From: Streptomyces sp. DvalAA-14
GTDB taxonomy: Bacteria; Actinomycetota; Actinomycetes; Streptomycetales; Streptomycetaceae
DNA length: 64,000 nucleotides
Direction: 5' to 3'
NCBI RefSeq assembly: GCF_900091855.1
Contig: NZ_FMCH01000325.1
Span: forward strand, 1-64,000
Made by a program: the position numbers and the translations under genes. The notes beneath the pieces are model-generated. The model was given only the letters and a program-made list of their open reading frames with translations. It made no database searches and was not told the DNA's origin. Positions 1-64,000 of this stretch are shown one piece after another (position 1 is the first letter of the stretch; each line of letters opens with the position of its first letter).

Positions 1-1159
1 AGGCGGCGCCGTTCAGGGTGAAACCGGTGGGCTGGACGAAGCTGCCCGAGTAGGTGCCCTGGAAGCCGAAGGACTGGCTGCCGCCGGGCGGGATCTGGGC
101 GTTGTAGGAGAGGCTGGACGCGGTCACCGAGCCGGAGGAGGGGCTGATGGTCGCGTTCCAGGCGCTGGTGACGGTCTGACCGGAGGGAAGGGTGAAGCCG
201 GACGTCCAGTCGTTGACGGCGGTCGAGCCCGTGTTGGTGACGGTGACGTTCGCGGTGTAGCCGCCGCTCCAGGTCCGGGCGGTGAAGGCGACCTTGCAGG
301 AGGAGGAGCCCGTGCCGCCGGTCGAACCGCCCGTCGTTGAACCGCCCGTCGTCGAACCGCCGGAGGTGCTCCCGCCGATGTTCACCGAGGACGAGAACGA
401 CGTCACCGCCAGCCCGACTCCGTTCTGCCAGGGCTCGAAGCCAGCCTGGACACTCGTGAGGTACCAGGAGTTCTGGGCCAGGCCCCGGCTGATCGCCTCA
501 TTGGCGAACGCCTTGACGTCGAAGCTCCAACTGCTGATGGCCGAGGGCGCCACGAAGGAGATCACGTCGTTCGACCCGTTGTTGCCGGTCCACACGTCCC
601 AGCTGCGCCCGGCCACGGTCGCGGTGCCGATCCGGGTGCCCACCGGCTGGACGGGATTGGTGTGGTTGTACCACACCATGATCTCTGTCTTGTTGACACC
701 GTCCTTGCGGGGTGTCGGGTCGAGCCAGATGTCGTACGCGGCGTCATAGACGGCGTTGCCGACGTAGGTGAACGACACGCTCGTTGGAGCGCTGCTGATC
801 GCGCTGAGCTGCGCCGGCAGGTTGGTGCCGGGGGAGCAGTTGGTGTAGTGGCAGCCGTTGAAGACGGACGGGTACGACTTCGGGGCGCCGCCGGTCGAGG
901 CGCCGTCGGCCTGGGTGATCTGGAAGCCGGTGCCGGTGACAGCGATGCACTGGGTCGCGGTGGTGCCCCAGCGGTTGTTCTGGACCACGTAGCGGCCTTC
1001 GATGGTGGTCGAACCGTACTGGTCGCAGATCTGGGTGTCGGCGTGCGCCGCCGGCGCGGTGGTCAGGGCGATCAGGCAGCCGGCGGCCAGTCCGAGCGTC
1101 GCCGTCGTCGCCAGGGCTGCTCTGCGAATCGACCGAAAGGCTTGCTGCAGCTTCTTCAT
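1..1159 (-). CDS. GH12 endoglucanase with C-terminal CBM2 (3' end cut by window)
   Basis: Secreted endo-beta-1,4-glucanase; 386 codons are visible and the frame is open at base 2, so only the last residue or two are missing. Residues 1-40 form a Sec signal ending TAPAAHA. The GH12 domain (about 41-255) shows the family motifs NNRWG, TEIMVWYNH (nucleophile Glu) and GFEPWQNG (acid/base Glu). A Gly/Ser/Thr linker (GGSTTGGSTTGGSTGG) leads to a CBM2 cellulose-binding module beginning CKVAFTARTWSGG. This is the architecture of Streptomyces CelB-type enzymes. The start is the ATG before KKLQQAF. A perfect CebR box lies about 50 bp upstream, so cellobiose/cellotriose induction is inferred. Confidence 0.93.
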   Translation of the reverse strand, partial: MKKLQQAFRSIRRAALATTATLGLAAGCLIALTTAPAAHADTQICDQYGSTTIEGRYVVQNNRWGTTATQCIAVTGTGFQITQADGASTGGAPKSYPSVFNGCHYTNCSPGTNLPAQLSAISSAPTSVSFTYVGNAVYDAAYDIWLDPTPRKDGVNKTEIMVWYNHTNPVQPVGTRIGTATVAGRSWDVWTGNNGSNDVISFVAPSAISSWSFDVKAFANEAISRGLAQNSWYLTSVQAGFEPWQNGVGLAVTSFSSSVNIGGSTSGGSTTGGSTTGGSTGGTGSSSCKVAFTARTWSGGYTANVTVTNTGSTAVNDWTSGFTLPSGQTVTSAWNATISPSSGSVTASSLSYNAQIPPGGSQSFGFQGTYSGSFVQPTGFTLNGAA

Positions 1160-1210
1160 GCTGTCCCTTCGACAGTCACGGAGGTGGGGGGAGAAGCAAG
1201 CGGGGACCTA

Positions 1211-1224
1211 TGGGAGCGCTCCCA
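1211..1224. promoter_or_regulatory. CebR operator (TGGGAGCGCTCCCA)
   Basis: Perfect 14-bp palindrome identical to the known CebR box of Streptomyces, 51 bp upstream of the GH12 start codon. CebR is a LacI-family repressor released by cello-oligosaccharides. Its gene is not in this window. Confidence 0.9.
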
Positions 1225-1405
1225 CAAGCTCTTCGCTCCGGACCATAGAGGGCGCCTCGTGCCGGAACAAGGGGTGCGGCAGAAGGAGATCTGGACCTGC
1301 AACGGCTCCGGGCCTGCTCGCACCAGGGCGACCGCGGCCCGTGCCTGCCCCAGGGACGCAAGGGGGGCAGGCGCGGGATCCCGTGGCGTGCCAGGGGTCA
1401 CTGGT

Positions 1406-1427
1406 GGCCGGCTACCCGGGGCCGGCC
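1406..1427 (-). terminator. Hairpin after the GH30 gene
   Basis: GGCCGGC and GCCGGCC arms (7 bp) around an 8-base loop, immediately 3' of the GH30 stop codon. There is no T-tract, as is usual for actinomycete terminators. Confidence 0.45.
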
Positions 1428-1431
1428 GCCG

Positions 1432-3240
1432 TCACCCTCGGGTCCACTTGTAGGTGGCGATGGCGTGGGCGGCCAGCGAGTCACTGTACGTCTCGCCGTT
1501 CCAGCCCGTGGTGAACGACTGGGTTGCGTTCGAGGTGTTGTAGACGATCAGCGTGATCGAACCGTCGGGGTTCTTGAACGCCACGTCGTCGAGGTTCGCC
1601 GTGGTGGTCGAGGCGATCCGCTTGGCGCCGGGGACGACGAACTTGCTGAAGTGCCCCACGGAGTAGTAGGCGGCGTTGTAGGTGATGTTCCCGGTGCTCT
1701 GGTTGATGGTGACGAGCGGAGTGCAGCTGCTGCAGCCGCCCGGGATCACCGGACCGTTGTTCTGGTCCTGGGCGATGTTCCACATCGTCGCGGCCCGCGC
1801 CCAGTTGCGGGTGCTCTGGATGAAGGTCTCGATCGCGTTCTGCGGGTCGATGCCGTCCGAGCACTCGGTCTCGTAGTTGTCCTTGCCCGGGACGTCGGCC
1901 TGCATGGTCGACATGGCGCCGAGGTTGCCCGCGTAGCAGTGCCAGGAGGTCCCGGCGAGGTACTTGCCGGCGGCGCTGTCCTTGATCAGGGGCTCGGCGT
2001 AGCTGCTCAGCAGGTTGGTGTTGAAGTCGGTGCCGAGCACCTTCGGCGACAGGCCCGCCTGTGCCAGCGCCGGGCCCAGGTTGTTGGCGACGAAGCTCGC
2101 CTCGTTCTGCTCGCTGAACTGCATTCCGGGGTAGGCGGTGGCATACGTCGGCTCGTTCTGCGGGGTGATCGCGTAGATCGGGACACCCTGCGCGGTGTAG
2201 CCCTGGAGGAACTTCACGAAGTACTGCGCCAGCGGGCCGTAGCTGGAGGAGAGCAGCGTTCCGGCGTTGCCGGAGTTGTTCATCTGGCCGTTCGCCTTCA
2301 TCCAGCCGGGCGGACTCCAGGGATTGGCCATGAACTTGACCGCCGGGTTGAGCGCCTGGGCCTGCTTCAGGACGGGGATGATGTAGGCGAGGTCGTGCCC
2401 GATCGAGAAGTTCGCGAGCGCGGGGTCAGGGCGCGTCCACTTCTGGTTGTTCGCGCTGCCGCACGTCCACAGCTGGACCGGGGTGCCGTTGGCTGTGCCC
2501 GCCCCGCTGACGTCCAGGCACAGGCCGGACTGCACACCGGTGATCGTGCCGTTGACGTTGAGTGTCCATTTCTGGTTGGCCGCGCCGTTGCAGGTCCACA
2601 CGATGACCTTGGTGCCCGCGGCGGTGCCCTGGCCGTCGGCGTCCAGGCACTTGCCGGCGATGCGCAGCTCCGACGCGCTGGTGTAGGTGTACTGCTGGTT
2701 CGCGTTGCCGCTCGTGCAGTCCCAGATGTACTGCTGCACGCCGTTGGCCGTGGTGCCGGTGTCGTCCAGGCAGCGACCGGAACCCACGCCGACCGTGGTG
2801 CCGGTGGAGGCCGAGAGGTTGTCGTCGTAGGAGTACGGCTGCGCGGTCGCCGAGAAGTCGGAGGCACCCATGGGGATGCGGACCCAGCTGATGCCGATGC
2901 CCTGACTCGGGCTGAAAAGGGCGTTCATCATGTTCGTGTGCGCGGTGCTGCTCAGCTTGTCGGACAGCAGCCAGGCCGAACTGTCCGTCATCGCGGCGCC
3001 GAACCCGTCCATGGTCTGGAACGTCTGGCTGTCGTTGACCGTGATGGTCCCCGCGGCGGACGAGGCCGAGAAGCCGAGGTCGGGCTGCGCTGCCAGATGC
3101 TGGCTGAGGTCGGAGGTGGTCAGCCACTTCTGGACCGACTCGTTGGCGGCCGAGGCGGGCGACGCGGTCAGCGTCACCAGCGTCGTGATTCCGACCGCGC
3201 CCACCAGAAGGGCGCGGAACCGTGTTCTTGGCGACATCAT
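1432..3240 (-). CDS. GH30 glycoside hydrolase with a CBM13 domain inserted in the catalytic barrel
   Basis: Secreted 602-aa enzyme. Signal peptide 1-31 (ends ASPASA). The GH30 barrel starts about residue 60 (TMDGFGAAMTDSSAW, then SWVRIPMGASDFS). After YSYDDN a ricin-type beta-trefoil (about 148-270) interrupts it, with QxW-type repeats NQQYTY, NQKWTL and NQKWTR and paired Cys. The barrel resumes at ALANFSIGHDLAYIIPVL and PWSPPGWMK. The likely acid/base is Glu363 in TPQNEPTY and the nucleophile Glu459 in ETECSDG. A C-terminal beta-domain ends at TYKWTRG. The start at 3240 is preferred over an upstream codon because AGAGGG lies just before it and the signal peptide starts cleanly. GH30 members cut beta-1,6-galactan, beta-1,6-glucan or xylan; which one is not decidable here. 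Confidence 0.9.
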   Translation of the reverse strand: MMSPRTRFRALLVGAVGITTLVTLTASPASAANESVQKWLTTSDLSQHLAAQPDLGFSASSAAGTITVNDSQTFQTMDGFGAAMTDSSAWLLSDKLSSTAHTNMMNALFSPSQGIGISWVRIPMGASDFSATAQPYSYDDNLSASTGTTVGVGSGRCLDDTGTTANGVQQYIWDCTSGNANQQYTYTSASELRIAGKCLDADGQGTAAGTKVIVWTCNGAANQKWTLNVNGTITGVQSGLCLDVSGAGTANGTPVQLWTCGSANNQKWTRPDPALANFSIGHDLAYIIPVLKQAQALNPAVKFMANPWSPPGWMKANGQMNNSGNAGTLLSSSYGPLAQYFVKFLQGYTAQGVPIYAITPQNEPTYATAYPGMQFSEQNEASFVANNLGPALAQAGLSPKVLGTDFNTNLLSSYAEPLIKDSAAGKYLAGTSWHCYAGNLGAMSTMQADVPGKDNYETECSDGIDPQNAIETFIQSTRNWARAATMWNIAQDQNNGPVIPGGCSSCTPLVTINQSTGNITYNAAYYSVGHFSKFVVPGAKRIASTTTANLDDVAFKNPDGSITLIVYNTSNATQSFTTGWNGETYSDSLAAHAIATYKWTRG

Positions 3241-3401
3241 GGAGTCCCTCTCTCGCTGCTGTGGACATGGCGGCCGATCCACCGGCCCGCCCGGTCCCGC
3301 GAGCGGTGCCCAGGTCGCGGACCTGGCGAGGTGGATCAGGCGGCTGTAGGGACGGCCCGCCGCGGCGGCTCGGAGGGTTCAGCGGGTGCCGGTCGCCGCG
3401 G

Positions 3402-3720
3402 CTACTGCAGGCTCCACTTCTGGTTGGAGCCGCCGGTGCAGTTCCACAACTCGGCCAGGGTGCCGTTCGCGGTGCCGGCCCCCGTCACGTCGAGGCAGAG
3501 CCCCGACTGAACGCCGGTGATGGTGCCGTCGGCGTTCGGAATCCACTGCTGGTTCGGTCCGCTGTTGCAGGACCAGACGACCACCTTGGTGCCGGGAGTG
3601 GTCCCCGCCGTTGGCGTCCAGGCACAGCTGGCTGCTCCCGCTGTAGACCGAGAATCCCGTGGCGGCTTGCGTCCAGGTCTGGTTGGCGCCGCCGCTGCCG
3701 GGCACCCCAGCGGTGGCTGG
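3402..3720 (-). pseudogene. Orphan CBM13 (ricin B-type) fragment with frameshift
   Basis: Two adjacent frames together encode most of a CBM13 domain. One reads GANQTWTQAATGFSVYSG and SSQLCLDANGG; the other reads TTPGTKVVVWSCNSG, NQQWIPNADGTITG and NQKWSLQ, then stop. They are separated by one extra G in a GGGG run near 3602-3606. Upstream (3720-3930) no catalytic domain is recognisable. This looks like the surviving 3' end of a modular glycosidase gene. Confidence 0.75.
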
Positions 3721-3854
3721 GGGAGCGCGTGCCAGGCGTCGCGGGGCAGGGGGCACCTTCCAGCGACAGCTGGGGGAGGGACTTCTCCAACACGGCCCAG
3801 GGGCGGGGGAGCAGGCGGAGTGGTGGGGGGCGGCATCCGGCATCTTCGACCTCC

Positions 3855-3869
3855 TGTGAGCGACTCACA
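3855..3869. promoter_or_regulatory. LacI-type operator TGTGAG-CGA-CTCACA
   Basis: Perfect 6-bp inverted repeat around CGA, about 135 bp upstream of the minus-strand CBM13 remnant. It shares half-sites with the 5370-5383 operator but has one extra central base. Confidence 0.5.
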
Positions 3870-4270
3870 TGGGCGCACCGCACGGGGCGTGTTCTGGGCA
3901 CGCGGGCGTTGCAGAGGTCGACGGCCTGCCACCGTCGAAGAACAGCAGCACCGGGGGTGTCGGGCGAGGGCCCTCCTCGGTGGGAGCTGTGAGCATCAGG
4001 TAACCCTGTGTGCGAAGACGTGTCAAGTTGTTGGTTGCAGACTCCGGGCGATGTTCGATATTGGGTGGCCGTGGCATGCTCCGACAGCGGGCCGGTCGGA
4101 CGATCCGATGCGGACGGCGGCTTTGCCGCCACCTGCCATCTGCCCCCACCTGCGGCCGGGCGGGCGCGTGTGCCCCCCGCAGACCCGTCAGCGGGGGGGG
4201 GTCAACCGGCCCTGGCCTGCGCCCGGCTGACGGGCGGTGTTTCTTTGGCGTGACACCTTGACGTCACACC

Positions 4271-4286
4271 AGTGAACGCTAACACT
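4271..4286. promoter_or_regulatory. Degenerate LacI-type operator (AGTGAACGCTAACACT)
   Basis: AGTG/CACT outer arms and a CGCTAACA right half like the site at 4538. Weaker symmetry, so a candidate only. Confidence 0.35.
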
Positions 4287-4537
4287 CTCTGCCAGGTGAA
4301 GGATCGCCGGGCCTCAAGGGGCCGAAGACACGGCAGCCCTCGGCCCGGAGACGCCTGGAGATCTGCTCCTGGCATGGGGCCGGCACGCCAACGGCGTTGG
4401 TACATCTGGCAACCAAGCGCGTCAACGTGGTGAAGGCCGACCAGAGCGGTGCTGGTGTCCCGGTCTGCGTCCGGGGCGGAAGCCGGACGCGAGGCGCTGG
4501 CATCGACCTGACCGCAGCAGCACAGCGGTGGACAGAC

Positions 4538-4551
4538 TGTGAGCGCTAACA
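4538..4551. promoter_or_regulatory. LacI-type operator TGTGAGCGCTAACA
   Basis: Differs by one base from the perfect palindrome at 5370-5383. It lies about 170 bp upstream of the plus-strand signal-peptide/CBM13 remnant and probably belonged to that promoter. Confidence 0.55.
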
Positions 4552-4721
4552 TGGGGAGGATGATGATCGCCATGAGGAGTCGTGACGCCGACCGCGCCAC
4601 GGACACCGCCGCTCCGTGACCCGGGCCGGATCTCACCTGTTCCTGGGCTTCGTGCCCTTTCCCCCCACATTGAGGAGGATGCGGTGTTCGTTCGTGGTGA
4701 TGTCGGTGTGGTGGTGTCGGT

Positions 4722-5097
4722 GTGGTGCGGTTGTTGAGAAGGTGGTTGCCGGCGGTGGCTGCGGCTGTCGCGTTGGTGGCCGGTGTGCTGGTGGGCGGAC
4801 GGCGCCGCGAACCAGAGTTGGACGCGCACGTCGTCGGGTCAGCTGACCGTGTTCAGCGGGGGAAGCCAGTTGTGCCTGGACGGGTACGACAACCAGACGA
4901 CAGCCGGCACGAAGGTGGAGACCTGGTCCTGCAACGGCGGTGCCAACCAGCAGTGGAACGTCAACTCCAACGGCACCATCACCGAGACCCAGTCGGGGCT
5001 CTGCCTTGACGTCACCGGTGCGTCGACAGCCAACGGCGCTCTGGCCGAGCTCTGGACGTGCAACGGCGGCGCCAACCAGCAGTGGAGTCTGAGCTAA
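4722..5097 (+). pseudogene. Signal peptide fused out of frame to a CBM13 domain
   Basis: The first frame (start 4722) gives a good export signal, RRWLPAVAAAVALVAGVLVG, and then garbage. A second frame from about 4795 gives a CBM13: [66 protein letters not shown], then stop at 5097. The catalytic domain that should lie between them is gone and the junction is out of frame. An internal deletion of a modular glycosidase gene is the simplest reading. A strong terminator hairpin follows and a LacI-type operator precedes it. Confidence 0.7.
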
Positions 5098-5110
5098 CTC
5101 CGCATCCCGT

Positions 5111-5140
5111 CCCGTGGCCGGCCCGCAAGCCGGCCACGGG
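5111..5140 (+). terminator. Strong intrinsic terminator hairpin
   Basis: Perfect 12-bp stem CCCGTGGCCGGC/GCCGGCCACGGG with loop CCGCAA, 13 bp after the CBM13 remnant's stop codon. Confidence 0.75.
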
Positions 5141-5369
5141 CGTTTCGGGCTCTCGGCCCGGTGCCGGGCCATGACGTTCTCCCCGCCACACGGCCCGCGG
5201 CGCGGACCCACTCGGTCCCTGGCGTAGGCGGCCGGAAACATCGCTGAACTGTATATGACACATCTCTTGAGATGAACTCCTCGCTATGTCAGTCTCATGA
5301 CGGCAACCGCTGCCCCCCGCTTTTCCCCGGCGGTCGTCCCGCGCACCTCCGTACCGTCCTCGACCGAAT

Positions 5370-5383
5370 TGTGAGCGCTCACA
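5370..5383. promoter_or_regulatory. Perfect LacI-type operator TGTGAGCGCTCACA
   Basis: Perfect 14-bp palindrome within AATTGTGAGCGCTCACATTC, strikingly like the symmetric E. coli lac operator. It lies 318 bp upstream of the arabinofuranosidase start. It shares the GAGCGCTC core with the CebR box and differs at one symmetric position pair. The regulator is inferred to be a LacI-family repressor and is not in the window. Confidence 0.65.
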
Positions 5384-5595
5384 TTCGACGGTTCGTATGC
5401 CCCCCAGGAGTGTCCATTGCCACCACGACCCGATAGACCCGATATCACCCGCTTGCGCGGCCCGGCGTGCCCCTGGCCGCCTGGCGCACCGTGCGGGCGT
5501 TCCCGCCGCGATCCCGCGGCATAGGACTGACTCATAGCGGCGACGAGTTGCTGCCGTACCGGGACACCTGCCAGGTTCCGGCCGTCGGCGGATGA

Positions 5596-7236
<1,641 letters not shown>

Positions 7237-7369
7237 CCAGGGCGGTCACTCGCGGGTGGCGCGTCCGCACCGGCTGACCGCGGCGACGTCGACCGATCCG
7301 GGTGTGCCGGGCCGAACCGCGGCCCGGCACACCCTCAGCTGCCCCCTCATCACCAGGAAAGAGCGAACC

Positions 7370-9775
7370 ATGATGATCCCCGCACTCAGTCGCCGGCGGC
7401 GCAGGTCGTCGCGCGCGGCCACCGTCGCGGCGCTCGCCCTCGGCGCTGTCGTCGCGCTGCCCGCCGCGTCGTCGCAGGCGGCGACCATGACCACCTTGTA
7501 CGTCTCCCCGACCGGCAGCGGCACCGCGTGTTCCGCGTCGGCGCCCTGCTCGCTGACCCAGGCCAAGTCGTCTGTCGAGGCCATCGACGGGAACATGAGC
7601 GGCGACATCGTCGTGCAGCTGGCCGGCGGCACGTACCGCCTGTCCGCCCCGCTGTCGCTGGGCAGCGCTGATTCCGGCACCAACGGGCACACGGTGATCT
7701 GGCGGGCGCAGGCCGGTCAGACTCCGGTGCTGTCCGGCGGCCGGCAGGTGTCGGGGTGGACGTTGAAGGACGCGTCCAACAACATCTACACCGCCGGCGT
7801 CCCGCAGGGTACGGACTCGCGGCAGCTGTATGTGGACGGGGCACTGGCGCCACGGGCGGCGATCTCGATCGCACGCAGTGATGTGAAGATCACCGCGAGC
7901 GGGATGAACATCGTCAACTCGGCCCTGGACTACCTGTCGTCCCTGCCGCAGCAGAACCGGATCGAGCTGGAGAGCCAGAACTCCTTCACCGACCGGTACG
8001 CTCCCGTGCAGTCCATCAGCGGCACCACGATCACGATGCAGCAGCCGGCCTGGAACATGAACAACTGGGGCTACGACACGCTGGCCAACCCCTTCCAGGG
8101 CGGCGGACTGCAGCTGGAGAACTCCTACTCCTTCCTGAAGACCGCCGGGCAGTGGTATCTCGACCCGCAGGCCGGACAGCTGTCCTACAAGGCGCCCGCC
8201 GGCTGGAATCCCACCGCACACGATGTCGAACTGCCGCAGCTGACCTCCCTGCTCCAGATCAGCGGCAGCTATGCCGACCCCGCGCACGACCTGGCCTTCC
8301 AGGGCATCGCCTTCCAGCACACCACCTGGCTCACCCCCAGCTCGTCGGTCGGCTATGCCGATCAGCAGAGCGGCACCTTCCTCGGCCATGCGTTCACCCA
8401 GCCCTCGGACTTCATGACCTCCTGCCAGTCCGGCTGCGCGCTCTTCGAGGCGGCCCGCAACGGCTGGAGCCAGGTCCCGGCGGCGGTCCAGGTCTCCGCG
8501 GCCAGGGGAGTGGCCTTCTCCGGGGACAGCTTCGCCGACCTCGGGCAGGTGGCGCTCGGCATCGGCAACGACGCGGACGCCCACGCCTCCGGTGTCGGGC
8601 TCGGCGCGTCGAACGTCAGCGTGTCGAACAGCACCTTCACCAATGACTCCGGCTCGGGCATCGTCGTCGGCGGCGTCCAGCCCGACGCGCACCACCCGTC
8701 CAACACGGCGATGACCAACCAGAACATCTCGATCCAGAACAACCTGATCACCGGTGTCGCCAAGGACTACAAGGACATGGCCGGCATCCTGTCGACCTAC
8801 GTCACCCACGCCGTCATCACCCACAACGAGGTGGCGAACCTCGCCTACGACGGCATCGACGTCGGCTGGGGCTGGGGCGCCAACGACGCCGGCGGCAGCC
8901 AGGACTACCGCAACCGCGGCCTGTACAACTACCAGCCCGTCTACACCACCGCGACGACGCTGAAGAACACGGTCGTCAGCTACAACAAGGTGCACGGCAC
9001 CAAGAAGGTCTTCCACGACGGCGGCAGCATCTACAACCTGTCCGCCAACCCGGGCACCAGCATCGACCACAACTACATCTACGACAACCAGCACACCGTC
9101 GGCCTCTACCTCGACGAGGGCTCCCGCAGCCTCAGCCTGTCCGACAACGTCATCCAGGACGCGGGCGTGTGGGCCTTCACCAACGCCAGCGGCACCAACA
9201 ACACCAACGACAGCACCTTCTCCACCAACTGGTACAACGCCGGCGCGACGCAGGTGGCCACCGGCTCCCCCCACAACAACGTCCTGACCGGAAACGTCCA
9301 GGTCAGCGGCACGAGCTGGCCGTCAGGCGCGCAACAGGTCATCAGCCAGGCCGGTGTGACGAGCGGCGGCGGCACCGGCGGCACCGGAGAACTGCACGCG
9401 GTAGGCGCGGGCAAGTGCCTGGACGTGCCCAACGCGTCCACCACGCCCGGCACGCAGGCCGAGATCTGGGACTGCTCGGGCGCGGCCAACCAGCTCTTCG
9501 CCGCCACGTCGTCCGGTCAGCTGACGGTCTACAGCGGCAGCAGCCAGCTGTGCCTGGACGCCAGTGGCCAGGGGACCGCCAACGGCACGAAGGTCGACGT
9601 CTGGACGTGCAACGGCCAGAGCAACCAGCAGTGGTCCGTCAACGCCAACGGGACCGTCACCGGGCTTCAGTCCGGGCTCTGCCTGGACGTGACCGGAGCG
9701 GCCACGAGCAACGGCGCACTGGCCGAGCTGTGGGCCTGCAACGGCCAGAGCAACCAGCAGTGGACATTGGGATAA
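7370..9775 (+). CDS. Secreted right-handed beta-helix hydrolase with C-terminal CBM13
   Basis: 801-aa exported protein. The signal peptide ends at SSQAA (about residue 40). YVSPTGSGTACSASAPC and IVVQLAGGTYRLSAPL open a parallel beta-helix domain (to about 660) with Asn ladders such as NNLITGVAKDYKDMAGILST and DGIDVGWGWGANDAGG. A CBM13 follows (about 670-801; NQLFAA, NQQWSV, NQQWTLG). The helix resembles GH120/GH141-type enzymes (xylosidase, fucosidase/xylanase). No catalytic assignment is safe from sequence alone. It starts 133 bp after the arabinofuranosidase, same strand, with AGGAAAG before ATGATG. Co-transcription is likely, which suggests a role on arabinoxylan. Confidence 0.82.
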   Translation: MMIPALSRRRRRSSRAATVAALALGAVVALPAASSQAATMTTLYVSPTGSGTACSASAPCSLTQAKSSVEAIDGNMSGDIVVQLAGGTYRLSAPLSLGSADSGTNGHTVIWRAQAGQTPVLSGGRQVSGWTLKDASNNIYTAGVPQGTDSRQLYVDGALAPRAAISIARSDVKITASGMNIVNSALDYLSSLPQQNRIELESQNSFTDRYAPVQSISGTTITMQQPAWNMNNWGYDTLANPFQGGGLQLENSYSFLKTAGQWYLDPQAGQLSYKAPAGWNPTAHDVELPQLTSLLQISGSYADPAHDLAFQGIAFQHTTWLTPSSSVGYADQQSGTFLGHAFTQPSDFMTSCQSGCALFEAARNGWSQVPAAVQVSAARGVAFSGDSFADLGQVALGIGNDADAHASGVGLGASNVSVSNSTFTNDSGSGIVVGGVQPDAHHPSNTAMTNQNISIQNNLITGVAKDYKDMAGILSTYVTHAVITHNEVANLAYDGIDVGWGWGANDAGGSQDYRNRGLYNYQPVYTTATTLKNTVVSYNKVHGTKKVFHDGGSIYNLSANPGTSIDHNYIYDNQHTVGLYLDEGSRSLSLSDNVIQDAGVWAFTNASGTNNTNDSTFSTNWYNAGATQVATGSPHNNVLTGNVQVSGTSWPSGAQQVISQAGVTSGGGTGGTGELHAVGAGKCLDVPNASTTPGTQAEIWDCSGAANQLFAATSSGQLTVYSGSSQLCLDASGQGTANGTKVDVWTCNGQSNQQWSVNANGTVTGLQSGLCLDVTGAATSNGALAELWACNGQSNQQWTLG

Positions 9776-9790
9776 GCCCCCCGGCGGCGC

Positions 9791-9918
9791 CGCGGCCACG
9801 GCTCCGCTGGTGGGCGCGGCCTCAGGACGGTGCCTGGACGTGGCCGGCGGCACGGACACCCCAGGCACCGTCCTGCAGATCTGGGACTGCGACGGGCAGG
9901 CCGGCCAGAGGACCGTCT
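9791..9918 (+). pseudogene. CBM13 fragment
   Basis: Open frame just after the beta-helix gene encodes APLVGAASGRCLDVAGGTDT and PGTVLQIWDCDGQAGQR, the first third of a CBM13. Homology stops abruptly near 9918, where a minus-strand transporter fragment begins: a recombination junction. Confidence 0.7.
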
Positions 9919-9924
9919 GGGACG

Positions 9925-10141
9925 GGTCGTTGCGCAGGCAGTAGAGCGTGCCGTTCACCCGGCACGGGTCGTTGGCGCCCTTGGCCCATCCCGACAGGGT
10001 CGACGCGGGGATGAGTCCCTTGTTCAGGGGTGCGGCGAAACCCTGGTCCACGGCCCAGGTGGCCTCGTTGTTCTGGGAGCCGAAGACCACGTCCGGCCAG
10101 CCCTTGCCGGTCCGGTTGAACAGACTCACCTTGGTCCGCGG
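9925..10141 (-). pseudogene. Sugar-ABC solute-binding protein fragment
   Basis: About 70 residues typical of family 1 extracellular solute-binding proteins: KVSLFNRTGKGWPDVVFGSQ, NNEATWAVDQGFAAPLNKGL and DPCRVNGTLYCLRND. Both ends are missing: no signal peptide upstream, and the 3' side runs into the CBM13 fragment. This is a remnant of an oligosaccharide import operon, consistent with the glycosidases next to it. Confidence 0.7.
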
Positions 10142-10553
10142 GCGCGGACAGCAGACCGATACGTCTGCGGGCTCCGCCTGGTGTATGCGTGATGACCGGA
10201 TTGACCTGCATCGACAACTCCACTACGTCGTGGCGCCCGTCCATCGCTGGGACGCTGGCTGGACTTGCAGCAATCCCCGGACCACCGCGCGCCGGGGGAG
10301 CGGCATGTGGGACCCCGGTACGGAGCCCCCCGGCCTGAAGGTCTCAGTGAGAGCGGCGCCGTGCTTTGGTCACGCATAAGAGCGCATGGCTGGTGATCAT
10401 CAACAGGATGAGCGTGGTTATTTCCGAGAACTTCTTTGGTCGGCGTTGCGTATTCGATGGATTTAAACCGATGTGAAGGGGAGTTCTTACGGTGCGGGCA
10501 GTTGATGAGTCGTACACATCTCGCCGGTCCGGACCGCAGGTGTATGCTGCGGC

Positions 10554-11399
10554 GTGATGTCGGAGGCGTTGCGCGGTCCAGGCCCCGGAATACGACACAA
10601 GGGTGGAGGAGGCGGGTCGTTGGAGGGCAAACCCGTACTGGCGGCGTCCGGCAACCCGGCACCGCCCCCGGTCAGCGGCAAGGACGCGGAAGTGTACCGC
10701 CCGGGTTACGAACTGGTCGCCGAGGAGATCCTGAAGCTGATAGCCGAGTTGCGGCTGCAGCCCGGTGACCGGATGCCGACCGAGAACCAGTTGGCCTCGC
10801 AGCTCGGGACCAGCCGGACCGTGGTGCGCGAGGCGGTCAAGATCCTCTCGGCGATCGGACGGATCAAGGCCCAGAAAGGGCGCGGGCTGTTCGTCGCCAA
10901 CGACGAGGGCATGCTGGGATCGTCGCGCTGGGGAAGCTTCTTCCTGCCCACTGACCTCGAACACGTCTACCAGCTCTTCGAGTTCCGCGGCGTGCAGGAA
11001 CTCGCGGCCAGCCGACTGGCGGCGGCCCGGGCGACGCCGGCGGATCTGCGGGCGATCGAGAAGGCGGCCGACATGTGCCGGGAAGGCCATGTGACCGGTC
11101 GGCGTGCGCTGTTCGACCAGGGCGACGACGACTTCCACATCGGTGTCGCCGCCGCGTCGAAGAACCCCTTCCTGGTGGAAGCGGTGCGTGAGGCGCGCCG
11201 CCTGCAGCACCAGTCCAGCGTCATCGGACTGCACGGCACGGTGGGCGGCCACGCGGAGGAGGCTGTCGCCGAGCACGCGGCGATCTACCGGGCGATCAGG
11301 GACGGGGACGCCGACGCGGCTGCCCAGGCGGCCGGCACCCACCTGGACAAGACGCTGGAGGACTACCGCCGCGAGATCCAGCGCCGCGTGTTCGGCTGA
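10554..11399 (+). CDS. GntR/FadR-family transcriptional regulator
   Basis: Winged helix at about residues 48-115 (YELVAEEILKLIAELRLQPG, PTENQLASQLGTSRTVVREA, GRGLFVA), followed by an FCD effector domain. The FCD helices include FEFRGVQELAASRLAAARAT, DDDFHIGVAAASKNPFLVEA and HAAIYRAIRDGDADAAAQAA. FCD proteins bind metal and small carboxylates or sugar acids. The longest frame begins at GTG 10554. An in-frame TTG at 10620 follows GGAGGAGG nine bases upstream and may be the true start, giving 259 aa. Its position beside the glycosidase block hints at sugar or sugar-acid control, but it is not a LacI protein and does not fit the operators seen. Confidence 0.88.
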   Translation: MMSEALRGPGPGIRHKGGGGGSLEGKPVLAASGNPAPPPVSGKDAEVYRPGYELVAEEILKLIAELRLQPGDRMPTENQLASQLGTSRTVVREAVKILSAIGRIKAQKGRGLFVANDEGMLGSSRWGSFFLPTDLEHVYQLFEFRGVQELAASRLAAARATPADLRAIEKAADMCREGHVTGRRALFDQGDDDFHIGVAAASKNPFLVEAVREARRLQHQSSVIGLHGTVGGHAEEAVAEHAAIYRAIRDGDADAAAQAAGTHLDKTLEDYRREIQRRVFG

Positions 11400-11499
11400 A
11401 CTCAGCGGCACGGGCGCCATGGGCGCCACGGCCCCGGGCCACCTCGGCGTCCGTCGCCGCGGCGCCGCCGGAGCCCGGGGCAGGGGCCGTTCGCCCGGC

Positions 11500-12034
11500 G
11501 GCTGCTGGAAACCCCCGAGGTCGGCGTGGTGGCCGCGTGCGTCGTGGTCTTCGCCGCGCTCGCGCTGGACAAGTCGACCTTCGCCAGCGCGGTCATCATC
11601 GGGCGGCTCGGTCCGGAGGGTGATTCCGGGCTCCGGCGCCCGGACACGGTCCTGCGCCGGCACCGTGACGTGGTTGCCGGCCGGCACGCCACCCGATCCC
11701 GGCCCAACCGCGGGGGCCCACCGTTCGCTGCATCCGGGCCCTCGTCCTGCGCCCGGCCCGGGAGAACCCCAGCTGGGGGTTCCGGCGCGTGCACGGCGAA
11801 CTGCTCGTACTCGAAGTGAACGTAGCCGCATCCACCGTCTGGGAAATCCTGCAGGACGCCGGCATCCCACCGGCGCCCGAACGGGCGTCGAGCACCTGGG
11901 CGGACTTCCTGCACTCCCAGGCCGACGCTCTGCTGGCAAGTGACTTCTTCGAGACCGCCACCCTGTCCGGAGCCCGGCTGTACGTGTTCGCGGTGATCGA
12001 GCACGCCAACCGGCGGAGGACACTGGGTAAGTGA
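11500..12034 (+). mobile_element. Integrase-core (IS481/IS3-like) transposase remnant
   Basis: Broken transposase. One frame gives LRRPDTVLRRHRDVVAG; a frameshift near 11712 leads to RALVLRPARENPSWGFRRVH, ELLVLEVNVAASTVWEILQD, TWADFLHSQADALLASDFF (first catalytic Asp) and AVIEHANRR, then a premature stop. The rest of the DDE core is absent. No terminal repeats were found. Confidence 0.72.
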
Positions 12035-12041
12035 TGAAATC

Positions 12042-12284
12042 ATGATGGACCCATCCGCCAGCGGCGGAGTCCGTGCCACGAGATGGCAGAGACTGCTGGT
12101 GTGGGCAGTGGCGGCAATCCTGATAGCCGTCACCATTCCGCTCGTGGCCCATGCCCTCCCATGGAAAGGCACCGGGGTGACCTATTTCGTCATCGCCGCG
12201 TGCACCGCTGTGATCGCCGGTATCGCCCGCTTGGGGCTCTACGTGATGGATATACGGCAGCGAAGTAGAAGCCTGAAACCGTGA
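12042..12284 (+). CDS. Small two-helix membrane protein
   Basis: 80 aa with two predicted membrane segments (WAVAAILIAVTIPLVAHAL and TYFVIAACTAVIAGIARLGL) and a basic C-tail (RQRSRSLKP). No family recognised. It begins 8 bp after the transposase remnant, and the ribosome site is weak. Confidence 0.45.
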   Translation: MMDPSASGGVRATRWQRLLVWAVAAILIAVTIPLVAHALPWKGTGVTYFVIAACTAVIAGIARLGLYVMDIRQRSRSLKP

Positions 12285-12344
12285 CGATGCAGTCGATGCA
12301 ACAGACGGGAGCCGGGCAAGGACCCCGGCTTCCGCCGCTCGCAG

Positions 12345-12556
12345 TAGCCACTGATGCAGCCGCAGCGGAGGCCGCCTCGGGTGCGGATCTGGCGCGGATG
12401 GCCTTCCATGCAGCCCGGCTGGCCGCGAAGAACTGCGGCGTCCCCTGCCAAGCCCGCGTCCGGCCGGAGCCGCAAAAGCCGGCCCGCGGCGATGGCCGCG
12501 CTGACGCGCACCCCAAGCCAGAGACACAACCGCCGAGTTACGAGAGGCCTCAGTGA
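12345..12556 (+). pseudogene. Possible N-terminal fragment of a DciA/DUF721-like protein
   Basis: The frame reads SGADLARMAFHAARLAAKNC followed by a basic, Pro-rich stretch. This resembles the start of actinomycete DciA (SGVDLARVAL...), but the body of the family is absent. Could also be chance. Confidence 0.25.
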
Positions 12557-12720
12557 TGAGGTCCACTCACCTCGGGCCGCGCCGGCGCGGGCTGTGTCGC
12601 TCGGTGCGGCCCAGACGCAGGATGTGGCGTCGGCCCGGTTGATGGCGCCGTTGCGACGGGTCGCTGACGACTGAGGAATATGCGGGTCCGGTGCGGGTCC
12701 AGCAGGGGGATGGTTCGTGA

Positions 12721-12935
12721 AAGGACGTCGACACGGATCTGGTCGACGCCGGTGCGGATTTCAAGCCGCAGGTGGCGGCGGCGGATGTGGCGGTCTCCGA
12801 CGGCGGTGACAAAAACCTGGCGTCGGTGACGGACGGGTCGCGGACGTTCGGGCTGCAATGGTCGGGCATGCTGCCCGTGCCGGCGGTCGACGGGAACACG
12901 GCTGTCTACGCCATTGGCGCCGGCGCCTCGTTGGT
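12721..12935 (+). pseudogene. Fragment of a large secreted actinomycete protein
   Basis: In-frame stretch VDTDLVDAGADFKPQVAAAD, DGGDKNLASVTDGSRTFGLQ and WSGMLPVPAVDGNTAVYA. This matches the N-terminal beta-rich module of big Streptomyces secreted (LamG/RHS-type) proteins. No start and no continuation: an isolated fragment. Confidence 0.45.
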
Positions 12936-13141
12936 CCGGCCGACTGGGCCAGTAGCGGCTTCGGTTGCGGCTTTGCACAATTGGACCCGGCAGGCTGCCG
13001 AGAGCCGGTCGGGCAGGCAGGCTGCCGGCACCTCCGGCAACTGACCGCCCAGGTGGAGCAGCAGTCGCGCGGCGGTCGGTCATGGTCCCACCATCCGGGC
13101 AGGGCAGGCGTAGGCAGGCGTACGCCGTCGCCGGCATCAAT

Positions 13142-13609
13142 TCACCAATTGGCGGGGGCGAGGAGTTCGTTGCGGTGGGCCCGGGCCCAGTCGGTGAAGC
13201 TGCGTGCCGGGCGGCTCGTGACTGCGGTGACGTCGCTGGTCGGCTCGGGGCTCCACGGTTCCAGGGTGAAACGGAATTGCTCGATGATGGCGCTCGCCTG
13301 CTCCTCGGGTATGCCGTAGGACACCATGAGCGCGACCGAGGCGGCCGGGTCGGCCTCGGCCTAGTGCAGGTCGCGGTCCAGCACCTCGCTGAGGATGGCG
13401 ACCTGGTCGGCGGGACTGCGCGGATCGGGCCCTGTGAGCTCGTAGATCCGGTGGTTGTGCCCGTCCTGGGTGAGGCAGGCCGCGGCGACCGCGGCGATGT
13501 CCGCCGGATCGACGAAAGCGGCCCGGCCGGCAGCGAACGGAGCGTGCACGACCTGGTCGCCCGCGATCATTCCTGCCCAGTCCGCGCCGCCCCCCGTTCT
13601 AGTCAGCAT
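13142..13609 (-). pseudogene. NmrA-like NAD(P)-binding oxidoreductase, 3' part with internal stop
   Basis: One frame encodes the C-terminal half: VHAPFAAGRAAFVDPADIAA, HNHRIYELTGPDPRSPADQV, a TAG stop at 13358-13360, then VSYGIPEEQASAIIEQFRFT and ARSFTDWARAHRNELLAPAN, then stop. Both pieces are in register, so a single nonsense change separates them. The Rossmann N-terminus (GxxGxxG) is missing beyond about 13610. Confidence 0.72.
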
Positions 13610-13803
13610 TCTTTATCATAGGAGGAGCTTAACGGCGCGCATGACAAGAGGGCAGGTGCGCGGCAGCCGAGGGGCGCAGGGTGCCCACGGAACATGGTGC
13701 ACGGAAGGCGGCGTGCGCAGCGCTGTCCGCGCGCCGTCGCGACGGGGTCGGCGGCGGCCCGGCCCAGTGGCGTTCGCGTAGGGTGTGAACCTCGTGGGAT
13801 CAG

Positions 13804-14271
13804 ATGAGCGATGGGGCCGAGGGCGGCATGGACGACGAGCAGCGGGTTGATCTGGGGACGTCATTGTTCATCCCGTACCGGTACACCGAAGACCGGATTT
13901 TCCGGGCTCTGCAGGATGCCGGTTTCGACGACTGGACACTCGCCCAGTGCCGGGTGTTCCAGCGCATCGCCCCGGATGGTTCACGTCTCACGGACCTGGC
14001 TGACCAGGCACAAATGGCCAAGCAGAGCGCCGGTGTGCTCGTCGACCAACTGGAGCGCCTGGGCTACGTCCGCCGGGTCCCTGACCCCACCGACGGCCGC
14101 GCCCGGCTGATCGTGATCGAGGAGCGCGGCCGGCGGGCAGTCGAGGTGGCCACCGCGACACTCAACGAGATCCTCGCGGAGTGGAAGTCCTACCTGGGCA
14201 CCCGCAACTTCACCGTGCTGCAGCAGATCCTGGACCAACTGCGCGAGATCACCGACCCCTACTCCCGCTAG
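13804..14271 (+). CDS. MarR-family transcriptional regulator
   Basis: 155 aa. The winged helix is centred on LTDLADQAQMAKQSAGVLVD and the beta-wing YVRRVPDPTDGRARLIVIEE, flanked by dimerisation helices (RIFRALQDAGFDDWTLAQCR; EWKSYLGTRNFTVLQQILDQ). A second in-frame ATG at 13828 has GAGGG just upstream and may be the real start. The next gene downstream (NAD(P)-binding protein) is separated by a 27-bp inverted repeat that is a likely MarR operator. Confidence 0.88.
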   Translation: MSDGAEGGMDDEQRVDLGTSLFIPYRYTEDRIFRALQDAGFDDWTLAQCRVFQRIAPDGSRLTDLADQAQMAKQSAGVLVDQLERLGYVRRVPDPTDGRARLIVIEERGRRAVEVATATLNEILAEWKSYLGTRNFTVLQQILDQLREITDPYSR

Positions 14272-14360
14272 CCCCGGCCGGACCATACCCTCCGCACCCC
14301 CCTCACGCCCGCCCGAGCCACCGGGACCAGCGGGCACCGGCGTGCCCTGGCACCGCCTTG

Positions 14361-14387
14361 ACGTTAGTCAGTTTTCATGACTAATGT
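14361..14387. promoter_or_regulatory. Inverted repeat, candidate MarR operator
   Basis: ACGTTAGTCA-7 bp-TGACTAATGT: 10-bp arms with one mismatch (7 bp perfect: TTAGTCA/TGACTAA). It sits 90 bp before the NAD(P)-binding gene and 90 bp after marR. It is AT-rich against the local background. Confidence 0.6.
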
Positions 14388-14477
14388 TGGTGATCGGACC
14401 TTCGCCGCGTACGGCACGCCGCCATCGCCGGCGACCTGAGGAGGTTCGACTCGGCCGTCAACAGAGAGCGAATCGTC

Positions 14478-15104
14478 ATGAGGTTTCTCGTCCTTGGAGC
14501 AACCGGTCGCACCGGCGTCCACTTCGTCAAAAAGGCACTCGATGAAGGACACCAGGTCAGCGCCCTCGTTCGGAGGGCCGACGCCACCGTTGACCCGCGC
14601 GCTCACATCATCAGCGGCGACGTCACTGACGCCGCCGTGATCGCGGCGGCAGCTCAGGGCCACGACGCTGTCATCAGCACGCTCGGAAACGCCCGCGAAG
14701 CCCCGACGCTGATCACCGACGCTGTCCGTGCAGTCATCGCCGCCGCGAAGACTTCAGGCGTTGACCGATTCATCATCGTTTCCGCGTTCGGAGTCGGTGA
14801 CTCCCTCACCAAAACCTCATTCCTCGTACACGCCATTGTGCGCACCATGCTTCGCAAGAAATACGCGGACAAAGTCGCGGCGGAAGCGCTCTTGAAGGCC
14901 AGCGATCTGAAATGGACCATCGAATATCCCGGGCCATTGAACAACCGAAGCAACACCCGCTACGCCGAGACCGTGCTCGAGGATCTCAAGAAGCTGTCGA
15001 TCTTCCCCTCGACCTCGCGCGAAAACGTCGCCGACTTCCTCCTCCGCTCCGCCGTGGAAGGCACCTTCATCCATCAGATCGTCGTCGTCGCCGACACCAA
15101 ATAG
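14478..15104 (+). CDS. NAD(P)-binding atypical SDR (NmrA/SDR-a5-like)
   Basis: 208 aa. The Rossmann start RFLVLGATGRTGVHFVKKAL has the GxxGxxG dinucleotide motif. It continues with HDAVISTLGN, SGVDRFIIVSAFGVGD and DLKWTIEYPGPL, as in NAD(P)H quinone oxidoreductase-like proteins. No YxxxK catalytic pair is obvious. Composition is less GC-rich than the neighbours, which could mean recent transfer. The inverted repeat upstream suggests MarR control in response to a redox-active or phenolic ligand (inference). Confidence 0.82.
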   Translation: MRFLVLGATGRTGVHFVKKALDEGHQVSALVRRADATVDPRAHIISGDVTDAAVIAAAAQGHDAVISTLGNAREAPTLITDAVRAVIAAAKTSGVDRFIIVSAFGVGDSLTKTSFLVHAIVRTMLRKKYADKVAAEALLKASDLKWTIEYPGPLNNRSNTRYAETVLEDLKKLSIFPSTSRENVADFLLRSAVEGTFIHQIVVVADTK

Positions 15105-15251
15105 GTCACCGATGCGGAGCACGGTGAAGCGGTGACAGCAGGTCGGGTGGGTTGCGACGGCAGGCGGGGTCGCTGCTGCCCAGCTCCTCCTGCCCGATCG
15201 GGCGAGAGCGGTGTGTTTGTCCCCCGGGTGGACCTGAGCAACGCGAGGCTC
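15105..15251. other. Short gap before the IS630-type element
   Basis: No gene recognised between the NAD(P)-binding gene and the left terminal repeat. It defines the left flank of the transposon (ends ...GAGGCTC). Confidence 0.4.
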
Positions 15252-15284
15252 AGTGGTCGGAGCCCGAAGTCCTTCGGGGGTTGA
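15252..15284 (+). repeat. Left 33-bp terminal inverted repeat
   Basis: Begins AGTGGTCGGAGCCCGAAG. Identical over 33 bp to the complement of 17797-17829. Contains an internal palindrome CCCGAAG-TC-CTTCGGG able to form a hairpin. Confidence 0.92.
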
Positions 15285-16486
15285 TCACGTTGCTGGTGCG
15301 GCGGAGGATTCTTCCTGTCGGTCGAGTGTGTGTCGGCCGAGCCGGGCCAGCAGATTGTCCAGGTCGGAGGTGGTGAACTTCCACTGGAACGGCTGTGCTG
15401 TGGCGTTGTAGCGGTCTTCGAAGGCTCGGAGCTGGTCTCGGATCTGGTCGAGGTCCGTGAAGTCGTTGGGTGCCACGACTTTGGGTTGGACGACGGAGAA
15501 GAAGATCTCTATCTGGTTGGTCCAGGAGGCGTGGACCGGGGTGTGGACCATGACGGCGTTGGGAAACGCCTTGGCCAGGCGGTCGATGGCGGCCTTGCCG
15601 CGGTGGGAGGAGCCGTTGTCGACGATCCAGAAGACGCGCTTCGCGCTGGCGTAGGGCTCGCTGGTCATGACCTGGGTGACCAGATTCAGGAAGGGCACGA
15701 CGCCGGTGGTGGGCTCGCAGCGCCCGAGGACACGGGCGTGGTGGACGTCGTAGGCGGCGAGGTAGGCCAGGCACCGCCGCGTCGGTACTCGTGGTTGACC
15801 CGCATGGCCCGGGCCTGTCCGGGGGCGAGGGTGGGGTGGCAGCGGCAGCGGACCTGGATCGAGGTCTTCTCGTCGCTGGAGAGTACGTACTCGTCCGCGC
15901 CCAGCGGGACGCCGTCGAAGGTACCGGCATACAGGTCCATGATGCGGGCGGCCTTGGGCCGGAACTTCGGATCACGGATGAAGATCCAGGACTGGTACTG
16001 CCAGGGCTTGAGGGCGTCCTCGCGCAGCCAGCGGCGGACGGTGGAGGCGGAGATCGAGCCGGCGATGCGGCGGACGACGACCTCGCGTGCCAGTTCCGGG
16101 CACGACCAGCGCGACAGCGGGGTGCCAGTCTCGGCGGGCAGTTGGCAGGCCAGGGCCTTGACCTCGGCGACCTGCACCGGGGTGAAGCGTCGTGGACGGC
16201 CGCAGCGCCTGCGGTCGGCCAGGGCGGCCAGGCCCCCGTCGGCGAAGCGGCCCCGCCAGGTGCGCACGGTGTCCAGGTGCGCTCCCGTTTCGCGGGCGAT
16301 CGCTGCGTTGCCCAGCCCCCGGGCAGCCTGCAGCACGATCTGCGCCCGCAGGCGGTCCTGGTGCGGGGTCCTGTGGCCGTAGGCCGCCTTCTTCAGCCGG
16401 TGCCGTTCGGCCGCGGTCAGGACGATCGGGCGTGCGGTGGCTACGAGCAAGGCAGGCAGGCCGTTCAGTAGAAGCGGACAGGGCAC
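15285..16486 (-). pseudogene. IS630-family transposase, two overlapping frames
   Basis: The first frame starts at GTG 16486, set by GGGAGG seven bases upstream. It has helix-turn-helix segments (AAIARETGAHLDTVRTWRGR; STVRRWLREDALKPWQYQSW) and the first catalytic Asp in VLSSDEKTSIQ. Near 15766 one base is missing relative to the family (GCC TGG | CCTACC), and the frame closes. The second frame resumes with PFLNLVTQVM, the second Asp in WIVDNGSSHRG and the Glu in ASWTNQIEIFFSVVQPKV, ending at 15285. All three DDE residues survive. No slippery run is visible at the shift, so inactivation (or a read error) is likelier than programmed frameshifting, although the latter is known in the family. Confidence 0.85.
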
Positions 16487-16531
16487 CTGGAGCCTCCCGC
16501 ATCCAGCCCGACTGTTGGCCGCCCAGATCCA

Positions 16532-17728
16532 TCAGATGGTGAACAAGCTGTCCGGCCCGCCGATCCGGCGGATCGCCTCCAGGGGATAAGGGGTCTGCCT
16601 GCTCTCAAAACGGAACTCGCGGTAGTAGTCCGTCATCACTGCGGCGACCGGGGCGTGGCGGATGAGGATCGCCGCGACCTGCGGCGGAATTCCCGTCGGA
16701 GGTTCCCCTCGGGCGCAGGCGCGCATGAACGCGCTGCGCTCGTCCCCGTCGTACCCGTACAGGGCGGTGGTGAGCCACTGCACCAGGTGGGTGACGGTGT
16801 AGCAGCGGTCATAGGTCTGGTGTTCGGCGAAGAAGTCGACCTCCTCCTTCGACAGGTCGAACCGGGAGGAGATCGCGAGGCCGTAGTCCGTGAAGAACAG
16901 ACGCTTGCCGTCGGTGAGGATGTTCTGGAAGTGGCCATCGAAGTGCAGGAGCCCACGGGCGTTCATGAAAGAGGTTCCGGCCTCAAGTTCCTTCGCCACC
17001 ATGGTGCATGCCTGCTCGGCCGTCTCACCGTCGGCTTTGACCTGAACGTCCAGCCAATCGTGCAGGTTCTGCGGGATGTACTCCATGAACAGTGCGACGC
17101 TCGCCGAGGAGTCCCGCAGCGCCTCGATCCGGTGGCGCACCTGCGGGTTGCCTCCCCAGTACGCGACAGCTTTCTCCACGTCGGCTAGTTGCTCGGGCAG
17201 CTCCTGCCCGGGGTGCGGCAGCACCCGCCAGTGGTACATCAAGGGGAAGCCCTCATGGTCCTGTGCGAGCACCCAGTTCGTCGTCATGGTGTGCACGGCC
17301 AACTCCCGCCAGGCCCCCCATCCCGGGCCTCCGGGGACCCCGAGGCCGGGATGGCAGAAGGTAGGTAGCCCGAAGAGGTTCGCCGTGGATTGGACGTTCT
17401 CCGGCTGCCTTTCCAGATCGGTCAGCGGCAGCCGCTTAACGAAGACTGGAGTCCCCCCGACCTCCAGCAACGCTGAGGTCCCGCCGATGCCAGCACCCAG
17501 CGGCGCAGCCGTATCCACAAGTTCGCCCAGTTCGCGATCACTGCACAGCGCCAGCGATGTGGAGACGGCACTGTAGGCACCCAAACGCGCACCACGTGAC
17601 GCGTCGAAGCTCTCGACGGCTACCTCCACCAGAGCACCAACCTCTCTGAAATACCTGGGCCCGTCCAAAGGGCGCGCACACGCTACGCATAGCCCTGCGG
17701 TTCGCCCCCTGGCATGGGCGGAGGGCAT
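16532..17728 (-). CDS. Protein-kinase-fold protein carried by the IS630-type element
   Basis: About 398 aa. PVFVKRLPLTDLE has the lysine of the ATP site. RGLLHFDGHFQNILTDGKRL is a kinase catalytic loop (HFDxHxxN), followed by FFTDYGLAI in place of DFG. FMEYIPQNLHDWL marks the hinge. It resembles small-molecule/antibiotic or Ser/Thr kinase-like proteins of Streptomyces, but the substrate is unknown. It ends 45 bp before the transposase start on the same strand, so the two may be co-transcribed. The start is uncertain: ATG 17728 is used, and a later GTG near VEVAVESFDASRG is possible. It probably serves as cargo benefiting the host or element (inference). Confidence 0.75.
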   Translation of the reverse strand: MPSAHARGRTAGLCVACARPLDGPRYFREVGALVEVAVESFDASRGARLGAYSAVSTSLALCSDRELGELVDTAAPLGAGIGGTSALLEVGGTPVFVKRLPLTDLERQPENVQSTANLFGLPTFCHPGLGVPGGPGWGAWRELAVHTMTTNWVLAQDHEGFPLMYHWRVLPHPGQELPEQLADVEKAVAYWGGNPQVRHRIEALRDSSASVALFMEYIPQNLHDWLDVQVKADGETAEQACTMVAKELEAGTSFMNARGLLHFDGHFQNILTDGKRLFFTDYGLAISSRFDLSKEEVDFFAEHQTYDRCYTVTHLVQWLTTALYGYDGDERSAFMRACARGEPPTGIPPQVAAILIRHAPVAAVMTDYYREFRFESRQTPYPLEAIRRIGGPDSLFTI

Positions 17729-17796
17729 CCAGGACCCGTAACACGGATCCGAACACCTTTTGGCCGCACAATACGTGAAGATCGACAACCTAGGGG

Positions 17797-17829
17797 TCAA
17801 CCCCCGAAGGACTTCGGGCTCCGACCACT
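17797..17829 (-). repeat. Right 33-bp terminal inverted repeat
   Basis: Exact complement of 15252-15284. It lies immediately upstream of the kinase-fold gene and may carry its promoter. Confidence 0.92.
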
Positions 17830-18079
17830 AAGGCGTCGGCTCGGTCAGAGTCGTGATCGTCGCGGTGGCCGCGGCGACGACCGCGCGACGGTGGGTCGCT
17901 ACCCGACGGCGCGCCTGTGCCTCGTCGCGCCTGGCGGCCACGGCGACGTCAGCACGGGTGGCTGCCGCTCGGCGCCCGTTGATCGTGAATCGGGGAACGG
18001 GGACCCCGGGGACCGTGGACCAGGCTGCCGGCGGCTGCCCGCCTCGCCGGCAGTCGGGCCCTGGGACAGCCCCAGTCGG

Positions 18080-19057
18080 TCAGGCGGGAGGCAGGAGGGA
18101 CTCGGAGTAGTCCCAGAGGCGGGCGGCGTGGGCGGGGTCGAGGGCGAAGGGGGCCACGCCCTCGATCCAGCCGTTGTGGTCGGGGGCGGGGGCGGCCTCG
18201 TTGCAGTCCTCGAAGTAACGGCCGGTGACGCCGGCGGTGAGCGGGGAGGCGGCGAGCAGGACGGCGGTCGCGGCACCCTGTTCCACGGACTTCGGCTCGG
18301 GGACACGGAAGCGGGTCATGCCGGCCATGGCGCTCTCGGTGACATGCCGTTGGAGGTTGGTGAGGATGTAGCCGGGCATGGCGGCGTTCGCGGTGATGCC
18401 GTCGGCGGCCCAGCGGCGGGCGGCCTCCACGACGAAGAGCACATTGGCGGTTTTTGACTGTCCGTAGGCCACGAACGGGTGGTATGGCCGGTAGCGGAAG
18501 TTGATGTCGTCGAAGACGACCGGCGAGGCGAGGTGGAGCGCCGAGCTGACCGCGACGATCCTGGCGTCACCGGCCTGCGCGAGGGCCCCGTGGAGACCGT
18601 GGGCCAGGGCGAAGTGCCCTACGTGGTTGGTGGCGAAGTGCAGTTCGAGGCCCTGGGGTGTGTGCTGCTCGGGAGCCGCCATGATGCCGGCACTGTTGAC
18701 GAGGATGTGCAGCGGTCCTTCCCAGGCGGCGCCGAATGAGGCGGCCGAGGCCGGGTCCGAGGTGTCGAGCCGGGCCACCGCGGGGACGGCGCCTCCGACG
18801 GACTCCTGTATCCCGGCCGCGACACGCTCGCCGGCCCGCAGGTCGCGGACCGCGAGGGTGACCTCGGCGCCCGCCGCGGCCAGGGCGCGGGCCGTCTCCG
18901 TACCGAGCCCGGAGGTGGCTCCCGTGACCACGGCGCGTCGGCCGGTCAGGTCGACCCCTTTGATCACGTCGTGGGTGGTGGAAGCGGCAGTGAAGGGGGT
19001 GGTGAGCAGTTCGCCGGCCGGGGTCGGCGGGACGGAAGTGCTGGCGGGATGCGACAT
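18080..19057 (-). CDS. Short-chain dehydrogenase/reductase
   Basis: 325 aa, single-domain SDR. Cofactor motif TGATSGLGTETARAL, NSAGIMA (NAG-type motif), catalytic Ser in VAVSSALHLAS and YGQSK (YxxxK). The retinol-dehydrogenase-like subfamily uses NADP(H) on carbonyls. It is divergent from a TetR gene with which it shares a 120-bp control region, so it is probably the TetR target. The C-terminus reads LWDYSESLLPPA. Confidence 0.9.
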   Translation of the reverse strand: MSHPASTSVPPTPAGELLTTPFTAASTTHDVIKGVDLTGRRAVVTGATSGLGTETARALAAAGAEVTLAVRDLRAGERVAAGIQESVGGAVPAVARLDTSDPASAASFGAAWEGPLHILVNSAGIMAAPEQHTPQGLELHFATNHVGHFALAHGLHGALAQAGDARIVAVSSALHLASPVVFDDINFRYRPYHPFVAYGQSKTANVLFVVEAARRWAADGITANAAMPGYILTNLQRHVTESAMAGMTRFRVPEPKSVEQGAATAVLLAASPLTAGVTGRYFEDCNEAAPAPDHNGWIEGVAPFALDPAHAARLWDYSESLLPPA

Positions 19058-19105
19058 GAGGCCCTCCGGGCAGGTGGGGCGCCGCCGTCCGGTGCCCGTG
19101 CCTCC

Positions 19106-19134
19106 ACCGTAGAAAACATGTCAGTGACTGTCAA
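19106..19134 (-). promoter_or_regulatory. Promoter of the SDR gene with embedded TetR-type operator
   Basis: Minus strand TTGACA (19134-19129), 17-bp spacer, TACGGT (19111-19106). The near-palindrome TGTCAGTGACTGTCA (19119-19133; arms match 6 of 7) overlaps the -35 and spacer, and a further GTGTCA half-site follows at 19148. Repression by the divergent TetR protein is inferred. Confidence 0.6.
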
Positions 19135-19176
19135 ACAATGCAGAGAGTGTCATCTATAGGGCGGTACGCTGACCGC

Positions 19177-19791
19177 ATGGCGAGCACAGAGGGCAGGGCG
19201 AGCGGGCCCGGGCTGCGAGAGCTGACCCGGCGGGCGGTCACCGCGGAGATCGCCGCCAAGGCCGGCGAGCTCTTCGCCGAGCAGGGCTTCGAGGAGACGA
19301 CCGTCGACCAGATCGCGGAGGCGGTGGGGATCTCGGCCCGGAGTGTCTTCCGCTACTTCGTCACCAAGGAGGACATGGCGGTCGGCGGCATGATCGCCCT
19401 CGGGCATGAGGTGGCCGCCGCTTTCGCCGCCCGCCCGGCCGACGAGGAGGTATGGGTCTCGCTCCGGCGTGCGCTGGACGTCTGCGTCGATGCCATGGAG
19501 AACGAGCCCGGGGGTCTGCGCCGGGCGACCATGCTGGCGGGCACCCCGGCCCTGCGCGCCGCCATCGCCAACAAGCACCTCCAGTGGCAGGAGGCGCTCA
19601 CCCCGTACGTGCGGGAGCGCGTCGCCGCGGGGCCCGCCGTGACCGGCGCCTCCCTCGATCTGCGCACCGGCACCCTGGTGTCGGCCGCGCTGGCCTGCCT
19701 CGACGCCGCCGCCCTGGAGTGGACCCGCGTGGCAGCCGCCCGCCCGCTCGGCGCCCTGCTGGACGCGGCCATGGCCACCGTGCGGACCTGA
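19177..19791 (+). CDS. TetR-family transcriptional regulator
   Basis: 204 aa from the ATG before ASTEGRASG; an in-frame ATG at 19138 lies inside the operator region and is less likely. The DNA-binding domain reads VTAEIAAKAGELFAEQGFEE, TTVDQIAEAVGISARSVFRY and FVTKEDM, followed by a helical ligand domain. Divergent from the SDR gene, with an operator in between: the classic local repressor arrangement. A hairpin terminator follows. Confidence 0.9.
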   Translation: MASTEGRASGPGLRELTRRAVTAEIAAKAGELFAEQGFEETTVDQIAEAVGISARSVFRYFVTKEDMAVGGMIALGHEVAAAFAARPADEEVWVSLRRALDVCVDAMENEPGGLRRATMLAGTPALRAAIANKHLQWQEALTPYVRERVAAGPAVTGASLDLRTGTLVSAALACLDAAALEWTRVAAARPLGALLDAAMATVRT

Positions 19792-19840
19792 CCCTTGCGC
19801 GGACTTGACCCCTGCGCGGCCCTGACCCCCGCGCGGCCCG
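19790..19840. repeat. Three imperfect 17-bp tandem repeats
   Basis: CTGACCC(T/C)(T/C)GCGCGG-type units run from the end of the TetR gene to the terminator. No function evident. Confidence 0.4.
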
Positions 19841-19872
19841 ATGGGGAGCGGTCCGCGGGACGGATCCCCATC
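19840..19872 (+). terminator. Terminator hairpin after tetR
   Basis: GATGGGGA/TCCCCATC arms (8 bp) with further internal GC pairing, 50 bp after the TetR stop codon. Confidence 0.6.
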
Positions 19873-20140
19873 GTGGCAGCTCATCGCCGCCGTAGCTGCC
19901 GGCGCAGGTAGCTCACCGCTCAGCTCAGCGTTCTGACGCCGCGTCAGCCAACTGGACTCGGAAAGAGCCTCCTGACCAGGGCATATGGAGAAGTGCAACG
20001 GGAGTTCTGGGCCAGGACTTGGCAGGATGTGGCCGTACCGAGGCCGACCGGCAGGACCAATCCGGCCGGGACCGTCACACGTTCGCCGCCCCACCGCGTG
20101 TCCATGGGTGAGACTCAGCCGCGAGGGAGAGGGATCACGC

Positions 20141-20641
20141 ATGAGGGAACCACCGGCGGACTACCTGGAGTTCGCCGCCGCCCGCAGTAGACACCTGTTC
20201 CGGACCGCGTGCCTGTTGACCGGGGACTGGCACCTGGCCGAGGACCTGGTGCAGGAGACGCTGGCCAAGATGTACCGGTCCTGGCGGCGGCTCAACCGCA
20301 CCGAGGCACCGGTCGCGTACGCGAACACAGTCCTGATCAGGACGTTCCTGTCGCAGCGACGTCGGCGCAGCTCGGCCGAGTACCCGAGCGACCGGCTGCC
20401 GGACACGGCGGGACCAGTGGCGGACGCCGAGTTGCGGCTGACGCTGCTGGAGGCACTGGCCCGGATGCCGCCCAGGGACCGGGCGGTGCTGGTGCTCCGC
20501 TACTGGGAGGACCGCTCGGTGGAGCAGACAGCGCAGGTGCTGCATGTCTCGCCGGCCGCCGTACGCGCCCAGTGCGTGCGGGCGTTGCAGCGGCTGCGCG
20601 GACTGCTGGGCGACCAGTCCACCGACACCGTCCGACGGTAG
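20141..20641 (+). CDS. SigE-type ECF RNA polymerase sigma factor
   Basis: 166 aa. Sigma region 2 reads RTACLLTGDWHLAEDLVQET and LAKMYRSWRRL; region 4 reads ALARMPPRDRAVLVLRYWED, RSVEQTAQVLHVSPAAVRAQ. This is the actinomycete SigE-family pattern. The start is the ATG after GAGGGAGAGG; longer in-frame extensions lack a ribosome site. It is followed 100 bp downstream by a membrane protein with an N-terminal cytoplasmic segment, probably its cognate partner or anti-sigma-like protein. Confidence 0.9.
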   Translation: MREPPADYLEFAAARSRHLFRTACLLTGDWHLAEDLVQETLAKMYRSWRRLNRTEAPVAYANTVLIRTFLSQRRRRSSAEYPSDRLPDTAGPVADAELRLTLLEALARMPPRDRAVLVLRYWEDRSVEQTAQVLHVSPAAVRAQCVRALQRLRGLLGDQSTDTVRR

Positions 20642-20741
20642 CGCCGGGGCGGGCCCGCGCCGGCTTCGTCCGCGCACCTTTCACACCCGCACCCTCGCAC
20701 CCGTCCCCCCGCACCGATTCCCGCAAGGATGGAGCTCAGCC

Positions 20742-22010
20742 ATGCCTTCCGACCAGCAGTTCGAGGACCAGTTGCCCGACGCCCTGCGCCTGGCCGCCGA
20801 CGACTTCCCGCCCCCCGCGTCCGACTTGGTACGCGGCGCCACCGCACGTGCCCGGCGGCAGCGGCGGGTTCGTGCCACCCAGGCGGGCGCCGCGGCGGCG
20901 CTGACGCTTGTCGCGGTCGGTGCGGCCGTGCTCGGCGGCAGCACACTCGGCGATCATCACGCGGCGCCCGAGGCCGTCACCACGCAGCTTGTGCGCACCG
21001 GAACCGTCCCGCCGGGCGAGCCCCGGTCACCCGGTCCGCCGGTGAGCGCGAAAGAGCTGGTCGCCACATTGACCGGCCTGTTGCCGCCCGGCGGCCGCGT
21101 CACCAGTGAGCCACCGCCGGCCATGCCGGACTCCCGTACGGCGCAGATCACCTACAGCACCGACGAGGGCACGTCGAGCCTGCGGCTCCGGCTCACCCGG
21201 CTGACTCCCGGTATGCCGTGGGACGGGCAGGGGCAGGGCAATTGCGTCCCGATCGAGGACCACCCGTACGACGTGTGCTCGACGGTGTCGCTGCCCGGCG
21301 GGTCGACGCTCACCACGAACCGGTCCTTCGCCTCGGCGGTCGACAACACCGGGCAGCAGCTCTGGTCCGCGGTCGTCACCGGGCCGGACGGCGCCCAGGT
21401 CGCCGTCGAGGAGTTCGCGGGGGGCGCCGAGGGAAAGGTGGCGTCGACCGGAGTTGCCCCGGTGCTGTCGACCGGTCAACTGGGGGCGATCGCGGCAAGT
21501 CCGGCATGGCGCCGGGCCCTCGATTCGATCCCCACGCCTGCCGCGCGGAAGCTCCCGGCCACAGAGGATCCGTCCGCAGCCCAGATGCGTTCGGCGCTGG
21601 TCGCGTTGCTACCCGGGAACGGCAGACTGTCCGACCTCTATGTCGGGGGCATCAGGGCCGAGGCGGTCTGGGACGACGGAAACGGGAAGAACGAGTTCGA
21701 CGTGATGGTGCAGAGCGGCAGGCCGGACCTGTTGCGCGGCATGATGAACTGCGCCAATACCCCCGTCGAGTACTGCAGGGCCACCACGTTGGGGGACGGC
21801 ACCAGGGTGCTGGCCATCAAGGCGCGTTCCAGCACCTCGCACGCGTCGATCTGGACGGTGGACACGCTGCGTCCGGACGGTCGCCGGATCACCGTCCGGG
21901 AAGCCAACTCGTATTCGCCGAACGGTCCGGTGACGCGACCGCGGCCCGCGCTGGATCTGGAGGGGCTCCAGGCCATCGCGCTCAGCCCGAAGTGGGCGCC
22001 GAAGAGCTGA
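20742..22010 (+). CDS. Membrane-anchored protein encoded with the sigma factor
   Basis: 422 aa. Cytoplasmic N-terminus (PSDQQFEDQLPDALRLAADD) with a basic stretch ARARRQRRVRATQ, one transmembrane helix (about 47-70), then a long extracytoplasmic part with two similar modules (ELVATLTGLLPPGGRVTSEP and MRSALVALLPGNGRLSDLYV). No recognised enzyme motif. The order (sigma, then single-pass protein) suggests it senses an outside signal and holds the sigma factor, but no zinc-anti-sigma HxxxCxxC motif is present. Start chosen at the ATG after AAGGATGGAG. Confidence 0.72.
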   Translation: MPSDQQFEDQLPDALRLAADDFPPPASDLVRGATARARRQRRVRATQAGAAAALTLVAVGAAVLGGSTLGDHHAAPEAVTTQLVRTGTVPPGEPRSPGPPVSAKELVATLTGLLPPGGRVTSEPPPAMPDSRTAQITYSTDEGTSSLRLRLTRLTPGMPWDGQGQGNCVPIEDHPYDVCSTVSLPGGSTLTTNRSFASAVDNTGQQLWSAVVTGPDGAQVAVEEFAGGAEGKVASTGVAPVLSTGQLGAIAASPAWRRALDSIPTPAARKLPATEDPSAAQMRSALVALLPGNGRLSDLYVGGIRAEAVWDDGNGKNEFDVMVQSGRPDLLRGMMNCANTPVEYCRATTLGDGTRVLAIKARSSTSHASIWTVDTLRPDGRRITVREANSYSPNGPVTRPRPALDLEGLQAIALSPKWAPKS

Positions 22011-22164
22011 TCCGCGCTCCTCGGCTCCGCCGCGGGGTTCGGTCGGTCCGAGCGGAGGGCACTCATGTGTGCCGCCTCCCGGGTTGGCGAAACACACGAC
22101 GGGGCGCCATGTACGGGGGCGCTGATCAAGAGGGGCGGATTGTACGAGGGGACGAGGGAGCCGG

Positions 22165-22584
22165 TCACCCGGCCTGGGTGCTGTCCTTCAGGGCTCCCCA
22201 GCCGTGCCAGCGGTCGATCTCGATCCACACGCTGACCCGGCGGCGGTCCCGGATCGCGTACGGCCGTCCGAGGTAGTGCCGGGACACCCGGTCGGCCTCG
22301 ACCAGACCCTCGTCCTCCCGGATTTCGCCGGCGCGGCCGATGATGCTGACGTGGGAGTACCAGTCGCCTTCGTCAAGCACCGTGAGCGTCACCCGGGGAT
22401 CGTTGCGCAGGTGGTTCAGCCGGGCCCGCCCCTCGTCCAGGGTGAGCAGGATGCGGCCGTCGTCCCAGAGGTACCAGGTCGCCGTGGAGACCGGCTGGCC
22501 GTCCGGCCGCACGGTGGCCATGACGGCGGGATTGGCCTTCGCCAGCATTGCGACGACCTCCTCGGGCAGCGGCGGTTTCGACAT
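22165..22584 (-). CDS. PPOX-class F420-/flavin-dependent oxidoreductase family protein
   Basis: 139 aa split-barrel flavoprotein. PAVMATVRPDGQPVSTATWY, LLTLDEGRARLNHLRNDPRV and YSHVSIIGRAGEI are typical of the pyridoxamine-oxidase-like/F420-dependent group in actinomycetes. Start at the ATG before SKPPLPEE, preceded by GGAGGG. Divergent from the aldo/keto reductase. Which cofactor (FMN or F420) it uses cannot be read from the sequence. Confidence 0.85.
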   Translation of the reverse strand: MSKPPLPEEVVAMLAKANPAVMATVRPDGQPVSTATWYLWDDGRILLTLDEGRARLNHLRNDPRVTLTVLDEGDWYSHVSIIGRAGEIREDEGLVEADRVSRHYLGRPYAIRDRRRVSVWIEIDRWHGWGALKDSTQAG

Positions 22585-22804
22585 CGGGTACCCTCCGTGA
22601 CGCGTCGCTGCGCCGGTCCGAGGCCGGCCTTCGAGATGATCGTCCGTATCGGACTGTTTCACGGTTCGGCCCGCTTCGCCGCCATTGGCGACCGCGCCCG
22701 GCTCCGGCGTGCCGCTGCGGGGCGGGCTGCGGGCATGGCGGGGCCCGGCCGGTCGGCGGCCGGGCGGGTCGGTGGCCGGGCAGGGTCGGCGGGTTGAGAG
22801 GCAC

Positions 22805-23641
22805 ATGATGGCAGTGGTGCGTACGGTGGCGCTTCCCTCCGGGGTGCGGGTGCCCGCGCTCGGCCAGGGCACCTGGGGGATGGGCGAGGATCCCGCGCGG
22901 CGTCAGTCCGAGGTCGCCGCCCTGCGACGGGGCTTCGACCTGGGGATGACACTGGTCGACACCGCGGAGATGTACGGGGACGGCGCCGCCGAGGAAGTGG
23001 TCGGCGAGGCGATCCGCGGTCGGCGGGACGAGACGTTCCTGGTGAGCAAGGTGCTGCCGGGGCACGCCGATCGGCGCGGAGCGCCCGCGGCGTGCCGGGC
23101 GAGTCTGCGGCGTCTGGGCACGGACCGGATCGACCTGTACCTGCTGCACTGGCGCGGTGGCGTACGGCTCGACGAGACGGTCGAAGCCTTGGAAGGGCTG
23201 GTGGCGGACGGCAGTATCGGCTCGTGGGGCGTGAGCAACCTGGACGTCGACGATCTGGCGGAACTGCCGGCGGGTGCCCGCCCGCAGACGGACCAGGTGC
23301 TCTACAACCTCACCCGGCGGGGACCGGAGTACGACCTGCTCCCGTTCTGCCGGGAACGCTCGCTGCCGGTCATGGCGTACTCACCGGTGGAACAGGGCCG
23401 GCTGCTCGGCCATCCGGCACCGGCCGCGGTCGCCGAAGCGCACGGGAGCACCCCCGCGCAGGTGGCGCTCGCCTGGGTGCTCCGCCGGGACGACGTCATC
23501 GCCATTCCCAAGGCGTCCACCGTCGCACACGTCGAGGAGAACCGCGCCGCCCTCGACCTGCTCCTCACCGAGGACGACCTGCGCGCCCTGGACGCCGCAT
23601 TCCCGCCACCGGACCGCAAGCAGCCGCTCGAGGTGCTGTGA
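22805..23641 (+). CDS. Aldo/keto reductase
   Basis: 278 aa TIM-barrel NADPH oxidoreductase. The catalytic tetrad is visible: Asp and Tyr in LVDTAEMYGDG, Lys in FLVSKVLP, His in LYLLHWRG. The cofactor end reads VIAIPKASTVAHVEENRAAL. The start is ATGATG after GAGAGG. No operon partners. Substrate unknown; close to the bacterial AKR5/diketogluconate-reductase-like group. Confidence 0.9.
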   Translation: MMAVVRTVALPSGVRVPALGQGTWGMGEDPARRQSEVAALRRGFDLGMTLVDTAEMYGDGAAEEVVGEAIRGRRDETFLVSKVLPGHADRRGAPAACRASLRRLGTDRIDLYLLHWRGGVRLDETVEALEGLVADGSIGSWGVSNLDVDDLAELPAGARPQTDQVLYNLTRRGPEYDLLPFCRERSLPVMAYSPVEQGRLLGHPAPAAVAEAHGSTPAQVALAWVLRRDDVIAIPKASTVAHVEENRAALDLLLTEDDLRALDAAFPPPDRKQPLEVL

Positions 23642-24147
23642 CCGTGCCCTGCCGAAATCCTCATGCAGTCCTTGATGGCCAGCCGGGAATCACCAGCGTG
23701 GTCCCCGGGCACGGACAGCGCCGGCCACAACAGGGATCAGGCGCTGAGAAGGCGCCTGGCATGTCCCACCATCCATGACCCTGACCTGAGCAAATGTCCT
23801 GCTGCGCGGCGGCTGTGGGCCGCCGTTGGGACGCATCCGGGATGGCCGACATGCGCCCGCCCGTCGCTGCCCGCCGAATTGGGCTGCCTGTTGTTGCCGT
23901 CGCCGTGCTTGGTCCTGCTCGACGGCCCGCTCGGCCCGGTCTGAACAGAGAAGCATCTCGGCTTCGCTTCGCGGTGGCGTCCGGATGCCGCTTCACCCGT
24001 TCGGGCGAAGGGGGGCGACTTACCTCACCGACTCCTCGGCACGGACGGCTTTCTTGTTCGCCGGACGGGGAGGGCTGGTCGTGGGGTGCAGGGCCGGGTT
24101 GCGGAGTCCTCCCGTTCGACGACCCGCGAACGCCCAGGGCTGGCAGA
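23642..24147. other. Intergenic region, no gene recognised
   Basis: About 500 bp between the aldo/keto reductase and the PadR promoter. Frames here have no family-like segments. Confidence 0.4.
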
Positions 24148-24170
24148 TATATTTCGTAGCTCGATATATA
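24148..24170. promoter_or_regulatory. PadR-type operator overlapping the padR promoter
   Basis: TATATTTCG-TAGCT-CGATATATA: 9-bp arms with one mismatch, 8 bp before the padR ATG. It is very AT-rich for this DNA and covers the likely -10 (TATATA), so autoregulation is inferred. Confidence 0.65.
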
Positions 24171-24178
24171 CTCGACCC

Positions 24179-24520
24179 ATGACACGGCAGAACCCGTCCC
24201 TGACGGAACCGCAATACTTCATCCTTGCTGCGCTCATGGACGGACCGTTGCACGGTTACGGCATCATCAAGGCTGCCGAGCACGCCACCGACGGGCGGCT
24301 CCGGATCGCTGTCGGCACTCTCTACGGCGCGCTGGAGCGGATGGAGCGGGCCGGACTGGTGGCCGCCGGCGGCGAGGAGATCGTGGACGGGCGGGCGCGG
24401 CGGTACTACCGGCTCACCGAGGACGGCAGCGAGATGCTCGGCCGGGAGGCGCTGCGGATGCAGCAGGCGGCGGCTGTCGTCATCGGACGCTCGCGGGATG
24501 CCGGAGCGGCGCCGGCATGA
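24179..24520 (+). CDS. PadR-family transcriptional regulator
   Basis: 113 aa winged helix: LTEPQYFILAALMDGPLHGY, GTLYGALERMERAGLVAA and ARRYYRLTEDG are hallmarks of PadR. The mRNA leader would be only a few bases, so it may be leaderless. Its stop overlaps the start of the membrane protein gene (ATGA), a translational-coupling arrangement common for PadR and its membrane target. Confidence 0.92.
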   Translation: MTRQNPSLTEPQYFILAALMDGPLHGYGIIKAAEHATDGRLRIAVGTLYGALERMERAGLVAAGGEEIVDGRARRYYRLTEDGSEMLGREALRMQQAAAVVIGRSRDAGAAPA

Positions 24521-25476
24521 ACCGTCTGCTGCTTGCGGCCTACCCCGAGCCCTACCGTTCCCAGCAGGGAGAGGAGGTGCTGGCCTGCCTCTCCGAGGCG
24601 TATCCCGGCCGCTCGTGGCCCCCGCCGCGGGAGGTCGTCGCCCTGGCGCGTGCCGGGGTGCAGACCCGCGCCCGCGCCGTCGTCGACGACACGGCCAGGT
24701 CGTGGTGGCTGGACGGCATCCATGTGACCGCTCTCGTCCTCGCCGCGCTGGCGCTGGTGCCGTACCTGCAGGATGTGTGGCACTGGGCACTGCACATCGA
24801 TCCCGGACGGCATGCCATCGCCTTCCACTTCTCCGGCTGGTACCCCTGGGCGCAAAGTCCCAGCACGCGGACACGGCTCCTGCCCTACGGGCTGCTTCCG
24901 CTGGTCTGCCTGATCGCCCTGCTGCGCGGCAAGGCGTGGATCGCGCTGCCGGCCGCAGCAGCGATGATCTACGCCGGTGACACGTTCAACAGCAATACGC
25001 TCTTCGGCGACGAGGGCAAGGCAGGCCTGGGCTACTACGGGCTGGGCGCCCCGATAACGGCCCGTGACCTGGTGCTGTCGGGGACCCTGTGCACCGCGTG
25101 CGCCGTGCTGGCGGCCTGCCGTCCTGGCCGGCTGCGGCGCCACTCGTACCGCTGGCTGATCCCCGTCGTGCTCGCCATGTTCGTGGCCGGGAGCCTGCAC
25201 ATCATCTCCATCAGTCCCTCCTTCCAACGCGGCCTGTTCGCCCTCGAAGTCGCCGCGCTGATCGCTGCGTGGGTGGCGACGGCCGCCACCGGCGACTACC
25301 GGTGGCTGATCCCCGTCGCGGCGTTCACGTTCATCCGCACGCAGGCGATCGTCACTCAGCCGAACGGGTTCGTGCAGTCCCTGCCGGACCTGGTCGTTTT
25401 CGTTCTCCTGATGGCGCCCCTCCCGGTCCTGGCGATCGCCGCCCAGCGCCGGCAGGGCCGCGCGCTCCTCGAATAG
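24517..25476 (+). CDS. Multi-pass membrane protein in the PadR operon
   Basis: 319 aa. The cytoplasmic N-terminal motif LLLAAYPEPYRSQQGEEVLA is typical of proteins encoded with PadR regulators. Six or more hydrophobic helices follow (for example VTALVLAALALVPYL, LLPLVCLIALLRG, LVVFVLLMAPLPVLAIAA). Overlaps padR by 4 bp. Function unknown; PadR partners are often membrane or transport proteins. Confidence 0.78.
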   Translation: MNRLLLAAYPEPYRSQQGEEVLACLSEAYPGRSWPPPREVVALARAGVQTRARAVVDDTARSWWLDGIHVTALVLAALALVPYLQDVWHWALHIDPGRHAIAFHFSGWYPWAQSPSTRTRLLPYGLLPLVCLIALLRGKAWIALPAAAAMIYAGDTFNSNTLFGDEGKAGLGYYGLGAPITARDLVLSGTLCTACAVLAACRPGRLRRHSYRWLIPVVLAMFVAGSLHIISISPSFQRGLFALEVAALIAAWVATAATGDYRWLIPVAAFTFIRTQAIVTQPNGFVQSLPDLVVFVLLMAPLPVLAIAAQRRQGRALLE

Positions 25477-25571
25477 GAGCAGATCCCCGGTGGGCCGGCC
25501 GGGCCTGTCGGCCCATCGCATGCCAGGAGAGGCGCGTGACCGTACGCCCCCCACGAAGAACAGAGAACGCG

Positions 25572-26483
25572 ATGACTCAGCAAGATCCCTCAACCCTGTT
25601 CGCGCAGCCGGACGCCCCCGGCCAGGTCCCGGAAACCACGGCCGAACGCAGCCTCTCGCGGACGATACGACCTCGGGTCTCAGCTCCGCTGTACCTCTTG
25701 GGGCTCCTGGCGGTCTACCTGATCGCTGTCTGCACCCCGTTCGGGCAGCGGGCGGAGAACGCCGTGCTCAAAGGGTTCAGCGCCAGACCGGCATGGATCT
25801 ACGACTGGTCGGGGGCGGCTTACCGATCGTCGGCCCTGCCGCCGCTGGGCGAAACCGCCATGCCCACCCTGATTGCGGGCGTGGCCGTGTTCGTGGCCGT
25901 AACCCTGGTGCGGCGGTGCTGGTGGCAAGGCTGCGCGGCGATCGGGGTCGCCGCAGTCACGTTCGGCGGCGCGGAGGTCCTCAAGAAGATCCTGCCCCGC
26001 CCCGACCTGATACACGCGCCTGTCTGGTTCACCGAGGGGAGCTTCCCCGGCGGGCACGTGGCCGTCGCCGCCGGGCTGGCCCTCGGCGCCGTCCTCATCG
26101 CTTCCCCCCGCATCCGCCCCTACGTCACCACGGCCGGCATGCTGTGGCTCGCCGTCAGCGCCGCCGCCGTCCAGGCCATCCACCACCACCGTCCCAGCGA
26201 CGTACTGGGGGCCACACTGCTGGCCTGCGCCTGCTACAGCCTCGCGGTGCGGCTGCTGCCGTCGGCCACCGCACCAGGCATCACGCGGTGTCCTCGTGCG
26301 CTGCCGGCCATCGCCCTGGCACTGTCGGCGGCCGGCGCGCTCGTCGCCGGCGCACGAAACGACTCCGTCACACAATCGCTGGTCTACGCGGCAGCGGCCT
26401 TCCTGTGCGCGGCCCTGTTCTGGTTCACCACAGCGGAGTGGCCCGCACACACCGCACGCCGCACACGCCTTGCACTGGGCTGA
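25572..26483 (+). CDS. PAP2-type phosphatase, membrane-bound
   Basis: 303 aa. Hydrophobic core with the lipid-phosphatase signature: KKILPRPDLI (KxxxxxxRP), SFPGGHVAVAAG (PSGH variant with Gly) and a HHHRPSDVLGA block (SRxxxxxHxxxD variant). Transmembrane helices occur before, between and after these motifs. It likely dephosphorylates lipid phosphates or undecaprenyl pyrophosphate at the outer membrane face. The start is the ATG before TQQDPSTLF. 95 bp after the PadR-linked membrane gene. Confidence 0.85.
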   Translation: MTQQDPSTLFAQPDAPGQVPETTAERSLSRTIRPRVSAPLYLLGLLAVYLIAVCTPFGQRAENAVLKGFSARPAWIYDWSGAAYRSSALPPLGETAMPTLIAGVAVFVAVTLVRRCWWQGCAAIGVAAVTFGGAEVLKKILPRPDLIHAPVWFTEGSFPGGHVAVAAGLALGAVLIASPRIRPYVTTAGMLWLAVSAAAVQAIHHHRPSDVLGATLLACACYSLAVRLLPSATAPGITRCPRALPAIALALSAAGALVAGARNDSVTQSLVYAAAAFLCAALFWFTTAEWPAHTARRTRLALG

Positions 26484-26960
26484 CAACTCGGCCGGCTCCG
26501 TGTCGCCCGGCGCAGCAACCTGACGACACATCACCACCGGGCGAACGTTGCCCGATGCGGCACCGGAGTTCGGCTTCGCCGGGGAGCGGGGCGGTCCGTA
26601 CGAGGGCATCGCGCTGGCGCGTCCTCTCCGCGCGCACGCTCCAGAGGCTTACAGAAAGTCATCGCCGCCGCAGCGCCACCGCGCTCGCGCGCTCGCGACA
26701 ACGGCGCTGTTCTCCGCCCGGCGATTGCTGCCGTGGGCGCACGGCGCTCGCGTTCGAGAACCCGCCCCGCTGCGCCGAGGGCACTGAGCGACCGGGCGGG
26801 CGGAGCACGATCCGCGCCGACGGGCAGGCATCACGAAGGCTTTTGCCCCTCCGCGGGGCATTTGGACCGGGCGCCGCAGGATGCAACGCTGGAAGGAGGG
26901 GGTTGCACTCGGGGGCTCGGGGGCCTGGGTACCCAGACGATCATCGAAGGAGCCCTGACC
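26484..26960. other. Intergenic region, no gene recognised
   Basis: 477 bp. Frames are low-complexity Arg/Ala-rich without family signals. The last 40 bp (ATCATCGAAGGAGCCCTGACC) provide the GGAG site for the DJ-1 gene. Confidence 0.4.
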
Positions 26961-27503
26961 ATGGCACAGACACTCCAGGGCCGGAAGGTAGCGATCCTGG
27001 CCACAGACGGCGTCGAGCGGGTGGAACTGGAAGAGCCCCGCGGCGCACTGCTCGGAGCGGGGGCGCAGACCGAACTTCTCTCCCTGCACACCGGCGACAT
27101 CCAGGCCCGCCAGATGGACCTCGACCCCGCGGGGACGTTCTCGGTCGACAAGCTCGTCGCGGACGCCTCCCCCGAGGACTACGACGCGCTGCTCATGCCC
27201 GGCGGCACAATGAATCCCGACCAGTTGCGCATGAGCGACGACGCGGTCGGCTTCGTCAAGGAGTTCGCCGGGACCGGCAAGCCGGTCGCGACCATCTGCC
27301 ACGGACCGGAAACGCTGGCCGAAGCCGGTGTCGTCGGCGGCCGCCGCATCACCTCGTTCCCCAGCATCCGCACCGACCTGCGCAACGCCGGCGCCGATGT
27401 GGTCGACGAAGAAGTCGTCACCGACGGCTGGCTCACCTCCAGCCGCTCCCCGGCCGACCTGCCCGCGTTCTGCGCGGCCGTGATCGACCGGTTCGCCGCC
27501 TAG
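26961..27503 (+). CDS. DJ-1/PfpI-family protein
   Basis: 180 aa single-domain class I glutamine-amidotransferase fold. The nucleophile elbow reads PVATICHGPETL (Cys followed by His) and the oxyanion Glu lies in DGVERVELEEPR, as in PfpI/YhbO-type deglycase or protease-like proteins. The start is the ATG after GGAGCCCTGACC. Monocistronic, ending in a good hairpin. Confidence 0.92.
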   Translation: MAQTLQGRKVAILATDGVERVELEEPRGALLGAGAQTELLSLHTGDIQARQMDLDPAGTFSVDKLVADASPEDYDALLMPGGTMNPDQLRMSDDAVGFVKEFAGTGKPVATICHGPETLAEAGVVGGRRITSFPSIRTDLRNAGADVVDEEVVTDGWLTSSRSPADLPAFCAAVIDRFAA

Positions 27504-27540
27504 CGACGCGCAGCGGCATCTGGTGACCAGCAAACCCGAG

Positions 27541-27569
27541 AAGGGGGCCGAGCAGCAGCCCGGCCCCTT
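27541..27569 (+). terminator. Terminator hairpin after the DJ-1 gene
   Basis: AAGGGG(G)CCG pairs with CGGCCCCTT around a 10-base loop, 37 bp after the stop codon and followed by a short pyrimidine run. Confidence 0.7.
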
Positions 27570-27655
27570 CCTTGCCTGAGCTTGTTCCGTGCCGGGTGCC
27601 GCGGCGGGCGATGGCCGGCACGATGCCGCTGGCGCGGACCTGGTCGCGGTCGGTG

Positions 27656-27800
27656 CTCGAGTACGGCGCGGGCCGGCTCGGTGGTGGCGGGCCGGGACAG
27701 GTCGCGCAGAGCGCGGCAGTCGCCGCGGTGGACGATGCGGGCCGGCCCGCGCTCCGTGGCGACGTAGACGGGTTCCTCGATCCGCCAGGCCGGGACCGGC
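27656..27800 (-). pseudogene. DUF6233-like short fragment
   Basis: Minus-strand frame with EEPVYVATERGPARIVHRGD and CRALRDLSRPATTEPARAVL, which resembles the C-terminal part of small Streptomyces DUF6233-type proteins. The frame then degenerates near the strand's 3' side and has no plausible start. The rest of 27570-28120 shows no gene. Confidence 0.35.
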
Positions 27801-28121
27801 GCCGGGCCGCTCGTGTGGGGACGGTGTCGTACGCGTGGCCCTGGATGGGCTCGCGGCGGCCGGCCGGTGTCGGAAGTCGACGGGCGCCGGCTCGTCGACC
27901 AGGCGGCCATGCTGCCCGGTGGCGGCCCGTCGGCCGCCGGCAGGCCCGAGGCTCGCTCCCCGTCCCGGTGGGCGCTGCTCACGGGTCGTGCCTGCCCGGT
28001 CGGTGGTCACTACATGTGGTGTTCGGTTAACGCTGGGTTGCGGCAGGCCGACCCGGTTCATTCGCCCGGCCGCCGGGCTGCTCGCCTGTCTCCCGGTCGG
28101 CGGCTGACCCGCACCTGTGCG

Positions 28122-28162
28122 AACGGGCCGCGCCCCTGTCACGGCAGGGGGCGCGGCCCGTT
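28122..28162 (-). terminator. Large terminator hairpin after the PspC gene
   Basis: AACGGGCCGCGCCCCTG pairs with the complementary arm ending GGGCGCGGCCCGTT (one-base bulge) around a short loop, directly 3' of the minus-strand PspC gene. Confidence 0.8.
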
Positions 28163-28171
28163 GCGGCGCGG

Positions 28172-28375
28172 CTACCGGGCTGGCGTCGCGGTCCGGTTCT
28201 CGCCCGGGAGGACGATCCACAGCACGATGTAGAGCACGAACTGCGGTCCCGGCAGCAGGCAGGACACCAGGAAAATGATGCGCATTGTCGTCGCGGAGGT
28301 GCCGAACCGGTTGGCGAGCGCGGCGCACACACCGCCGATCACGCGGCCGTCGCGGGGGCGTACCAAGGCACTCAT
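28172..28375 (-). CDS. PspC-domain small membrane protein
   Basis: 67 aa: LVRPRDGRVIGGVCAALANR, FGTSATTMRIIFLVSCLLPG and YIVLWIVLPGE form a complete PspC domain with one or two membrane helices. The start at the ATG before SALVRPRD is fixed by AAGGAG seven bases upstream; longer frames are not needed. Envelope-stress proteins of this size are common in streptomycetes. Confidence 0.92.
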   Translation of the reverse strand: MSALVRPRDGRVIGGVCAALANRFGTSATTMRIIFLVSCLLPGPQFVLYIVLWIVLPGENRTATPAR

Positions 28376-28609
28376 CTCAGACTCCTTCGTGAGGGTTCTG
28401 TACATCCCACGATGCTCCTGGCCCTCGGGGAGCCGCACCTTCACCAGCGGCCCGTCGGTCGCCGGCAGCCCCGGCGGAACGCAGCTCGGCCATCGGAACG
28501 GCGAGCGTTCCACCGACATCACTACCGCGGGTCACAGCCGTGGAACTCCGGGTGGCGGGTGGCCGCGCTGTGACGAGGGGGCTCTACGGCGGGTCGTTGT
28601 ACGACTCGG

Positions 28610-29092
28610 CGCTTCGACCCGAACGCGAGCGAAACGATCGCCAGCGAAGCAACCACGCTGCTGGCCGCTCACCCGGCGGAGGACATTGTTGCCGCTCAGC
28701 AGGTGCTGTGGGACCTGACGGCTCACTCCTACACGAACCCTTTGTGGGCCGCCGCCTACCTCATCAACGGCGGATGCTCCGACGACGGCTTCGAGTACTT
28801 CCGCGGCTGGCTGATCGCGCAGGGACTTGAGACCTTCGAGCGCATAGTCGCCGAACCTGACGGGCTCGCGGACCTGCCCGTCGTCCTGACCACGGCGGCC
28901 GAGGGCGTGGATCCGGACGGCGAGGACATGCTGAGCATCGCCTGGAACGCACACATCACGGCGACCGGCGAGCAGCTCCCTGCCGACGCGTTCACCATCC
29001 GGTACCCCGAGCTCGACCCGGCCTGGAACTTCGACTTCGATGACCGAGACGAGATGGCTCGCCGACTGCCGCGTTTGGCCGCTCTCCACCTT
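28610..29092 (+). pseudogene. DUF4240 protein, 5'-truncated
   Basis: The frame from 28574 (just after a TGA) reads RFDPNASETIASEATTLLAA, HPAEDIVAAQQVLWDLTAHS, NPLWAAAYLINGGCSDDGFE and PAWNFDFDDRDEMARRLPRL, essentially a DUF4240 domain. The first 20 or so family residues and any good start codon are missing. The 3' end runs straight into an antisense IS701 fragment without its own stop. Confidence 0.75.
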
Positions 29093-29308
29093 GCGCCCCG
29101 CCACTCTCACGGCGGTGGACAGCGGCACCCGATCCGCCGGGTGGCAGCGGAAAAAGGCGATTTCACCGGTGCGCCGGTTACGGCGGACGAGGAGGTGGCG
29201 GTGGCCTGGCCGGTCGTCGGTGATGTCGGCCAGGGCCCAGTCGTAGAAGCGGTGTCCCATGGCTCCGGCGCCGGAGAGCTTCCGCCATGCCCATCTCGGC
29301 GGCTGAGC
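29093..29308 (-). mobile_element. IS701-family transposase fragment
   Basis: WAWRKLSGAGAMGHRFYDWA, GHRHLLVRRNRRTGEIAFFR and VPLSTAVRVAGRK match the region before the C-terminal motif of IS701 transposases. Both ends are missing. It abuts the DUF4240 remnant at about 29092. Confidence 0.75.
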
Positions 29309-29323
29309 GTGATCTGCTGCCGG

Positions 29324-31658
29324 CTACCCGTCCGGAAGGATCTGTTCGGTCCAGACGGCCTTGCCGTCGCCCGTGTAGCGGGTACCCCAGTTGTCGGCGA
29401 CCTGGGCGACGATGAACAGTCCTCGCCCGCCCTCGTCGACCGTGTGGGCGTGGCGCATGCGCGGCGTCGTGTCGTTGCTGTCGTGCACCTCGCAGGTGAG
29501 CGCGCGGTCACGGATGACCCGCAGCCGCAGGGGAGCGCGCCCGTAGCGGACGGCGTTGGTGACGAGTTCGCTGACGATGAGTTCGGTGGAGTCCACGGTT
29601 TCCGCGGGTTGGTTCCAGTCGGTGAGTTGACGGCGGACGAGGGCGCGCGCGGTGGCTACGGCCTCGAGGGAGTCCTGGAGCGGCCACTCCGCGGTGACGG
29701 TATCGGGGAAGGGGTGGACGCGGGCGAGGAGGAGAAGAGCGTCTCCGTGGCTGGTGCCGGCCCGCAGCCGGTAGAGGGCGTCGTCGCACAGGCTTTGCAG
29801 GGGGCGCTCGGGCCTGGCGAGTGCTTGCCGGAGTGTGTCCGTCGCCAGCGGCTTGGACTGGAGCAGGGCGGGGGTGTAGAAGCCCAGGATGCTTCCGGAA
29901 TGGAGGTTCAGGGTTGTGGCGCTGAAAGGCAGCCCTTCCCCGGTGCCCAGTTGTGCCCGCTCCGGAAGGTCGGGGATTTCGGTGCTGCCGTCGGGATGTG
30001 TGATCGACGGGGGAGGGGTGGCCCGCGCGGGCCACGGTGATGGTGGAGGTGAAGGGGTCGTAGATCGCGTACAGGCAGCTGGCGGTGAGAGCTTCCCGGC
30101 GCAGGGGGTCACCCGGCGGGAGCGCGGCGCGCTCCGCGGCCAACTGGTTCACGGTGTCGTCGACGCGCGCGAGCAGGTCGTCGGGCTCCTCATCGAGGGC
30201 GGACAGGGAGCGGATGACCGTTCGCAGCTGACCCATTGCGGCGGCCGTGTGGATGCTCTGTCCGCTGACTTCGCCTACCACCAGGGCGGTACGGCCTCCG
30301 GACAGGCCGAAGACGTCGAACCAGGCCCCTCCGCCGCTGCTGCCGAAATCCTGGACGTGGGCGGTTTCCACCGTGCTCTGCGAGGTGGGGCGCTGGGGCA
30401 GCAAATGCTGGTGGACCGTGCTGGCGACGGTGTGCTCGCGGGTGAAGCGGCGGGCGTTGTCGATGGAAAGCGCTCCGTGGGAGGCCACCAGGAGGGACAG
30501 ATCGACGTCCTCCTCGTCGAAGCCGGCACCGCTCCGGGACCGGTAGAGACTCACCAGGCCGAGCACCATCCCGCGCAGGCTCAGCGGCGCGACGATGAGC
30601 GAACGGCCGCCCGTCGCACGAATTGCCTCGGCGCGCGCCGGGTCCGCGTCCAACCAGGGAGTGTCCGGGCCCAGGTCGACCAGGCGGGTCCGCAGGTCGG
30701 TCAGGGATTGCGAGTAGGGGGTCGGCGCCGGGAGACTGCGGACATCGCCCACGGGATGTGCCCAGGCTTCGTACTGCCTGCCGCTGGAGACGGCCGCCAC
30801 GCGGCGCAGCGGCACCCCCCGGGCCGCCGGGCCGAGCGGCGGCTCCTCGCCGCGGACAACCGAGTCAACCACTTCGACAATGGCGACGTCGGCGAAGCCC
30901 GGCACCAGGGAATCGGCCAGATCCTCGCAGGTGGCCACCACGTCGAGGGTCTGTCCGACCCGATCCCGGACAGCTTCCAGAACCCGTGTCCTGGCGCGCG
31001 CCGCGTCGACGGAGGTGACGTCGCGCACGATCACCGCCACTCCCAAGGGGGTCCCCTGCGGATCTTGCAACCGGAACGCGGACAGCGAGAGCACGCACAC
31101 CCGGCCCGGTTCGGCCTTCGAGTGGGCGGCCTCCGGACGCTCCGGGGCCGGCGCCCCGCTCTCCAGCACCTCGCGGAGCATCGCATCGACTCGTGACGGG
31201 CTGAAGAGGTCGTACACGTCCGTGATGCGACGCCCGAGCAACCGCTGCGCGGGCTCCGCGCACAGGATCTGGGCCGCGGAGTTCATCTGGATGATCCTGA
31301 GTCCGCTGTCCAGAATATGCAGGCCGGCCGGCGACCTGGCGAAAGTGGACTCCAGGAGCGCCGTCCCCTCAGCGGGGGAATCCTCATCCGTTCCTGCCCG
31401 ATGCACTGCCCAGAGGACGGAGGAATCAGGGCGCACCACCGGTTGCACCCGCAGCCCGGTCGCTACCGCGTGGCCATTGCGGTGGCGCAGGGCCGGTGTG
31501 CCCCGCCCGGGGTCCGGGTCCGCATCGGTGACGAGGGCTGCCGCCGGGCGGCCCACCACCTCGTCCGCGGTCCGCCCCAGCAATTCTTCGGCCGGCCGGC
31601 TCCACTCCACGACGACGCCCGTGCTGTCCACCACCATCAGGGGATCATCGGATGGCAC
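29324..31658 (-). pseudogene. PAS-PAS-GAF-PP2C (SpoIIE)-HATPase regulator with frameshift
   Basis: The start GTG 31658 is set by GGAGGTGG. Domains in order: PAS (VVDSTGVVVEWSRPAEELLG), PAS (LHILDSGLRIIQMNSAAQIL), GAF (about residues 290-440), SpoIIE-type Ser phosphatase (WFDVFGLSGGRTALVVGEVS; ITVARAGHPSP). The frame is lost in a C/G run at 30006-30018 by one base. The other frame then finishes the phosphatase (THPDGSTEIPDLPERAQLGT; FYTPALLQSK) and adds a HATPase_c anti-sigma-kinase domain (ELIVSELVTNAVRYG; DEGGRGLFIVAQVADNWGTR), stopping at 29324. Restored length is about 778 aa. Such proteins tune SigB/SigF-like partner switching. The homopolymer shift could be a read error or an off state. 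Confidence 0.85.
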
Positions 31659-31914
31659 GTAACCACCTCCACTTCCAGCGTGCCTCACTATCCGGGCCGA
31701 CGCCGGTCGGCAGATCGGGTCGCCACCCCGGCTGGGCCTGCCGCGTCCGGCTCCCCGTGCGGGAACGCCACGCTCTTCCTCCCGGCGGCGGCCGGCTCGT
31801 GCGGCCGAGCCTCGACGACCTGACTGGACGGCCCGGGGCCATCGCCGCTGAGGGGCCACGGGGCCAGTGCGGCTCCCGCAGCTTGTGGGTGCCGATTGAT
31901 CCTCCGGACTGGTC

Positions 31915-31975
31915 AGGCGGCAGGTTGGTACTCCTGGAAGATGCCGCCGAGTCGGTCGCGGCGTCCGCTCCGCCC
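31915..31975 (-). mobile_element. Transposase C-terminal remnant
   Basis: Minus-strand RRDRLGGIFQEYQPAA then stop matches the conserved last residues of integrase-core transposases of streptomycetes. A related tail occurs at 59385. Nothing else is seen in 31659-32022. Confidence 0.5.
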
Positions 31976-32022
31976 GAGCCCCCGTACGGCGCCTGGACCG
32001 TGACGGACCCCCGGCGGACTGG

Positions 32023-33138
32023 TCATGACGTCCTCCATACGGCCTGTCGGGCCAGTGTCCGCAACTGAGTCCGCACAGCCTCCGGAACCGGTGCCTCGTC
32101 CAGCGCCGCGACGGCTTGTGCGTAGCGACTGCGGATCATGTCCTCGACGACCCGGTCGGCCTCGAGGTCGCGCAGCACCGCCCGCACTGCGTCTGCGCCC
32201 TCGTCGCCCAGTTCCGGGGCGCCGTACAGCGTCCGCAGCAGTTCCGCCTGGTCGGCGTCCGCGTGGCGAAGGGCGTGGGTGATCAGCACGGTGTGCTTGC
32301 CCTCGCGCAGGTCGTCCAGGGTGGATTTTCCGGTCGTCTCAGGGCGCCCGAAGGCGCCGAGGAGGTCGTCGCGGAGTTGGAAGGCGTCCCCCAGCGGCAG
32401 GGCGAAGGCACTCAGGGCGGCGAGGAGGCCCTCATCGGCCGTAGCGAGGGTGGCGCCGATGTGCAGGGGGCGTTCCATGGTGTATTTGGCGGTCTTGTAG
32501 CGGATGATGCGCAGGGCGTCCTCGATCACCACGGTGGGACGGCCGGTCGCCATCAGGTCGAGGTACTGGCCGTACATCACCTCGGAACGCATGAGATCGA
32601 ACAGCGGCAGCACCCGTTCGCACTGCGCCGTATCGAGGCCGGTCTCACGGCCGCGGACGAGCTCGTCGGACCAGATCAGGGCGAGGTCTCCCGCCAGGAT
32701 CGCCGCCCCCGCCCCGAATTTCTCGGCCTCCGCGGAGGTGCGTCCGCGACCGTGGCGGGCAGCGATCGAGCGGTGCATCGCGGGTCTGCCACGCCGCGTG
32801 TCGGAGCGGTCCATGACATCGTCGTGGACCAGCGCGAAGGCGTGGAACATCTCCAGCGCGGCGCCGACCCGCACGGCCTGCTGCGCACTGCCGCGGCCCT
32901 GGCCCGCGTGCCACCCGAGCACACACAGCAGCGGCCGGATCCGCTTGCCGCCGGCCGCCAGGAACTCCCCCAAGGCCGCGGGCACATCTGCGGGCAGGCC
33001 TGCCGTGCGGGCCCAGGCTGTCTTGTCCGCCAAGAATGCATCCAGGACGTCGGTGACTTGACGGCTCACCCACGCCGCGTCCACACCGGCTTGCACGGCC
33101 GGTGCGGAGACGGGCGGCACGGAGGCGTGTCCTGTCAT
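32023..33138 (-). CDS. Polyprenyl (geranylgeranyl/farnesyl) diphosphate synthase
   Basis: 371 aa trans-prenyltransferase. GGKRIRPLLCVLGWHAG, first Asp motif HAFALVHDDVMDRSDTRRG (DDxxD), second motif FQLRDDLLGAFG and RPLHIGATLA. The second motif has DDxxG rather than DDxxD, as in many actinomycete GGPP synthases. Two large residues (MF) lie before the first motif, which bears on chain length, but product length is not certain. It supplies substrate to the adjacent terpene cyclase on the same strand. The start codon lacks a strong ribosome site. Confidence 0.92.
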   Translation of the reverse strand: MTGHASVPPVSAPAVQAGVDAAWVSRQVTDVLDAFLADKTAWARTAGLPADVPAALGEFLAAGGKRIRPLLCVLGWHAGQGRGSAQQAVRVGAALEMFHAFALVHDDVMDRSDTRRGRPAMHRSIAARHGRGRTSAEAEKFGAGAAILAGDLALIWSDELVRGRETGLDTAQCERVLPLFDLMRSEVMYGQYLDLMATGRPTVVIEDALRIIRYKTAKYTMERPLHIGATLATADEGLLAALSAFALPLGDAFQLRDDLLGAFGRPETTGKSTLDDLREGKHTVLITHALRHADADQAELLRTLYGAPELGDEGADAVRAVLRDLEADRVVEDMIRSRYAQAVAALDEAPVPEAVRTQLRTLARQAVWRTS

Positions 33139-33564
33139 GACGGCTTACCGGCCTCGGCGGCGTGCCGATCGGGGCGATCTCGCTGATCAACGGACACGTG
33201 CGCTTCAGCGGGCACACTCCGGTCTCGATGCGACCATTCCCGCGCGTTCAGGACGCACAGCACGGGCCCGCGAAGGCAAATCTGACTCGACGAGAGCTTC
33301 AACGTGCCTCTTCCAGGGGTCAATAGCGGGGTGGCCAGGGACAGCGGAGGCAGGGTGCCGATGCCTCGCCGGATGAACGAGTGGCCCACCAGCCCACGCA
33401 CCCGCGTCGGGTGTCATGCGCGCCCCTTACCTGCCCCGTTCGCCCCGCCGGTCGTGCGCTCGGGCCGGCGGGGCGACCGGACGGGCCGGACGCGCGGGGT
33501 GCCGATCACCGGGGCGGTCAGCGGTATGCATGCCTGTCAAGGAGCTGACGGTGGTGTGAGCAGG
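33139..33564. other. Gap between terpene cyclase and prenyl synthase genes
   Basis: 426 bp with no recognised gene. The length suggests that the prenyl synthase has its own promoter here. Confidence 0.4.
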
Positions 33565-34605
33565 TCAGACGCTGGCCGGTTGAGGGGCGAACGGGCTGTG
33601 CAGGGTGCGCAGGCTGCCGTCGGGACCGCGGTGGTCCTGGTAGCGCAGATACGCGGTGGCACAGTGCCAGTCCAGGTTTCCGACGAGCCAGTTCTGGAGG
33701 ACAGCGACCTGTCCGGTGAGCCAGTTCCGGTCGGTCTCGGACAGGTTCAGGCTGGCGGCGTACTCGGGAAGTCCGCTTGCGATGTGGAAGAACGAGCGGG
33801 CCCGTTCGTTCACCATTTCGACGATATGGTCCACGACCTGGGTGTGCGTGAAGTGCGGATGGTCGTTCCGGATCACCGGGACAAGACCCCAGGTGCCTTC
33901 GAACAGGGCGTTCTCGCGGTCGTACGAGATGATGTCGTTGGTCCAGCAGACGTGGTCGATGGTGAGGTCGCGCAGCGTACGGACGAGGCCGAGCCGGGTG
34001 ATGTGCTCGGGGATCTCTTCGCCGTTGGCGAGTTCGGCGAGCTCGAAGAACGGCTCCGTACCGGAGCTGGGGCGTCGGGCAGCCAGATAGCTGTGGAAGT
34101 CCGGGATCACACCGGTGCTGCGCTGGATGACCTCGATGCGCATGGCCTCGAAGGTCCTGATGAGTTCCGACCGGAAGCGGACGGCCCAGTCCGGGGACAT
34201 GCGGCGCTGCGAGGTCTGCCAGACGTCGTCCATCGTCCGGGCGAGGGGGTGGTCGTCCGCGGTGGTGCCGGTGTTGGCGGTGAGGACTTCCGCCAGTCGC
34301 TCGGTGAAAGCGTCGTGCTCGGCAAGGGGAAGGGCCGTCAGGTGATCGTCGACCGCGCCGGACCAGGCCAGCCAGCAGGCGCCGAGGGCGAGACCGTCCG
34401 GGCCGGCGTCGGGGGTGGTCCGTGCCGCGAGTTCGACCAGATCCCACGCGCGGATGCATGCCTGCTCCTGCGGAGTACGCGCGAGGCCGACGTCGACGGC
34501 CCACTGGTTCGAGTACCGGCGGGCGTGGTCGGCGTTCGGGTTGGGCGCCCTGACGGACCAGGGGATCCAGTAGTCGCCGAGTCGGGTTCCAGGACGTGCG
34601 GTCAT
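33565..34605 (-). CDS. Class I terpene cyclase
   Basis: 346 aa, the usual size of a bacterial terpene synthase. The Asp-rich motif is AVDDHLTAL (D86, D87), lacking the usual acid at the last position. The NSE triad is intact in NDIISYDRE (N223, S227, E231), and the C-terminal RY pair is R321-Y322. It cyclises a linear diphosphate with three Mg2+. The neighbouring prenyl synthase suggests a C15 or C20 substrate. The start is the ATG before TARPGTRLG, with GAGG nine bases upstream. Followed on the other side by a P450 80 bp upstream, same strand. Confidence 0.9.
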   Translation of the reverse strand: MTARPGTRLGDYWIPWSVRAPNPNADHARRYSNQWAVDVGLARTPQEQACIRAWDLVELAARTTPDAGPDGLALGACWLAWSGAVDDHLTALPLAEHDAFTERLAEVLTANTGTTADDHPLARTMDDVWQTSQRRMSPDWAVRFRSELIRTFEAMRIEVIQRSTGVIPDFHSYLAARRPSSGTEPFFELAELANGEEIPEHITRLGLVRTLRDLTIDHVCWTNDIISYDRENALFEGTWGLVPVIRNDHPHFTHTQVVDHIVEMVNERARSFFHIASGLPEYAASLNLSETDRNWLTGQVAVLQNWLVGNLDWHCATAYLRYQDHRGPDGSLRTLHSPFAPQPASV

Positions 34606-34685
34606 GGCGGTTACCTCGGGGGGAGGGCGGTCGGGGCACAAACCTCAGCAGGTGCGGAGGGCCGCTCAGCAGGTACGAGGGCCGC

Positions 34686-36242
34686 TCAGCGGTCACGAGG
34701 GCCGTTCGGCGTCGGGCCCGGCGGGCGAGTTCCGGCCCGTCGGACCGTCGAACCGTCGGGCGGGCACGGGGAGTCGGGGGCCTGGGTCGGCGATCGGGGT
34801 GGGGCGGCCGCGTCGGCCGGCGGGTGGGGCCGCGCGGTGACGCGGATCCGCAGCCCGCGCGGGGTCAGTGCCGCTCCCGGCGCGGGACGGCACTCGTGTC
34901 CCGGGACGGGGCTCAGGTGCCAGCGCGCGGCGACGGTGGACAGCGCCAAGGCGGCCTCGGTCAGTCCGAAGGTGTCGCCGATGCACTTGCGGGCGCCGCC
35001 TCCGAAGGCGAGGAAGGCGTCACGGGCCGGAGGCGGGGTGTGCTGCGGGGCCCACCGGTCGGGATCGAAGAGCTCCGGTCCGGGGTGGAGGTCCGGGCGG
35101 TGGTGGACGAGGTAGGGGCTGATGACGACGACGGTTCCGGCCGGGAGGCGGAGACCGCCGAGTTCGGTTGGGGCGGTGGTGATGCGGGTGAAGATCCAGA
35201 TCGGCGGGGACAGCCGCAGGGTCTCGGTGAGGATCCGCGCGGTCAGTTCCAGGCGCGGGAGGTCGTCCAGGGTCGCGGCCCGGCCTTCGAGGACGAGGTC
35301 CGCCTCGGCGTGCAGCCGGTTCAGGACAGAGGGATGGCCGGCCAGCCAGTGCAGGGCCCAGGACAGTGCGGTGGCCGCCGTCTCGACCCCGCCCAGCAGG
35401 AACGTCATGACCTGGTCGTCCAGTTCGGCATCGGACAGTCCGGCGCCGGGAGGTGCGTGTTCGTCCGCGGCCGGCGGGGCGGTGTCGCGGGCGGCCATCA
35501 GCCTTGTCAGTAAGTCGTCCCCGTCGGCAGCTTCAGCCCGGTGGTCGGCCACGATCCGTCGGGTGGTCAGGTGCAATCGCTCGAGTGCCTGCTGATAGCG
35601 ACGGTTGGCGGGCGTCGGCAGCCGGTCAAGTGGCGGGGGGATGAGGGCCCGTCGGGTCACTCCGGCCAGCACGACGGCGATGTCGTCGAGGAGCGTACCG
35701 GTGGCCGCAGGGGTGAGGGCGTTGCCGAAGGTCGTCACGGTGAGGATCCGGGTGGTGAGGGTCAGCATCTCCGTAAGGACGTCGATTTCCTGCCCGTCGT
35801 GCCAGCTCCGGGTGAGCGCGTCGATGTGCTCGGTCATCGCCTGGGCGTAGCCGGGCAGCCGAGAGGAGTGGAAGGCCGGCTGGACCAGGCGCCGCTGGCG
35901 CCGGTGATCACCGTGGGGGCAGGAGGCGAGTCCGTTCCCGACGATCTCCCGCGCGCGGTCGAAGATGGGCCCGCCCTTGTCGAAGGTCCGGTCGTCGCGC
36001 AGGACCTGGCGGGTCAGGTCGGGGGCACAGACCACCAGGGCCTTTCGTCTTCCGGCTCGGACCCAGACCAGGTCACCGTGCTCGGGCAACGACCGCAGAA
36101 ACCCCAACGGGTTCCGCGCGAGCCGGACCAGGTGCCCGACCAGCGGAAGTGCCCCGGGGGCGCTCCGCACCGTGATGAGGCGCTCTGAGGCGTCGGCGCG
36201 CGAACCGCGCGGCTCGGGGGATTCGCGGTCAGTCGGGGTCAC
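34686..36242 (-). CDS. Cytochrome P450
   Basis: 518 aa. Heme loop FLAFGGGARKCIGDTFG with the Cys ligand; I-helix MTFLLGGVETAATAL; K-helix ETLR (ExxR). Starts at GTG 36242 with AGGAG nine bases upstream. An upstream in-frame extension (Cys/Ser-rich) is rejected. It resembles terpene-oxidising P450s such as pentalenene oxygenase (PGALPLVGHLVRLARNPLGF N-terminal hinge). The long Pro-rich tail after residue 460 is unusual. First gene of the P450-cyclase-prenyl synthase set, so it probably oxidises the cyclase product. Confidence 0.9.
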   Translation of the reverse strand: MTPTDRESPEPRGSRADASERLITVRSAPGALPLVGHLVRLARNPLGFLRSLPEHGDLVWVRAGRRKALVVCAPDLTRQVLRDDRTFDKGGPIFDRAREIVGNGLASCPHGDHRRQRRLVQPAFHSSRLPGYAQAMTEHIDALTRSWHDGQEIDVLTEMLTLTTRILTVTTFGNALTPAATGTLLDDIAVVLAGVTRRALIPPPLDRLPTPANRRYQQALERLHLTTRRIVADHRAEAADGDDLLTRLMAARDTAPPAADEHAPPGAGLSDAELDDQVMTFLLGGVETAATALSWALHWLAGHPSVLNRLHAEADLVLEGRAATLDDLPRLELTARILTETLRLSPPIWIFTRITTAPTELGGLRLPAGTVVVISPYLVHHRPDLHPGPELFDPDRWAPQHTPPPARDAFLAFGGGARKCIGDTFGLTEAALALSTVAARWHLSPVPGHECRPAPGAALTPRGLRIRVTARPHPPADAAAPPRSPTQAPDSPCPPDGSTVRRAGTRPPGPTPNGPRDR

Positions 36243-36307
36243 TGTGTCGGCTCCTGGTCCTGGGCCACGTGGGATGAGATGACGCGCCTTGCTCCTCGCA
36301 CAGCAGG

Positions 36308-36331
36308 ACAGCAGCACAGCAGCACAGCAGC
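36308..36331. repeat. Three tandem copies of ACAGCAGC
   Basis: Exact 8-bp unit repeated three times in the 5' region of the P450 gene. It could be a slippage-prone leader; no function known. Confidence 0.6.
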
Positions 36332-36577
36332 ACCCCGGCACACCGGAGGGCGGAAAGCGGCACAGACCTCCCGCAGCAGGGGCCATCGTCACGGTCACGC
36401 GGCAGGACGGCATTCGGCCGGCCGGGCTTACACAGCTATCGTGCGGCTCCGCTGCTGTCCCCAGGAAGGCGCACGGGCGGCGCAGAGGGGCACGCCTGCT
36501 TTACCAGGATCTTGCCAACCCAACCGTCGTCGTCAAGAGATTGTTGACACGACGAAGTAGTCAGCTACAGCGTTGAC

Positions 36578-36885
36578 ATGCCTCAGCTGCCTACGCTGCC
36601 TGAACTCGCCGGGCTGGTGATCCTCGCCGGTGTCGACGAGCCCCGCGATCCCGTCCAGCAGATCGCCCATGCGGAGCAGGTCGCCGGTGACCTTAACGCT
36701 CTTGGCAGCAGCCGGGTCGGTCTGTTCGTGGAGATGGTGCGGGCCGAGGGGTGTTCCTGGACGGACATCGGTGCGCCCCGCGGCCTCAGCAAGCAGGGGG
36801 CGCAGCAGCGGTATGCGCCGTTCCTCGCGCAGCTGACCGTCGATGACCTGATCCGTGCCCAGCCCTCGGAGCCCCCCGCTGACGT
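36578..36885 (+). pseudogene. N-terminal HTH domain of a Clp-N-type protein, 3'-truncated
   Basis: HAEQVAGDLNALGSSRVGLF, VEMVRAEGCSWTDIGAPRGL and SKQGAQQRYAPFLAQL match the helix-turn-helix start of Streptomyces proteins that normally continue into a Clp N-terminal domain. Here the continuation is replaced by antisense, integrase-like sequence and no stop follows. Divergent from the P450 gene. Confidence 0.5.
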
Positions 36886-36889
36886 CCGA

Positions 36890-37110
36890 CACAGGCATTC
36901 GCCGGGTGGCCGCGAACAGGTCACTGACCACGATCGGCGGCAGGTCCGTTACGGCATCGATCATCGCGATGTTGCGCGCGGCCAGGTTCGGCAGGCCGTG
37001 GGCTCGCAGAAGACTCTGAGCGCTGCTGGCGCTGCAGGGGGCCCCGAGGGGCGTCCCGGGAACAGGAAGACCCGTCGTCCTGCGCTGTGTGGGGGGCACG
37101 GCGAGCTCCG
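36890..37110 (-). pseudogene. Possible tyrosine-recombinase C-terminal remnant
   Basis: Minus-strand SAQSLLRAHGLPNLAARNIA and MIDAVTDLPPIVVSDLFAAT resemble a segment found near the C-terminus of Streptomyces site-specific recombinases, preceded by a GLPVPGTPLG loop. The catalytic Tyr region is not recognisable. It may mark an old integration event. Confidence 0.3.
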
Positions 37111-37450
37111 CCAGGCGGGCGTTGCGGGGGACGACGATCGGCCCCGCCGGCTCGGCCGCCGCATGCGCCCTGCGCAGTTCGGCGATGTCGTGCTCGTCGT
37201 GCGCGCTGCGAGGCCGGTCGCCGTGACCGGGCGCGTTGATGGCGGCGACGTGAAAAGTACCTTGTTGTCGACGCGCTCCCGGCGACACCTGCGTCGATCG
37301 CCCGACCGTGGCGGGACGGCGGGGCACCCACAGCGATACAGCGTTCATGGGTCGCACCTCCGCGGGCGGCGTCAGGGACGGGGACCGCGAGCTACCAGCC
37401 GCGGTCCCCGTTCCCCCGAGCCTTTTTCCCGCCACCGGTCCGGTCGGCTA

Positions 37451-38491
37451 CTACTCCCACCTCGAGTCGATGCGCGACAGCGAGGTCAGGCCGGTCTGCC
37501 GCTGGGTGACGTGGTTGCCGGTGTCGATCAGTCCCACCGTGGGGTGCTTGATCGTCGGCAGGTCACGCGCCGGCTTGTGCGTCGTCACTGTCACGGCGAG
37601 GTCGAGCTGGTCGCCGGCCTTGAGGCGCACCCGCGTGCTCCAACGGGTTTCGAACAGCGACGCGGTCCGGCTGCTCGCCAGCTGCCGTACGCCCGCGTCG
37701 TGCGCCTTGTGGTTGAGCTGGGCGCCGGTGATCCTGACGTCGCGTACGACCTGGGGGTCCAGTGCGACGGAGAACGCCGCGGCCGCCGGGGCGGTGCCCG
37801 GCCCGACGTTGTGCAGGGTGATGCGGGCCGGGTAGTAGTACCAGCGCTTGCCGTCCGCCCACTCGTAGCGCTCCCACACGCCGCTGACCTCGATGCCCCA
37901 CGGTGTGGCGACGCCGCCGAACGCAGCGGGCCGGCGGGGCTGGAGGCTGTGTCGGCCGGTCGGCTTCGTGTTCTTGCGGCCCACGGCGGCGGTCGCGCCG
38001 GCGGGTGCGACGACCAGGTCGAGCGGGTAGAGCACCGGGAAGGCGGTTCCCACGACGACGACCGGTTCGCTGCCGGCGGGCAGCGCCTCGGTCAGGGTGA
38101 CCGTGCAGGTCGCCAGGGTCGTCTTGGGGTCGGTGGTGGTCGTGCTGGTGGTGTGCACCCGGTGGCGGCCGGTGGTGACCATGGCGGTGGGCAGTGGGGA
38201 GTACAGGCGGGGGTCGTAGGTGATCGCGACCTGTGTCCCGGCGGGCAGGTCGGTGCCGGCGTGCTGGACCTGGACGGCCAACTGCCGGGGGAATGCGGCG
38301 GGTTGGACGCCGACCCCGGGCAGTACCACGACCGGGCTCGCGCCGACCGGGACCAGTGTCACGTCACCGGTGGTGGAATCGGCATACGCCGTGCCGCCGA
38401 GGCCGGCGATGTTGACGACGCCGGCGCCCAGCGTCAGGCCGCCGAGGACCAGTACCTGTCTGCGGCTGGCCTTGGAGTTCATGGAAGTCAT
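37451..38491 (-). CDS. TAT-exported protein of unknown function, partner of the DUF1906 gene
   Basis: 346 aa with a twin-arginine signal (KASRRQVLVLGGLTLGAG; cleavage near TAYA). The rest is beta-rich: PVVVLPGVGVQPAAFPRQLA, YYYPARITLHNVGPGTAPAA and a conserved-looking tail HPTVGLIDTGNHVTQRQTGL. No known family recognised. Start at the ATG before TSMNSK with GAGGAG upstream. It follows the DUF1906 gene by 17 bp, so the two form an operon. A second copy of its tail lies at 41674-41870, so it belongs to a duplicated family. Confidence 0.82.
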   Translation of the reverse strand: MTSMNSKASRRQVLVLGGLTLGAGVVNIAGLGGTAYADSTTGDVTLVPVGASPVVVLPGVGVQPAAFPRQLAVQVQHAGTDLPAGTQVAITYDPRLYSPLPTAMVTTGRHRVHTTSTTTTDPKTTLATCTVTLTEALPAGSEPVVVVGTAFPVLYPLDLVVAPAGATAAVGRKNTKPTGRHSLQPRRPAAFGGVATPWGIEVSGVWERYEWADGKRWYYYPARITLHNVGPGTAPAAAAFSVALDPQVVRDVRITGAQLNHKAHDAGVRQLASSRTASLFETRWSTRVRLKAGDQLDLAVTVTTHKPARDLPTIKHPTVGLIDTGNHVTQRQTGLTSLSRIDSRWE

Positions 38492-38508
38492 CTCGGCTCC
38501 TCGATTCC

Positions 38509-40848
38509 TCAGAGGGAACAGTTCTGGAGAACGGCGTCCCGGAACGCCGTCGCCACGGCGACGATCGAGGCGTCGGACATCGACTGCGGAGTCGGGCACG
38601 TGATCGACCCGAACTGGTCGAGCCAGAAGGCCGCCCGGATGAGGTTGGTCTCGTTGTCGCCGCGGCCGATGGCACTGATGGCCGCGTCTCCGAGGGTGTC
38701 CGGGTTGCTGTTGAACCGGATCTGGTAGAAGTCCGTGCTGCGTTTGCCGGCCGACTCCACGGACGCGTAGTTCGTCTGGAAGCCCGTCGACAGCGGCTGC
38801 GAGGAGCCCTGCTGGGCCGGGTAGCCGAGGACCCAGGCGTCCATGTTGGCGAGGAAGTCGCTCAGCGAGAAGAAGGTGTTGTCGTCCCGGGTGAACATCT
38901 TGCCCATGGCGAAGTTGTAGGCCTGGTCGTCGGAGAGCCCGCTCTGGTGGAACTGCCCCAGGACGCTGACCAGGTCGCCGCCCCAGGACCCGAAGTCGGC
39001 CAGGTTGCAGTCGGTGAGGTCCGAGACGCGGCCGTGGTCGACGACGGCGCCGAACGACGCGCCGAAGTGGTCGGGGTCGGTGTCCCACAGGTAGCCGGGG
39101 TCGCGCAGCGGAGCCGCGAACGGCATGTCGGGATAGCCGTTGACGAAGTCGATGAAGCCCTGGTCGAGCGAACCGAAGACGTCGTCGGCGAAGGTCTCCT
39201 TGTTCAGCCCGTCGCGCACGCGCAGGTACTGCGAGACCAGCAGGGGTGCGGACCGGCTGTTGTTCCCCTGCGCGATCCACTGGCCGGCCCTGGCCTCCAG
39301 CCAGATCAGGTAGGTGTGGAAGCCGTCGTTGGGGTCGCGCGGCCGGGACACGCTGTTGAGACCGAGGTCCCGGCCGGAGGCGATGTCGTTGTCGATCTCC
39401 ACCGAGCCGCTGGTGCCGGAGGCCAGGGTGAAGTCCTTGATCTGGTCGAAGGCCCAGTTGTCCGGGAGCGGGTAGCCGAGGTTGCCGCTGTAGCCGGTGG
39501 ACATGCCGCTGACGAAACTGCGGTTGGTGAGGCCGGCGGCCGCGAGGCGGCTGCAGACGTTGCGGCACCCGTACACGCCGATCGTGTACGTCCCGATAAT
39601 GGGCATCCCGGCGGTGATGCCCCTGAAGTGCGGGATGATCGCGCTGTCGATGTCCGCGTCGGTGGCGTCGAAGTCCACGGAGAAGTAGATGACCGTGCCG
39701 CCCGGGATGCCGAAGTTCATGGCCGCCTGGTACGCGGCCTGGGCGGCCGCGACACCCTGGTCGTAGCCGAAGTCGCTGAGCTGGTTGCCTTCCTCCTGGT
39801 AGAGCGGGAAGAAGGACATGCCGTTGTCGAAGATGAGCGCGATCTCGGAGTTGGTCAGCACCTTGGTGGTGCCGCCGGTGAGGTAACGGCCGACGATCGA
39901 GTACCCGTTGTCCTTCACCGTCTTGATCGTCGTGGGGTTCAGCGGGTACATGCAGTCGAACGCAGTGCCCGGGCGGTCCGGGTCGCCGGTCGACACCAGC
40001 AGCGACATCCACGTCTGGTAGTCGCCCGCGCCGTTGGCGTCGAGCGCGCAGAACTTCTGGAAGGCCGTCACCGTGCCGGCCAGATCGGAGCCGTACGTCC
40101 CGCCGCCGTCCCCCCAGTGGTTGTCGTAGCCGTTGAAGCCGACAGCGCACTGGAAGAGCCGGACCCAATTGCCCGTCGAGCCGCTGGAGACGTACGCGGT
40201 CGTCTTCAACGCCCCTTCGGTGGTCGGTCCGATGGAGCCGGTCACCTGGGAGTCCGTCAGGCCCATCTGGTACTGGATGCCCAGGACCAGGGACTGCTGG
40301 ACGTTGCGGGAGAAGTGCCCGTCACACGGGCCGACGAAGAACTGGCCCTTGCTGTAGTACGCGTCGTTCAGCCACCGCTGGCAGGTCTGGATCATGTCCG
40401 AGCCGCCCGACGTCTGCACGTAGGCGTCCATGGACATCAGGGCCCTGAAGACCTTCGGATCCGCGTTGGCGACCAGGCCGTTGTAGTGCGACGCGATGCC
40501 CATGTCCGAGATCAGCGAGCTCAGTCCGCCGCAGGTGTCCAGGCCGAAGGCGCCGTCGATCTCGCCGCCGCTGTAGCCCTTGCAGTAGAGGGCGGCCTCC
40601 ACGATGGTCCGCATGTTCATGTTGCTGGAACTCGCGCCGACCGGGCCGTACGCCTGCAGGTCCGCCCAGGTCGTCGGGCCGAAGTTGTCGGACAGCGAGG
40701 TGATGCCGAGTTCGTGCTGGAGCCCCCGGATGAGACTGTAGATCGTGTCCCAGCCGGTCATCCCGTTCTCGGTGCACGGGTTGTACCCCGGCACGCTGGC
40801 GTACTTGGCGTTGACCCACTGCTGGGCCTTGAGCACCATCTGATCCAT
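38509..40848 (-). CDS. DUF1906 (Rv2525c-like) glycosidase-like protein with N-terminal peptidoglycan-binding-like repeats
   Basis: 779 aa. Three helical repeats like peptidoglycan-binding domains (about 1-70, 115-190, 210-285; for example VLKAQQWVNAKYASVPGYNP, DMIQTCQRWLNDAYYSKGQF). Then DUF1906 (about 294-510): TAFDCMYPLNPTTIKTVKDN, YSIVGRYLTG, VIYFSVDFDATDADIDSAI and FDQIKDFTL, a GH25-like TIM barrel. The last 260 residues are unassigned. No signal peptide is visible at the chosen ATG (GGGAGG eight bases upstream), although its relatives act on the cell wall. Export may use the neighbour or another route. Confidence 0.85.
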   Translation of the reverse strand: MDQMVLKAQQWVNAKYASVPGYNPCTENGMTGWDTIYSLIRGLQHELGITSLSDNFGPTTWADLQAYGPVGASSSNMNMRTIVEAALYCKGYSGGEIDGAFGLDTCGGLSSLISDMGIASHYNGLVANADPKVFRALMSMDAYVQTSGGSDMIQTCQRWLNDAYYSKGQFFVGPCDGHFSRNVQQSLVLGIQYQMGLTDSQVTGSIGPTTEGALKTTAYVSSGSTGNWVRLFQCAVGFNGYDNHWGDGGGTYGSDLAGTVTAFQKFCALDANGAGDYQTWMSLLVSTGDPDRPGTAFDCMYPLNPTTIKTVKDNGYSIVGRYLTGGTTKVLTNSEIALIFDNGMSFFPLYQEEGNQLSDFGYDQGVAAAQAAYQAAMNFGIPGGTVIYFSVDFDATDADIDSAIIPHFRGITAGMPIIGTYTIGVYGCRNVCSRLAAAGLTNRSFVSGMSTGYSGNLGYPLPDNWAFDQIKDFTLASGTSGSVEIDNDIASGRDLGLNSVSRPRDPNDGFHTYLIWLEARAGQWIAQGNNSRSAPLLVSQYLRVRDGLNKETFADDVFGSLDQGFIDFVNGYPDMPFAAPLRDPGYLWDTDPDHFGASFGAVVDHGRVSDLTDCNLADFGSWGGDLVSVLGQFHQSGLSDDQAYNFAMGKMFTRDDNTFFSLSDFLANMDAWVLGYPAQQGSSQPLSTGFQTNYASVESAGKRSTDFYQIRFNSNPDTLGDAAISAIGRGDNETNLIRAAFWLDQFGSITCPTPQSMSDASIVAVATAFRDAVLQNCSL

Positions 40849-41238
40849 GAAGCGGTCCTCCCCCCGTTGCCGGGCCGGCCCGCATCCAGGCGGACCGATC
40901 GCCGTCTCGGCGCTGACTTTAGGGCATATCCGCGCCGCGTACATCCCGCCGCGTGCACATTCGCCGGGTACGGGACCCGCACGGATGCACCATCGCCGGC
41001 GGGGAGCGTGCTCCGCCGCGCCCGTGCGTTCGCCCGGCGCGTTTACGCCCGTGGCGCGGCAAGTCCCGCTCAACGCACAGGCGTTGGCGTGATGGCCGCC
41101 GTCGGCCGGTGCCGCGCGGAGCCCCGTTCTTCGTCGACGAACTGCGGGCGCAGGGCGCGCAGATGATCGCGGTCGGCGCCGACAGCCTCTTCGTCGAGAG
41201 CGTCGTCGGCGTCGGCCTGGGCCGCCGTTGACGGCCGA
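40849..41238. other. Intergenic region with a short 3' gene fragment
   Basis: Upstream region of the DUF1906 gene. At 41100-41231 (+) the frame GAPFFVDELRAQGAQMIAVG then ADSLFVESVVGVGLGRR and stop looks like the tail of a lost protein, but no family can be named. Confidence 0.3.
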
Positions 41239-41284
41239 GAGCCGGACCCGGCGTGACCGGACCCGGCGGGGCCAGGTCCGGCTC
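41239..41284. terminator. Inverted repeat GAGCCGGACC/GGTCCGGCTC
   Basis: Perfect 10-bp arms 26 bp apart between a plus-strand fragment and the minus-strand membrane gene: a candidate bidirectional terminator. Confidence 0.5.
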
Positions 41285-41338
41285 CTTACGTAGCCCGGTA
41301 CTCGCGGCCCGGCACCGCGGCCGGAGTGCTCCGCGTCC

Positions 41339-41683
41339 TCATTCGCCCGCGGGGGCGTCCCGGTCCGCCCGCCAGATCCGGATCGCCTCGCCCATGAGCG
41401 TCAGGATCAGCAGGACGAGGCAGCACCCGATACCGAGCAGTCCGGCCGCGAGCAGGTAGAGCGGACGCGCGTCCATGCACTCCACGGCCGGCGAACAGCC
41501 GACGGTCCGCGGGTCCACGGACGGCCCCCTCACATGCCAGCCGAAGACGACGCAGAGCACGGAGACGACGGCCGCGGCCGACAGCAGGATCCACCGGACC
41601 CGCTGGGTCCCCCACCACGACAGGATCCACGCTGCGATGATCACCACCGGCAGGATGAACACATAATCAGGGACTATGTCCAC
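41339..41683 (-). CDS. Small three-helix membrane protein
   Basis: 114 aa: YVFILPVVIIAAWILSWWG, WILLSAAAVVSVLCVVFGWH and LYLLAAGLLGIGCCLVLLIL are membrane segments; acidic C-tail DRDAPAGE. The GTG start overlaps the stop of the upstream TAT-protein tail fragment (GTGGACATAG), suggesting former translational coupling. Function unknown. Confidence 0.62.
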   Translation of the reverse strand: MDIVPDYVFILPVVIIAAWILSWWGTQRVRWILLSAAAVVSVLCVVFGWHVRGPSVDPRTVGCSPAVECMDARPLYLLAAGLLGIGCCLVLLILTLMGEAIRIWRADRDAPAGE

Positions 41684-41870
41684 GCTGAATCGCTCCGCGA
41701 CATCGAGGTACGGCCGGTCTGCCGCCGGGTGATGTGGTCACCCATGTCGATCAATTCTACCGTCGGGTGTCTGACGGCTGGCGGGTCGCCCCGCCCGTTG
41801 ATCGGCACCTCGTTGTACCCCGTTGACCCCCGCTGCACCTCGACGGCAAGCTCACCATCGTGTCCCTCGC
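41674..41870 (-). pseudogene. C-terminal remnant of a paralogue of the TAT-exported protein
   Basis: Frame ending HPTVELIDMGDHITRRQTG, RTSMSRSDSAWT and stop is near-identical in pattern to the tail of the 37451-38491 protein (HPTVGLIDTGNHVTQRQTGL), and the DNA is also clearly similar. Only about 60 residues remain; upstream the similarity ends near the XRE-type gene's leader. Confidence 0.7.
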
Positions 41871-41919
41871 AACCGAATCCGGCCATGGGAGACTGCTCTG
41901 TCGACTGGGGGAGTGTGCC

Positions 41920-42546
41920 GTGGAGACTGCCAACCGCGTGCTGACAGTGAACGTGATCGCGGCACTGAGGTACTGGCCCGGTGTCATATGGGTAGGTCAG
42001 AAGCATCCTCCGGACCCGGTGGACATGACTGTCCTGCCGCCCTTCTTCAACGAGGTGCTCCAAGACCTTCCGTGGTGGAACCGCGACTGGAGAATCGACC
42101 GCGTCCAGCCGGGAATTCCCGCCGAGACCGGGGATCACCGCTGCGATCCCGCCGTGAGGTTCACCGAGGTGTCGATCCCGGGAACGGTCACCTCCGGCAA
42201 CGGCGTGAGCCTGCCGTTCGTGGCGAAGGTCGGGTTCACGGGCGACCGGCTGATCCGCTTCCAGGCCAAGATCGGCGACGTTGTCATCGGCCCGGCCGTT
42301 GCCCCTGCCGGGCGGTCGGAGCCGCACGCGTTCGGGCGGATACTCACCGCCTTGATGGACCTGCGCGGGATTCCGGTCAAGGCCATGGCCAGGGCCGCCG
42401 GACTGTCGATGTCCACCATCCACATGCTTCGCCGCGGGCACAACCCGAATCTGCTGCAAGCCCGCCTGATCGCCGGGATCCTGGACATGTCCGAAGCGGA
42501 CCTCCGAGTCATCGCCGGACTCGACGACGGCAGTCGCAGCAGCTGA
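41920..42546 (+). CDS. XRE-type HTH protein with unknown N-terminal domain
   Basis: 208 aa from GTG 41920 (GGGGGAG seven bases upstream). Residues 1-135 are an unassigned domain (NVIAALRYWPGVIWVGQKHP; DLPWWNRDWRIDRV). The C-terminal 70 residues form a helix-turn-helix: RILTALMDLRGIPVKAMARA, AGLSMSTIHMLRRGHNPN and LIAGILDMSEADLRVIAGLD, as in XRE/Cro folds. Unusual in having the DNA-binding part last. Codon use is a little lower in GC than the neighbours. Confidence 0.65.
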   Translation: METANRVLTVNVIAALRYWPGVIWVGQKHPPDPVDMTVLPPFFNEVLQDLPWWNRDWRIDRVQPGIPAETGDHRCDPAVRFTEVSIPGTVTSGNGVSLPFVAKVGFTGDRLIRFQAKIGDVVIGPAVAPAGRSEPHAFGRILTALMDLRGIPVKAMARAAGLSMSTIHMLRRGHNPNLLQARLIAGILDMSEADLRVIAGLDDGSRSS

Positions 42547-42664
42547 CAGGTGGAGGCGTACGAGGCGGCGTCGGTGCTGCGTCAAAGCGACGTTCGCCCG
42601 GTGCGGGAACGGAAACCGAACAGCGCGCCACGTCATCACAGGGCAAAGGTTCGCAGACGCGGCA

Positions 42665-43237
42665 CTACGTGTGGTTCGCCGCACCGTAGCGCAGTCCGTC
42701 GTACAGGATCGTGGCGATGCGTACCGCGTCGTCCTTCCACCCCTGCGCACGCATCCCGCAGATGCCGCCGAGGGCGCGCAGTACGGTGCGTCCGCTGACG
42801 CCGCTACGGATGAGGCCGGCCGCAACGCCCGCGGCGAGCAGCTCGTCCAGTGCGCGGGCCATGTCGTTGCGGGTGTCGTCGAAGATCGGCGAGTCGGTCG
42901 CCATGATGCTCTCCAGCACTTCACCCAGCCCTCTGCCGACTGCCGCGTGCTCCACAAGCAGCAGCAGGAAGGTGCGCAGGGCTTCGTCCGGATGGTGCTG
43001 GGTGAGCAGCCGGGCGGGAGCTTCGCAGAGCTGGGCGACCTCTTGGCGGTAGACCTCCGCGACGAGTGCTTCGCGGGTTGCGAAGTGGCGGTAGAGGGTG
43101 CCGACCGCGACCCCCGCCCGACGGGCGATCTCCTCCACATGGGCGTCGTCGCCGACAAGGAACGTTTCCCGCGCCGCGGCCAGGAGGGCTTCGCGGTTGC
43201 GGCGGGCATCGGCGCGCAGCGGACGTGGTGGCGGCAA
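42665..43237 (-). CDS. TetR-family transcriptional regulator
   Basis: 190 aa. DNA-binding domain: RNREALLAAARETFLVGDDA, HVEEIARRAGVAVGTLYRHF and ATREALVAEVYRQEV; then the SbtR-like C-terminal domain (LLLLVEHAAVGRGLGEVLES). TTG start with GGAG upstream. Divergent from a truncated SDR gene; the spacer holds AGGTTCACCT (43292-43301), a possible operator half. Confidence 0.9.
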   Translation of the reverse strand: MPPPRPLRADARRNREALLAAARETFLVGDDAHVEEIARRAGVAVGTLYRHFATREALVAEVYRQEVAQLCEAPARLLTQHHPDEALRTFLLLLVEHAAVGRGLGEVLESIMATDSPIFDDTRNDMARALDELLAAGVAAGLIRSGVSGRTVLRALGGICGMRAQGWKDDAVRIATILYDGLRYGAANHT

Positions 43238-43319
43238 CAGTTCTCCATAAGGTGAGTGGGGTTCCGTTTGTGTGTACTCTTTACCGGAGTCAGGTTCACC
43301 TTAGTGGAGGTGGAGGCCC

Positions 43320-43466
43320 GTGACGATGGAGAACCAGGGCTTTGCCGGTCTGCGCGTGCTGGTGACCGGTGGTAGTCGAGGGCTGAGCGCGGCGACGGCC
43401 CGCCGTTTCGCCGCTGCCGGACCCCTGGAGCGCTCCGACGCGTCCTGGCTCGCTGTCTTCAGCTGA
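43320..43466 (+). pseudogene. SDR gene reduced to its first 35 residues
   Basis: GTG start with GGAGGTGGAGG. ENQGFAGLRVLVTGGSRGLS and AATARRFAAAG is the NAD(P)-binding start of an SDR. It is then fused to an unrelated tail (LERSDASWLAVFS) and stops after 48 codons. An internal deletion removed the catalytic part. Probably the former TetR target. Confidence 0.72.
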
Positions 43467-43503
43467 ACCTGTCGCACCCACGCGAACGAAACGGAGCATC
43501 ACC

Positions 43504-43899
43504 ATGAACGTCAGCCTGATGTCACTGATCGTTGCCGCCGCGGATCCGGAGAGCGAGAGCTCCTTCTGGCACCAGCTGCTCGGCGGCTCGGTCACGAGGA
43601 CGGAAACGCATCACTTTCTGCAGGCCGACGGATTCCCCGTGATCGTGGTCCAGCACGTGCCGGACCATGTCCCGCCGCGGTGGCCCGACGGGGTTCCCCT
43701 GCAGATGCACTTCGACCTCGCCGCGGACGACGTGGCGGCCATGGACCAGCGGATCCTTGACGGGGGTGGTCGACGGTTGCGGCCGACCGACGACGTCTTC
43801 ACTCAGCAGGGGCCCCGGGTATACGCGAGCGCTGCCGGACACCCTTTCTGCGTTCGCTCGGCGCGTCCGGGCCGCCGTGGACCGACTCCTGCGCGGTGA
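43504..43899 (+). CDS. VOC-family (glyoxalase-like) protein
   Basis: 131 aa: SLIVAAADPESESSFWHQLL, VIVVQHVPDHVPPRWPDG, QMHFDLAADDVAAMDQRILD and VYASAAGHPFCV show the two beta-alpha-beta-beta-beta units of glyoxalase-like-domain proteins common next to TetR/SDR genes. Function could be lyase, dioxygenase or antibiotic-binding; not resolvable here. Confidence 0.85.
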   Translation: MNVSLMSLIVAAADPESESSFWHQLLGGSVTRTETHHFLQADGFPVIVVQHVPDHVPPRWPDGVPLQMHFDLAADDVAAMDQRILDGGGRRLRPTDDVFTQQGPRVYASAAGHPFCVRSARPGRRGPTPAR

Positions 43900-43955
43900 A
43901 ATCCGGCCCGGCGGACCGTGTCGTCGGCAGGCGTCCGCGCCGAGGATTTCGCGGT

Positions 43956-45092
43956 TCAGGCCGGTCTGCGGTCCTTCGGTGTCAGCGGGAGCATCTCGCG
44001 ACCCGGTGACCTGCGAGAGCCCGACCAGGGCGCAGGTACGGCCTCGATGTCGCGGGCGAGCCGGTAGGCGAGGCCTTCGTAATTCACCCTCCACCCGCGG
44101 AAATGCGGCCAGGCCTCTTCGAGGGTGCGCTCGATCTCATAGCCCTGGGCGGTCATGTGGTCGATTCCCCGCCGGAACTGTTCAAAGGTCAAGTCCAGCG
44201 GGCCGTCCGGTTTGGGGTCCGGGTCATAGGGGATCCCTCGGCTCTGGGCGATCTCACGGAGGCACACATAGCCGCCGCGCAGCACCAGGCGCGGGTGCGC
44301 CTGGGCTTGGGAAGGGTTCAGGGCCAGGCGCAGGGAGGCCGCGTCCAGGACGGCCAGCAGGGCGATCAGCCAGTTGCGCGCCGGCTGGGGGGAACGGAAC
44401 TGGACCAGCGCCGGGTAACTGGTGTGGCTTTCGCTGACGTCGGCTGCCCAGCGTTCCCAGTCGCGGAACAACTGGTCGATGCTGTCCAGCAGGTCGACCT
44501 GGGCGTAGCGGACGAGGATCTCCGGACCCCAGGAAGGGGTTCCCGTCCGCGCCTGCAGCAGCGTCACCTCGGTCTCCCGCCTGGCATACGCGCCGTAGAG
44601 AGCCGGCAGATAACCGACTTGGAGGCCGATGATGATCATGCCTGAGGCCGCGGCGAAGAAATCGACGACCGTCAGGGCACCCCGCGCCCTGTCTCCGGCG
44701 AATCCCAGGGTGAACAGGGACGAACCAGCCTCCTCGAACCCGGCTCTCAGGTCCAGCCCGCTGACCGAGCACTCCAGCAGCGCGTACCCGACCAGAAGCG
44801 AAAGGAGCCAGCTGAGGAGGGCGGCCAGGATCGCCACCGGTGCGGCCGGAGCGAGGATCTTGTCCTTGATCGCGGGATTGGAGGTCCGGTCGGCGAGGAA
44901 GCGGAAGGGCTGCAGTACGACCCAGTGGACCGAGCGGTTCAACCGGGATCTGGAGGGCCGGGGGATGACCAGGGTCAGGAGCACGGACCACACGACAGCG
45001 CAGAGGACGGCAGCTCCGAGGATTCCCAGCAGTTCTCTCAACGCAAACTCCACGCTCTTCGGACGTACGAGATCATCCGAGTCAGCATGCAT
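43956..45092 (-). CDS. Potassium-channel-like membrane protein with altered pore loop
   Basis: 378 aa. Helices GILGAAVLCAVVWSVLLTLV, VAILAALLSWLLSLLVGYAL and FFAAASGMIIIGLQVGYLPA flank EAGSSLFTLGFAGDRARG, which sits where two-TM potassium channels have TVGYGD. The following YLPALYGAYARREXEVXLLXAR-type segment and cytoplasmic half match actinomycete potassium-channel-family proteins. The filter is degenerate, so ion selectivity is doubtful. The start at ATG 45092 is chosen for the MHADSDDLV N-terminus. Confidence 0.7.
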   Translation of the reverse strand: MHADSDDLVRPKSVEFALRELLGILGAAVLCAVVWSVLLTLVIPRPSRSRLNRSVHWVVLQPFRFLADRTSNPAIKDKILAPAAPVAILAALLSWLLSLLVGYALLECSVSGLDLRAGFEEAGSSLFTLGFAGDRARGALTVVDFFAAASGMIIIGLQVGYLPALYGAYARRETEVTLLQARTGTPSWGPEILVRYAQVDLLDSIDQLFRDWERWAADVSESHTSYPALVQFRSPQPARNWLIALLAVLDAASLRLALNPSQAQAHPRLVLRGGYVCLREIAQSRGIPYDPDPKPDGPLDLTFEQFRRGIDHMTAQGYEIERTLEEAWPHFRGWRVNYEGLAYRLARDIEAVPAPWSGSRRSPGREMLPLTPKDRRPA

Positions 45093-45180
45093 CAGGATGG
45101 CTTCCCCGTCGTCGCGGCACGGATCACCGCACGCGTGGTTCTGCCGGTGCCGGGGCGCCATCGTGGCTCATCCCCGGTCG

Positions 45181-46068
45181 TCACGCCGTCCGTTCCGAAG
45201 CCGTCGCGGGTCCGGTGTGCGTGTCGTCGGGAGCCGTCCAGGAGGCGAGGATGCGCAGTGCTTCGTCCGAGGGGGTCCCCGGTTCGGCGGTGAGCACCAT
45301 GAGCCGCTGTCCACTGCCGTCGGGGCTGGTCCAGGTGTCGCAGTCCAGGGTGAGATCCCCGACGACGTGGTGGCGGTAGCGCTTGGTGCCGTACGTCGCG
45401 CTGTTGACCCGGCGTTCGGCCCACCAGGTGCGGAAGTCGGGGTCGAGGACGGCCAGTTCGCCGACGAGTCGGGCGAGTTCGGGACGGTCGGGGTCCGAGG
45501 CGGCTTCCATGCGCAGGGCGGCGACGGCGTCGCGGGCGTCGTGCTCCCACTGGGTGTGCAGTGCGCGGATCACGGGGTCGGTGAAGACGAGTCGTACGTA
45601 GTTGCGCTGCTGCGCCGGGATCGCGCCGAAGTCCGTGTACAGCGCGCAGGCCGCTCGGTTCCAGGCGAGCACATCCATGTACCGGCCGAGCACGATGGCT
45701 GGAGTGCCGGTCAGCTGGTCGATGAGGCGCCGCATCGCCGGGCGCGGGCTCTGCCGGGTGTGCCGGCGCCGCGGTCGGGCGTCCGTCTTGCCGGCGATCT
45801 CGTACAGATACGCCTGCTGGTCCTCGTCGAGCCGCAGCGCGGCGGCCACGGTGGCCAGGACGGAGGCGGACGCCGGCGCGCGCCCCTGCTCAAGACGGGT
45901 GTAGTAGTCGACGCTGATCGCTGCCAACTGCGCGACCTCTTCGCGACGCAGCCCCGCCACCTTCCGCTGCTGTCCGGTCTCGGGCAGGCCCACCGCGCGC
46001 GGCGTCAGCTCGGCCCGCCGCGCCTTGAGGAAGGCGCCCACCTCACCGGTGTCACGTGCAAAGGTCAT
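45181..46068 (-). CDS. MmyB-like XRE-family transcriptional regulator
   Basis: 295 aa. N-terminal HTH: GAFLKARRAELTPRAVGLPE, RKVAGLRREEVAQLAAISVD and YYTRLEQGRAPASAS. C-terminal MmyB ligand domain: AIVLGRYMDVLAWNRAACAL, FTDPVIRALHTQWEHDARDA and DFRTWWAERRV. Such regulators bind a fatty acid-like ligand and usually control the divergent gene; here that is an alpha/beta hydrolase 105 bp away. ATG 46077 (three codons earlier) is an alternative start. Confidence 0.92.
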   Translation of the reverse strand: MTFARDTGEVGAFLKARRAELTPRAVGLPETGQQRKVAGLRREEVAQLAAISVDYYTRLEQGRAPASASVLATVAAALRLDEDQQAYLYEIAGKTDARPRRRHTRQSPRPAMRRLIDQLTGTPAIVLGRYMDVLAWNRAACALYTDFGAIPAQQRNYVRLVFTDPVIRALHTQWEHDARDAVAALRMEAASDPDRPELARLVGELAVLDPDFRTWWAERRVNSATYGTKRYRHHVVGDLTLDCDTWTSPDGSGQRLMVLTAEPGTPSDEALRILASWTAPDDTHTGPATASERTA

Positions 46069-46173
46069 CCACCCCATTATGTGCACGAGGCTGCTCCGCG
46101 TGGGAGGGCAGGATCCTTCCGGGGGAGGAATCCGCCGCTTGTACGCGCACTGCGCCTGTTCGACGCTGAATTC

Positions 46174-47103
46174 ATGAACAGCATGAACGTCACTTTCGAC
46201 AGTGCCGGCATCCCTCTCGCCGGGCGCCTCTACCTTCCGGGCGGGGAAGCCGCTGCCCGGCCCGCGATCGTCGTTGGCCACCCCGCCAGCGGTGTCAAGG
46301 AGCAGGCCGCAGGTCTTTACGCCTCCCGCCTGGCCGAGCGAGGCTTCGTCACGCTCGCCTTCGACGCCGCCTACCAGGGCGAGAGCGGCGGACAACCGCG
46401 CGGACTGGAGGATCCGGCGCATCGTGTCGAGGACCTCAGGGCTGCGGTGTCGTTCCTGAGCACCCGGCCGGAGGTCGACCCGGAACGCATCGGCGCACTC
46501 GGCATCTGCGCCTCCGGCGGCTACGTCGTCCCGGCCGTGGCCACCGATCACCGCATCCGCGCCGTCGCGACCGTCAGCGCCGCCGACATCGGCCGCCAGT
46601 TCCGCAACGGCGCCGACGACACCCAGGACCCCGCTGTGCTCCCGTCGATGCTGGACGCCGCCGCGGCCGCCCGAACCGCAGAAGCGCGCGGCGAGGGCAT
46701 CGGCAGCTTCCCCATCTTCCCCGCCACCGCCGAGGAGGCGCGGGCCCAGGGCGGGCAGCACGGCTTCGAGGGCTTCGAGTACTACTGCACCGACCGGGCC
46801 CGGCATCCCCGCTCGGCGAAGGAGTTCACCTGGTCGAGCATCGACCGGATCGCCACCTTCGAGCCCTTCCGCTTCATCACCATGATCGCCCCGCGTCCCC
46901 TGCTGATGATCGTCGGCACCGAGGCAGTCACCCAGCACATGACCACTGAAGCGTTCCACGACGCACAGGAGCCGAAAGAACTACACCGGATCGACGGAGC
47001 CAGCCACGTCGACCTTTACGACAAGCCGGAGTACGTCGGTCCGGCGGTCGAGAAACTCGCCGGCTTTTTCGGCACGCAGTTTGCCGGCGACGTGCCGCAC
47101 TGA
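46174..47103 (+). CDS. Alpha/beta hydrolase (dienelactone hydrolase-like)
   Basis: 309 aa. PAIVVGHPASGVKEQAAGLY, FVTLAFDAAYQGESGG and the elbow IGALGICASGGYVVPAV; late His in RIDGASHVDLYDKPEYV. The elbow could use Cys (as in dienelactone hydrolases) or Ser as nucleophile. Divergent from an MmyB-type regulator, its probable controller. Start at the ATG before NSMNVTFDS. Confidence 0.87.
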   Translation: MNSMNVTFDSAGIPLAGRLYLPGGEAAARPAIVVGHPASGVKEQAAGLYASRLAERGFVTLAFDAAYQGESGGQPRGLEDPAHRVEDLRAAVSFLSTRPEVDPERIGALGICASGGYVVPAVATDHRIRAVATVSAADIGRQFRNGADDTQDPAVLPSMLDAAAAARTAEARGEGIGSFPIFPATAEEARAQGGQHGFEGFEYYCTDRARHPRSAKEFTWSSIDRIATFEPFRFITMIAPRPLLMIVGTEAVTQHMTTEAFHDAQEPKELHRIDGASHVDLYDKPEYVGPAVEKLAGFFGTQFAGDVPH

Positions 47104-47332
47104 ATTTGCGGTGGGGGATCTTGGAATCCGGGGCTGCCGATGACGGGGCCTGGTGAGCAGCCCGGGTGGGCCCGTTGGCGGCCGGGCCGCGTCGCATGTC
47201 CGGACCGGTCGGCCGAGGTTCGCGGAGATGCGGCCCCCGTTCCCCGGCCGTACCGTTGAACGGTCGGGGGTATATGCCTTTCTGCGGCTGCCGGCGGCCC
47301 CCGGACGATCACCCCAATTTCGGGAGGCACGC

Positions 47333-48232
47333 ATGGCCACCGCGACCAGGACCCGGGAACACCCGCCCACGCATTTCCGTACCGAGGAAATCGACGGGCT
47401 GAACATCTTCTATCGCGAGGCCGGTCCCAGCGACGCGCCCGCCGTGGTCCTGCTGCACGGATTTCCGACGTCGTCGCGGATGTACCGCAACCTGATTCCG
47501 CAACTGTCGGACGCGTACCACGTCATCGCTCCCGACTATCCGGGTTTCGGGCACAGCGACGCACCCGACCGGGACGACTTCACCTACACCTTCGATCATG
47601 TCGCCGACATCATGGAAAAGCTGCTGGACCGGCTGAAGGTGCGGAAGTACACGCTCTACATGATGGACTTCGGCGGCCCCATCGGCTGGCGCCTGGCCGT
47701 CCGGCATCCCGAGCGGGTCAGCGCCCTGGTCCTGCAGAACGCGCCCTTGTACCCCGAGCGGGACAAGGACGGATTCTGGAAGGACATGATTCCGTATTGG
47801 AGCGACGGGTCGGACGAGCACCGAAACGTAGCGAAGTCCTTCGTGTCGCCGGATTCCACCCGGGACCAATATCTCATCGGGACCCGCGACCCCTCGCTGG
47901 TCGACCCGGACAACTGGCTGACCGATCAGGCGCTGCTGGACCGGCCCGGTGTCGACGAGATCATGATGGACTATCTGTACGACATCTCGAAGCTGGATAA
48001 TCTCTTCGCCGCGGCAAAGGAATTCCTCCGCACCGAGCAGCCGCCGGCCCTGATCGCCACCGGCGCGAACGACATCGTGTTCTCGGGAGCCAATATGCGG
48101 AACTTCCTGCACGAGCTGCCGAACGCCGAATTCCACGCCCTGGACACCGGGCACTTCGCCCTGGAGGAGAAGGCCGACGAGATCGGCGGCCTGATGCGTT
48201 CGTTCCTGGACCGGACCGTCTCCGAGGGCTGA
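47333..48232 (+). CDS. Alpha/beta hydrolase with Asp nucleophile (epoxide hydrolase/haloalkane dehalogenase type)
   Basis: 299 aa. Oxyanion motif VVLLHGFPTSSRMYRNLIPQ, PDYPGFGHSDAP, elbow LYMMDFGGPIGW with Asp where lipases have Ser, and late His in HALDTGHFALEEKADEI. GGGAGG lies 5 bp before the ATG. The Asp nucleophile points to cleavage of C-halogen or epoxide bonds, but annotation within this group is unreliable. The 48233-48350 spacer leads to a MITE. Confidence 0.87.
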   Translation: MATATRTREHPPTHFRTEEIDGLNIFYREAGPSDAPAVVLLHGFPTSSRMYRNLIPQLSDAYHVIAPDYPGFGHSDAPDRDDFTYTFDHVADIMEKLLDRLKVRKYTLYMMDFGGPIGWRLAVRHPERVSALVLQNAPLYPERDKDGFWKDMIPYWSDGSDEHRNVAKSFVSPDSTRDQYLIGTRDPSLVDPDNWLTDQALLDRPGVDEIMMDYLYDISKLDNLFAAAKEFLRTEQPPALIATGANDIVFSGANMRNFLHELPNAEFHALDTGHFALEEKADEIGGLMRSFLDRTVSEG

Positions 48233-48350
48233 GGGCGGCGCCGCGAACGCGACGGCGCACCTCGCCGGGGGGACCGGTCGGTCACGCCCCCGGAGGCGGT
48301 CAAGCGGAGGCGAGGATCGTATCGATGGACCGCTTGCGAAGCGCTTCGGC

Positions 48351-48518
48351 TAAGGGCTGTCCCGTAATCCGCGGTGGATCAGCGTGCGGCGTCAGATGCG
48401 GTGCATCGCAAGGCGGAGGGTCGTCCTCATACCGGGTCGTATTCGGACGGGCCCGACAACGCAGCGAGGTGCCGTAGCTGTCGTCGCGCGCCCGCCGGGG
48501 ATTAGGGGACAGCCCTTA
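48351..48518. mobile_element. 168-bp MITE with 20-bp terminal inverted repeats
   Basis: TAAGGGCTGTCCCGTAATCC at the left and the complement of TAAGGGCTGTCCCCTAATCC at the right (one mismatch). No coding capacity. The ends resemble IS5-family (IS427-type) elements of Streptomyces, and the C-TA...TA-G flanks fit insertion into CTAG. It was presumably mobilised by a transposase elsewhere. It interrupts the 3' end of the small CxxC gene. Confidence 0.88.
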
Positions 48519-48885
48519 GGTGTGCCATTTCCACGGAGGTGCCGATGAGGCCCGGTCCCGTGAGGTCGGCGGCCGTCAGCCGGGCTTCGTCAAGCGACAG
48601 GTGGTGCATCTCGCGCAGGATTCGCAACACCGGAACGAGGCTGGTGTTCTTGGCCGCCAGGCGAAGCCGAGCGGCCCCGTGCTCGGCCAGAAGTGCCTGC
48701 CGCACCTCTTCGGGAGCTGGGCCTGTGCCCGTCTCGCACCACGCGTTGGTGCACGCTGCGCACCGTCCTTCGACGCCCCAGCGCAGCTGTCCGCGCTCGA
48801 TGAACTGGCCGAGGTCGCGGACCAGCACCCCATCGCAGTTCGCGCACAGCGATGTGACCTTCACTCCCTGGGTGGTGATGATCAC
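48502..48885 (-). CDS. CxxC zinc-ribbon-like small protein, C-terminus replaced by MITE
   Basis: 127 aa. SLCANCDGVLVRDLGQFIER, EGRCAACTNAWCETGTG, AARLRLAAKNTSLVPVLRIL and MHHLSLDEARLTAADLTGPG belong to a conserved Streptomyces hypothetical family (two Cys pairs, then a ribosomal L7/L12-like helical tail). The native sequence ends at about SVEMAH; the last five codons (LRAVP, stop) come from the MITE, so some 10-20 tail residues are lost. Function unknown. Confidence 0.75.
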   Translation of the reverse strand: MIITTQGVKVTSLCANCDGVLVRDLGQFIERGQLRWGVEGRCAACTNAWCETGTGPAPEEVRQALLAEHGAARLRLAAKNTSLVPVLRILREMHHLSLDEARLTAADLTGPGLIGTSVEMAHLRAVP

Positions 48886-48984
48886 GGATCACTCTCCCTG
48901 TGACGTCGATCTGCCAGAACCTGCGGCGAGCAGACCTGCCCGACCATCGGATTGTCCAGGGACCGAGGATCGCAGACAGGGGCC

Positions 48985-49080
48985 TCACGCTGCGAATGGC
49001 TCTGGTGGTGCGGGCTGGTAACAGCCTCCGTCGCGGAGGAGCGCCCACAAGACGTTGAGCCTGCGGCGGCGAGCGCGAGG
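48985..49080 (-). mobile_element. IS110-family transposase C-terminal fragment
   Basis: Minus-strand RRRLNVLWALLRDGGCYQPA, PPEPFAA, stop matches the end of IS110 transposases (RRRVNVLWALLRD). No upstream part of the gene and no ends found. Confidence 0.6.
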
Positions 49081-49279
49081 ACGGCACCGGTACAGGAATC
49101 GGCCTCGAGCAGCGACACCGCTCCGCGGCCGGCCCGTGGCGACCACGGCGGCAGGCCGTGCGCGGCCCGGCAATGGGGGAGAAGCTCTTCGGCGACCGCG
49201 TCGTCACGATGAGCGGCATGGATAGACGACAGGCTCCACGAGTCTTCGCCACCGCCGCGATCACCGCCCGCCTGCCGTC

Positions 49280-49483
49280 GTGGCGTTGATGCCGCCGCGT
49301 CTGCGCGAGACCCCGGCCGGACGGCTGACGATGGTGGCGATCGTGGCCGTGATCGTGGTGGCCGTGGAGTCGGTTTCAAGCGACGAAGCCGCCGCCCGCG
49401 GCGCCGACCTGCCTCGGCGGCGCCGGCCCGAGGGCGAAGAACCCTCCAGCGATCTGACGCCGGCGGACTCCCACCTGCCCTGA
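49280..49483 (+). CDS. Possible small single-pass membrane protein
   Basis: 67 aa starting GTG 49280 or ATG 49289. One membrane helix (RLTMVAIVAVIVVAVESV) then a charged tail (ADLPRRRRPEGEEPSSD). Ends 17 bp before the MFS gene, so it could be the first gene of that operon. No homologue recognised; may be spurious. Confidence 0.35.
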   Translation: MALMPPRLRETPAGRLTMVAIVAVIVVAVESVSSDEAAARGADLPRRRRPEGEEPSSDLTPADSHLP

Positions 49484-49499
49484 CAGAAGAGGTACCGAC

Positions 49500-51617
49500 A
49501 TGTCAGCACCGACCATCCCGGCCGCGCCGCCGATCCAAGCCAGGCGCGGGCTGTGGGGACGCCAACTCGACCGGTACCCCGGAAACGGGGCCCGGGCGCT
49601 CTATCTGGGCATCGTCGTGGTGAGCACCGTGACGTTGTACTACGAGCTCTTCGTGCAGAACGCGGTGTCGACGCAGATCGCCGCGAAGCTGCACATGTCC
49701 CTGGCGTACTTCATCGCCGTGATCGTGATCGGTTACGGGCTCGGCGCGGTGGGATCGGTCGTCGCCGGGCTCGCGGACCGCTGGGGTCGCGCGAACCTGG
49801 TCGTCTACGGATTGGCCCTGACCGGAGGGCTGGTGCTGTTCGCGCTGCCGAACGCGCACACCAAGCTGACGTACCTGGTTTTGTTCGGCCTGGTCAGCAT
49901 CGTCGAGGGCGTCGTCCTGGTGGCCAGCCCGGCACTGGTGCGGGACTTCTCGCCGCAGGTCGGCCGGGCCTCGGCGATGGGCTTGTGGACGCTGGGCCCG
50001 GTGGTCGGCTCGCTGCTGGTGACCGAGGTCTCCAGCAACACCCTCACCGCGCACCCCGATTGGCAGTACCAGTTCCGGTTCTGCGGCGCCGTGGGTCTGG
50101 CGGTGTTCGTGATCGCCTTCCTGGGCTTGCGGGAACTGGCGCCGCGGCTGCGGGACCAGCTGATGGTCAGCCTGCGGGACCAGGCCGTGGTCGAGGCGCG
50201 GGCCCGCGGTGTCGATCCGGACCGGGACGCGGACGGCCGGTGGCGGCAGGTGCTGCGGACCGACGTGATCGGACCGGCGTTCGGGATCGGCGCGTTCCTG
50301 CTGTTCTTCTACATGGCGGTCGGCTTGTTCGTGGTCTTCTACACCACGACCTTCGGCTACAGTCTGGCCCGCGCCAACGCCCTGGGTAACTGGTACTGGG
50401 GTCTGCAGGCCGTCGCCCTGATCATCGCCGGCGTGCTGTCCGACCGGCTGCGCGTACGCAAGCCGTTCATGGTGGTCGGCGCAGCCGTCAGCGCCGTGGG
50501 GGTGGCCCTGTTCGCCCGGGCCACCACGCACGCCGACACCGGCTACTACCATTTCGCGTGGATCATCGCGCTCATCTCGATCGGCAGCGCGATCGCCCTC
50601 GCGGCGTGGATGGCCGCGTTCACCGAGACCGTGGAGGGGCACAGCCCAGCCGCCATCGCCACCGGCCTGGCAGTCTGGGGCGCGATGCTGCGCGTCATCG
50701 TCGTGGCGACACTGGGCTCGGTGAGCTTCGCGATTCCGGCCGCCGAGACCTTGGTGGACCACGGACCTCAGCTCCATGCCGCGGTGGCGGGCCAGGACCC
50801 GAGCCTGAGCGCGTCGCAGAACTCGATCGTCAAAGCGGTGGCGGCGGACCCGGGCATCGCGGTCAAGGCGCAGACGCTGGCCGCCAAAGACTCCGCCGAA
50901 CTCGCGACCGCCGCACGGCTCACGCCGGCCGTCTCCGCCGCCCTGATCGCGAATCCGAACGACCAGGTGGCGCGGGCCACGGCGCTGAGCCAGGTCTCCG
51001 GCAAACCTGTCCCCGAGATCGCTCGGGTGCTGACGCTCAGCACGCGCTACCAGGCGCAGCTCGCCACCGCCGCCACCCTCGACCCGGCCACCCAGGCCGC
51101 GCTGGCCACCGGCGCCACCGATCCGGGCACCCGGGCCAAGGCCGTCGGCGAGACAGCGGCCGGGCTGCACGTACCGGTCGCCACGGCGACCGCCGACCTG
51201 CAAGCCCTGGCCCAAGTCCCGCCGACCGACCTGAACCTGCTGCGCGCCGACGGCCCCGTGCTCCAGCAGTCACTCGCGAAGCTCACCGCGCTGGGCACGG
51301 TCCCGCCGGCCGATCTGACGTTCCTCAACACCTACGGCCGCGGCCTGAAGGACCCCGCGGTGGCCTCCGCACTGGCCTATCTGCAAAGGGAAGCACCGGT
51401 TGTGCAGAAGGCGGCCAAGGACGGCCCGGCGCAATGGCAGCGCTGGTGGTGGCTCTGCTTCGTCGGCCAACTGGTCTTCCTGCCGTCCATCTGGCTGCTC
51501 ACCGGACGCTGGACCCCGGCCAAGGCCCGCGCCGACGCCGCCGCGCACAACAGCGCGGTCGCCCGCGAACTCGCGGCCCTGGCGGCTGAACGAGCGGGTG
51601 ACCAACAGGCCCGCTGA
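49500..51617 (+). CDS. MFS transporter with a large insert before the last helix
   Basis: 705 aa, about 250 more than a standard 12-helix MFS. Helices 1-11 span about 30-415; loop 2-3 has GLADRWGRANLVVYG (the GxxxDRxGR motif). Residues about 420-645 form a soluble, Ala-rich helical insert, with repeats of the type SAELATAARLTPAVSAAL and QAQLATAATLDPATQAAL, placed outside the membrane. Helix 12 follows (WWWLCFVGQLVFLPSIWLL). Resembles metabolite:proton symporters. Start at the ATG after AGAAGAGG. Followed by a CMD-family gene 88 bp on. Confidence 0.87.
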   Translation: MSAPTIPAAPPIQARRGLWGRQLDRYPGNGARALYLGIVVVSTVTLYYELFVQNAVSTQIAAKLHMSLAYFIAVIVIGYGLGAVGSVVAGLADRWGRANLVVYGLALTGGLVLFALPNAHTKLTYLVLFGLVSIVEGVVLVASPALVRDFSPQVGRASAMGLWTLGPVVGSLLVTEVSSNTLTAHPDWQYQFRFCGAVGLAVFVIAFLGLRELAPRLRDQLMVSLRDQAVVEARARGVDPDRDADGRWRQVLRTDVIGPAFGIGAFLLFFYMAVGLFVVFYTTTFGYSLARANALGNWYWGLQAVALIIAGVLSDRLRVRKPFMVVGAAVSAVGVALFARATTHADTGYYHFAWIIALISIGSAIALAAWMAAFTETVEGHSPAAIATGLAVWGAMLRVIVVATLGSVSFAIPAAETLVDHGPQLHAAVAGQDPSLSASQNSIVKAVAADPGIAVKAQTLAAKDSAELATAARLTPAVSAALIANPNDQVARATALSQVSGKPVPEIARVLTLSTRYQAQLATAATLDPATQAALATGATDPGTRAKAVGETAAGLHVPVATATADLQALAQVPPTDLNLLRADGPVLQQSLAKLTALGTVPPADLTFLNTYGRGLKDPAVASALAYLQREAPVVQKAAKDGPAQWQRWWWLCFVGQLVFLPSIWLLTGRWTPAKARADAAAHNSAVARELAALAAERAGDQQAR

Positions 51618-51705
51618 GCCATGTCGGTCGGACCTCCGGTGCTATAAATTTAGGGTTCTGCCTATTCGTCATGGATGCCACCCCGATGCCCGGAGGTTCA
51701 CCGCC

Positions 51706-52311
51706 ATGCCGCACATCGAGTTGGGCAACGACCAGCCCGGGATCCGTTCGCTGTTCTTCTTCCGCCCCGAGACCGCCGCGCCGCTGTGCGACCTGGTCGA
51801 GGTCCTCCTGCGCGCGCCGAGCACATTGCAGCGCTGGGAGCGGGAGCTGATCGCGACCCGGGTCTCCGGACTCAACGAGTGCCGTTACTGCACGACGACC
51901 CACGCCGCCTTCGCCTGCGCGCAACTCCCGGAGGACGTGAAGCTGGACCTGGTCCGCGCCGACGTCATTGCCGCCCCCGGCACTGTCGGCGCGGACATCC
52001 TCGCCGCACCGATCAGCGACAAGCTGCGGGCGCTGCTGGCGATCGCCGAAGCCGTGCAGCGCAGCGGGCAAGACGTGACCCCCGAGCTCGTCGAGCAGGC
52101 CCGCGCGCAGGGGGCGACGGACGTCGAGCTGCACGACACGGTCCTGATCGCAGCGGCGTTCTGCATGTACAACCGCTACGTCGACGGACTGGGCACCGTC
52201 GCGCCGCTGGACCCAGAGAATTACACCAGGCGCGCCGAGGCGTTGGCCCAGAACGGCTACCTGCCGATCGTCGACGCGGCGCTGGCCCACCAGGCCGCCG
52301 CGCGAGGCTGA
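51706..52311 (+). CDS. Carboxymuconolactone decarboxylase/AhpD-family protein
   Basis: 201 aa all-helical protein with the redox centre LNECRYCTTTHAAFACAQ (ExxxCxxCxxxH pattern) typical of peroxidase-related CMD proteins. Start at the ATG before PHIELGN with CGGAGG upstream. Nine bp before the next gene, so co-transcribed with the sulfatase-modifying-factor-like protein. Confidence 0.9.
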   Translation: MPHIELGNDQPGIRSLFFFRPETAAPLCDLVEVLLRAPSTLQRWERELIATRVSGLNECRYCTTTHAAFACAQLPEDVKLDLVRADVIAAPGTVGADILAAPISDKLRALLAIAEAVQRSGQDVTPELVEQARAQGATDVELHDTVLIAAAFCMYNRYVDGLGTVAPLDPENYTRRAEALAQNGYLPIVDAALAHQAAARG

Positions 52312-52320
52312 CACGTCGAG

Positions 52321-52983
52321 GTGACGGGGAACGAGATGATCGCCATCCCGCCGGGGCAGGTGACGCTGTCGGACCGGCGGACGCAGCGCAGTTGGTCGGT
52401 CGAGCTTGCGCCTTACCAGCTCGCGGCGGTCCCGGTCACCCAGGCGTTGTACGCGCGGATCACGGGCCGGCGGCCGAGTACCACCCATGGGGACCAGCTG
52501 CCCGTCGAGTCCGTCTCCTGGTGGGACGCTGCGCGGTTCTGCAACGCACTGTCGCAGCATGAGGGGTTCACGCCGGCGTACCGCTTCGGTGCCGAGGGCG
52601 AAGGGATCGAGTGGGACGCGTCCGCCGACGGGTACCGGTTGCCGACCGAAGGCGAGTGGGAACACGCCTGCCGTGCCGGTACGACAGGAGCGCATTACGG
52701 GGAACTCGACGCCATCGCCTGGTACCGCGGCAACTCGCTCGAACGCATCCACGACGTCGGCGGCAAACGCCCCAATGCGTGGGGGCTCCACGACATGCTC
52801 GGCAACGTCTGGGACTGGTGCTGGGACGTCTACGACGCCGAGGTCTACGGCGCCTATCGGGTGCTCCGCGGCGGTGGATGGTTCGATGAGCACTGGAGTT
52901 GCCGGGCCTCCGCGCGGCGCCGCAGCCATCCGGCCTTCCAGGTCGACGACGTCGGATTCCGCCTGGCGCGTTCCCTCGTATGA
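52321..52983 (+). CDS. Sulfatase-modifying-factor-like (SUMF1/FGE-fold) protein, non-canonical
   Basis: 220 aa compact FGE-sulfatase domain: PVTQALYARITG, DQLPVESVSWWDAARFCNAL, YRLPTEGEWEHACRAGT, GLHDMLGNVWDWCWD, YRVLRGGGWFDEHWSCRASA and VGFRLARS. True formylglycine-generating enzymes have two active Cys about five residues apart in this last block; here only one Cys (SCRASARRR) is present. So sulfatase activation is unlikely; a role as a non-FGE oxidase or binding protein is possible. GTG start. Last gene of the MFS-CMD-SUMF set. Confidence 0.85.
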   Translation: MTGNEMIAIPPGQVTLSDRRTQRSWSVELAPYQLAAVPVTQALYARITGRRPSTTHGDQLPVESVSWWDAARFCNALSQHEGFTPAYRFGAEGEGIEWDASADGYRLPTEGEWEHACRAGTTGAHYGELDAIAWYRGNSLERIHDVGGKRPNAWGLHDMLGNVWDWCWDVYDAEVYGAYRVLRGGGWFDEHWSCRASARRRSHPAFQVDDVGFRLARSLV

Positions 52984-53276
52984 CGACCGGTTCGTGTCCG
53001 TCCTCAGTGCCTGTGTCCGAGCGGTGACCGTTCCCCGAACCCTACGTCCGATCTTTCATGATCATCCTGCGGCGTACCAGTGCTGAGTGATGCTACTGCG
53101 GGTGCCTGCGACAAGGACGGGCCGGCGCGATACCGTCGCAACGGCAACCGGTCGGTCCACGCGCCCAACGGCTACGGCGGCCCCAAGGCCGATGCGCAGG
53201 CCGCTCCGGGCATGCCGAGACCTGACAGGCCGTCGCGTGGACGATCCACCGGCAGTGTCCGCCCGGACCGAGAACA
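52984..53276. other. Intergenic region, no gene recognised
   Basis: 293 bp between convergent genes; no family-like frame. Confidence 0.35.
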
Positions 53277-53774
53277 TCAGGGTCCGCGGAATTTCCCCGG
53301 CACCGCGTAGGTGGTATCGGTCACCTCTCCCGTCTCCGTGACCTGCTTCAGTCTGTTCAGATTGGCCCGCACTTCTCCGAGCGGCGGCTTCCCCATCCAC
53401 GCCAGCGCCGCCCGCCCAACCGCTCCGAATGGGGCGGACATCTTCTCGTGGACCCGCGTCTCGCCCGGACGGCTCGTCGGAGAAAATTCGACCTCCCAGC
53501 CCGTCCTCAATCCACGCGGCCCTTTCGTCTCATAGCAGATCAGGGTGTTCTCGTGGACGTCGGTCGTGCTGACCGTCCAGTGCAAGACGATTCCCCAGGG
53601 ACCCTGGATCGTCCATCGGGACTCCCTGTTCCCCAAGGATTCGACAGCTATGACGTCTCCGAGGAAAAGCGGCAGGTTTTGGAAATCCCGGTAGAAGGCG
53701 AAGACCTCGGCCGGCGGGCGCTGAATCGTGACCTCGGCGTCGATGGCGGCACGTGCGGACGGTGCAGCGGACAT
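53277..53774 (-). CDS. SRPBCC-family protein (polyketide cyclase/START-like)
   Basis: 165 aa: AAIDAEVTIQRPPAEVFAFY, RDFQNLPLFLGDVIAVESLG and VHEKMSAPFGAVGRAALAWM define the helix-grip fold that binds hydrophobic ligands. ATG 53774 with GGAGG seven bases upstream. Followed, same strand, downstream of an alpha/beta hydrolase gene (80-bp gap), so both may be one unit. Confidence 0.87.
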   Translation of the reverse strand: MSAAPSARAAIDAEVTIQRPPAEVFAFYRDFQNLPLFLGDVIAVESLGNRESRWTIQGPWGIVLHWTVSTTDVHENTLICYETKGPRGLRTGWEVEFSPTSRPGETRVHEKMSAPFGAVGRAALAWMGKPPLGEVRANLNRLKQVTETGEVTDTTYAVPGKFRGP

Positions 53775-53853
53775 GAAATGCCTCCAAGATCCGGCAGGGC
53801 GGTGCCGTAGAGCTCCTGACGCTCGCACCCGCCGCGGGGACGGCAGCGGGGCC

Positions 53854-54822
53854 TCAGCGGAAGGCGTGGCGCAGGACGTTGACGGTGAGGTGCCTGGCGA
53901 CGGCGGCGGCCCTGGTGGCGCGCAGGCTGTCGAGCATGAGGAAGTCGTGGACGGTCCCCAGGACGCGCACGGCTGACACCTCCCCGCCCGCCTCCCGCAG
54001 TCGGGCGGCGTAAGCTTCGCCCTCGTCGCGCAGCACATCCGCCTCCCCGGTGATGACCAGCGCGGCGGGCAGGTCGGTGAGCAGGTCGGCGCGGGCGCGC
54101 AGCGGGGTGGCGTAGGGTTCGGCACGCTGCCGCCGGTCCGGGACGTACTGGTCCCAGAACCATTCCATGCCTGAGCGCGTGAGGTAGTAGCCCTCGGCGA
54201 ACTGCCGGTAGGACCCGGTGTCGAAGTCGGCGTCGGTGACCGGGTAGAGCAGAACCTGCGCCCTGAGGCGCGGGCCGCCACGCTCCTTGGCCATCAGGGA
54301 GAGAGCCGCGGCGATATTGCCCCCGGAGGAGTCGCCGGCCACAGCGACACGCGCGGCGTCGAGGCGGTAGGCACGGCCGTGTTCAGCGACCCACGCGGCG
54401 ACCGCGTAGCCCTGCTCGATCTGCGCCGGATACCTCGCCTCGGGTGCCCGCTCGTACACCGGGAAGACCACGGCCGCGCCGGCGCCGGTCGCCAGCTCAC
54501 GCACAAGGCGATCATGAGTGGTCTCGTCACCGAAGACCCAGCCGCCGCCATGGAAGAAGAGCACCACGGGCAGATCGCCGTCGGCGCCCTGCGGCCGGAC
54601 GATGCGGGTACGGACCTCTCCGTACCGGCCACTGTCGACTTTGACCCATGTCTCCTCGACAGGCGGTCTCCCCACCCCGTGCCCCGCCTGGAGCATTGCG
54701 AGGCGCTCCCGCCCCTTCGCCGGAGGCAACTCATAGCTCCGGGGGTGCGGGAAGGTCATCTCCGCCAGCTCCCGCGCAGGGGGTTCAAGGAACGGGGAGG
54801 GAGGCTGTGGAAGGTCTGTCAT
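53854..54822 (-). CDS. HSL-family alpha/beta hydrolase (esterase/lipase-like)
   Basis: 322 aa. VVLFFHGGGWVFGDETTHDR has the HGGG oxyanion motif; VAVAGDSSGGNIAAALSLMA carries the Ser nucleophile in GDSSGG; Asp in ALVITGEADVLRDEG and His in LGTVHDFLML complete the triad. Cytoplasmic (no signal). Acts on short acyl esters in known relatives. Upstream lies a small palindrome in an AT-richer control region. Confidence 0.92.
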   Translation of the reverse strand: MTDLPQPPSPFLEPPARELAEMTFPHPRSYELPPAKGRERLAMLQAGHGVGRPPVEETWVKVDSGRYGEVRTRIVRPQGADGDLPVVLFFHGGGWVFGDETTHDRLVRELATGAGAAVVFPVYERAPEARYPAQIEQGYAVAAWVAEHGRAYRLDAARVAVAGDSSGGNIAAALSLMAKERGGPRLRAQVLLYPVTDADFDTGSYRQFAEGYYLTRSGMEWFWDQYVPDRRQRAEPYATPLRARADLLTDLPAALVITGEADVLRDEGEAYAARLREAGGEVSAVRVLGTVHDFLMLDSLRATRAAAVARHLTVNVLRHAFR

Positions 54823-54878
54823 CGCACCGTTCCTCCCTGTACATCATGAGACCGCCGACCGGGATTCCCACCGCTTGG

Positions 54879-54892
54879 ACCGCGATAGCGGT
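54879..54892. promoter_or_regulatory. Palindrome ACCGCGATAGCGGT
   Basis: 5-bp arms around GATA in the 306-bp divergent spacer between the HSL hydrolase and cupin genes; a candidate operator only. Confidence 0.3.
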
Positions 54893-55128
54893 CAAAATGC
54901 ACCGATAGTCAATTTTAGCCGTCCCGAAAGCTGTCGCAAGCCGCGTTGAATCCCGAAGTCCGCTCTGGTGGGGCAGCTGATCCAGGGGAATGGCCGCACG
55001 GTCGATTCCCCGCGCTTTGTCCCCTGAACAGTGAGACGGTGGGGACGAAAAGCCCCGCAGCGGCTCCGGGAGGGCCGGCACGGCCAGCGGACCCGGGGAG
55101 CCCGCTCCCTGCGGCGAGAGGAAATACC

Positions 55129-55641
55129 ATGAGCGAGATGGATGTACCCCCTGTCGCGATCACCGAGCCCGGACAGGGTACGGAAGTCGAGATCCCCGGC
55201 TTCGGAGCCCAGTACAAACTCTGGAGCCGCGACACGGGCGGGTTGTTGTCCGTTGTCGAGCACCCCTTCGCGGTGGGGATCATCACCGCGCCGCACCGCC
55301 ACACCCATGAGGACGAGCACTCGCTGGTTCTCGAAGGCGAGATCGGGTTCCGCTCCGACGACAGCGAGAAGGTCCTCGGGCCGGGCGGCTACATCCGCAA
55401 GCCGCGCGGGGAGATGCATGCCATGTGGAACGCGGGTGATGTCCCCGGGAGGATCGTCGAGATCATCGCTCCCGGCGGCTTCGAGACCTACTTCAGGGAT
55501 CTCTCCGAGCTGATGGCCTCGGGCAACGCACAACCCAGCGACTTCTCAACGCTCTCCGACAAATACGGCATCACCTACGGCCGTCCCGACTGGCTCGACG
55601 ACGTGGTCCAGCGGTACGGACTCAATCCGCCCACGCACTGA
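55129..55641 (+). CDS. Cupin-domain protein
   Basis: 170 aa. The metal-binding cupin motif is TAPHRHTHEDEHSLVLEGEI (HxHxxxxE-type) with the second motif PRGEMHAMWNAGDVPGRIVE. This quercetin-2,3-dioxygenase-like class is common in actinomycetes. GAGAGG precedes the ATG. Possibly coregulated with the divergent esterase; substrate unknown. Confidence 0.9.
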   Translation: MSEMDVPPVAITEPGQGTEVEIPGFGAQYKLWSRDTGGLLSVVEHPFAVGIITAPHRHTHEDEHSLVLEGEIGFRSDDSEKVLGPGGYIRKPRGEMHAMWNAGDVPGRIVEIIAPGGFETYFRDLSELMASGNAQPSDFSTLSDKYGITYGRPDWLDDVVQRYGLNPPTH

Positions 55642-56126
55642 TCAGGCCCGGATCGGCCTCGTTTCCCGCGGCATCTCCTCGGCGGTCGTCCGCGGTGCCA
55701 CGATTTCGGCGTCCGGGAAGGCGCCGCTTCCCCAGGTGCGGTCAGGGTTCGCAACGCCCGTACACGTGAGCCGCTGGTTCCGCGTGCACACCACCTCCGC
55801 GTGGTTCTACGGAATCTACTGGGACCTCGCGGTGGCGGCCCTGCGCCCCGGCGGCCAGGAGATCGCCGTCCTGGCCGCCACCGACACCGGCTGACCGCGG
55901 AGTCCACCGTCCCGAGGCCGTGCGACGTTGCGGCCGAACCGCACTACCCGCGTGGCAGAAACGGTCGACGGCCGGCATCACCGCGATGAAGTCCGTCCGT
56001 GTCCCGCCACCAGCACGCCGGGACCCCGCACCGGCGTTCGTGACCTGACTCTGATGAGATGCGTTAAGCAAGACCGGGAGCCTGCTGGGCGGCGCGGTCG
56101 GCCCTGAGATGTCCGTCGCCTCGAAC
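55642..56126. other. Intergenic region with an unassigned 3' fragment
   Basis: At 55770-55893 (+) the frame VSRWFRVHTTSAWFYGIYWD, LAVAALRPGGQEIAVLAATD, TG, stop looks like the end of a real protein but lacks an upstream part. The rest holds nothing recognisable. Confidence 0.3.
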
Positions 56127-56927
56127 TCACCCTGTTCTCGCCGCTCGGTCCCGCAGCGGGAGAGCTGAACCGGGCCCGTCGCCCGGCCCGTTCGCGCCAG
56201 TGGTCCACGTGGTGCCGTCCGCGGCGACCGCGAAGGAGCGGGTGCCGGGCAGGGACCGGAGCCAGGTGCGGGCGGCCTGGTCGCCCATCGCGTAGGCGGC
56301 GGTGGCGCACGTGTCCGCCTCGGTCAGGCTGCGGCAGACGACGGTGAGGGAGGCGAGCCCGCCGGCCGGGGGACGCCCGCTGTGGGGGTCGACGATGTGA
56401 CAGCCGCGTTCGGCGGGGCCGGAGGTGGCGACGGCCAGTTCGCGGTCGGCGTGCACGACGGTGGCAAGTCGGCCGCGGCGCAGCGGGTCGCTCACGCCGA
56501 TCCGCCACGGTCCGCCGTGCACTTGGACGTCACCGCCGCCGTTGACGCACACCGCCTCGGCCCCGGACGAGGAGACCATCGCGGCTGCCCGTTCTACCGC
56601 CCATCCCTTGACCAGTCCGGTGGGGTCGAAGCCGCCGGCGTAACCGGCGCTGAACCAGCCGCCGCTGCGCCGCTCGGCGGCCTCACAGAGCCGCAGGACC
56701 TCCCACACCTCCGGGGAGCACGCGGACAGCGCGAGGGTTCCGGCGGCCAGTCGGCTGATCTGGCTCTCCGGCCGGTAGGTCGAGAAGACCTCGTCCACGT
56801 GCTCGAGCCAGGCGACCGCGCCGACGAGGGCCGTGGCCGTGCGGGGGCCGGCGCCGCGGACGTCGAAGGAGAAGACGGTGCCCATGATCTGCTCGACCCG
56901 GCGAAGCCGGGAGTCGGATTGGGTCAC
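56127..56927 (-). CDS. apbE: ApbE: FAD:protein FMN transferase
   Basis: 266 aa. EQIMGTVFSFDVRG, the FAD/Mg site GGFDPTGLVKGWAVERAA, VNGGGDVQVHG and the late Thr/Asp region DTCATAAYAMG are diagnostic. It transfers FMN from FAD to Ser/Thr of a target protein. No lipobox or signal is visible, as is often so in actinomycetes. Two bp after the FMN-binding protein gene, its obvious substrate. Confidence 0.94.
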   Translation of the reverse strand: MTQSDSRLRRVEQIMGTVFSFDVRGAGPRTATALVGAVAWLEHVDEVFSTYRPESQISRLAAGTLALSACSPEVWEVLRLCEAAERRSGGWFSAGYAGGFDPTGLVKGWAVERAAAMVSSSGAEAVCVNGGGDVQVHGGPWRIGVSDPLRRGRLATVVHADRELAVATSGPAERGCHIVDPHSGRPPAGGLASLTVVCRSLTEADTCATAAYAMGDQAARTWLRSLPGTRSFAVAADGTTWTTGANGPGDGPGSALPLRDRAARTG

Positions 56928-56929
56928 CG

Positions 56930-57409
56930 TCAGCTCCCGGCCTTGTCGAGGGCGCTCTGCAGGGACTGGAGGTAGCCCTCGCTGGTGTAGGTCGCCCCCG
57001 AGACGGTGTCGATGTGCGCGCTCTGTGCGGCCAGTGCCTCCTGCGTGAGCTGCGGGACGGCGAAGCCGCTGATCTCCTGGTCGCGGGGGCTGCCCTCCGG
57101 CACCTGGACGGCGGACACCGCGGTGATCCTCCCCGCGAGCAGGGTGACGCGCAGCTGTACGGGGCCGTAGCGGGTCTGCACGGCGTCGCCCTCCACGGTG
57201 CGGGTTCCCGTCGAGCCGCTGCCCGCGTCCGCCGCGGCGGACGTTGCCGAGGAGGAGGGCGCGGGCACGGGCGCCGCGGAACGGCCGGCGATGCTGCCCG
57301 CGCCGGCGGTGGTGTGCGGCTTGAGGCTGAGCAGGAGCAGGACACCGCCGACGGTCGCCAGTGTGCTGAGCAGGACACGCCGCAGTGGGCGGCCGGCGAT
57401 GCTGTTCAC
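56930..57409 (-). CDS. FMN-binding-domain protein, membrane-anchored, ApbE substrate
   Basis: 159 aa. One N-terminal membrane helix (LLSTLATVGGVLLLLSLKP), a Ser/Ala-rich spacer, then the FMN_bind domain (YGPVQLRVTLLAGRITAVSA) ending in the flavinylation motif DTVSGATYTSEGYLQSLQ. The Thr before SEG is the expected covalent FMN site. Faces the outside. Second gene of the operon; an electron acceptor or shuttle for the reductase encoded before it. Confidence 0.93.
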   Translation of the reverse strand: MNSIAGRPLRRVLLSTLATVGGVLLLLSLKPHTTAGAGSIAGRSAAPVPAPSSSATSAAADAGSGSTGTRTVEGDAVQTRYGPVQLRVTLLAGRITAVSAVQVPEGSPRDQEISGFAVPQLTQEALAAQSAHIDTVSGATYTSEGYLQSLQSALDKAGS

Positions 57410-57416
57410 GGGCGTC

Positions 57417-58781
57417 TCACAGTTCGAACGACTCGTGGTGGATGTGGCGGGCCGGTACTCCGGCCGAGCGCAGCGCCTCGTAGGACGCGCGTGCCATACC
57501 GGGTGGCCCGCACAGGTAGACGTCGTGCTGGGCCAGGTCCGGCACGGTGCCGCGCAGCAGTTCGGCGGTCAGCCGGGGGCTGCGGCCGTCGGCCTGGTTG
57601 AGCAGGTAGTGCAGGTGGGCGCCGCGGGAGCGGGCTATCGACTCCAGTTCGCCGCGCAGCGCCAGATCGTCCGTGGTGCGGGCCCGGTGGATCAGGGTCA
57701 GGTCGCCGGGCCGTGCGGGCAGGGACGCGAACAGGGCGCGCAGCGGCGTCACCCCCACACCGCCCGCCAGCAGCAGTACCTTCTGCCGCGTCCGGCGGTC
57801 GGCGGTCAGGGCGCCGTACGGCCCCTCGGCCCAGATCCGGGTGCCCGGCCGCAGCCGGGCCAGCGCCGCGCTGTGGCCGCCGACCGCCTTGACGGTGATG
57901 CGCAGCAGGTCGGGCCGGGGAGCCGTGGACAGCGAGTACGGGCTGGCCGTCCACCACAGCCCGGGGGTCAGGAAGCGCCAGCGCAGGAACTGGCCGGAAC
58001 GGGCCGCCAGTTCCGGCAGCCGCTCGCCGTGGATGATCACCGACACCACCCCGGGCGCCTCCGGGACCACCCGCGCCACCCGCAGCCGGTGCCGGGTGTT
58101 CAGCCGCAGCGGCAGTGCGATCCGATACCAGAGCACGGCCGCGGCAGCCCCCACGTAGAGCGCGTACCAGAAGCCGCGTGCCAGCGGACGGGTGGAGAAG
58201 TCCGCGCCGAGGGCGAGCTGGTGCCAGAAGGCGAGGAAGACCGCCAGGTAGGTGAGCAGGTGCAGGTAGTACCAGGTCTCGTAGCGGACCGTGCGGCGCA
58301 CCGCCCGCGCGGAGACGGCTCCGACGGTGAGCAACAGCAGGCCGCCGACGGTGCCCTTGAGCATCTCCGGGTAGGTGAGCACGACGGTCGACGTCTCGCC
58401 GACCACACCGGTGTGGGCCTGCACCGCGTAGCCCCACAGGATCAACGTGACGTGCGCGATGAGCAGGCACACCGTGTAGCGGCCCAGCGCGGCGTGCCAG
58501 CGCGCCACCCGGTCACTGCCCACACCCTGCTCCAGGACGGGGATCCGCGCCATCAGAGCGACCAGCAGCGCGCAGCTGTAGCCGGTGAGCAGGCCGGCGA
58601 TGCGGCCCGCGCCGATCAGCCAGTCCGCCGGGCCCACCACGGCGCCCGTGTCCTGCCACCACAGTGCCAGCACGGCAGCCGCGCCCGACCAGCAGAGCAG
58701 GAGGACCAGCGCGGCGGGGGAGCACCGCCCGGCCGGCGCCACCGCGTGCCGCGCCGGGCGCGGGCTGTATGTGGTGGTCAT
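57417..58781 (-). CDS. Ferric reductase-like transmembrane protein with FNR domain
   Basis: 454 aa. Six-helix ferric-reductase-like domain with His pairs for heme (VARWHAALGRYTVCLLIAHV; TWYYLHLLTYLAVFLAFWHQ). Then FAD-binding FRWRFLTPGLWWTASPYSLS and NAD-binding VLLLAGGVGVTPLRALFASL, CGPPGMARASYEALRSAGVP. It moves electrons from NAD(P)H across the membrane. Start at ATG 58781 (AAAGGA upstream); GTG 58802 is possible. First gene of the three-gene flavin operon. Confidence 0.93.
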   Translation of the reverse strand: MTTTYSPRPARHAVAPAGRCSPAALVLLLCWSGAAAVLALWWQDTGAVVGPADWLIGAGRIAGLLTGYSCALLVALMARIPVLEQGVGSDRVARWHAALGRYTVCLLIAHVTLILWGYAVQAHTGVVGETSTVVLTYPEMLKGTVGGLLLLTVGAVSARAVRRTVRYETWYYLHLLTYLAVFLAFWHQLALGADFSTRPLARGFWYALYVGAAAAVLWYRIALPLRLNTRHRLRVARVVPEAPGVVSVIIHGERLPELAARSGQFLRWRFLTPGLWWTASPYSLSTAPRPDLLRITVKAVGGHSAALARLRPGTRIWAEGPYGALTADRRTRQKVLLLAGGVGVTPLRALFASLPARPGDLTLIHRARTTDDLALRGELESIARSRGAHLHYLLNQADGRSPRLTAELLRGTVPDLAQHDVYLCGPPGMARASYEALRSAGVPARHIHHESFEL

Positions 58782-58869
58782 AGGAGAAATCCTTTCCTTC
58801 ACCCTGCACGGCCACTGTGCGGGGGAAACCTCTCAATCAGCTCTGAGTACGCGGTCCCCGCGGAAGAGT

Positions 58870-58903
58870 CACAGCGGATTCAGAAGGTTCACAGCCGATA
58901 CAG
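58870..58903 (+). promoter_or_regulatory. Direct-repeat response-regulator box
   Basis: CACAGCGGATTCAG and CACAGCCGATACAG (12 of 14 identical) spaced 20 bp centre to centre, between the flavin operon and the response-regulator gene. The arrangement fits a tandem OmpR-type regulator dimer and possibly autoregulation plus control of the divergent operon. Confidence 0.6.
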
Positions 58904-58956
58904 AGGAAGCAGGGCGCCGCGACGCCGCCGCACGGCTGAGGGATGCCGGAAGGACC

Positions 58957-59436
58957 ATGGACACCGCACCGCGCGCTCGGCCCGCGCCTCTCACCCGGCC
59001 TGACGGCTCCCCTGTCCGGGTCCTCGTGGTCGACGACGAGCCGGACCTGACGGAGGTGCTCGCCGGGGTGCTGCGCTACGAGGGCTGGCAGGTCCGCACC
59101 GCGGGTGACGTCGCCGCCGCGCTCGCCGAGGCCGGAAGCTTCGAGCCGGACGCGGTGGTCCTGGACATCGTGCTGCCCGACGGCAACGGGCTGACCGCTC
59201 TGCGGGACCTGCGGGCGGTCCGGCCCGACGTGTGCGTGCTCTTCCTGACCGCCCGGGACGCGGTGGAGGATCGGACAGCGGGGATCACGGCCGGCGGTGA
59301 CGACTACGTGATTAAGCCCTTCAGCCTGGAGGAGGTGCTGGCGCGGCTGCGCGTCGTCCGTGCGGGTCGCGCGGGAGGTTGGCGTCGTGGAGGATGCCGC
59401 CGAGCCGGTCCACCGAGGAGGACCACGCCCCGTTAA
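58957..59436 (+). pseudogene. OmpR-type response regulator lacking its DNA-binding domain
   Basis: The receiver domain is complete: VRVLVVDDEPDLTEVLAGVL (acidic pair), phospho-Asp in DAVVLDIVLPDGNGL, Thr in LFLTARDAVEDR and Lys in VIKPFSLEEVLARLR. The winged-helix output domain that should follow is missing; from about 59355 the frame is out-of-register transposon debris (59385-59425) and ends. GGAAGG precedes the ATG. A truncated regulator beside the operon it probably controlled; no sensor kinase gene follows. Confidence 0.85.
59385..59425 (-). mobile_element. Transposase C-terminal scrap at the response-regulator break
   Basis: Minus-strand VDRLGGILHDANLPR resembles the conserved end of integrase-core transposases (RRDRLGGILHEY), like the scrap at 31915. 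It sits exactly where the regulator's output domain is lost. Confidence 0.4.
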
Positions 59437-59558
59437 TCCGTGTCCCGCTCACCGCTCGGCACCGCTCTCCGCGACCGCGTACAGCGGGGGCCGCCGCCCG
59501 GCCCCCGCTGCGGATACTCGTCCCGGGTCCCCCGGCCGGAGCCGGGCGCCTGCGGGGA

Positions 59559-61068
59559 TCAGGTACGCGGGCGGCGGCCCTTTTCCTGGCGCGGCGGGGT
59601 CTGCCGGGTCGGTACAGTCGGCAGCGGCAGGTTCGCCACCTCGTACTGCGCGAGACTGTACGAGGCGCCGGTCTGCGGAAGTTGGGGCGCGGGCCGCTGG
59701 TGCTCGCCGATCCGCAGCGCCGAGGTCAGGTCACCGGTGATCCGGCGGCGCCAATCGCTGATGTTCGGCTCGGTGACACCGGTCAGCCGCTCCAGGAACT
59801 GCAGTACCGATGTGTGGTCGAACGTCTCGGACGAGACCCAACCGCCGACCGTCCAGGGCGAGATGATGATGCACGGGACCCGGAAGCCCAGGCCCACCGG
59901 GAGGTTGCCGCCCGCGACACCGGTCGGGGAGGTTCTGGTGACGAACTCGCCCGGGGTGCCGGCCGGCGGGGTCGGCGGGACCACGTGGTCGAAAAGGCCG
60001 TCGTTCTCGTCGTAGTTGAGGATGAAGACGGTCTTCGCCCACGTCTCGGGGTTGGCGGCGATCGCATCGATCTTGCCGGCCAGCCAGTTGGCGCCGGCTG
60101 CGGGCAGCCGGGCGGGGTGCTCGTCGTACAGCGACGGCGGCAGCAGCCAACTCACCTTCGGCAGCTTGCCGTTGATCGCGTCGTATTCGAACTGGCCGAA
60201 GTCGCTTTCGGCTATCGCCTTGTCGTACAGCGGGTCACCGGGCTTGGCGGCTTGGTACTGCTTCATGTTGGCGAGCGGGGGCAGACCGGTGGGGCTGCCG
60301 CCGGGGCCCGACTTGGGCTCGTGATAGATCTTCCAGCTCACCCCGGCGGCCTCCAGACGCGTCGGGGTAGGTGGTCCACGAGTAGGTACCCGCGGGGGCG
60401 TTGTTGTCGAGTGCGGGGCCGCCCGCGAGGCCGTCCGGGTCGATGGTGCCGGTCATGTGCATGTACCGGTTCGGGTGCGTGGGGCCGAGCACCGAGGAGT
60501 GGTAGCCGTCGCAGATGGTGAAGGCGTCGGCGAGCGCGTAGTGGAAGGGGATGTCCTCACGGGCGAGGTAGCCCATGGTGTACGGACCGTTGGCGTTGCC
60601 GTCGGCAGCGCGGTGGGCCGGCAGCCAACTGTCCACCTTGCCGCCGTTCCAAGCCGTGTGCTGGGCCTGCCAGGCATGGCTCAGCGAAGGGATGGCCTGT
60701 GCGGCGGTCGTCTTGGAGTCCATGTGGTACGGCAGCAGGTAACCGTCGGGGTTCAGGCTGTCCGGCTGGTAGAAGACCGGGCGGCCGCCGGGCAGGCGGG
60801 CCGCCTTGGGGTCTTCGAAGCCGCGGACCCCGGAGAGGGTGCCGAAGTAGTGGTCGAAGCTGCGGTTCTCCTGCATGAGGATCACCACGTGCTCGATGTC
60901 GGAGAGCCGGGGGCCTTGCTTGGGCGCCGCGGCGGCGGCACGGCTGAGGTTGGGCGGGAAGAGCGACGCGGCGGCGGCGAGGCCGCCGACCGTGGCCGCG
61001 GCACCGAGCAGCCGCCTGCGGGTGGGACCTTCCTGATGAGCGCCGTCGTCCTGCGTGGCGTTGGACAT
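59559..61068 (-). pseudogene. TAT-secreted phospholipase C/phosphoesterase with frameshift
   Basis: Start at the ATG before SNATQDDG (AAAGGA upstream). TAT signal TRRRLLGAAATVGGLAAAAS, then the phosphoesterase core IEHVVILMQENRSFDHYFGT and GPTHPNRYMHMTG. One extra base near 60360 (at CCCGACGCG) shifts the frame. The other frame continues VSWKIYHEPKSG, AKTVFILNYDENDGLFDHVV and FRVPCIIISPWTVGGWVSSE to 59559. All expected active-site segments are present across the two frames (about 502 aa). Enzymes of this family cut phospholipids or phosphate esters outside the cell. A read error cannot be excluded. Confidence 0.87.
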
Positions 61069-61511
61069 CCGTGTTCCTTTCTGCGGCGCGCCCGTCGGAA
61101 GGCACACTGGCGGTGCAACACTGCGCCCCTTGCGGTGCGTTTCCGTTGCCACTGGACGACCACCGGCAGAACAAGTGATCATCGCGGGAGGGGAAAACGA
61201 CGCTGGCTCCAACTCCCGGTGGCATCCCCGCGAAGGCGCCGCCAACGCGTCCGCCGGTCAGGGTTTTCCGCCTCGCCCCGGCCAATTCCTCACCGCCGCG
61301 GTTGGATGCGGTCCCGGGCGCGGTCGCGGCGCCGCCATGACGTATCCGTGCCGCTCGAAGCGAGTACGTGGTCCCGCCCGATCGCCTAGGGTGGCTCCCT
61401 CGGGATGGTGCCGGCCCTGGAGCCTGGAGTTGCGGGACGCGGCTGCTACCGGGTCCTCGAAGATCCGGCACGGCTCGTACCGGCTACGACCCGACGCAGC
61501 CGCTCGCTGGA
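61069..61511. other. Intergenic region, no gene recognised
   Basis: About 440 bp upstream of the phospholipase gene; no family-like frame. Confidence 0.35.
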
Positions 61512-62054
61512 TCAGGAGGTCAGGCCCACCCAGGAACAGGCCCTCCTGATGTCGCCGTTCTTCCTCAGTTCCGGATATCGGGCCATGAGATCGGCGAGTA
61601 CCGTTGACAGGAAATTTCGGCCGGCTGAAATAAACTCTGCTCCAGGGACCTGAGACGAACCTGTCGCATAGTTGCACGCCACTTTGACCTGATCCCCATC
61701 GGGCGTCGCGTAGATCTCATCGGCCATACCGGCGAAGGAGATGCGGTAGATCTTTCCCGACGCGATCGCACGACCGGCAGAGTAGAATTCCACGGCAAAA
61801 TCCAGGATCTGTACCCCGCCGCCCGTAATGATACTCAGATCGAGGCCACTCACCTTCAGGGTCAGGTCGCCGCCGAAACATGAATAACACAAGTCCACCA
61901 GATCAGCCTTCTGGAGATTGATCCGGAGCTGATCGCGCACTATGGCAGGGTCGTCGGAGAGCGTGTACCGCGCTTCGATCACGGTGTGCCCCCAAGCTTG
62001 ATCGGAAAAGCAGTCACTGTTCTCCCGTTCCGCACTACGACGCGCCGAGCTCAT
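61512..62054 (-). CDS. Orphan protein of unknown function
   Basis: 180 aa: ARYTLSDDPAIVRDQLRINL, ILDFAVEFYSAGRAIASGKI and VKVACNYATGSSQVPGAEFI. No signal or membrane helix; possibly three Cys near CYSCFGGDL. GC content and codon use are visibly lower than the neighbours, which suggests foreign origin. Not recognised; an ATG start follows a weak site. Confidence 0.6.
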   Translation of the reverse strand: MSSARRSAERENSDCFSDQAWGHTVIEARYTLSDDPAIVRDQLRINLQKADLVDLCYSCFGGDLTLKVSGLDLSIITGGGVQILDFAVEFYSAGRAIASGKIYRISFAGMADEIYATPDGDQVKVACNYATGSSQVPGAEFISAGRNFLSTVLADLMARYPELRKNGDIRRACSWVGLTS

Positions 62055-62168
62055 CCAGCTGCTACTGGATGCGATGGCCTGCGAGCCGCGCCCGCTCTAC
62101 GGAAGACGGAACGGACGCGGCTCATGGTAGCGGGGAGGATTCTCCGGCACTATTTCAGCCTCGTGACC

Positions 62169-62363
62169 TCACCTGCTGCCGGATGTCCTTGAGGCCCGCT
62201 GCCGTGTGAGCGCGAGAACGAGACCGGCCCCGAGTCCTGATGCACCAAAAATCAGGGCCGCTTGGATCAATGTTCCATCGAGTATCCCGACTGCGGTTGC
62301 ACCGACCCCCAGGGCCGCTGCGACGACCCCCGTTCCGATGACCAATCTCAAGGTCTTTCCCAT
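62169..62363 (-). CDS. Small two-helix membrane protein
   Basis: 64 aa: LRLVIGTGVVAAALGVGATA and LIQAALIFGASGLGAGLVLA are membrane segments; basic tail TRQRASRTSGSR. ATG 62363 with AAGAAGGG upstream. Same strand as the orphan gene, 115 bp away. Unknown function. Confidence 0.65.
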   Translation of the reverse strand: MGKTLRLVIGTGVVAAALGVGATAVGILDGTLIQAALIFGASGLGAGLVLALTRQRASRTSGSR

Positions 62364-62459
62364 CGTTGCCCTTCTTCTGTAAGAGGACGGTATGAGAGCT
62401 GATGCCCGATTCTTCGTTTCGTGCGCGACAAGCGGGCAGGTCGGGGCGTCGTCGGTCAA

Positions 62460-62576
62460 CTACGGCCGGGGCTGGGTGAACAAGCCCGGCTCGGTCTCGG
62501 CCAGGATTCCGCGGTCGGCCAGCCGCTTGAGGTTGAGGCGGGCGTTGGTGTTGTTGGGCGCGACCGGCAGGTCCAT
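62460..62576 (-). pseudogene. 38-residue fragment of a transposon-linked HTH protein
   Basis: PNNTNARLNLKRLADRGILA and ETEPGLFTQPRP, stop, match the C-terminal winged-helix tail of a protein found with Streptomyces insertion sequences (KLKRLVxRGILTETEPGLF). Only the end is present. Confidence 0.5.
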
Positions 62577-62588
62577 CGACGCCCGTGG

Positions 62589-63371
62589 CTAACGCTTCGG
62601 CCGGGCGAGCATGCAGTGGAAAACAAGCGTCTCCGGATGCGAGTCAGCCGGGGACAACTCCCGGAGCCGGTCCCGGAGCGTGGCCTCGAAGGCTGCCTTG
62701 CGGTCGCCGAGCACCACGGGATTGCAGAATGACGTCGAGTAGAGATATCCGACGATCTCGTCGGCCGTCCAGACCTTCTCGGCGGTGTACTGCCGGGACT
62801 CCACAACGAAACCGGCCAGCTCCAGGTAGTCGTCGTGGCGGCCCGCGGCGACGAATGGCTGGTTCCCCGCGCGGCGCCGCTCGCCGACGTATTCGCGGAT
62901 CGTGCGCACCGCGACGGCGTGCCAGGGTGCCCGCTCGTCCCATACGTCGCTGCCGCCGCCGAGCAGGCCGAAGACACCGGTGTCGGTCAGCCAGGTCCGG
63001 ACCCGCCCGACGAGCAGTTCGCGGTCCATCCAGTGGAAGGACGATCCCGCGACCACGAGATCGGTTGACCCGGCCGGCAGGTCGAGGGACTCGGCCGCCC
63101 CCACCGTCCACGCGACGTTGCGGATCTGCCGCTCGGTGGCCTTGCGCTCGGCGATGGCGGCCATGTCCGGGTCGATGTCGATCGCCGTCACCGTATCGAA
63201 CGACGCGCTCAGGGGCAGGGCGACCTCGCCGGTGCCGGAGCCGAGGTCCACAAGCCGCCGTCCGTGCGGGCCGACGCTGAGATCGACCAGGTCGGTCAGC
63301 ATCCGGTCGGGATATACGGGGCGGTATCGCGCGTAGTAATCGGCGGTACCGGCAAAGATGGGCGAGTTCAT
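62589..63371 (-). CDS. Class I SAM-dependent methyltransferase
   Basis: 260 aa. Motif I RLVDLGSGTGEVALPLSASF, acidic loop AIDIDPDMAAIAE, motif IV/V STDLVVAGSSFHWMDRE. UbiE/methyltransferase-11-like. The HWMD signature is typical of small-molecule C- or O-methyltransferases. Start at the ATG before NSPIFAGTADYY. No operon partners; substrate unknown. Confidence 0.9.
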   Translation of the reverse strand: MNSPIFAGTADYYARYRPVYPDRMLTDLVDLSVGPHGRRLVDLGSGTGEVALPLSASFDTVTAIDIDPDMAAIAERKATERQIRNVAWTVGAAESLDLPAGSTDLVVAGSSFHWMDRELLVGRVRTWLTDTGVFGLLGGGSDVWDERAPWHAVAVRTIREYVGERRRAGNQPFVAAGRHDDYLELAGFVVESRQYTAEKVWTADEIVGYLYSTSFCNPVVLGDRKAAFEATLRDRLRELSPADSHPETLVFHCMLARPKR

Positions 63372-63523
63372 CGTCTTCCGTCGTTCCTCTGCAGCGGCTG
63401 GCCGGACTTCGGGACCGTATCAGGGGGCGGAATAAGAGTGCGTAGGAGTTTGTCGTCGCCTGAACGTGTGGTGGTGGGGCAGCCCGGCCGTTCGGCGGCC
63501 ATGGGCATGTTGGGCTGGTTGCC
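63372..63523. other. Upstream region of the IS5-type element
   Basis: Probably holds the element's left end (around AGAGTGCGTAGGAGTTTGTC, 63434-63453), but its partner lies outside the window. Confidence 0.35.
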
Positions 63524-64000
63524 GTGAGCGAGCGCAAGCCCTACAAGACCGATGTGAGCGACGGGCAGTGGGCGCTGGTCGAGCCGGTGATCGCCGCGAG
63601 GAAGGCCGCACATCCCTCGGTTAGCGGCCATCAGGGCCGGTACGCGATGCGGGAGATCGTCAACGCACTGCTCTACCAGGGCCGGACCGGTTGCCAGTGG
63701 GACCTCCTCCCGCACGACTTCCCGCCGCCCGGCGCGGTGAAGTACTACTTCTACACCTGGCGTGACGACGGCACCGACCAGACCATTCACGACCTGCTGC
63801 GCTGGCAGGTGCGGGAGATGACGCGTCGGAAGGCGGACCCGAGCCTGGTGGTGCTCGACACCCAGAGCGTGCACGCGGCGGCCGGAGTGCCCGCTGAGTC
63901 GACGGGGCGCGACGCGGCAAAAAAAGTACCGGGCCGCAAGCGCGGCCTGGCCGTTGACGTTCTGGGGCGGGTGATCGCGGTGGTGGTGGTGGCCGCGTCG
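63524..64000 (+). mobile_element. IS5-family transposase (3' end beyond window)
   Basis: GTG start; 159 codons visible without a break. N-terminal DUF4096 domain YKTDVSDGQWALVEPVIAAR, INALLYQGRTGCQWDLLPHD-type segment, YFYTWRDDGTDQTIHDLLRW, then the first catalytic Asp in SLVVLDTQSVHA. Intact as far as seen, unlike the other transposases here, so it may be the active element of the region. Confidence 0.85.

Follow-up and report, generated by a model that had tools for sequence, protein, structure and literature searches.

Genes and boundaries of the element

The window, a stretch of 64,000 nucleotides from Streptomyces sp. DvalAA-14, contains an element of 2,576 bp (15253–17828), in which a transposase gene and a kinase-fold gene are enclosed by terminal inverted repeats (Table 1). 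The repeats can be followed over 36 nt (15249–15284 and 17797–17832; 97% complementary), and their 32-bp core is perfect on both sides. A preliminary description of this DNA had given perfect repeats of 33 bp. Their perfection holds, but the length has to be corrected to 32 bp: the 33rd bases (15252 A and 17829 T) fall in the flanking trinucleotide, TWA in relatives of the element, and belong to the target site. As had been noticed before, no further copy of the repeat lies between the two; these are even the only copies in the source genome (7.94 Mb, 669 contigs) if up to three mismatches are allowed. A control search with the reversed repeat gave no match in the 7.94-Mb genome.

The gene content reported earlier, a DDE transposase and a kinase-like gene, was confirmed by Pfam domain matches. 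The transposase matched HTH_32 and DDE_3, and an intact relative (L131) reached 174.5 bits with NF033545 (cut-off 100), which identifies an IS630-type DDE transposase. The kinase matched Pkinase with an E value of 4.7e-5, which is under the gathering cut-off, and APH with an E value of 0.006. A composite transposon was rejected, because the cargo is not framed by two full IS copies; there is a single transposase module with a single pair of repeats.

Table 1. Positions of the parts of the kinase-bearing element and of its flanks in the window.
Feature	Position	Strand	Remark
Flanking trinucleotide, transposase side	15250..15252		TCA on the + strand; one base off 17829-17831
Transposase-side terminal inverted repeat, 32 bp	15253..15284	+	
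IS630-type transposase, two overlapping frames	15285..16486	-	Frames 15686-16486 and 15285-15698
Transposase module common to relatives with other genes	15253..16504	-	Query positions 1-1253 (query length 2,578 bp)
Kinase-fold passenger gene, 365 codons, GTG start	16532..17629	-	
Kinase upstream region, common to other kinase units up to about 17789	17630..17796	-	
Distal inverted repeat, matching the transposase-side repeat exactly	17797..17828	-	
Flanking trinucleotide, distal end	17829..17831		TAA on the + strand

The kinase and its putative function

The frame of the kinase gene runs to 17800 on the minus strand, but from comparison with the annotated sister protein WP_328891983.1 translation most likely starts at 17629, which would give 365 codons. 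Five residues (K65, D231, N236, D248, G250), which we take to be those of the catalytic lysine and of the HxD..N and DxG motifs, are invariant in 40 aligned sequences, i.e. the window kinase and 39 relatives with 64–94% identity. The invariance of these putative catalytic residues makes it likely that the predicted kinase is catalytically competent. The AlphaFold model was poor (mean pLDDT 52.7), and a PDB search with the sequence yielded weak matches to generic kinases besides matches to de novo and RTX proteins; the latter are taken as chance.

An anti-phage or toxin-type function of this cargo is unlikely. Defence genes are common among the cargo of Tn7-like transposons, as far as the accessible part of the source tells (PMC8649781), and PADLOC reported weak matches to models of the PD-T4-6 kinase. 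However, the best of these matches (E value 0.0028) covered 75 of 443 profile positions and was limited to the generic catalytic region, and a full-length match to the PD-T4-6 defence kinase family was not obtained. Neither was a conserved neighbour of the kinase gene found (the largest neighbour family occurred at 8 of 74 loci, in varied positions), nor could any of 15 candidate relatives in viral contigs be confirmed, and phage records contained no similar DNA. The resistance, modification or defence role that the preliminary description had considered possible received no support from any test made. As a guess that has not been shown, the enzyme would be a stand-alone kinase of proteins or small molecules that is of benefit under certain conditions; the substrate is unknown.

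Integrity of the transposase

Relative to its relatives, the transposase of the window has a one-base deletion at about 15.77 kb, and it now lies in two overlapping frames. Two-frame transposases are known in IS families, and in one plasmid copy (L214) the annotation gives a pair of overlapping genes. Nevertheless, it is quite improbable that the split gene is a functional one with a programmed frameshift and the window element still active, as 28 of 56 related elements have a single unbroken frame that covers 375 or more of 388 residues, and the transposases of the kinase units are broken at differing places. None of the six kinase units has an uninterrupted transposase, and two further kinase copies (L048 and L190) keep only its 5' part. 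Integrity was counted by single-HSP coverage, by which L052 and L053 count as interrupted. The source genome contains only one other close copy (C35, 88%), a truncated one interrupted by a stop. All further matches there are fragments (66–69%) or distant (26–36%); one of the distant ones is without stops.

The kinase frame is free of stops and frameshifts in seven of eight copies, and in the eighth (L052) it is split by a nested insertion. The dN/dS values were 0.18–0.47 for kinase pairs and mostly 0.25–0.60 for the transposases of kinase units (L044 versus L124 1.29, with few changes). As the values of both genes are mostly below 1, the contrast between kinase and transposase rests on the integrity of the frames. 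From the same values it is inferred that both genes have been constrained for most of their history and that the lesions of the transposase look recent. Where the transposase is broken, the kinase can still be read through, from which it is inferred that the kinase is kept by a benefit to the host.

Kinase units at unrelated sites

The kinase unit occurs whole at unrelated sites. A search for like two-gene units at other loci found them in five other genomes or plasmids. Plasmid NZ_CP108024.1 of Streptomyces sp. NBC_00316 carries the same two genes and ends, with 94.6% identity over 99% of the query. The other units were detected in NBC_00154 (L044), NBC_01549 (L052, with nested insertions that split it), TRM68367 (L045, which has lost its right part and retains one end only) and Kitasatospora sp. 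MAA19 (L053). The DNA identity of the aligned pieces to the window ranged from 81% (L053) to 96% (L044 and L052). No cross-match at E 1e-3 was found among 12 flanks (535 to 1,000 bp) of the six kinase units. The recurrence of the unit with the same ends at unrelated sites bears out the earlier inference of a passenger-bearing IS that spreads a kinase, and a kinase gene at this locus without the repeats, which would have spoken against it, did not turn up.

Identical 3-bp flanks are present in three of the five kinase units with both ends (L044, L052 and L124). In the window and in L053, the flanks differ by one base, which counts against this reading. The dS values between the window and L044 were similar for kinase (0.083) and transposase (0.071), as expected if both genes travelled together. 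In 35 genomes of the genus, no empty site of the window element was found with eight candidates scored per genome, a shallow search. In some relatives, conservation of the left-hand neighbour of the element ends just beyond its stop codon, and no match there spans both flanks (eight candidates scored per genome).

Related elements and their target sites

A search with the whole element matched at least 318 of 394 genomes of the family at E 1e-3; many of the matches listed were to the transposase half alone or the kinase half alone. The 394 genomes are a sample, and two candidates were scored per genome. Stretches were taken around transposase-side ends and around 14 plasmid matches. Left out of the count were three stretches without a transposase match (L178, L180, L181), three with weak or fragmentary ones (L177, L179, L184), L164 and L165, already represented by L146 and L148, and five loci chosen for their kinase (L190–L194). 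In all, 56 elements were examined, and both ends were located in 45 of them. The nearest upstream repeat was taken as distal end, a pairing that can err. The 45 elements are 1,657–6,108 bp long. The longest is the nested L052, followed by L161 (4,630 bp, flanks unmatched) and L215 (3,881 bp).

Of the 45 elements, 30 are flanked by identical 3-bp sequences in comparison to 17.1 on shuffled pairing, and none of 20,000 shuffles reached 30; the 15 elements without identical flanks count against the rule. The trinucleotide is preceded by C in 42 and followed by G in 43 elements. Most flank pairs were TAA/TAA (16) or TTA/TTA (14), besides TTA/TAA (4), TAA/TTA (1) and others (10). The preliminary description had expected a TA duplication. 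What is duplicated is mostly a 3-bp TWA within CTWAG, and the 2-bp TA duplication of IS630 is not met by this group; the four TTA/TAA elements would fit 2-bp TA and count against a strict 3-bp rule. The spacers at the two ends also agree within elements (6.02 of 8 bases versus 4.96 when shuffled; reached in none of 5,000 shuffles) and are identical in 14 of 42 elements (2.9 expected); L161, L175 and L220 were omitted here for poor ends.

Even the shortest unit (L222, 1,657 bp) has, beside the transposase, an orphan frame of about 110 aa, and the single transposase gene between the ends that is typical of IS630 is not met by any of the 45 elements. Repeats only around a 1.2-kb transposase, which would have refuted the idea of a passenger-bearing element, were not encountered (0 of 45). 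The explanation that these are single-gene members with a misread far end was rejected by the flank pairing and by empty sites.

Empty sites were searched with the junctions of 25 elements (60 bp from each side with one TWA) in the 394 genomes at E 1e-18, and a site was taken as contiguous if the alignment across the TWA reached 96 bp or more. The comparison with empty sites that had been proposed succeeded for three relatives with other cargo and for none of the kinase units. The SnoaL unit L159 has empty sites in three genomes, all with CTTAG present once. That of the GNAT unit L130 is a paralogous CCTAG site in the genome that carries the unit, and the orphan unit L155 has empty CTATG sites in three genomes, one of which offers a further place that was left unaligned. 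In three of these seven alignments the trinucleotide is preserved, and in four it is one base off. With two candidates scored per genome in the 394 genomes, none was found for the other 22 of the 25 elements, five kinase units among them (window, L044, L052, L124 and L053); with a search of so little depth, this absence says little.

Close relatives with other cargo also have duplicate copies. The SnoaL unit is present twice in G256, with 1,890 of 1,897 bases identical and unrelated flanks; the 3-bp flanks match at one place and not at the other. It also occurs, interrupted and with about 99% identity, in plasmid NZ_CP108735.1. The orphan unit is duplicated in G062 (1,671 of 1,677 bases identical), and the MerR-clamp unit is common to L171 and Streptomyces NBC_00354 (L219; 89–94%). 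The carbon-nitrogen hydrolase cargos L151 and L212 were rejected as a recurring unit, as their DNA did not align.

Cargo of the gene slot

According to Pfam, the slot beside the transposase is occupied by very different genes. They encode proteins with GNAT acetyltransferase, SnoaL-like, carbon-nitrogen hydrolase, F420/P5C-reductase-like, HEAT repeat, serine beta-lactamase fold, alpha/beta hydrolase, aldo/keto reductase, pyridine-nucleotide oxidoreductase and glyoxalase-like (two) domains, TetR regulators, an MFS transporter, a MerR regulator fused to a DNA-polymerase-beta-clamp domain, carboxymuconolactone decarboxylase (CMD), MarR with zinc dehydrogenase, and an amidase. Cargo frames were picked by codon composition, and some were named by eye. 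The units with P5C-reductase (L189), CMD (L172) and alpha/beta-hydrolase (L175) lack identical flanks and were therefore excluded; at least 15 gene types, the kinase included, remain in units with matching flanks. A regulator is paired with an enzyme in L182 (Pfam) and L221 (annotation), and in L163, L172 and L174 a TetR-like frame named by eye lies beside an enzyme.

For the orphan gene of about 110 aa, no Pfam or NCBIfam match was obtained. Eleven of the 56 elements, both of those from Rhodococcus among them, contain it as a divergently transcribed gene, and pieces of it were detected in five more (L158, L169, L175, L185 and L186).

The kinase and the transposase have the same orientation and moved together, as an accessory transposition factor would. 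It is highly improbable, however, that the kinase is such a factor and not a passenger: transposases with about 90% DNA identity travel with GNAT or the 110-aa orphan instead, the kinase remains open where the transposase is broken, and stand-alone kinases without detected repeats are widespread. That a host kinase was merely framed by a transposase-only element and an unrelated solo repeat, without ever moving with them, could be read from the newly placed distal repeat and the unmatched 3-bp flanks of the window and from the chromosomal location, without a detected repeat, of most kinase relatives examined, but can hardly be upheld and is already contradicted by other copies, as kinase and transposase are found again in this order, between matching flanks, at sites unrelated to each other, repeat remnants lie at comparable places in the Kribbella, Peterkaempfera, G030 and G176 copies, and no transposase-only unit was found among the 45.

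History of the lineage

When the transposase tree is rooted on Rhodococcus, elements with the orphan gene are scattered over it and those with cargo lie interspersed among them, which fits many independent cargo acquisitions, as far as can be judged from a tree with several poorly supported deep nodes. The long branch of L171 is due to its partial transposase. The form that is apparently basal already consists of two genes, the 110-aa orphan and the transposase, and relatives with cargo are common in this group. The kinase is found on two transposase branches, once in the window group beside the GNAT unit L130 and once in L053 beside the carbon-nitrogen hydrolase unit L212 (support 1.0).

In the part of the midpoint-rooted kinase tree considered here, kinases with repeats or transposase pieces mainly form two groups within one clade (support 0.994). 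This clade also contains copies with neither from Nocardia, Actinopolymorpha, Kitasatospora and others. Repeat remnants lie by the kinases of Kribbella (L066), Peterkaempfera (L048), G030 (L190) and G176 (L192), and in Actinokineospora (L057) a transposase-side remnant lies 59 bp past the kinase match. It is inferred that the kinase is an old element-borne gene which has often been stranded.

The far end of the window element

The distal repeat of L044, L045 and L124 lies 320–329 bp from the kinase match, and the spacer at this end is GGCTCCGG in L044 and L124. In the window, the distance is 199 bp, i.e. the repeat is about 120–130 bp nearer to the kinase, and the spacer is GGAGCCCG, which among the 42 elements compared is otherwise confined to L044, L052 and L124, where it belongs to the transposase-side end. 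Because of this position and spacer, the perfect distal repeat looks secondary. It looks as if the window element has lost its original distal end and a second copy of the transposase-side end now lies closer in; this is inferred, and the route of the change is not known. The far end may be an example of how new cargo limits arise. Taken with the frameshifted transposase, the lack of an intact close relative in the genome and the differing 3-bp flanks, the copied far end makes the window copy look inactive.

Proposed mechanism and significance

The window most probably holds a decayed copy of a two-gene cut-and-paste transposon that carries a kinase, a reading to which we assign a probability of about 0.9. 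The IS630-type DDE transposase, whose activity is inferred, would act on the two 32-bp terminal repeats, and everything between them, the stand-alone kinase gene included, would move. Insertion would take place at CTWAG sites with duplication of the 3-bp TWA. The moves were presumably made by the transposase by cut and paste. The gene slot beside it is exchangeable in this lineage.

Beyond the single copy, the IS630-type lineage of the Streptomycetaceae may be a gene-shuttling platform, for and against which we see equal odds. An ancestral slot with the 110-aa orphan would repeatedly have been refilled with different chromosomal genes, sometimes a regulator together with its enzyme, and a terminal repeat set beyond a gene, as at the far end of the window element, would give rise to a new unit. 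A multi-cargo branch of IS630 with mostly TWA duplications would mean that a route by which antibiotic-producing actinobacteria exchange genes horizontally has been overlooked. Such a branch is also a simple two-ended system in which to ask how insertion sequences capture cargo. The stand-alone kinase, which is found in several actinobacterial genera and outlives a dead transposase, suggests a function worth finding.

Comparison with known systems

As far as the accessible parts of the sources go, IS630 elements consist of single transposase genes and cause TA duplications (PMC2170065), the 2-bp TA duplication is general (PMC10045372), and one or two ORFs occur in about 1,250 bp (PMC11092175). 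The elements described here resemble IS630 / Tc1-mariner elements such as ISY100 in the IS630-type DDE transposase, the terminal inverted repeats and the TA within the target. They differ from the norm given in the available text of two of these sources (PMC2170065, PMC10045372) by the mostly 3-bp TWA duplication and by two or more genes. Since the group is IS630 by its transposase but not by its duplication or gene number, it is termed an IS630-type lineage and not a plain member.

Transporter ISs (tIS) are derivatives of ISs with passenger genes according to the portions available of two sources (PMC9330008, PMC3129680), the latter of which credits work on the IS1595 family for the concept. 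The elements share with the tIS of these partially available sources one transposase, one pair of ends and passengers unrelated to transposition. Their cargo, identified by Pfam matches, lies inside the ends and the units are mobile; that it is unrelated to transposition is inferred from the gene families. The lineage is therefore called a new variant of the transporter IS. A literature search, which mostly excluded subscription journals and did not cover ISfinder, revealed no IS630-type element with passenger genes in the text available; the nearest remark there concerns two strains in which regulators lie downstream of transposase genes of unspecified type (PMC7232470).

Tn7-like transposons combine a common mobility module with very diverse cargo, as stated in the accessible part of the source (PMC8649781), and in this respect they are like the present lineage. 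The units described here, in contrast, have one transposase gene and are mostly 1.7–4 kb long. Tn7-like transposition is carried out by a multi-protein machine.

One locus (L179) is like mobile insertion cassettes or MITEs, as it is a repeat-bounded unit of 1,259 bp in which no transposase was found; unlike these, the other units carry a transposase, intact or broken. L179 contains a frame of 242 aa, and the encoded protein looks secreted.

Cargo genes and relatives of the element

One cargo gene, judged by its Pfam matches in L171, combines a MerR domain with the beta-clamp domain of DNA polymerase III, and it was found as an element in two genomes, which probably represent two genera. Relatives of 1.66 kb on Rhodococcus plasmids contain a transposase together with the same divergent orphan gene (approximately 110 aa, no Pfam or NCBIfam match).

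A unit of 1,259 bp (L179) is bounded by the repeats and flanked by TAA at either side. No transposase was found in this unit, and its 242-aa frame looks secreted. The repeat of the L187 element starts directly after a TAA that is common to both.

In the genome of strain DvalAA-14 itself, a second and more distant kinase copy (65–68% protein identity) possesses an internal stop, and the match is split in two pieces. A related, truncated transposase (L156) with one intact end is also present.

Left of the element, an NAD(P)H-binding gene is conserved in several relatives of the genus. Similarity to these ends just past its stop codon, a boundary which, on sequence grounds, suggests that the right-hand flank may derive from elsewhere.

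Coordinates of related elements and neighbouring features
Feature	Position
MerR/beta-clamp cargo element	L171:2181-5000; L219:1846-5172
Rhodococcus plasmid elements	L222:3431-5087; L223:3396-5061
Unit with no transposase found	L179:3743-5001
Distant kinase copy	G000:C346:23251-24395
Truncated transposase	G000:C35:309-1352
NAD(P)H-binding gene	window 14302-15111
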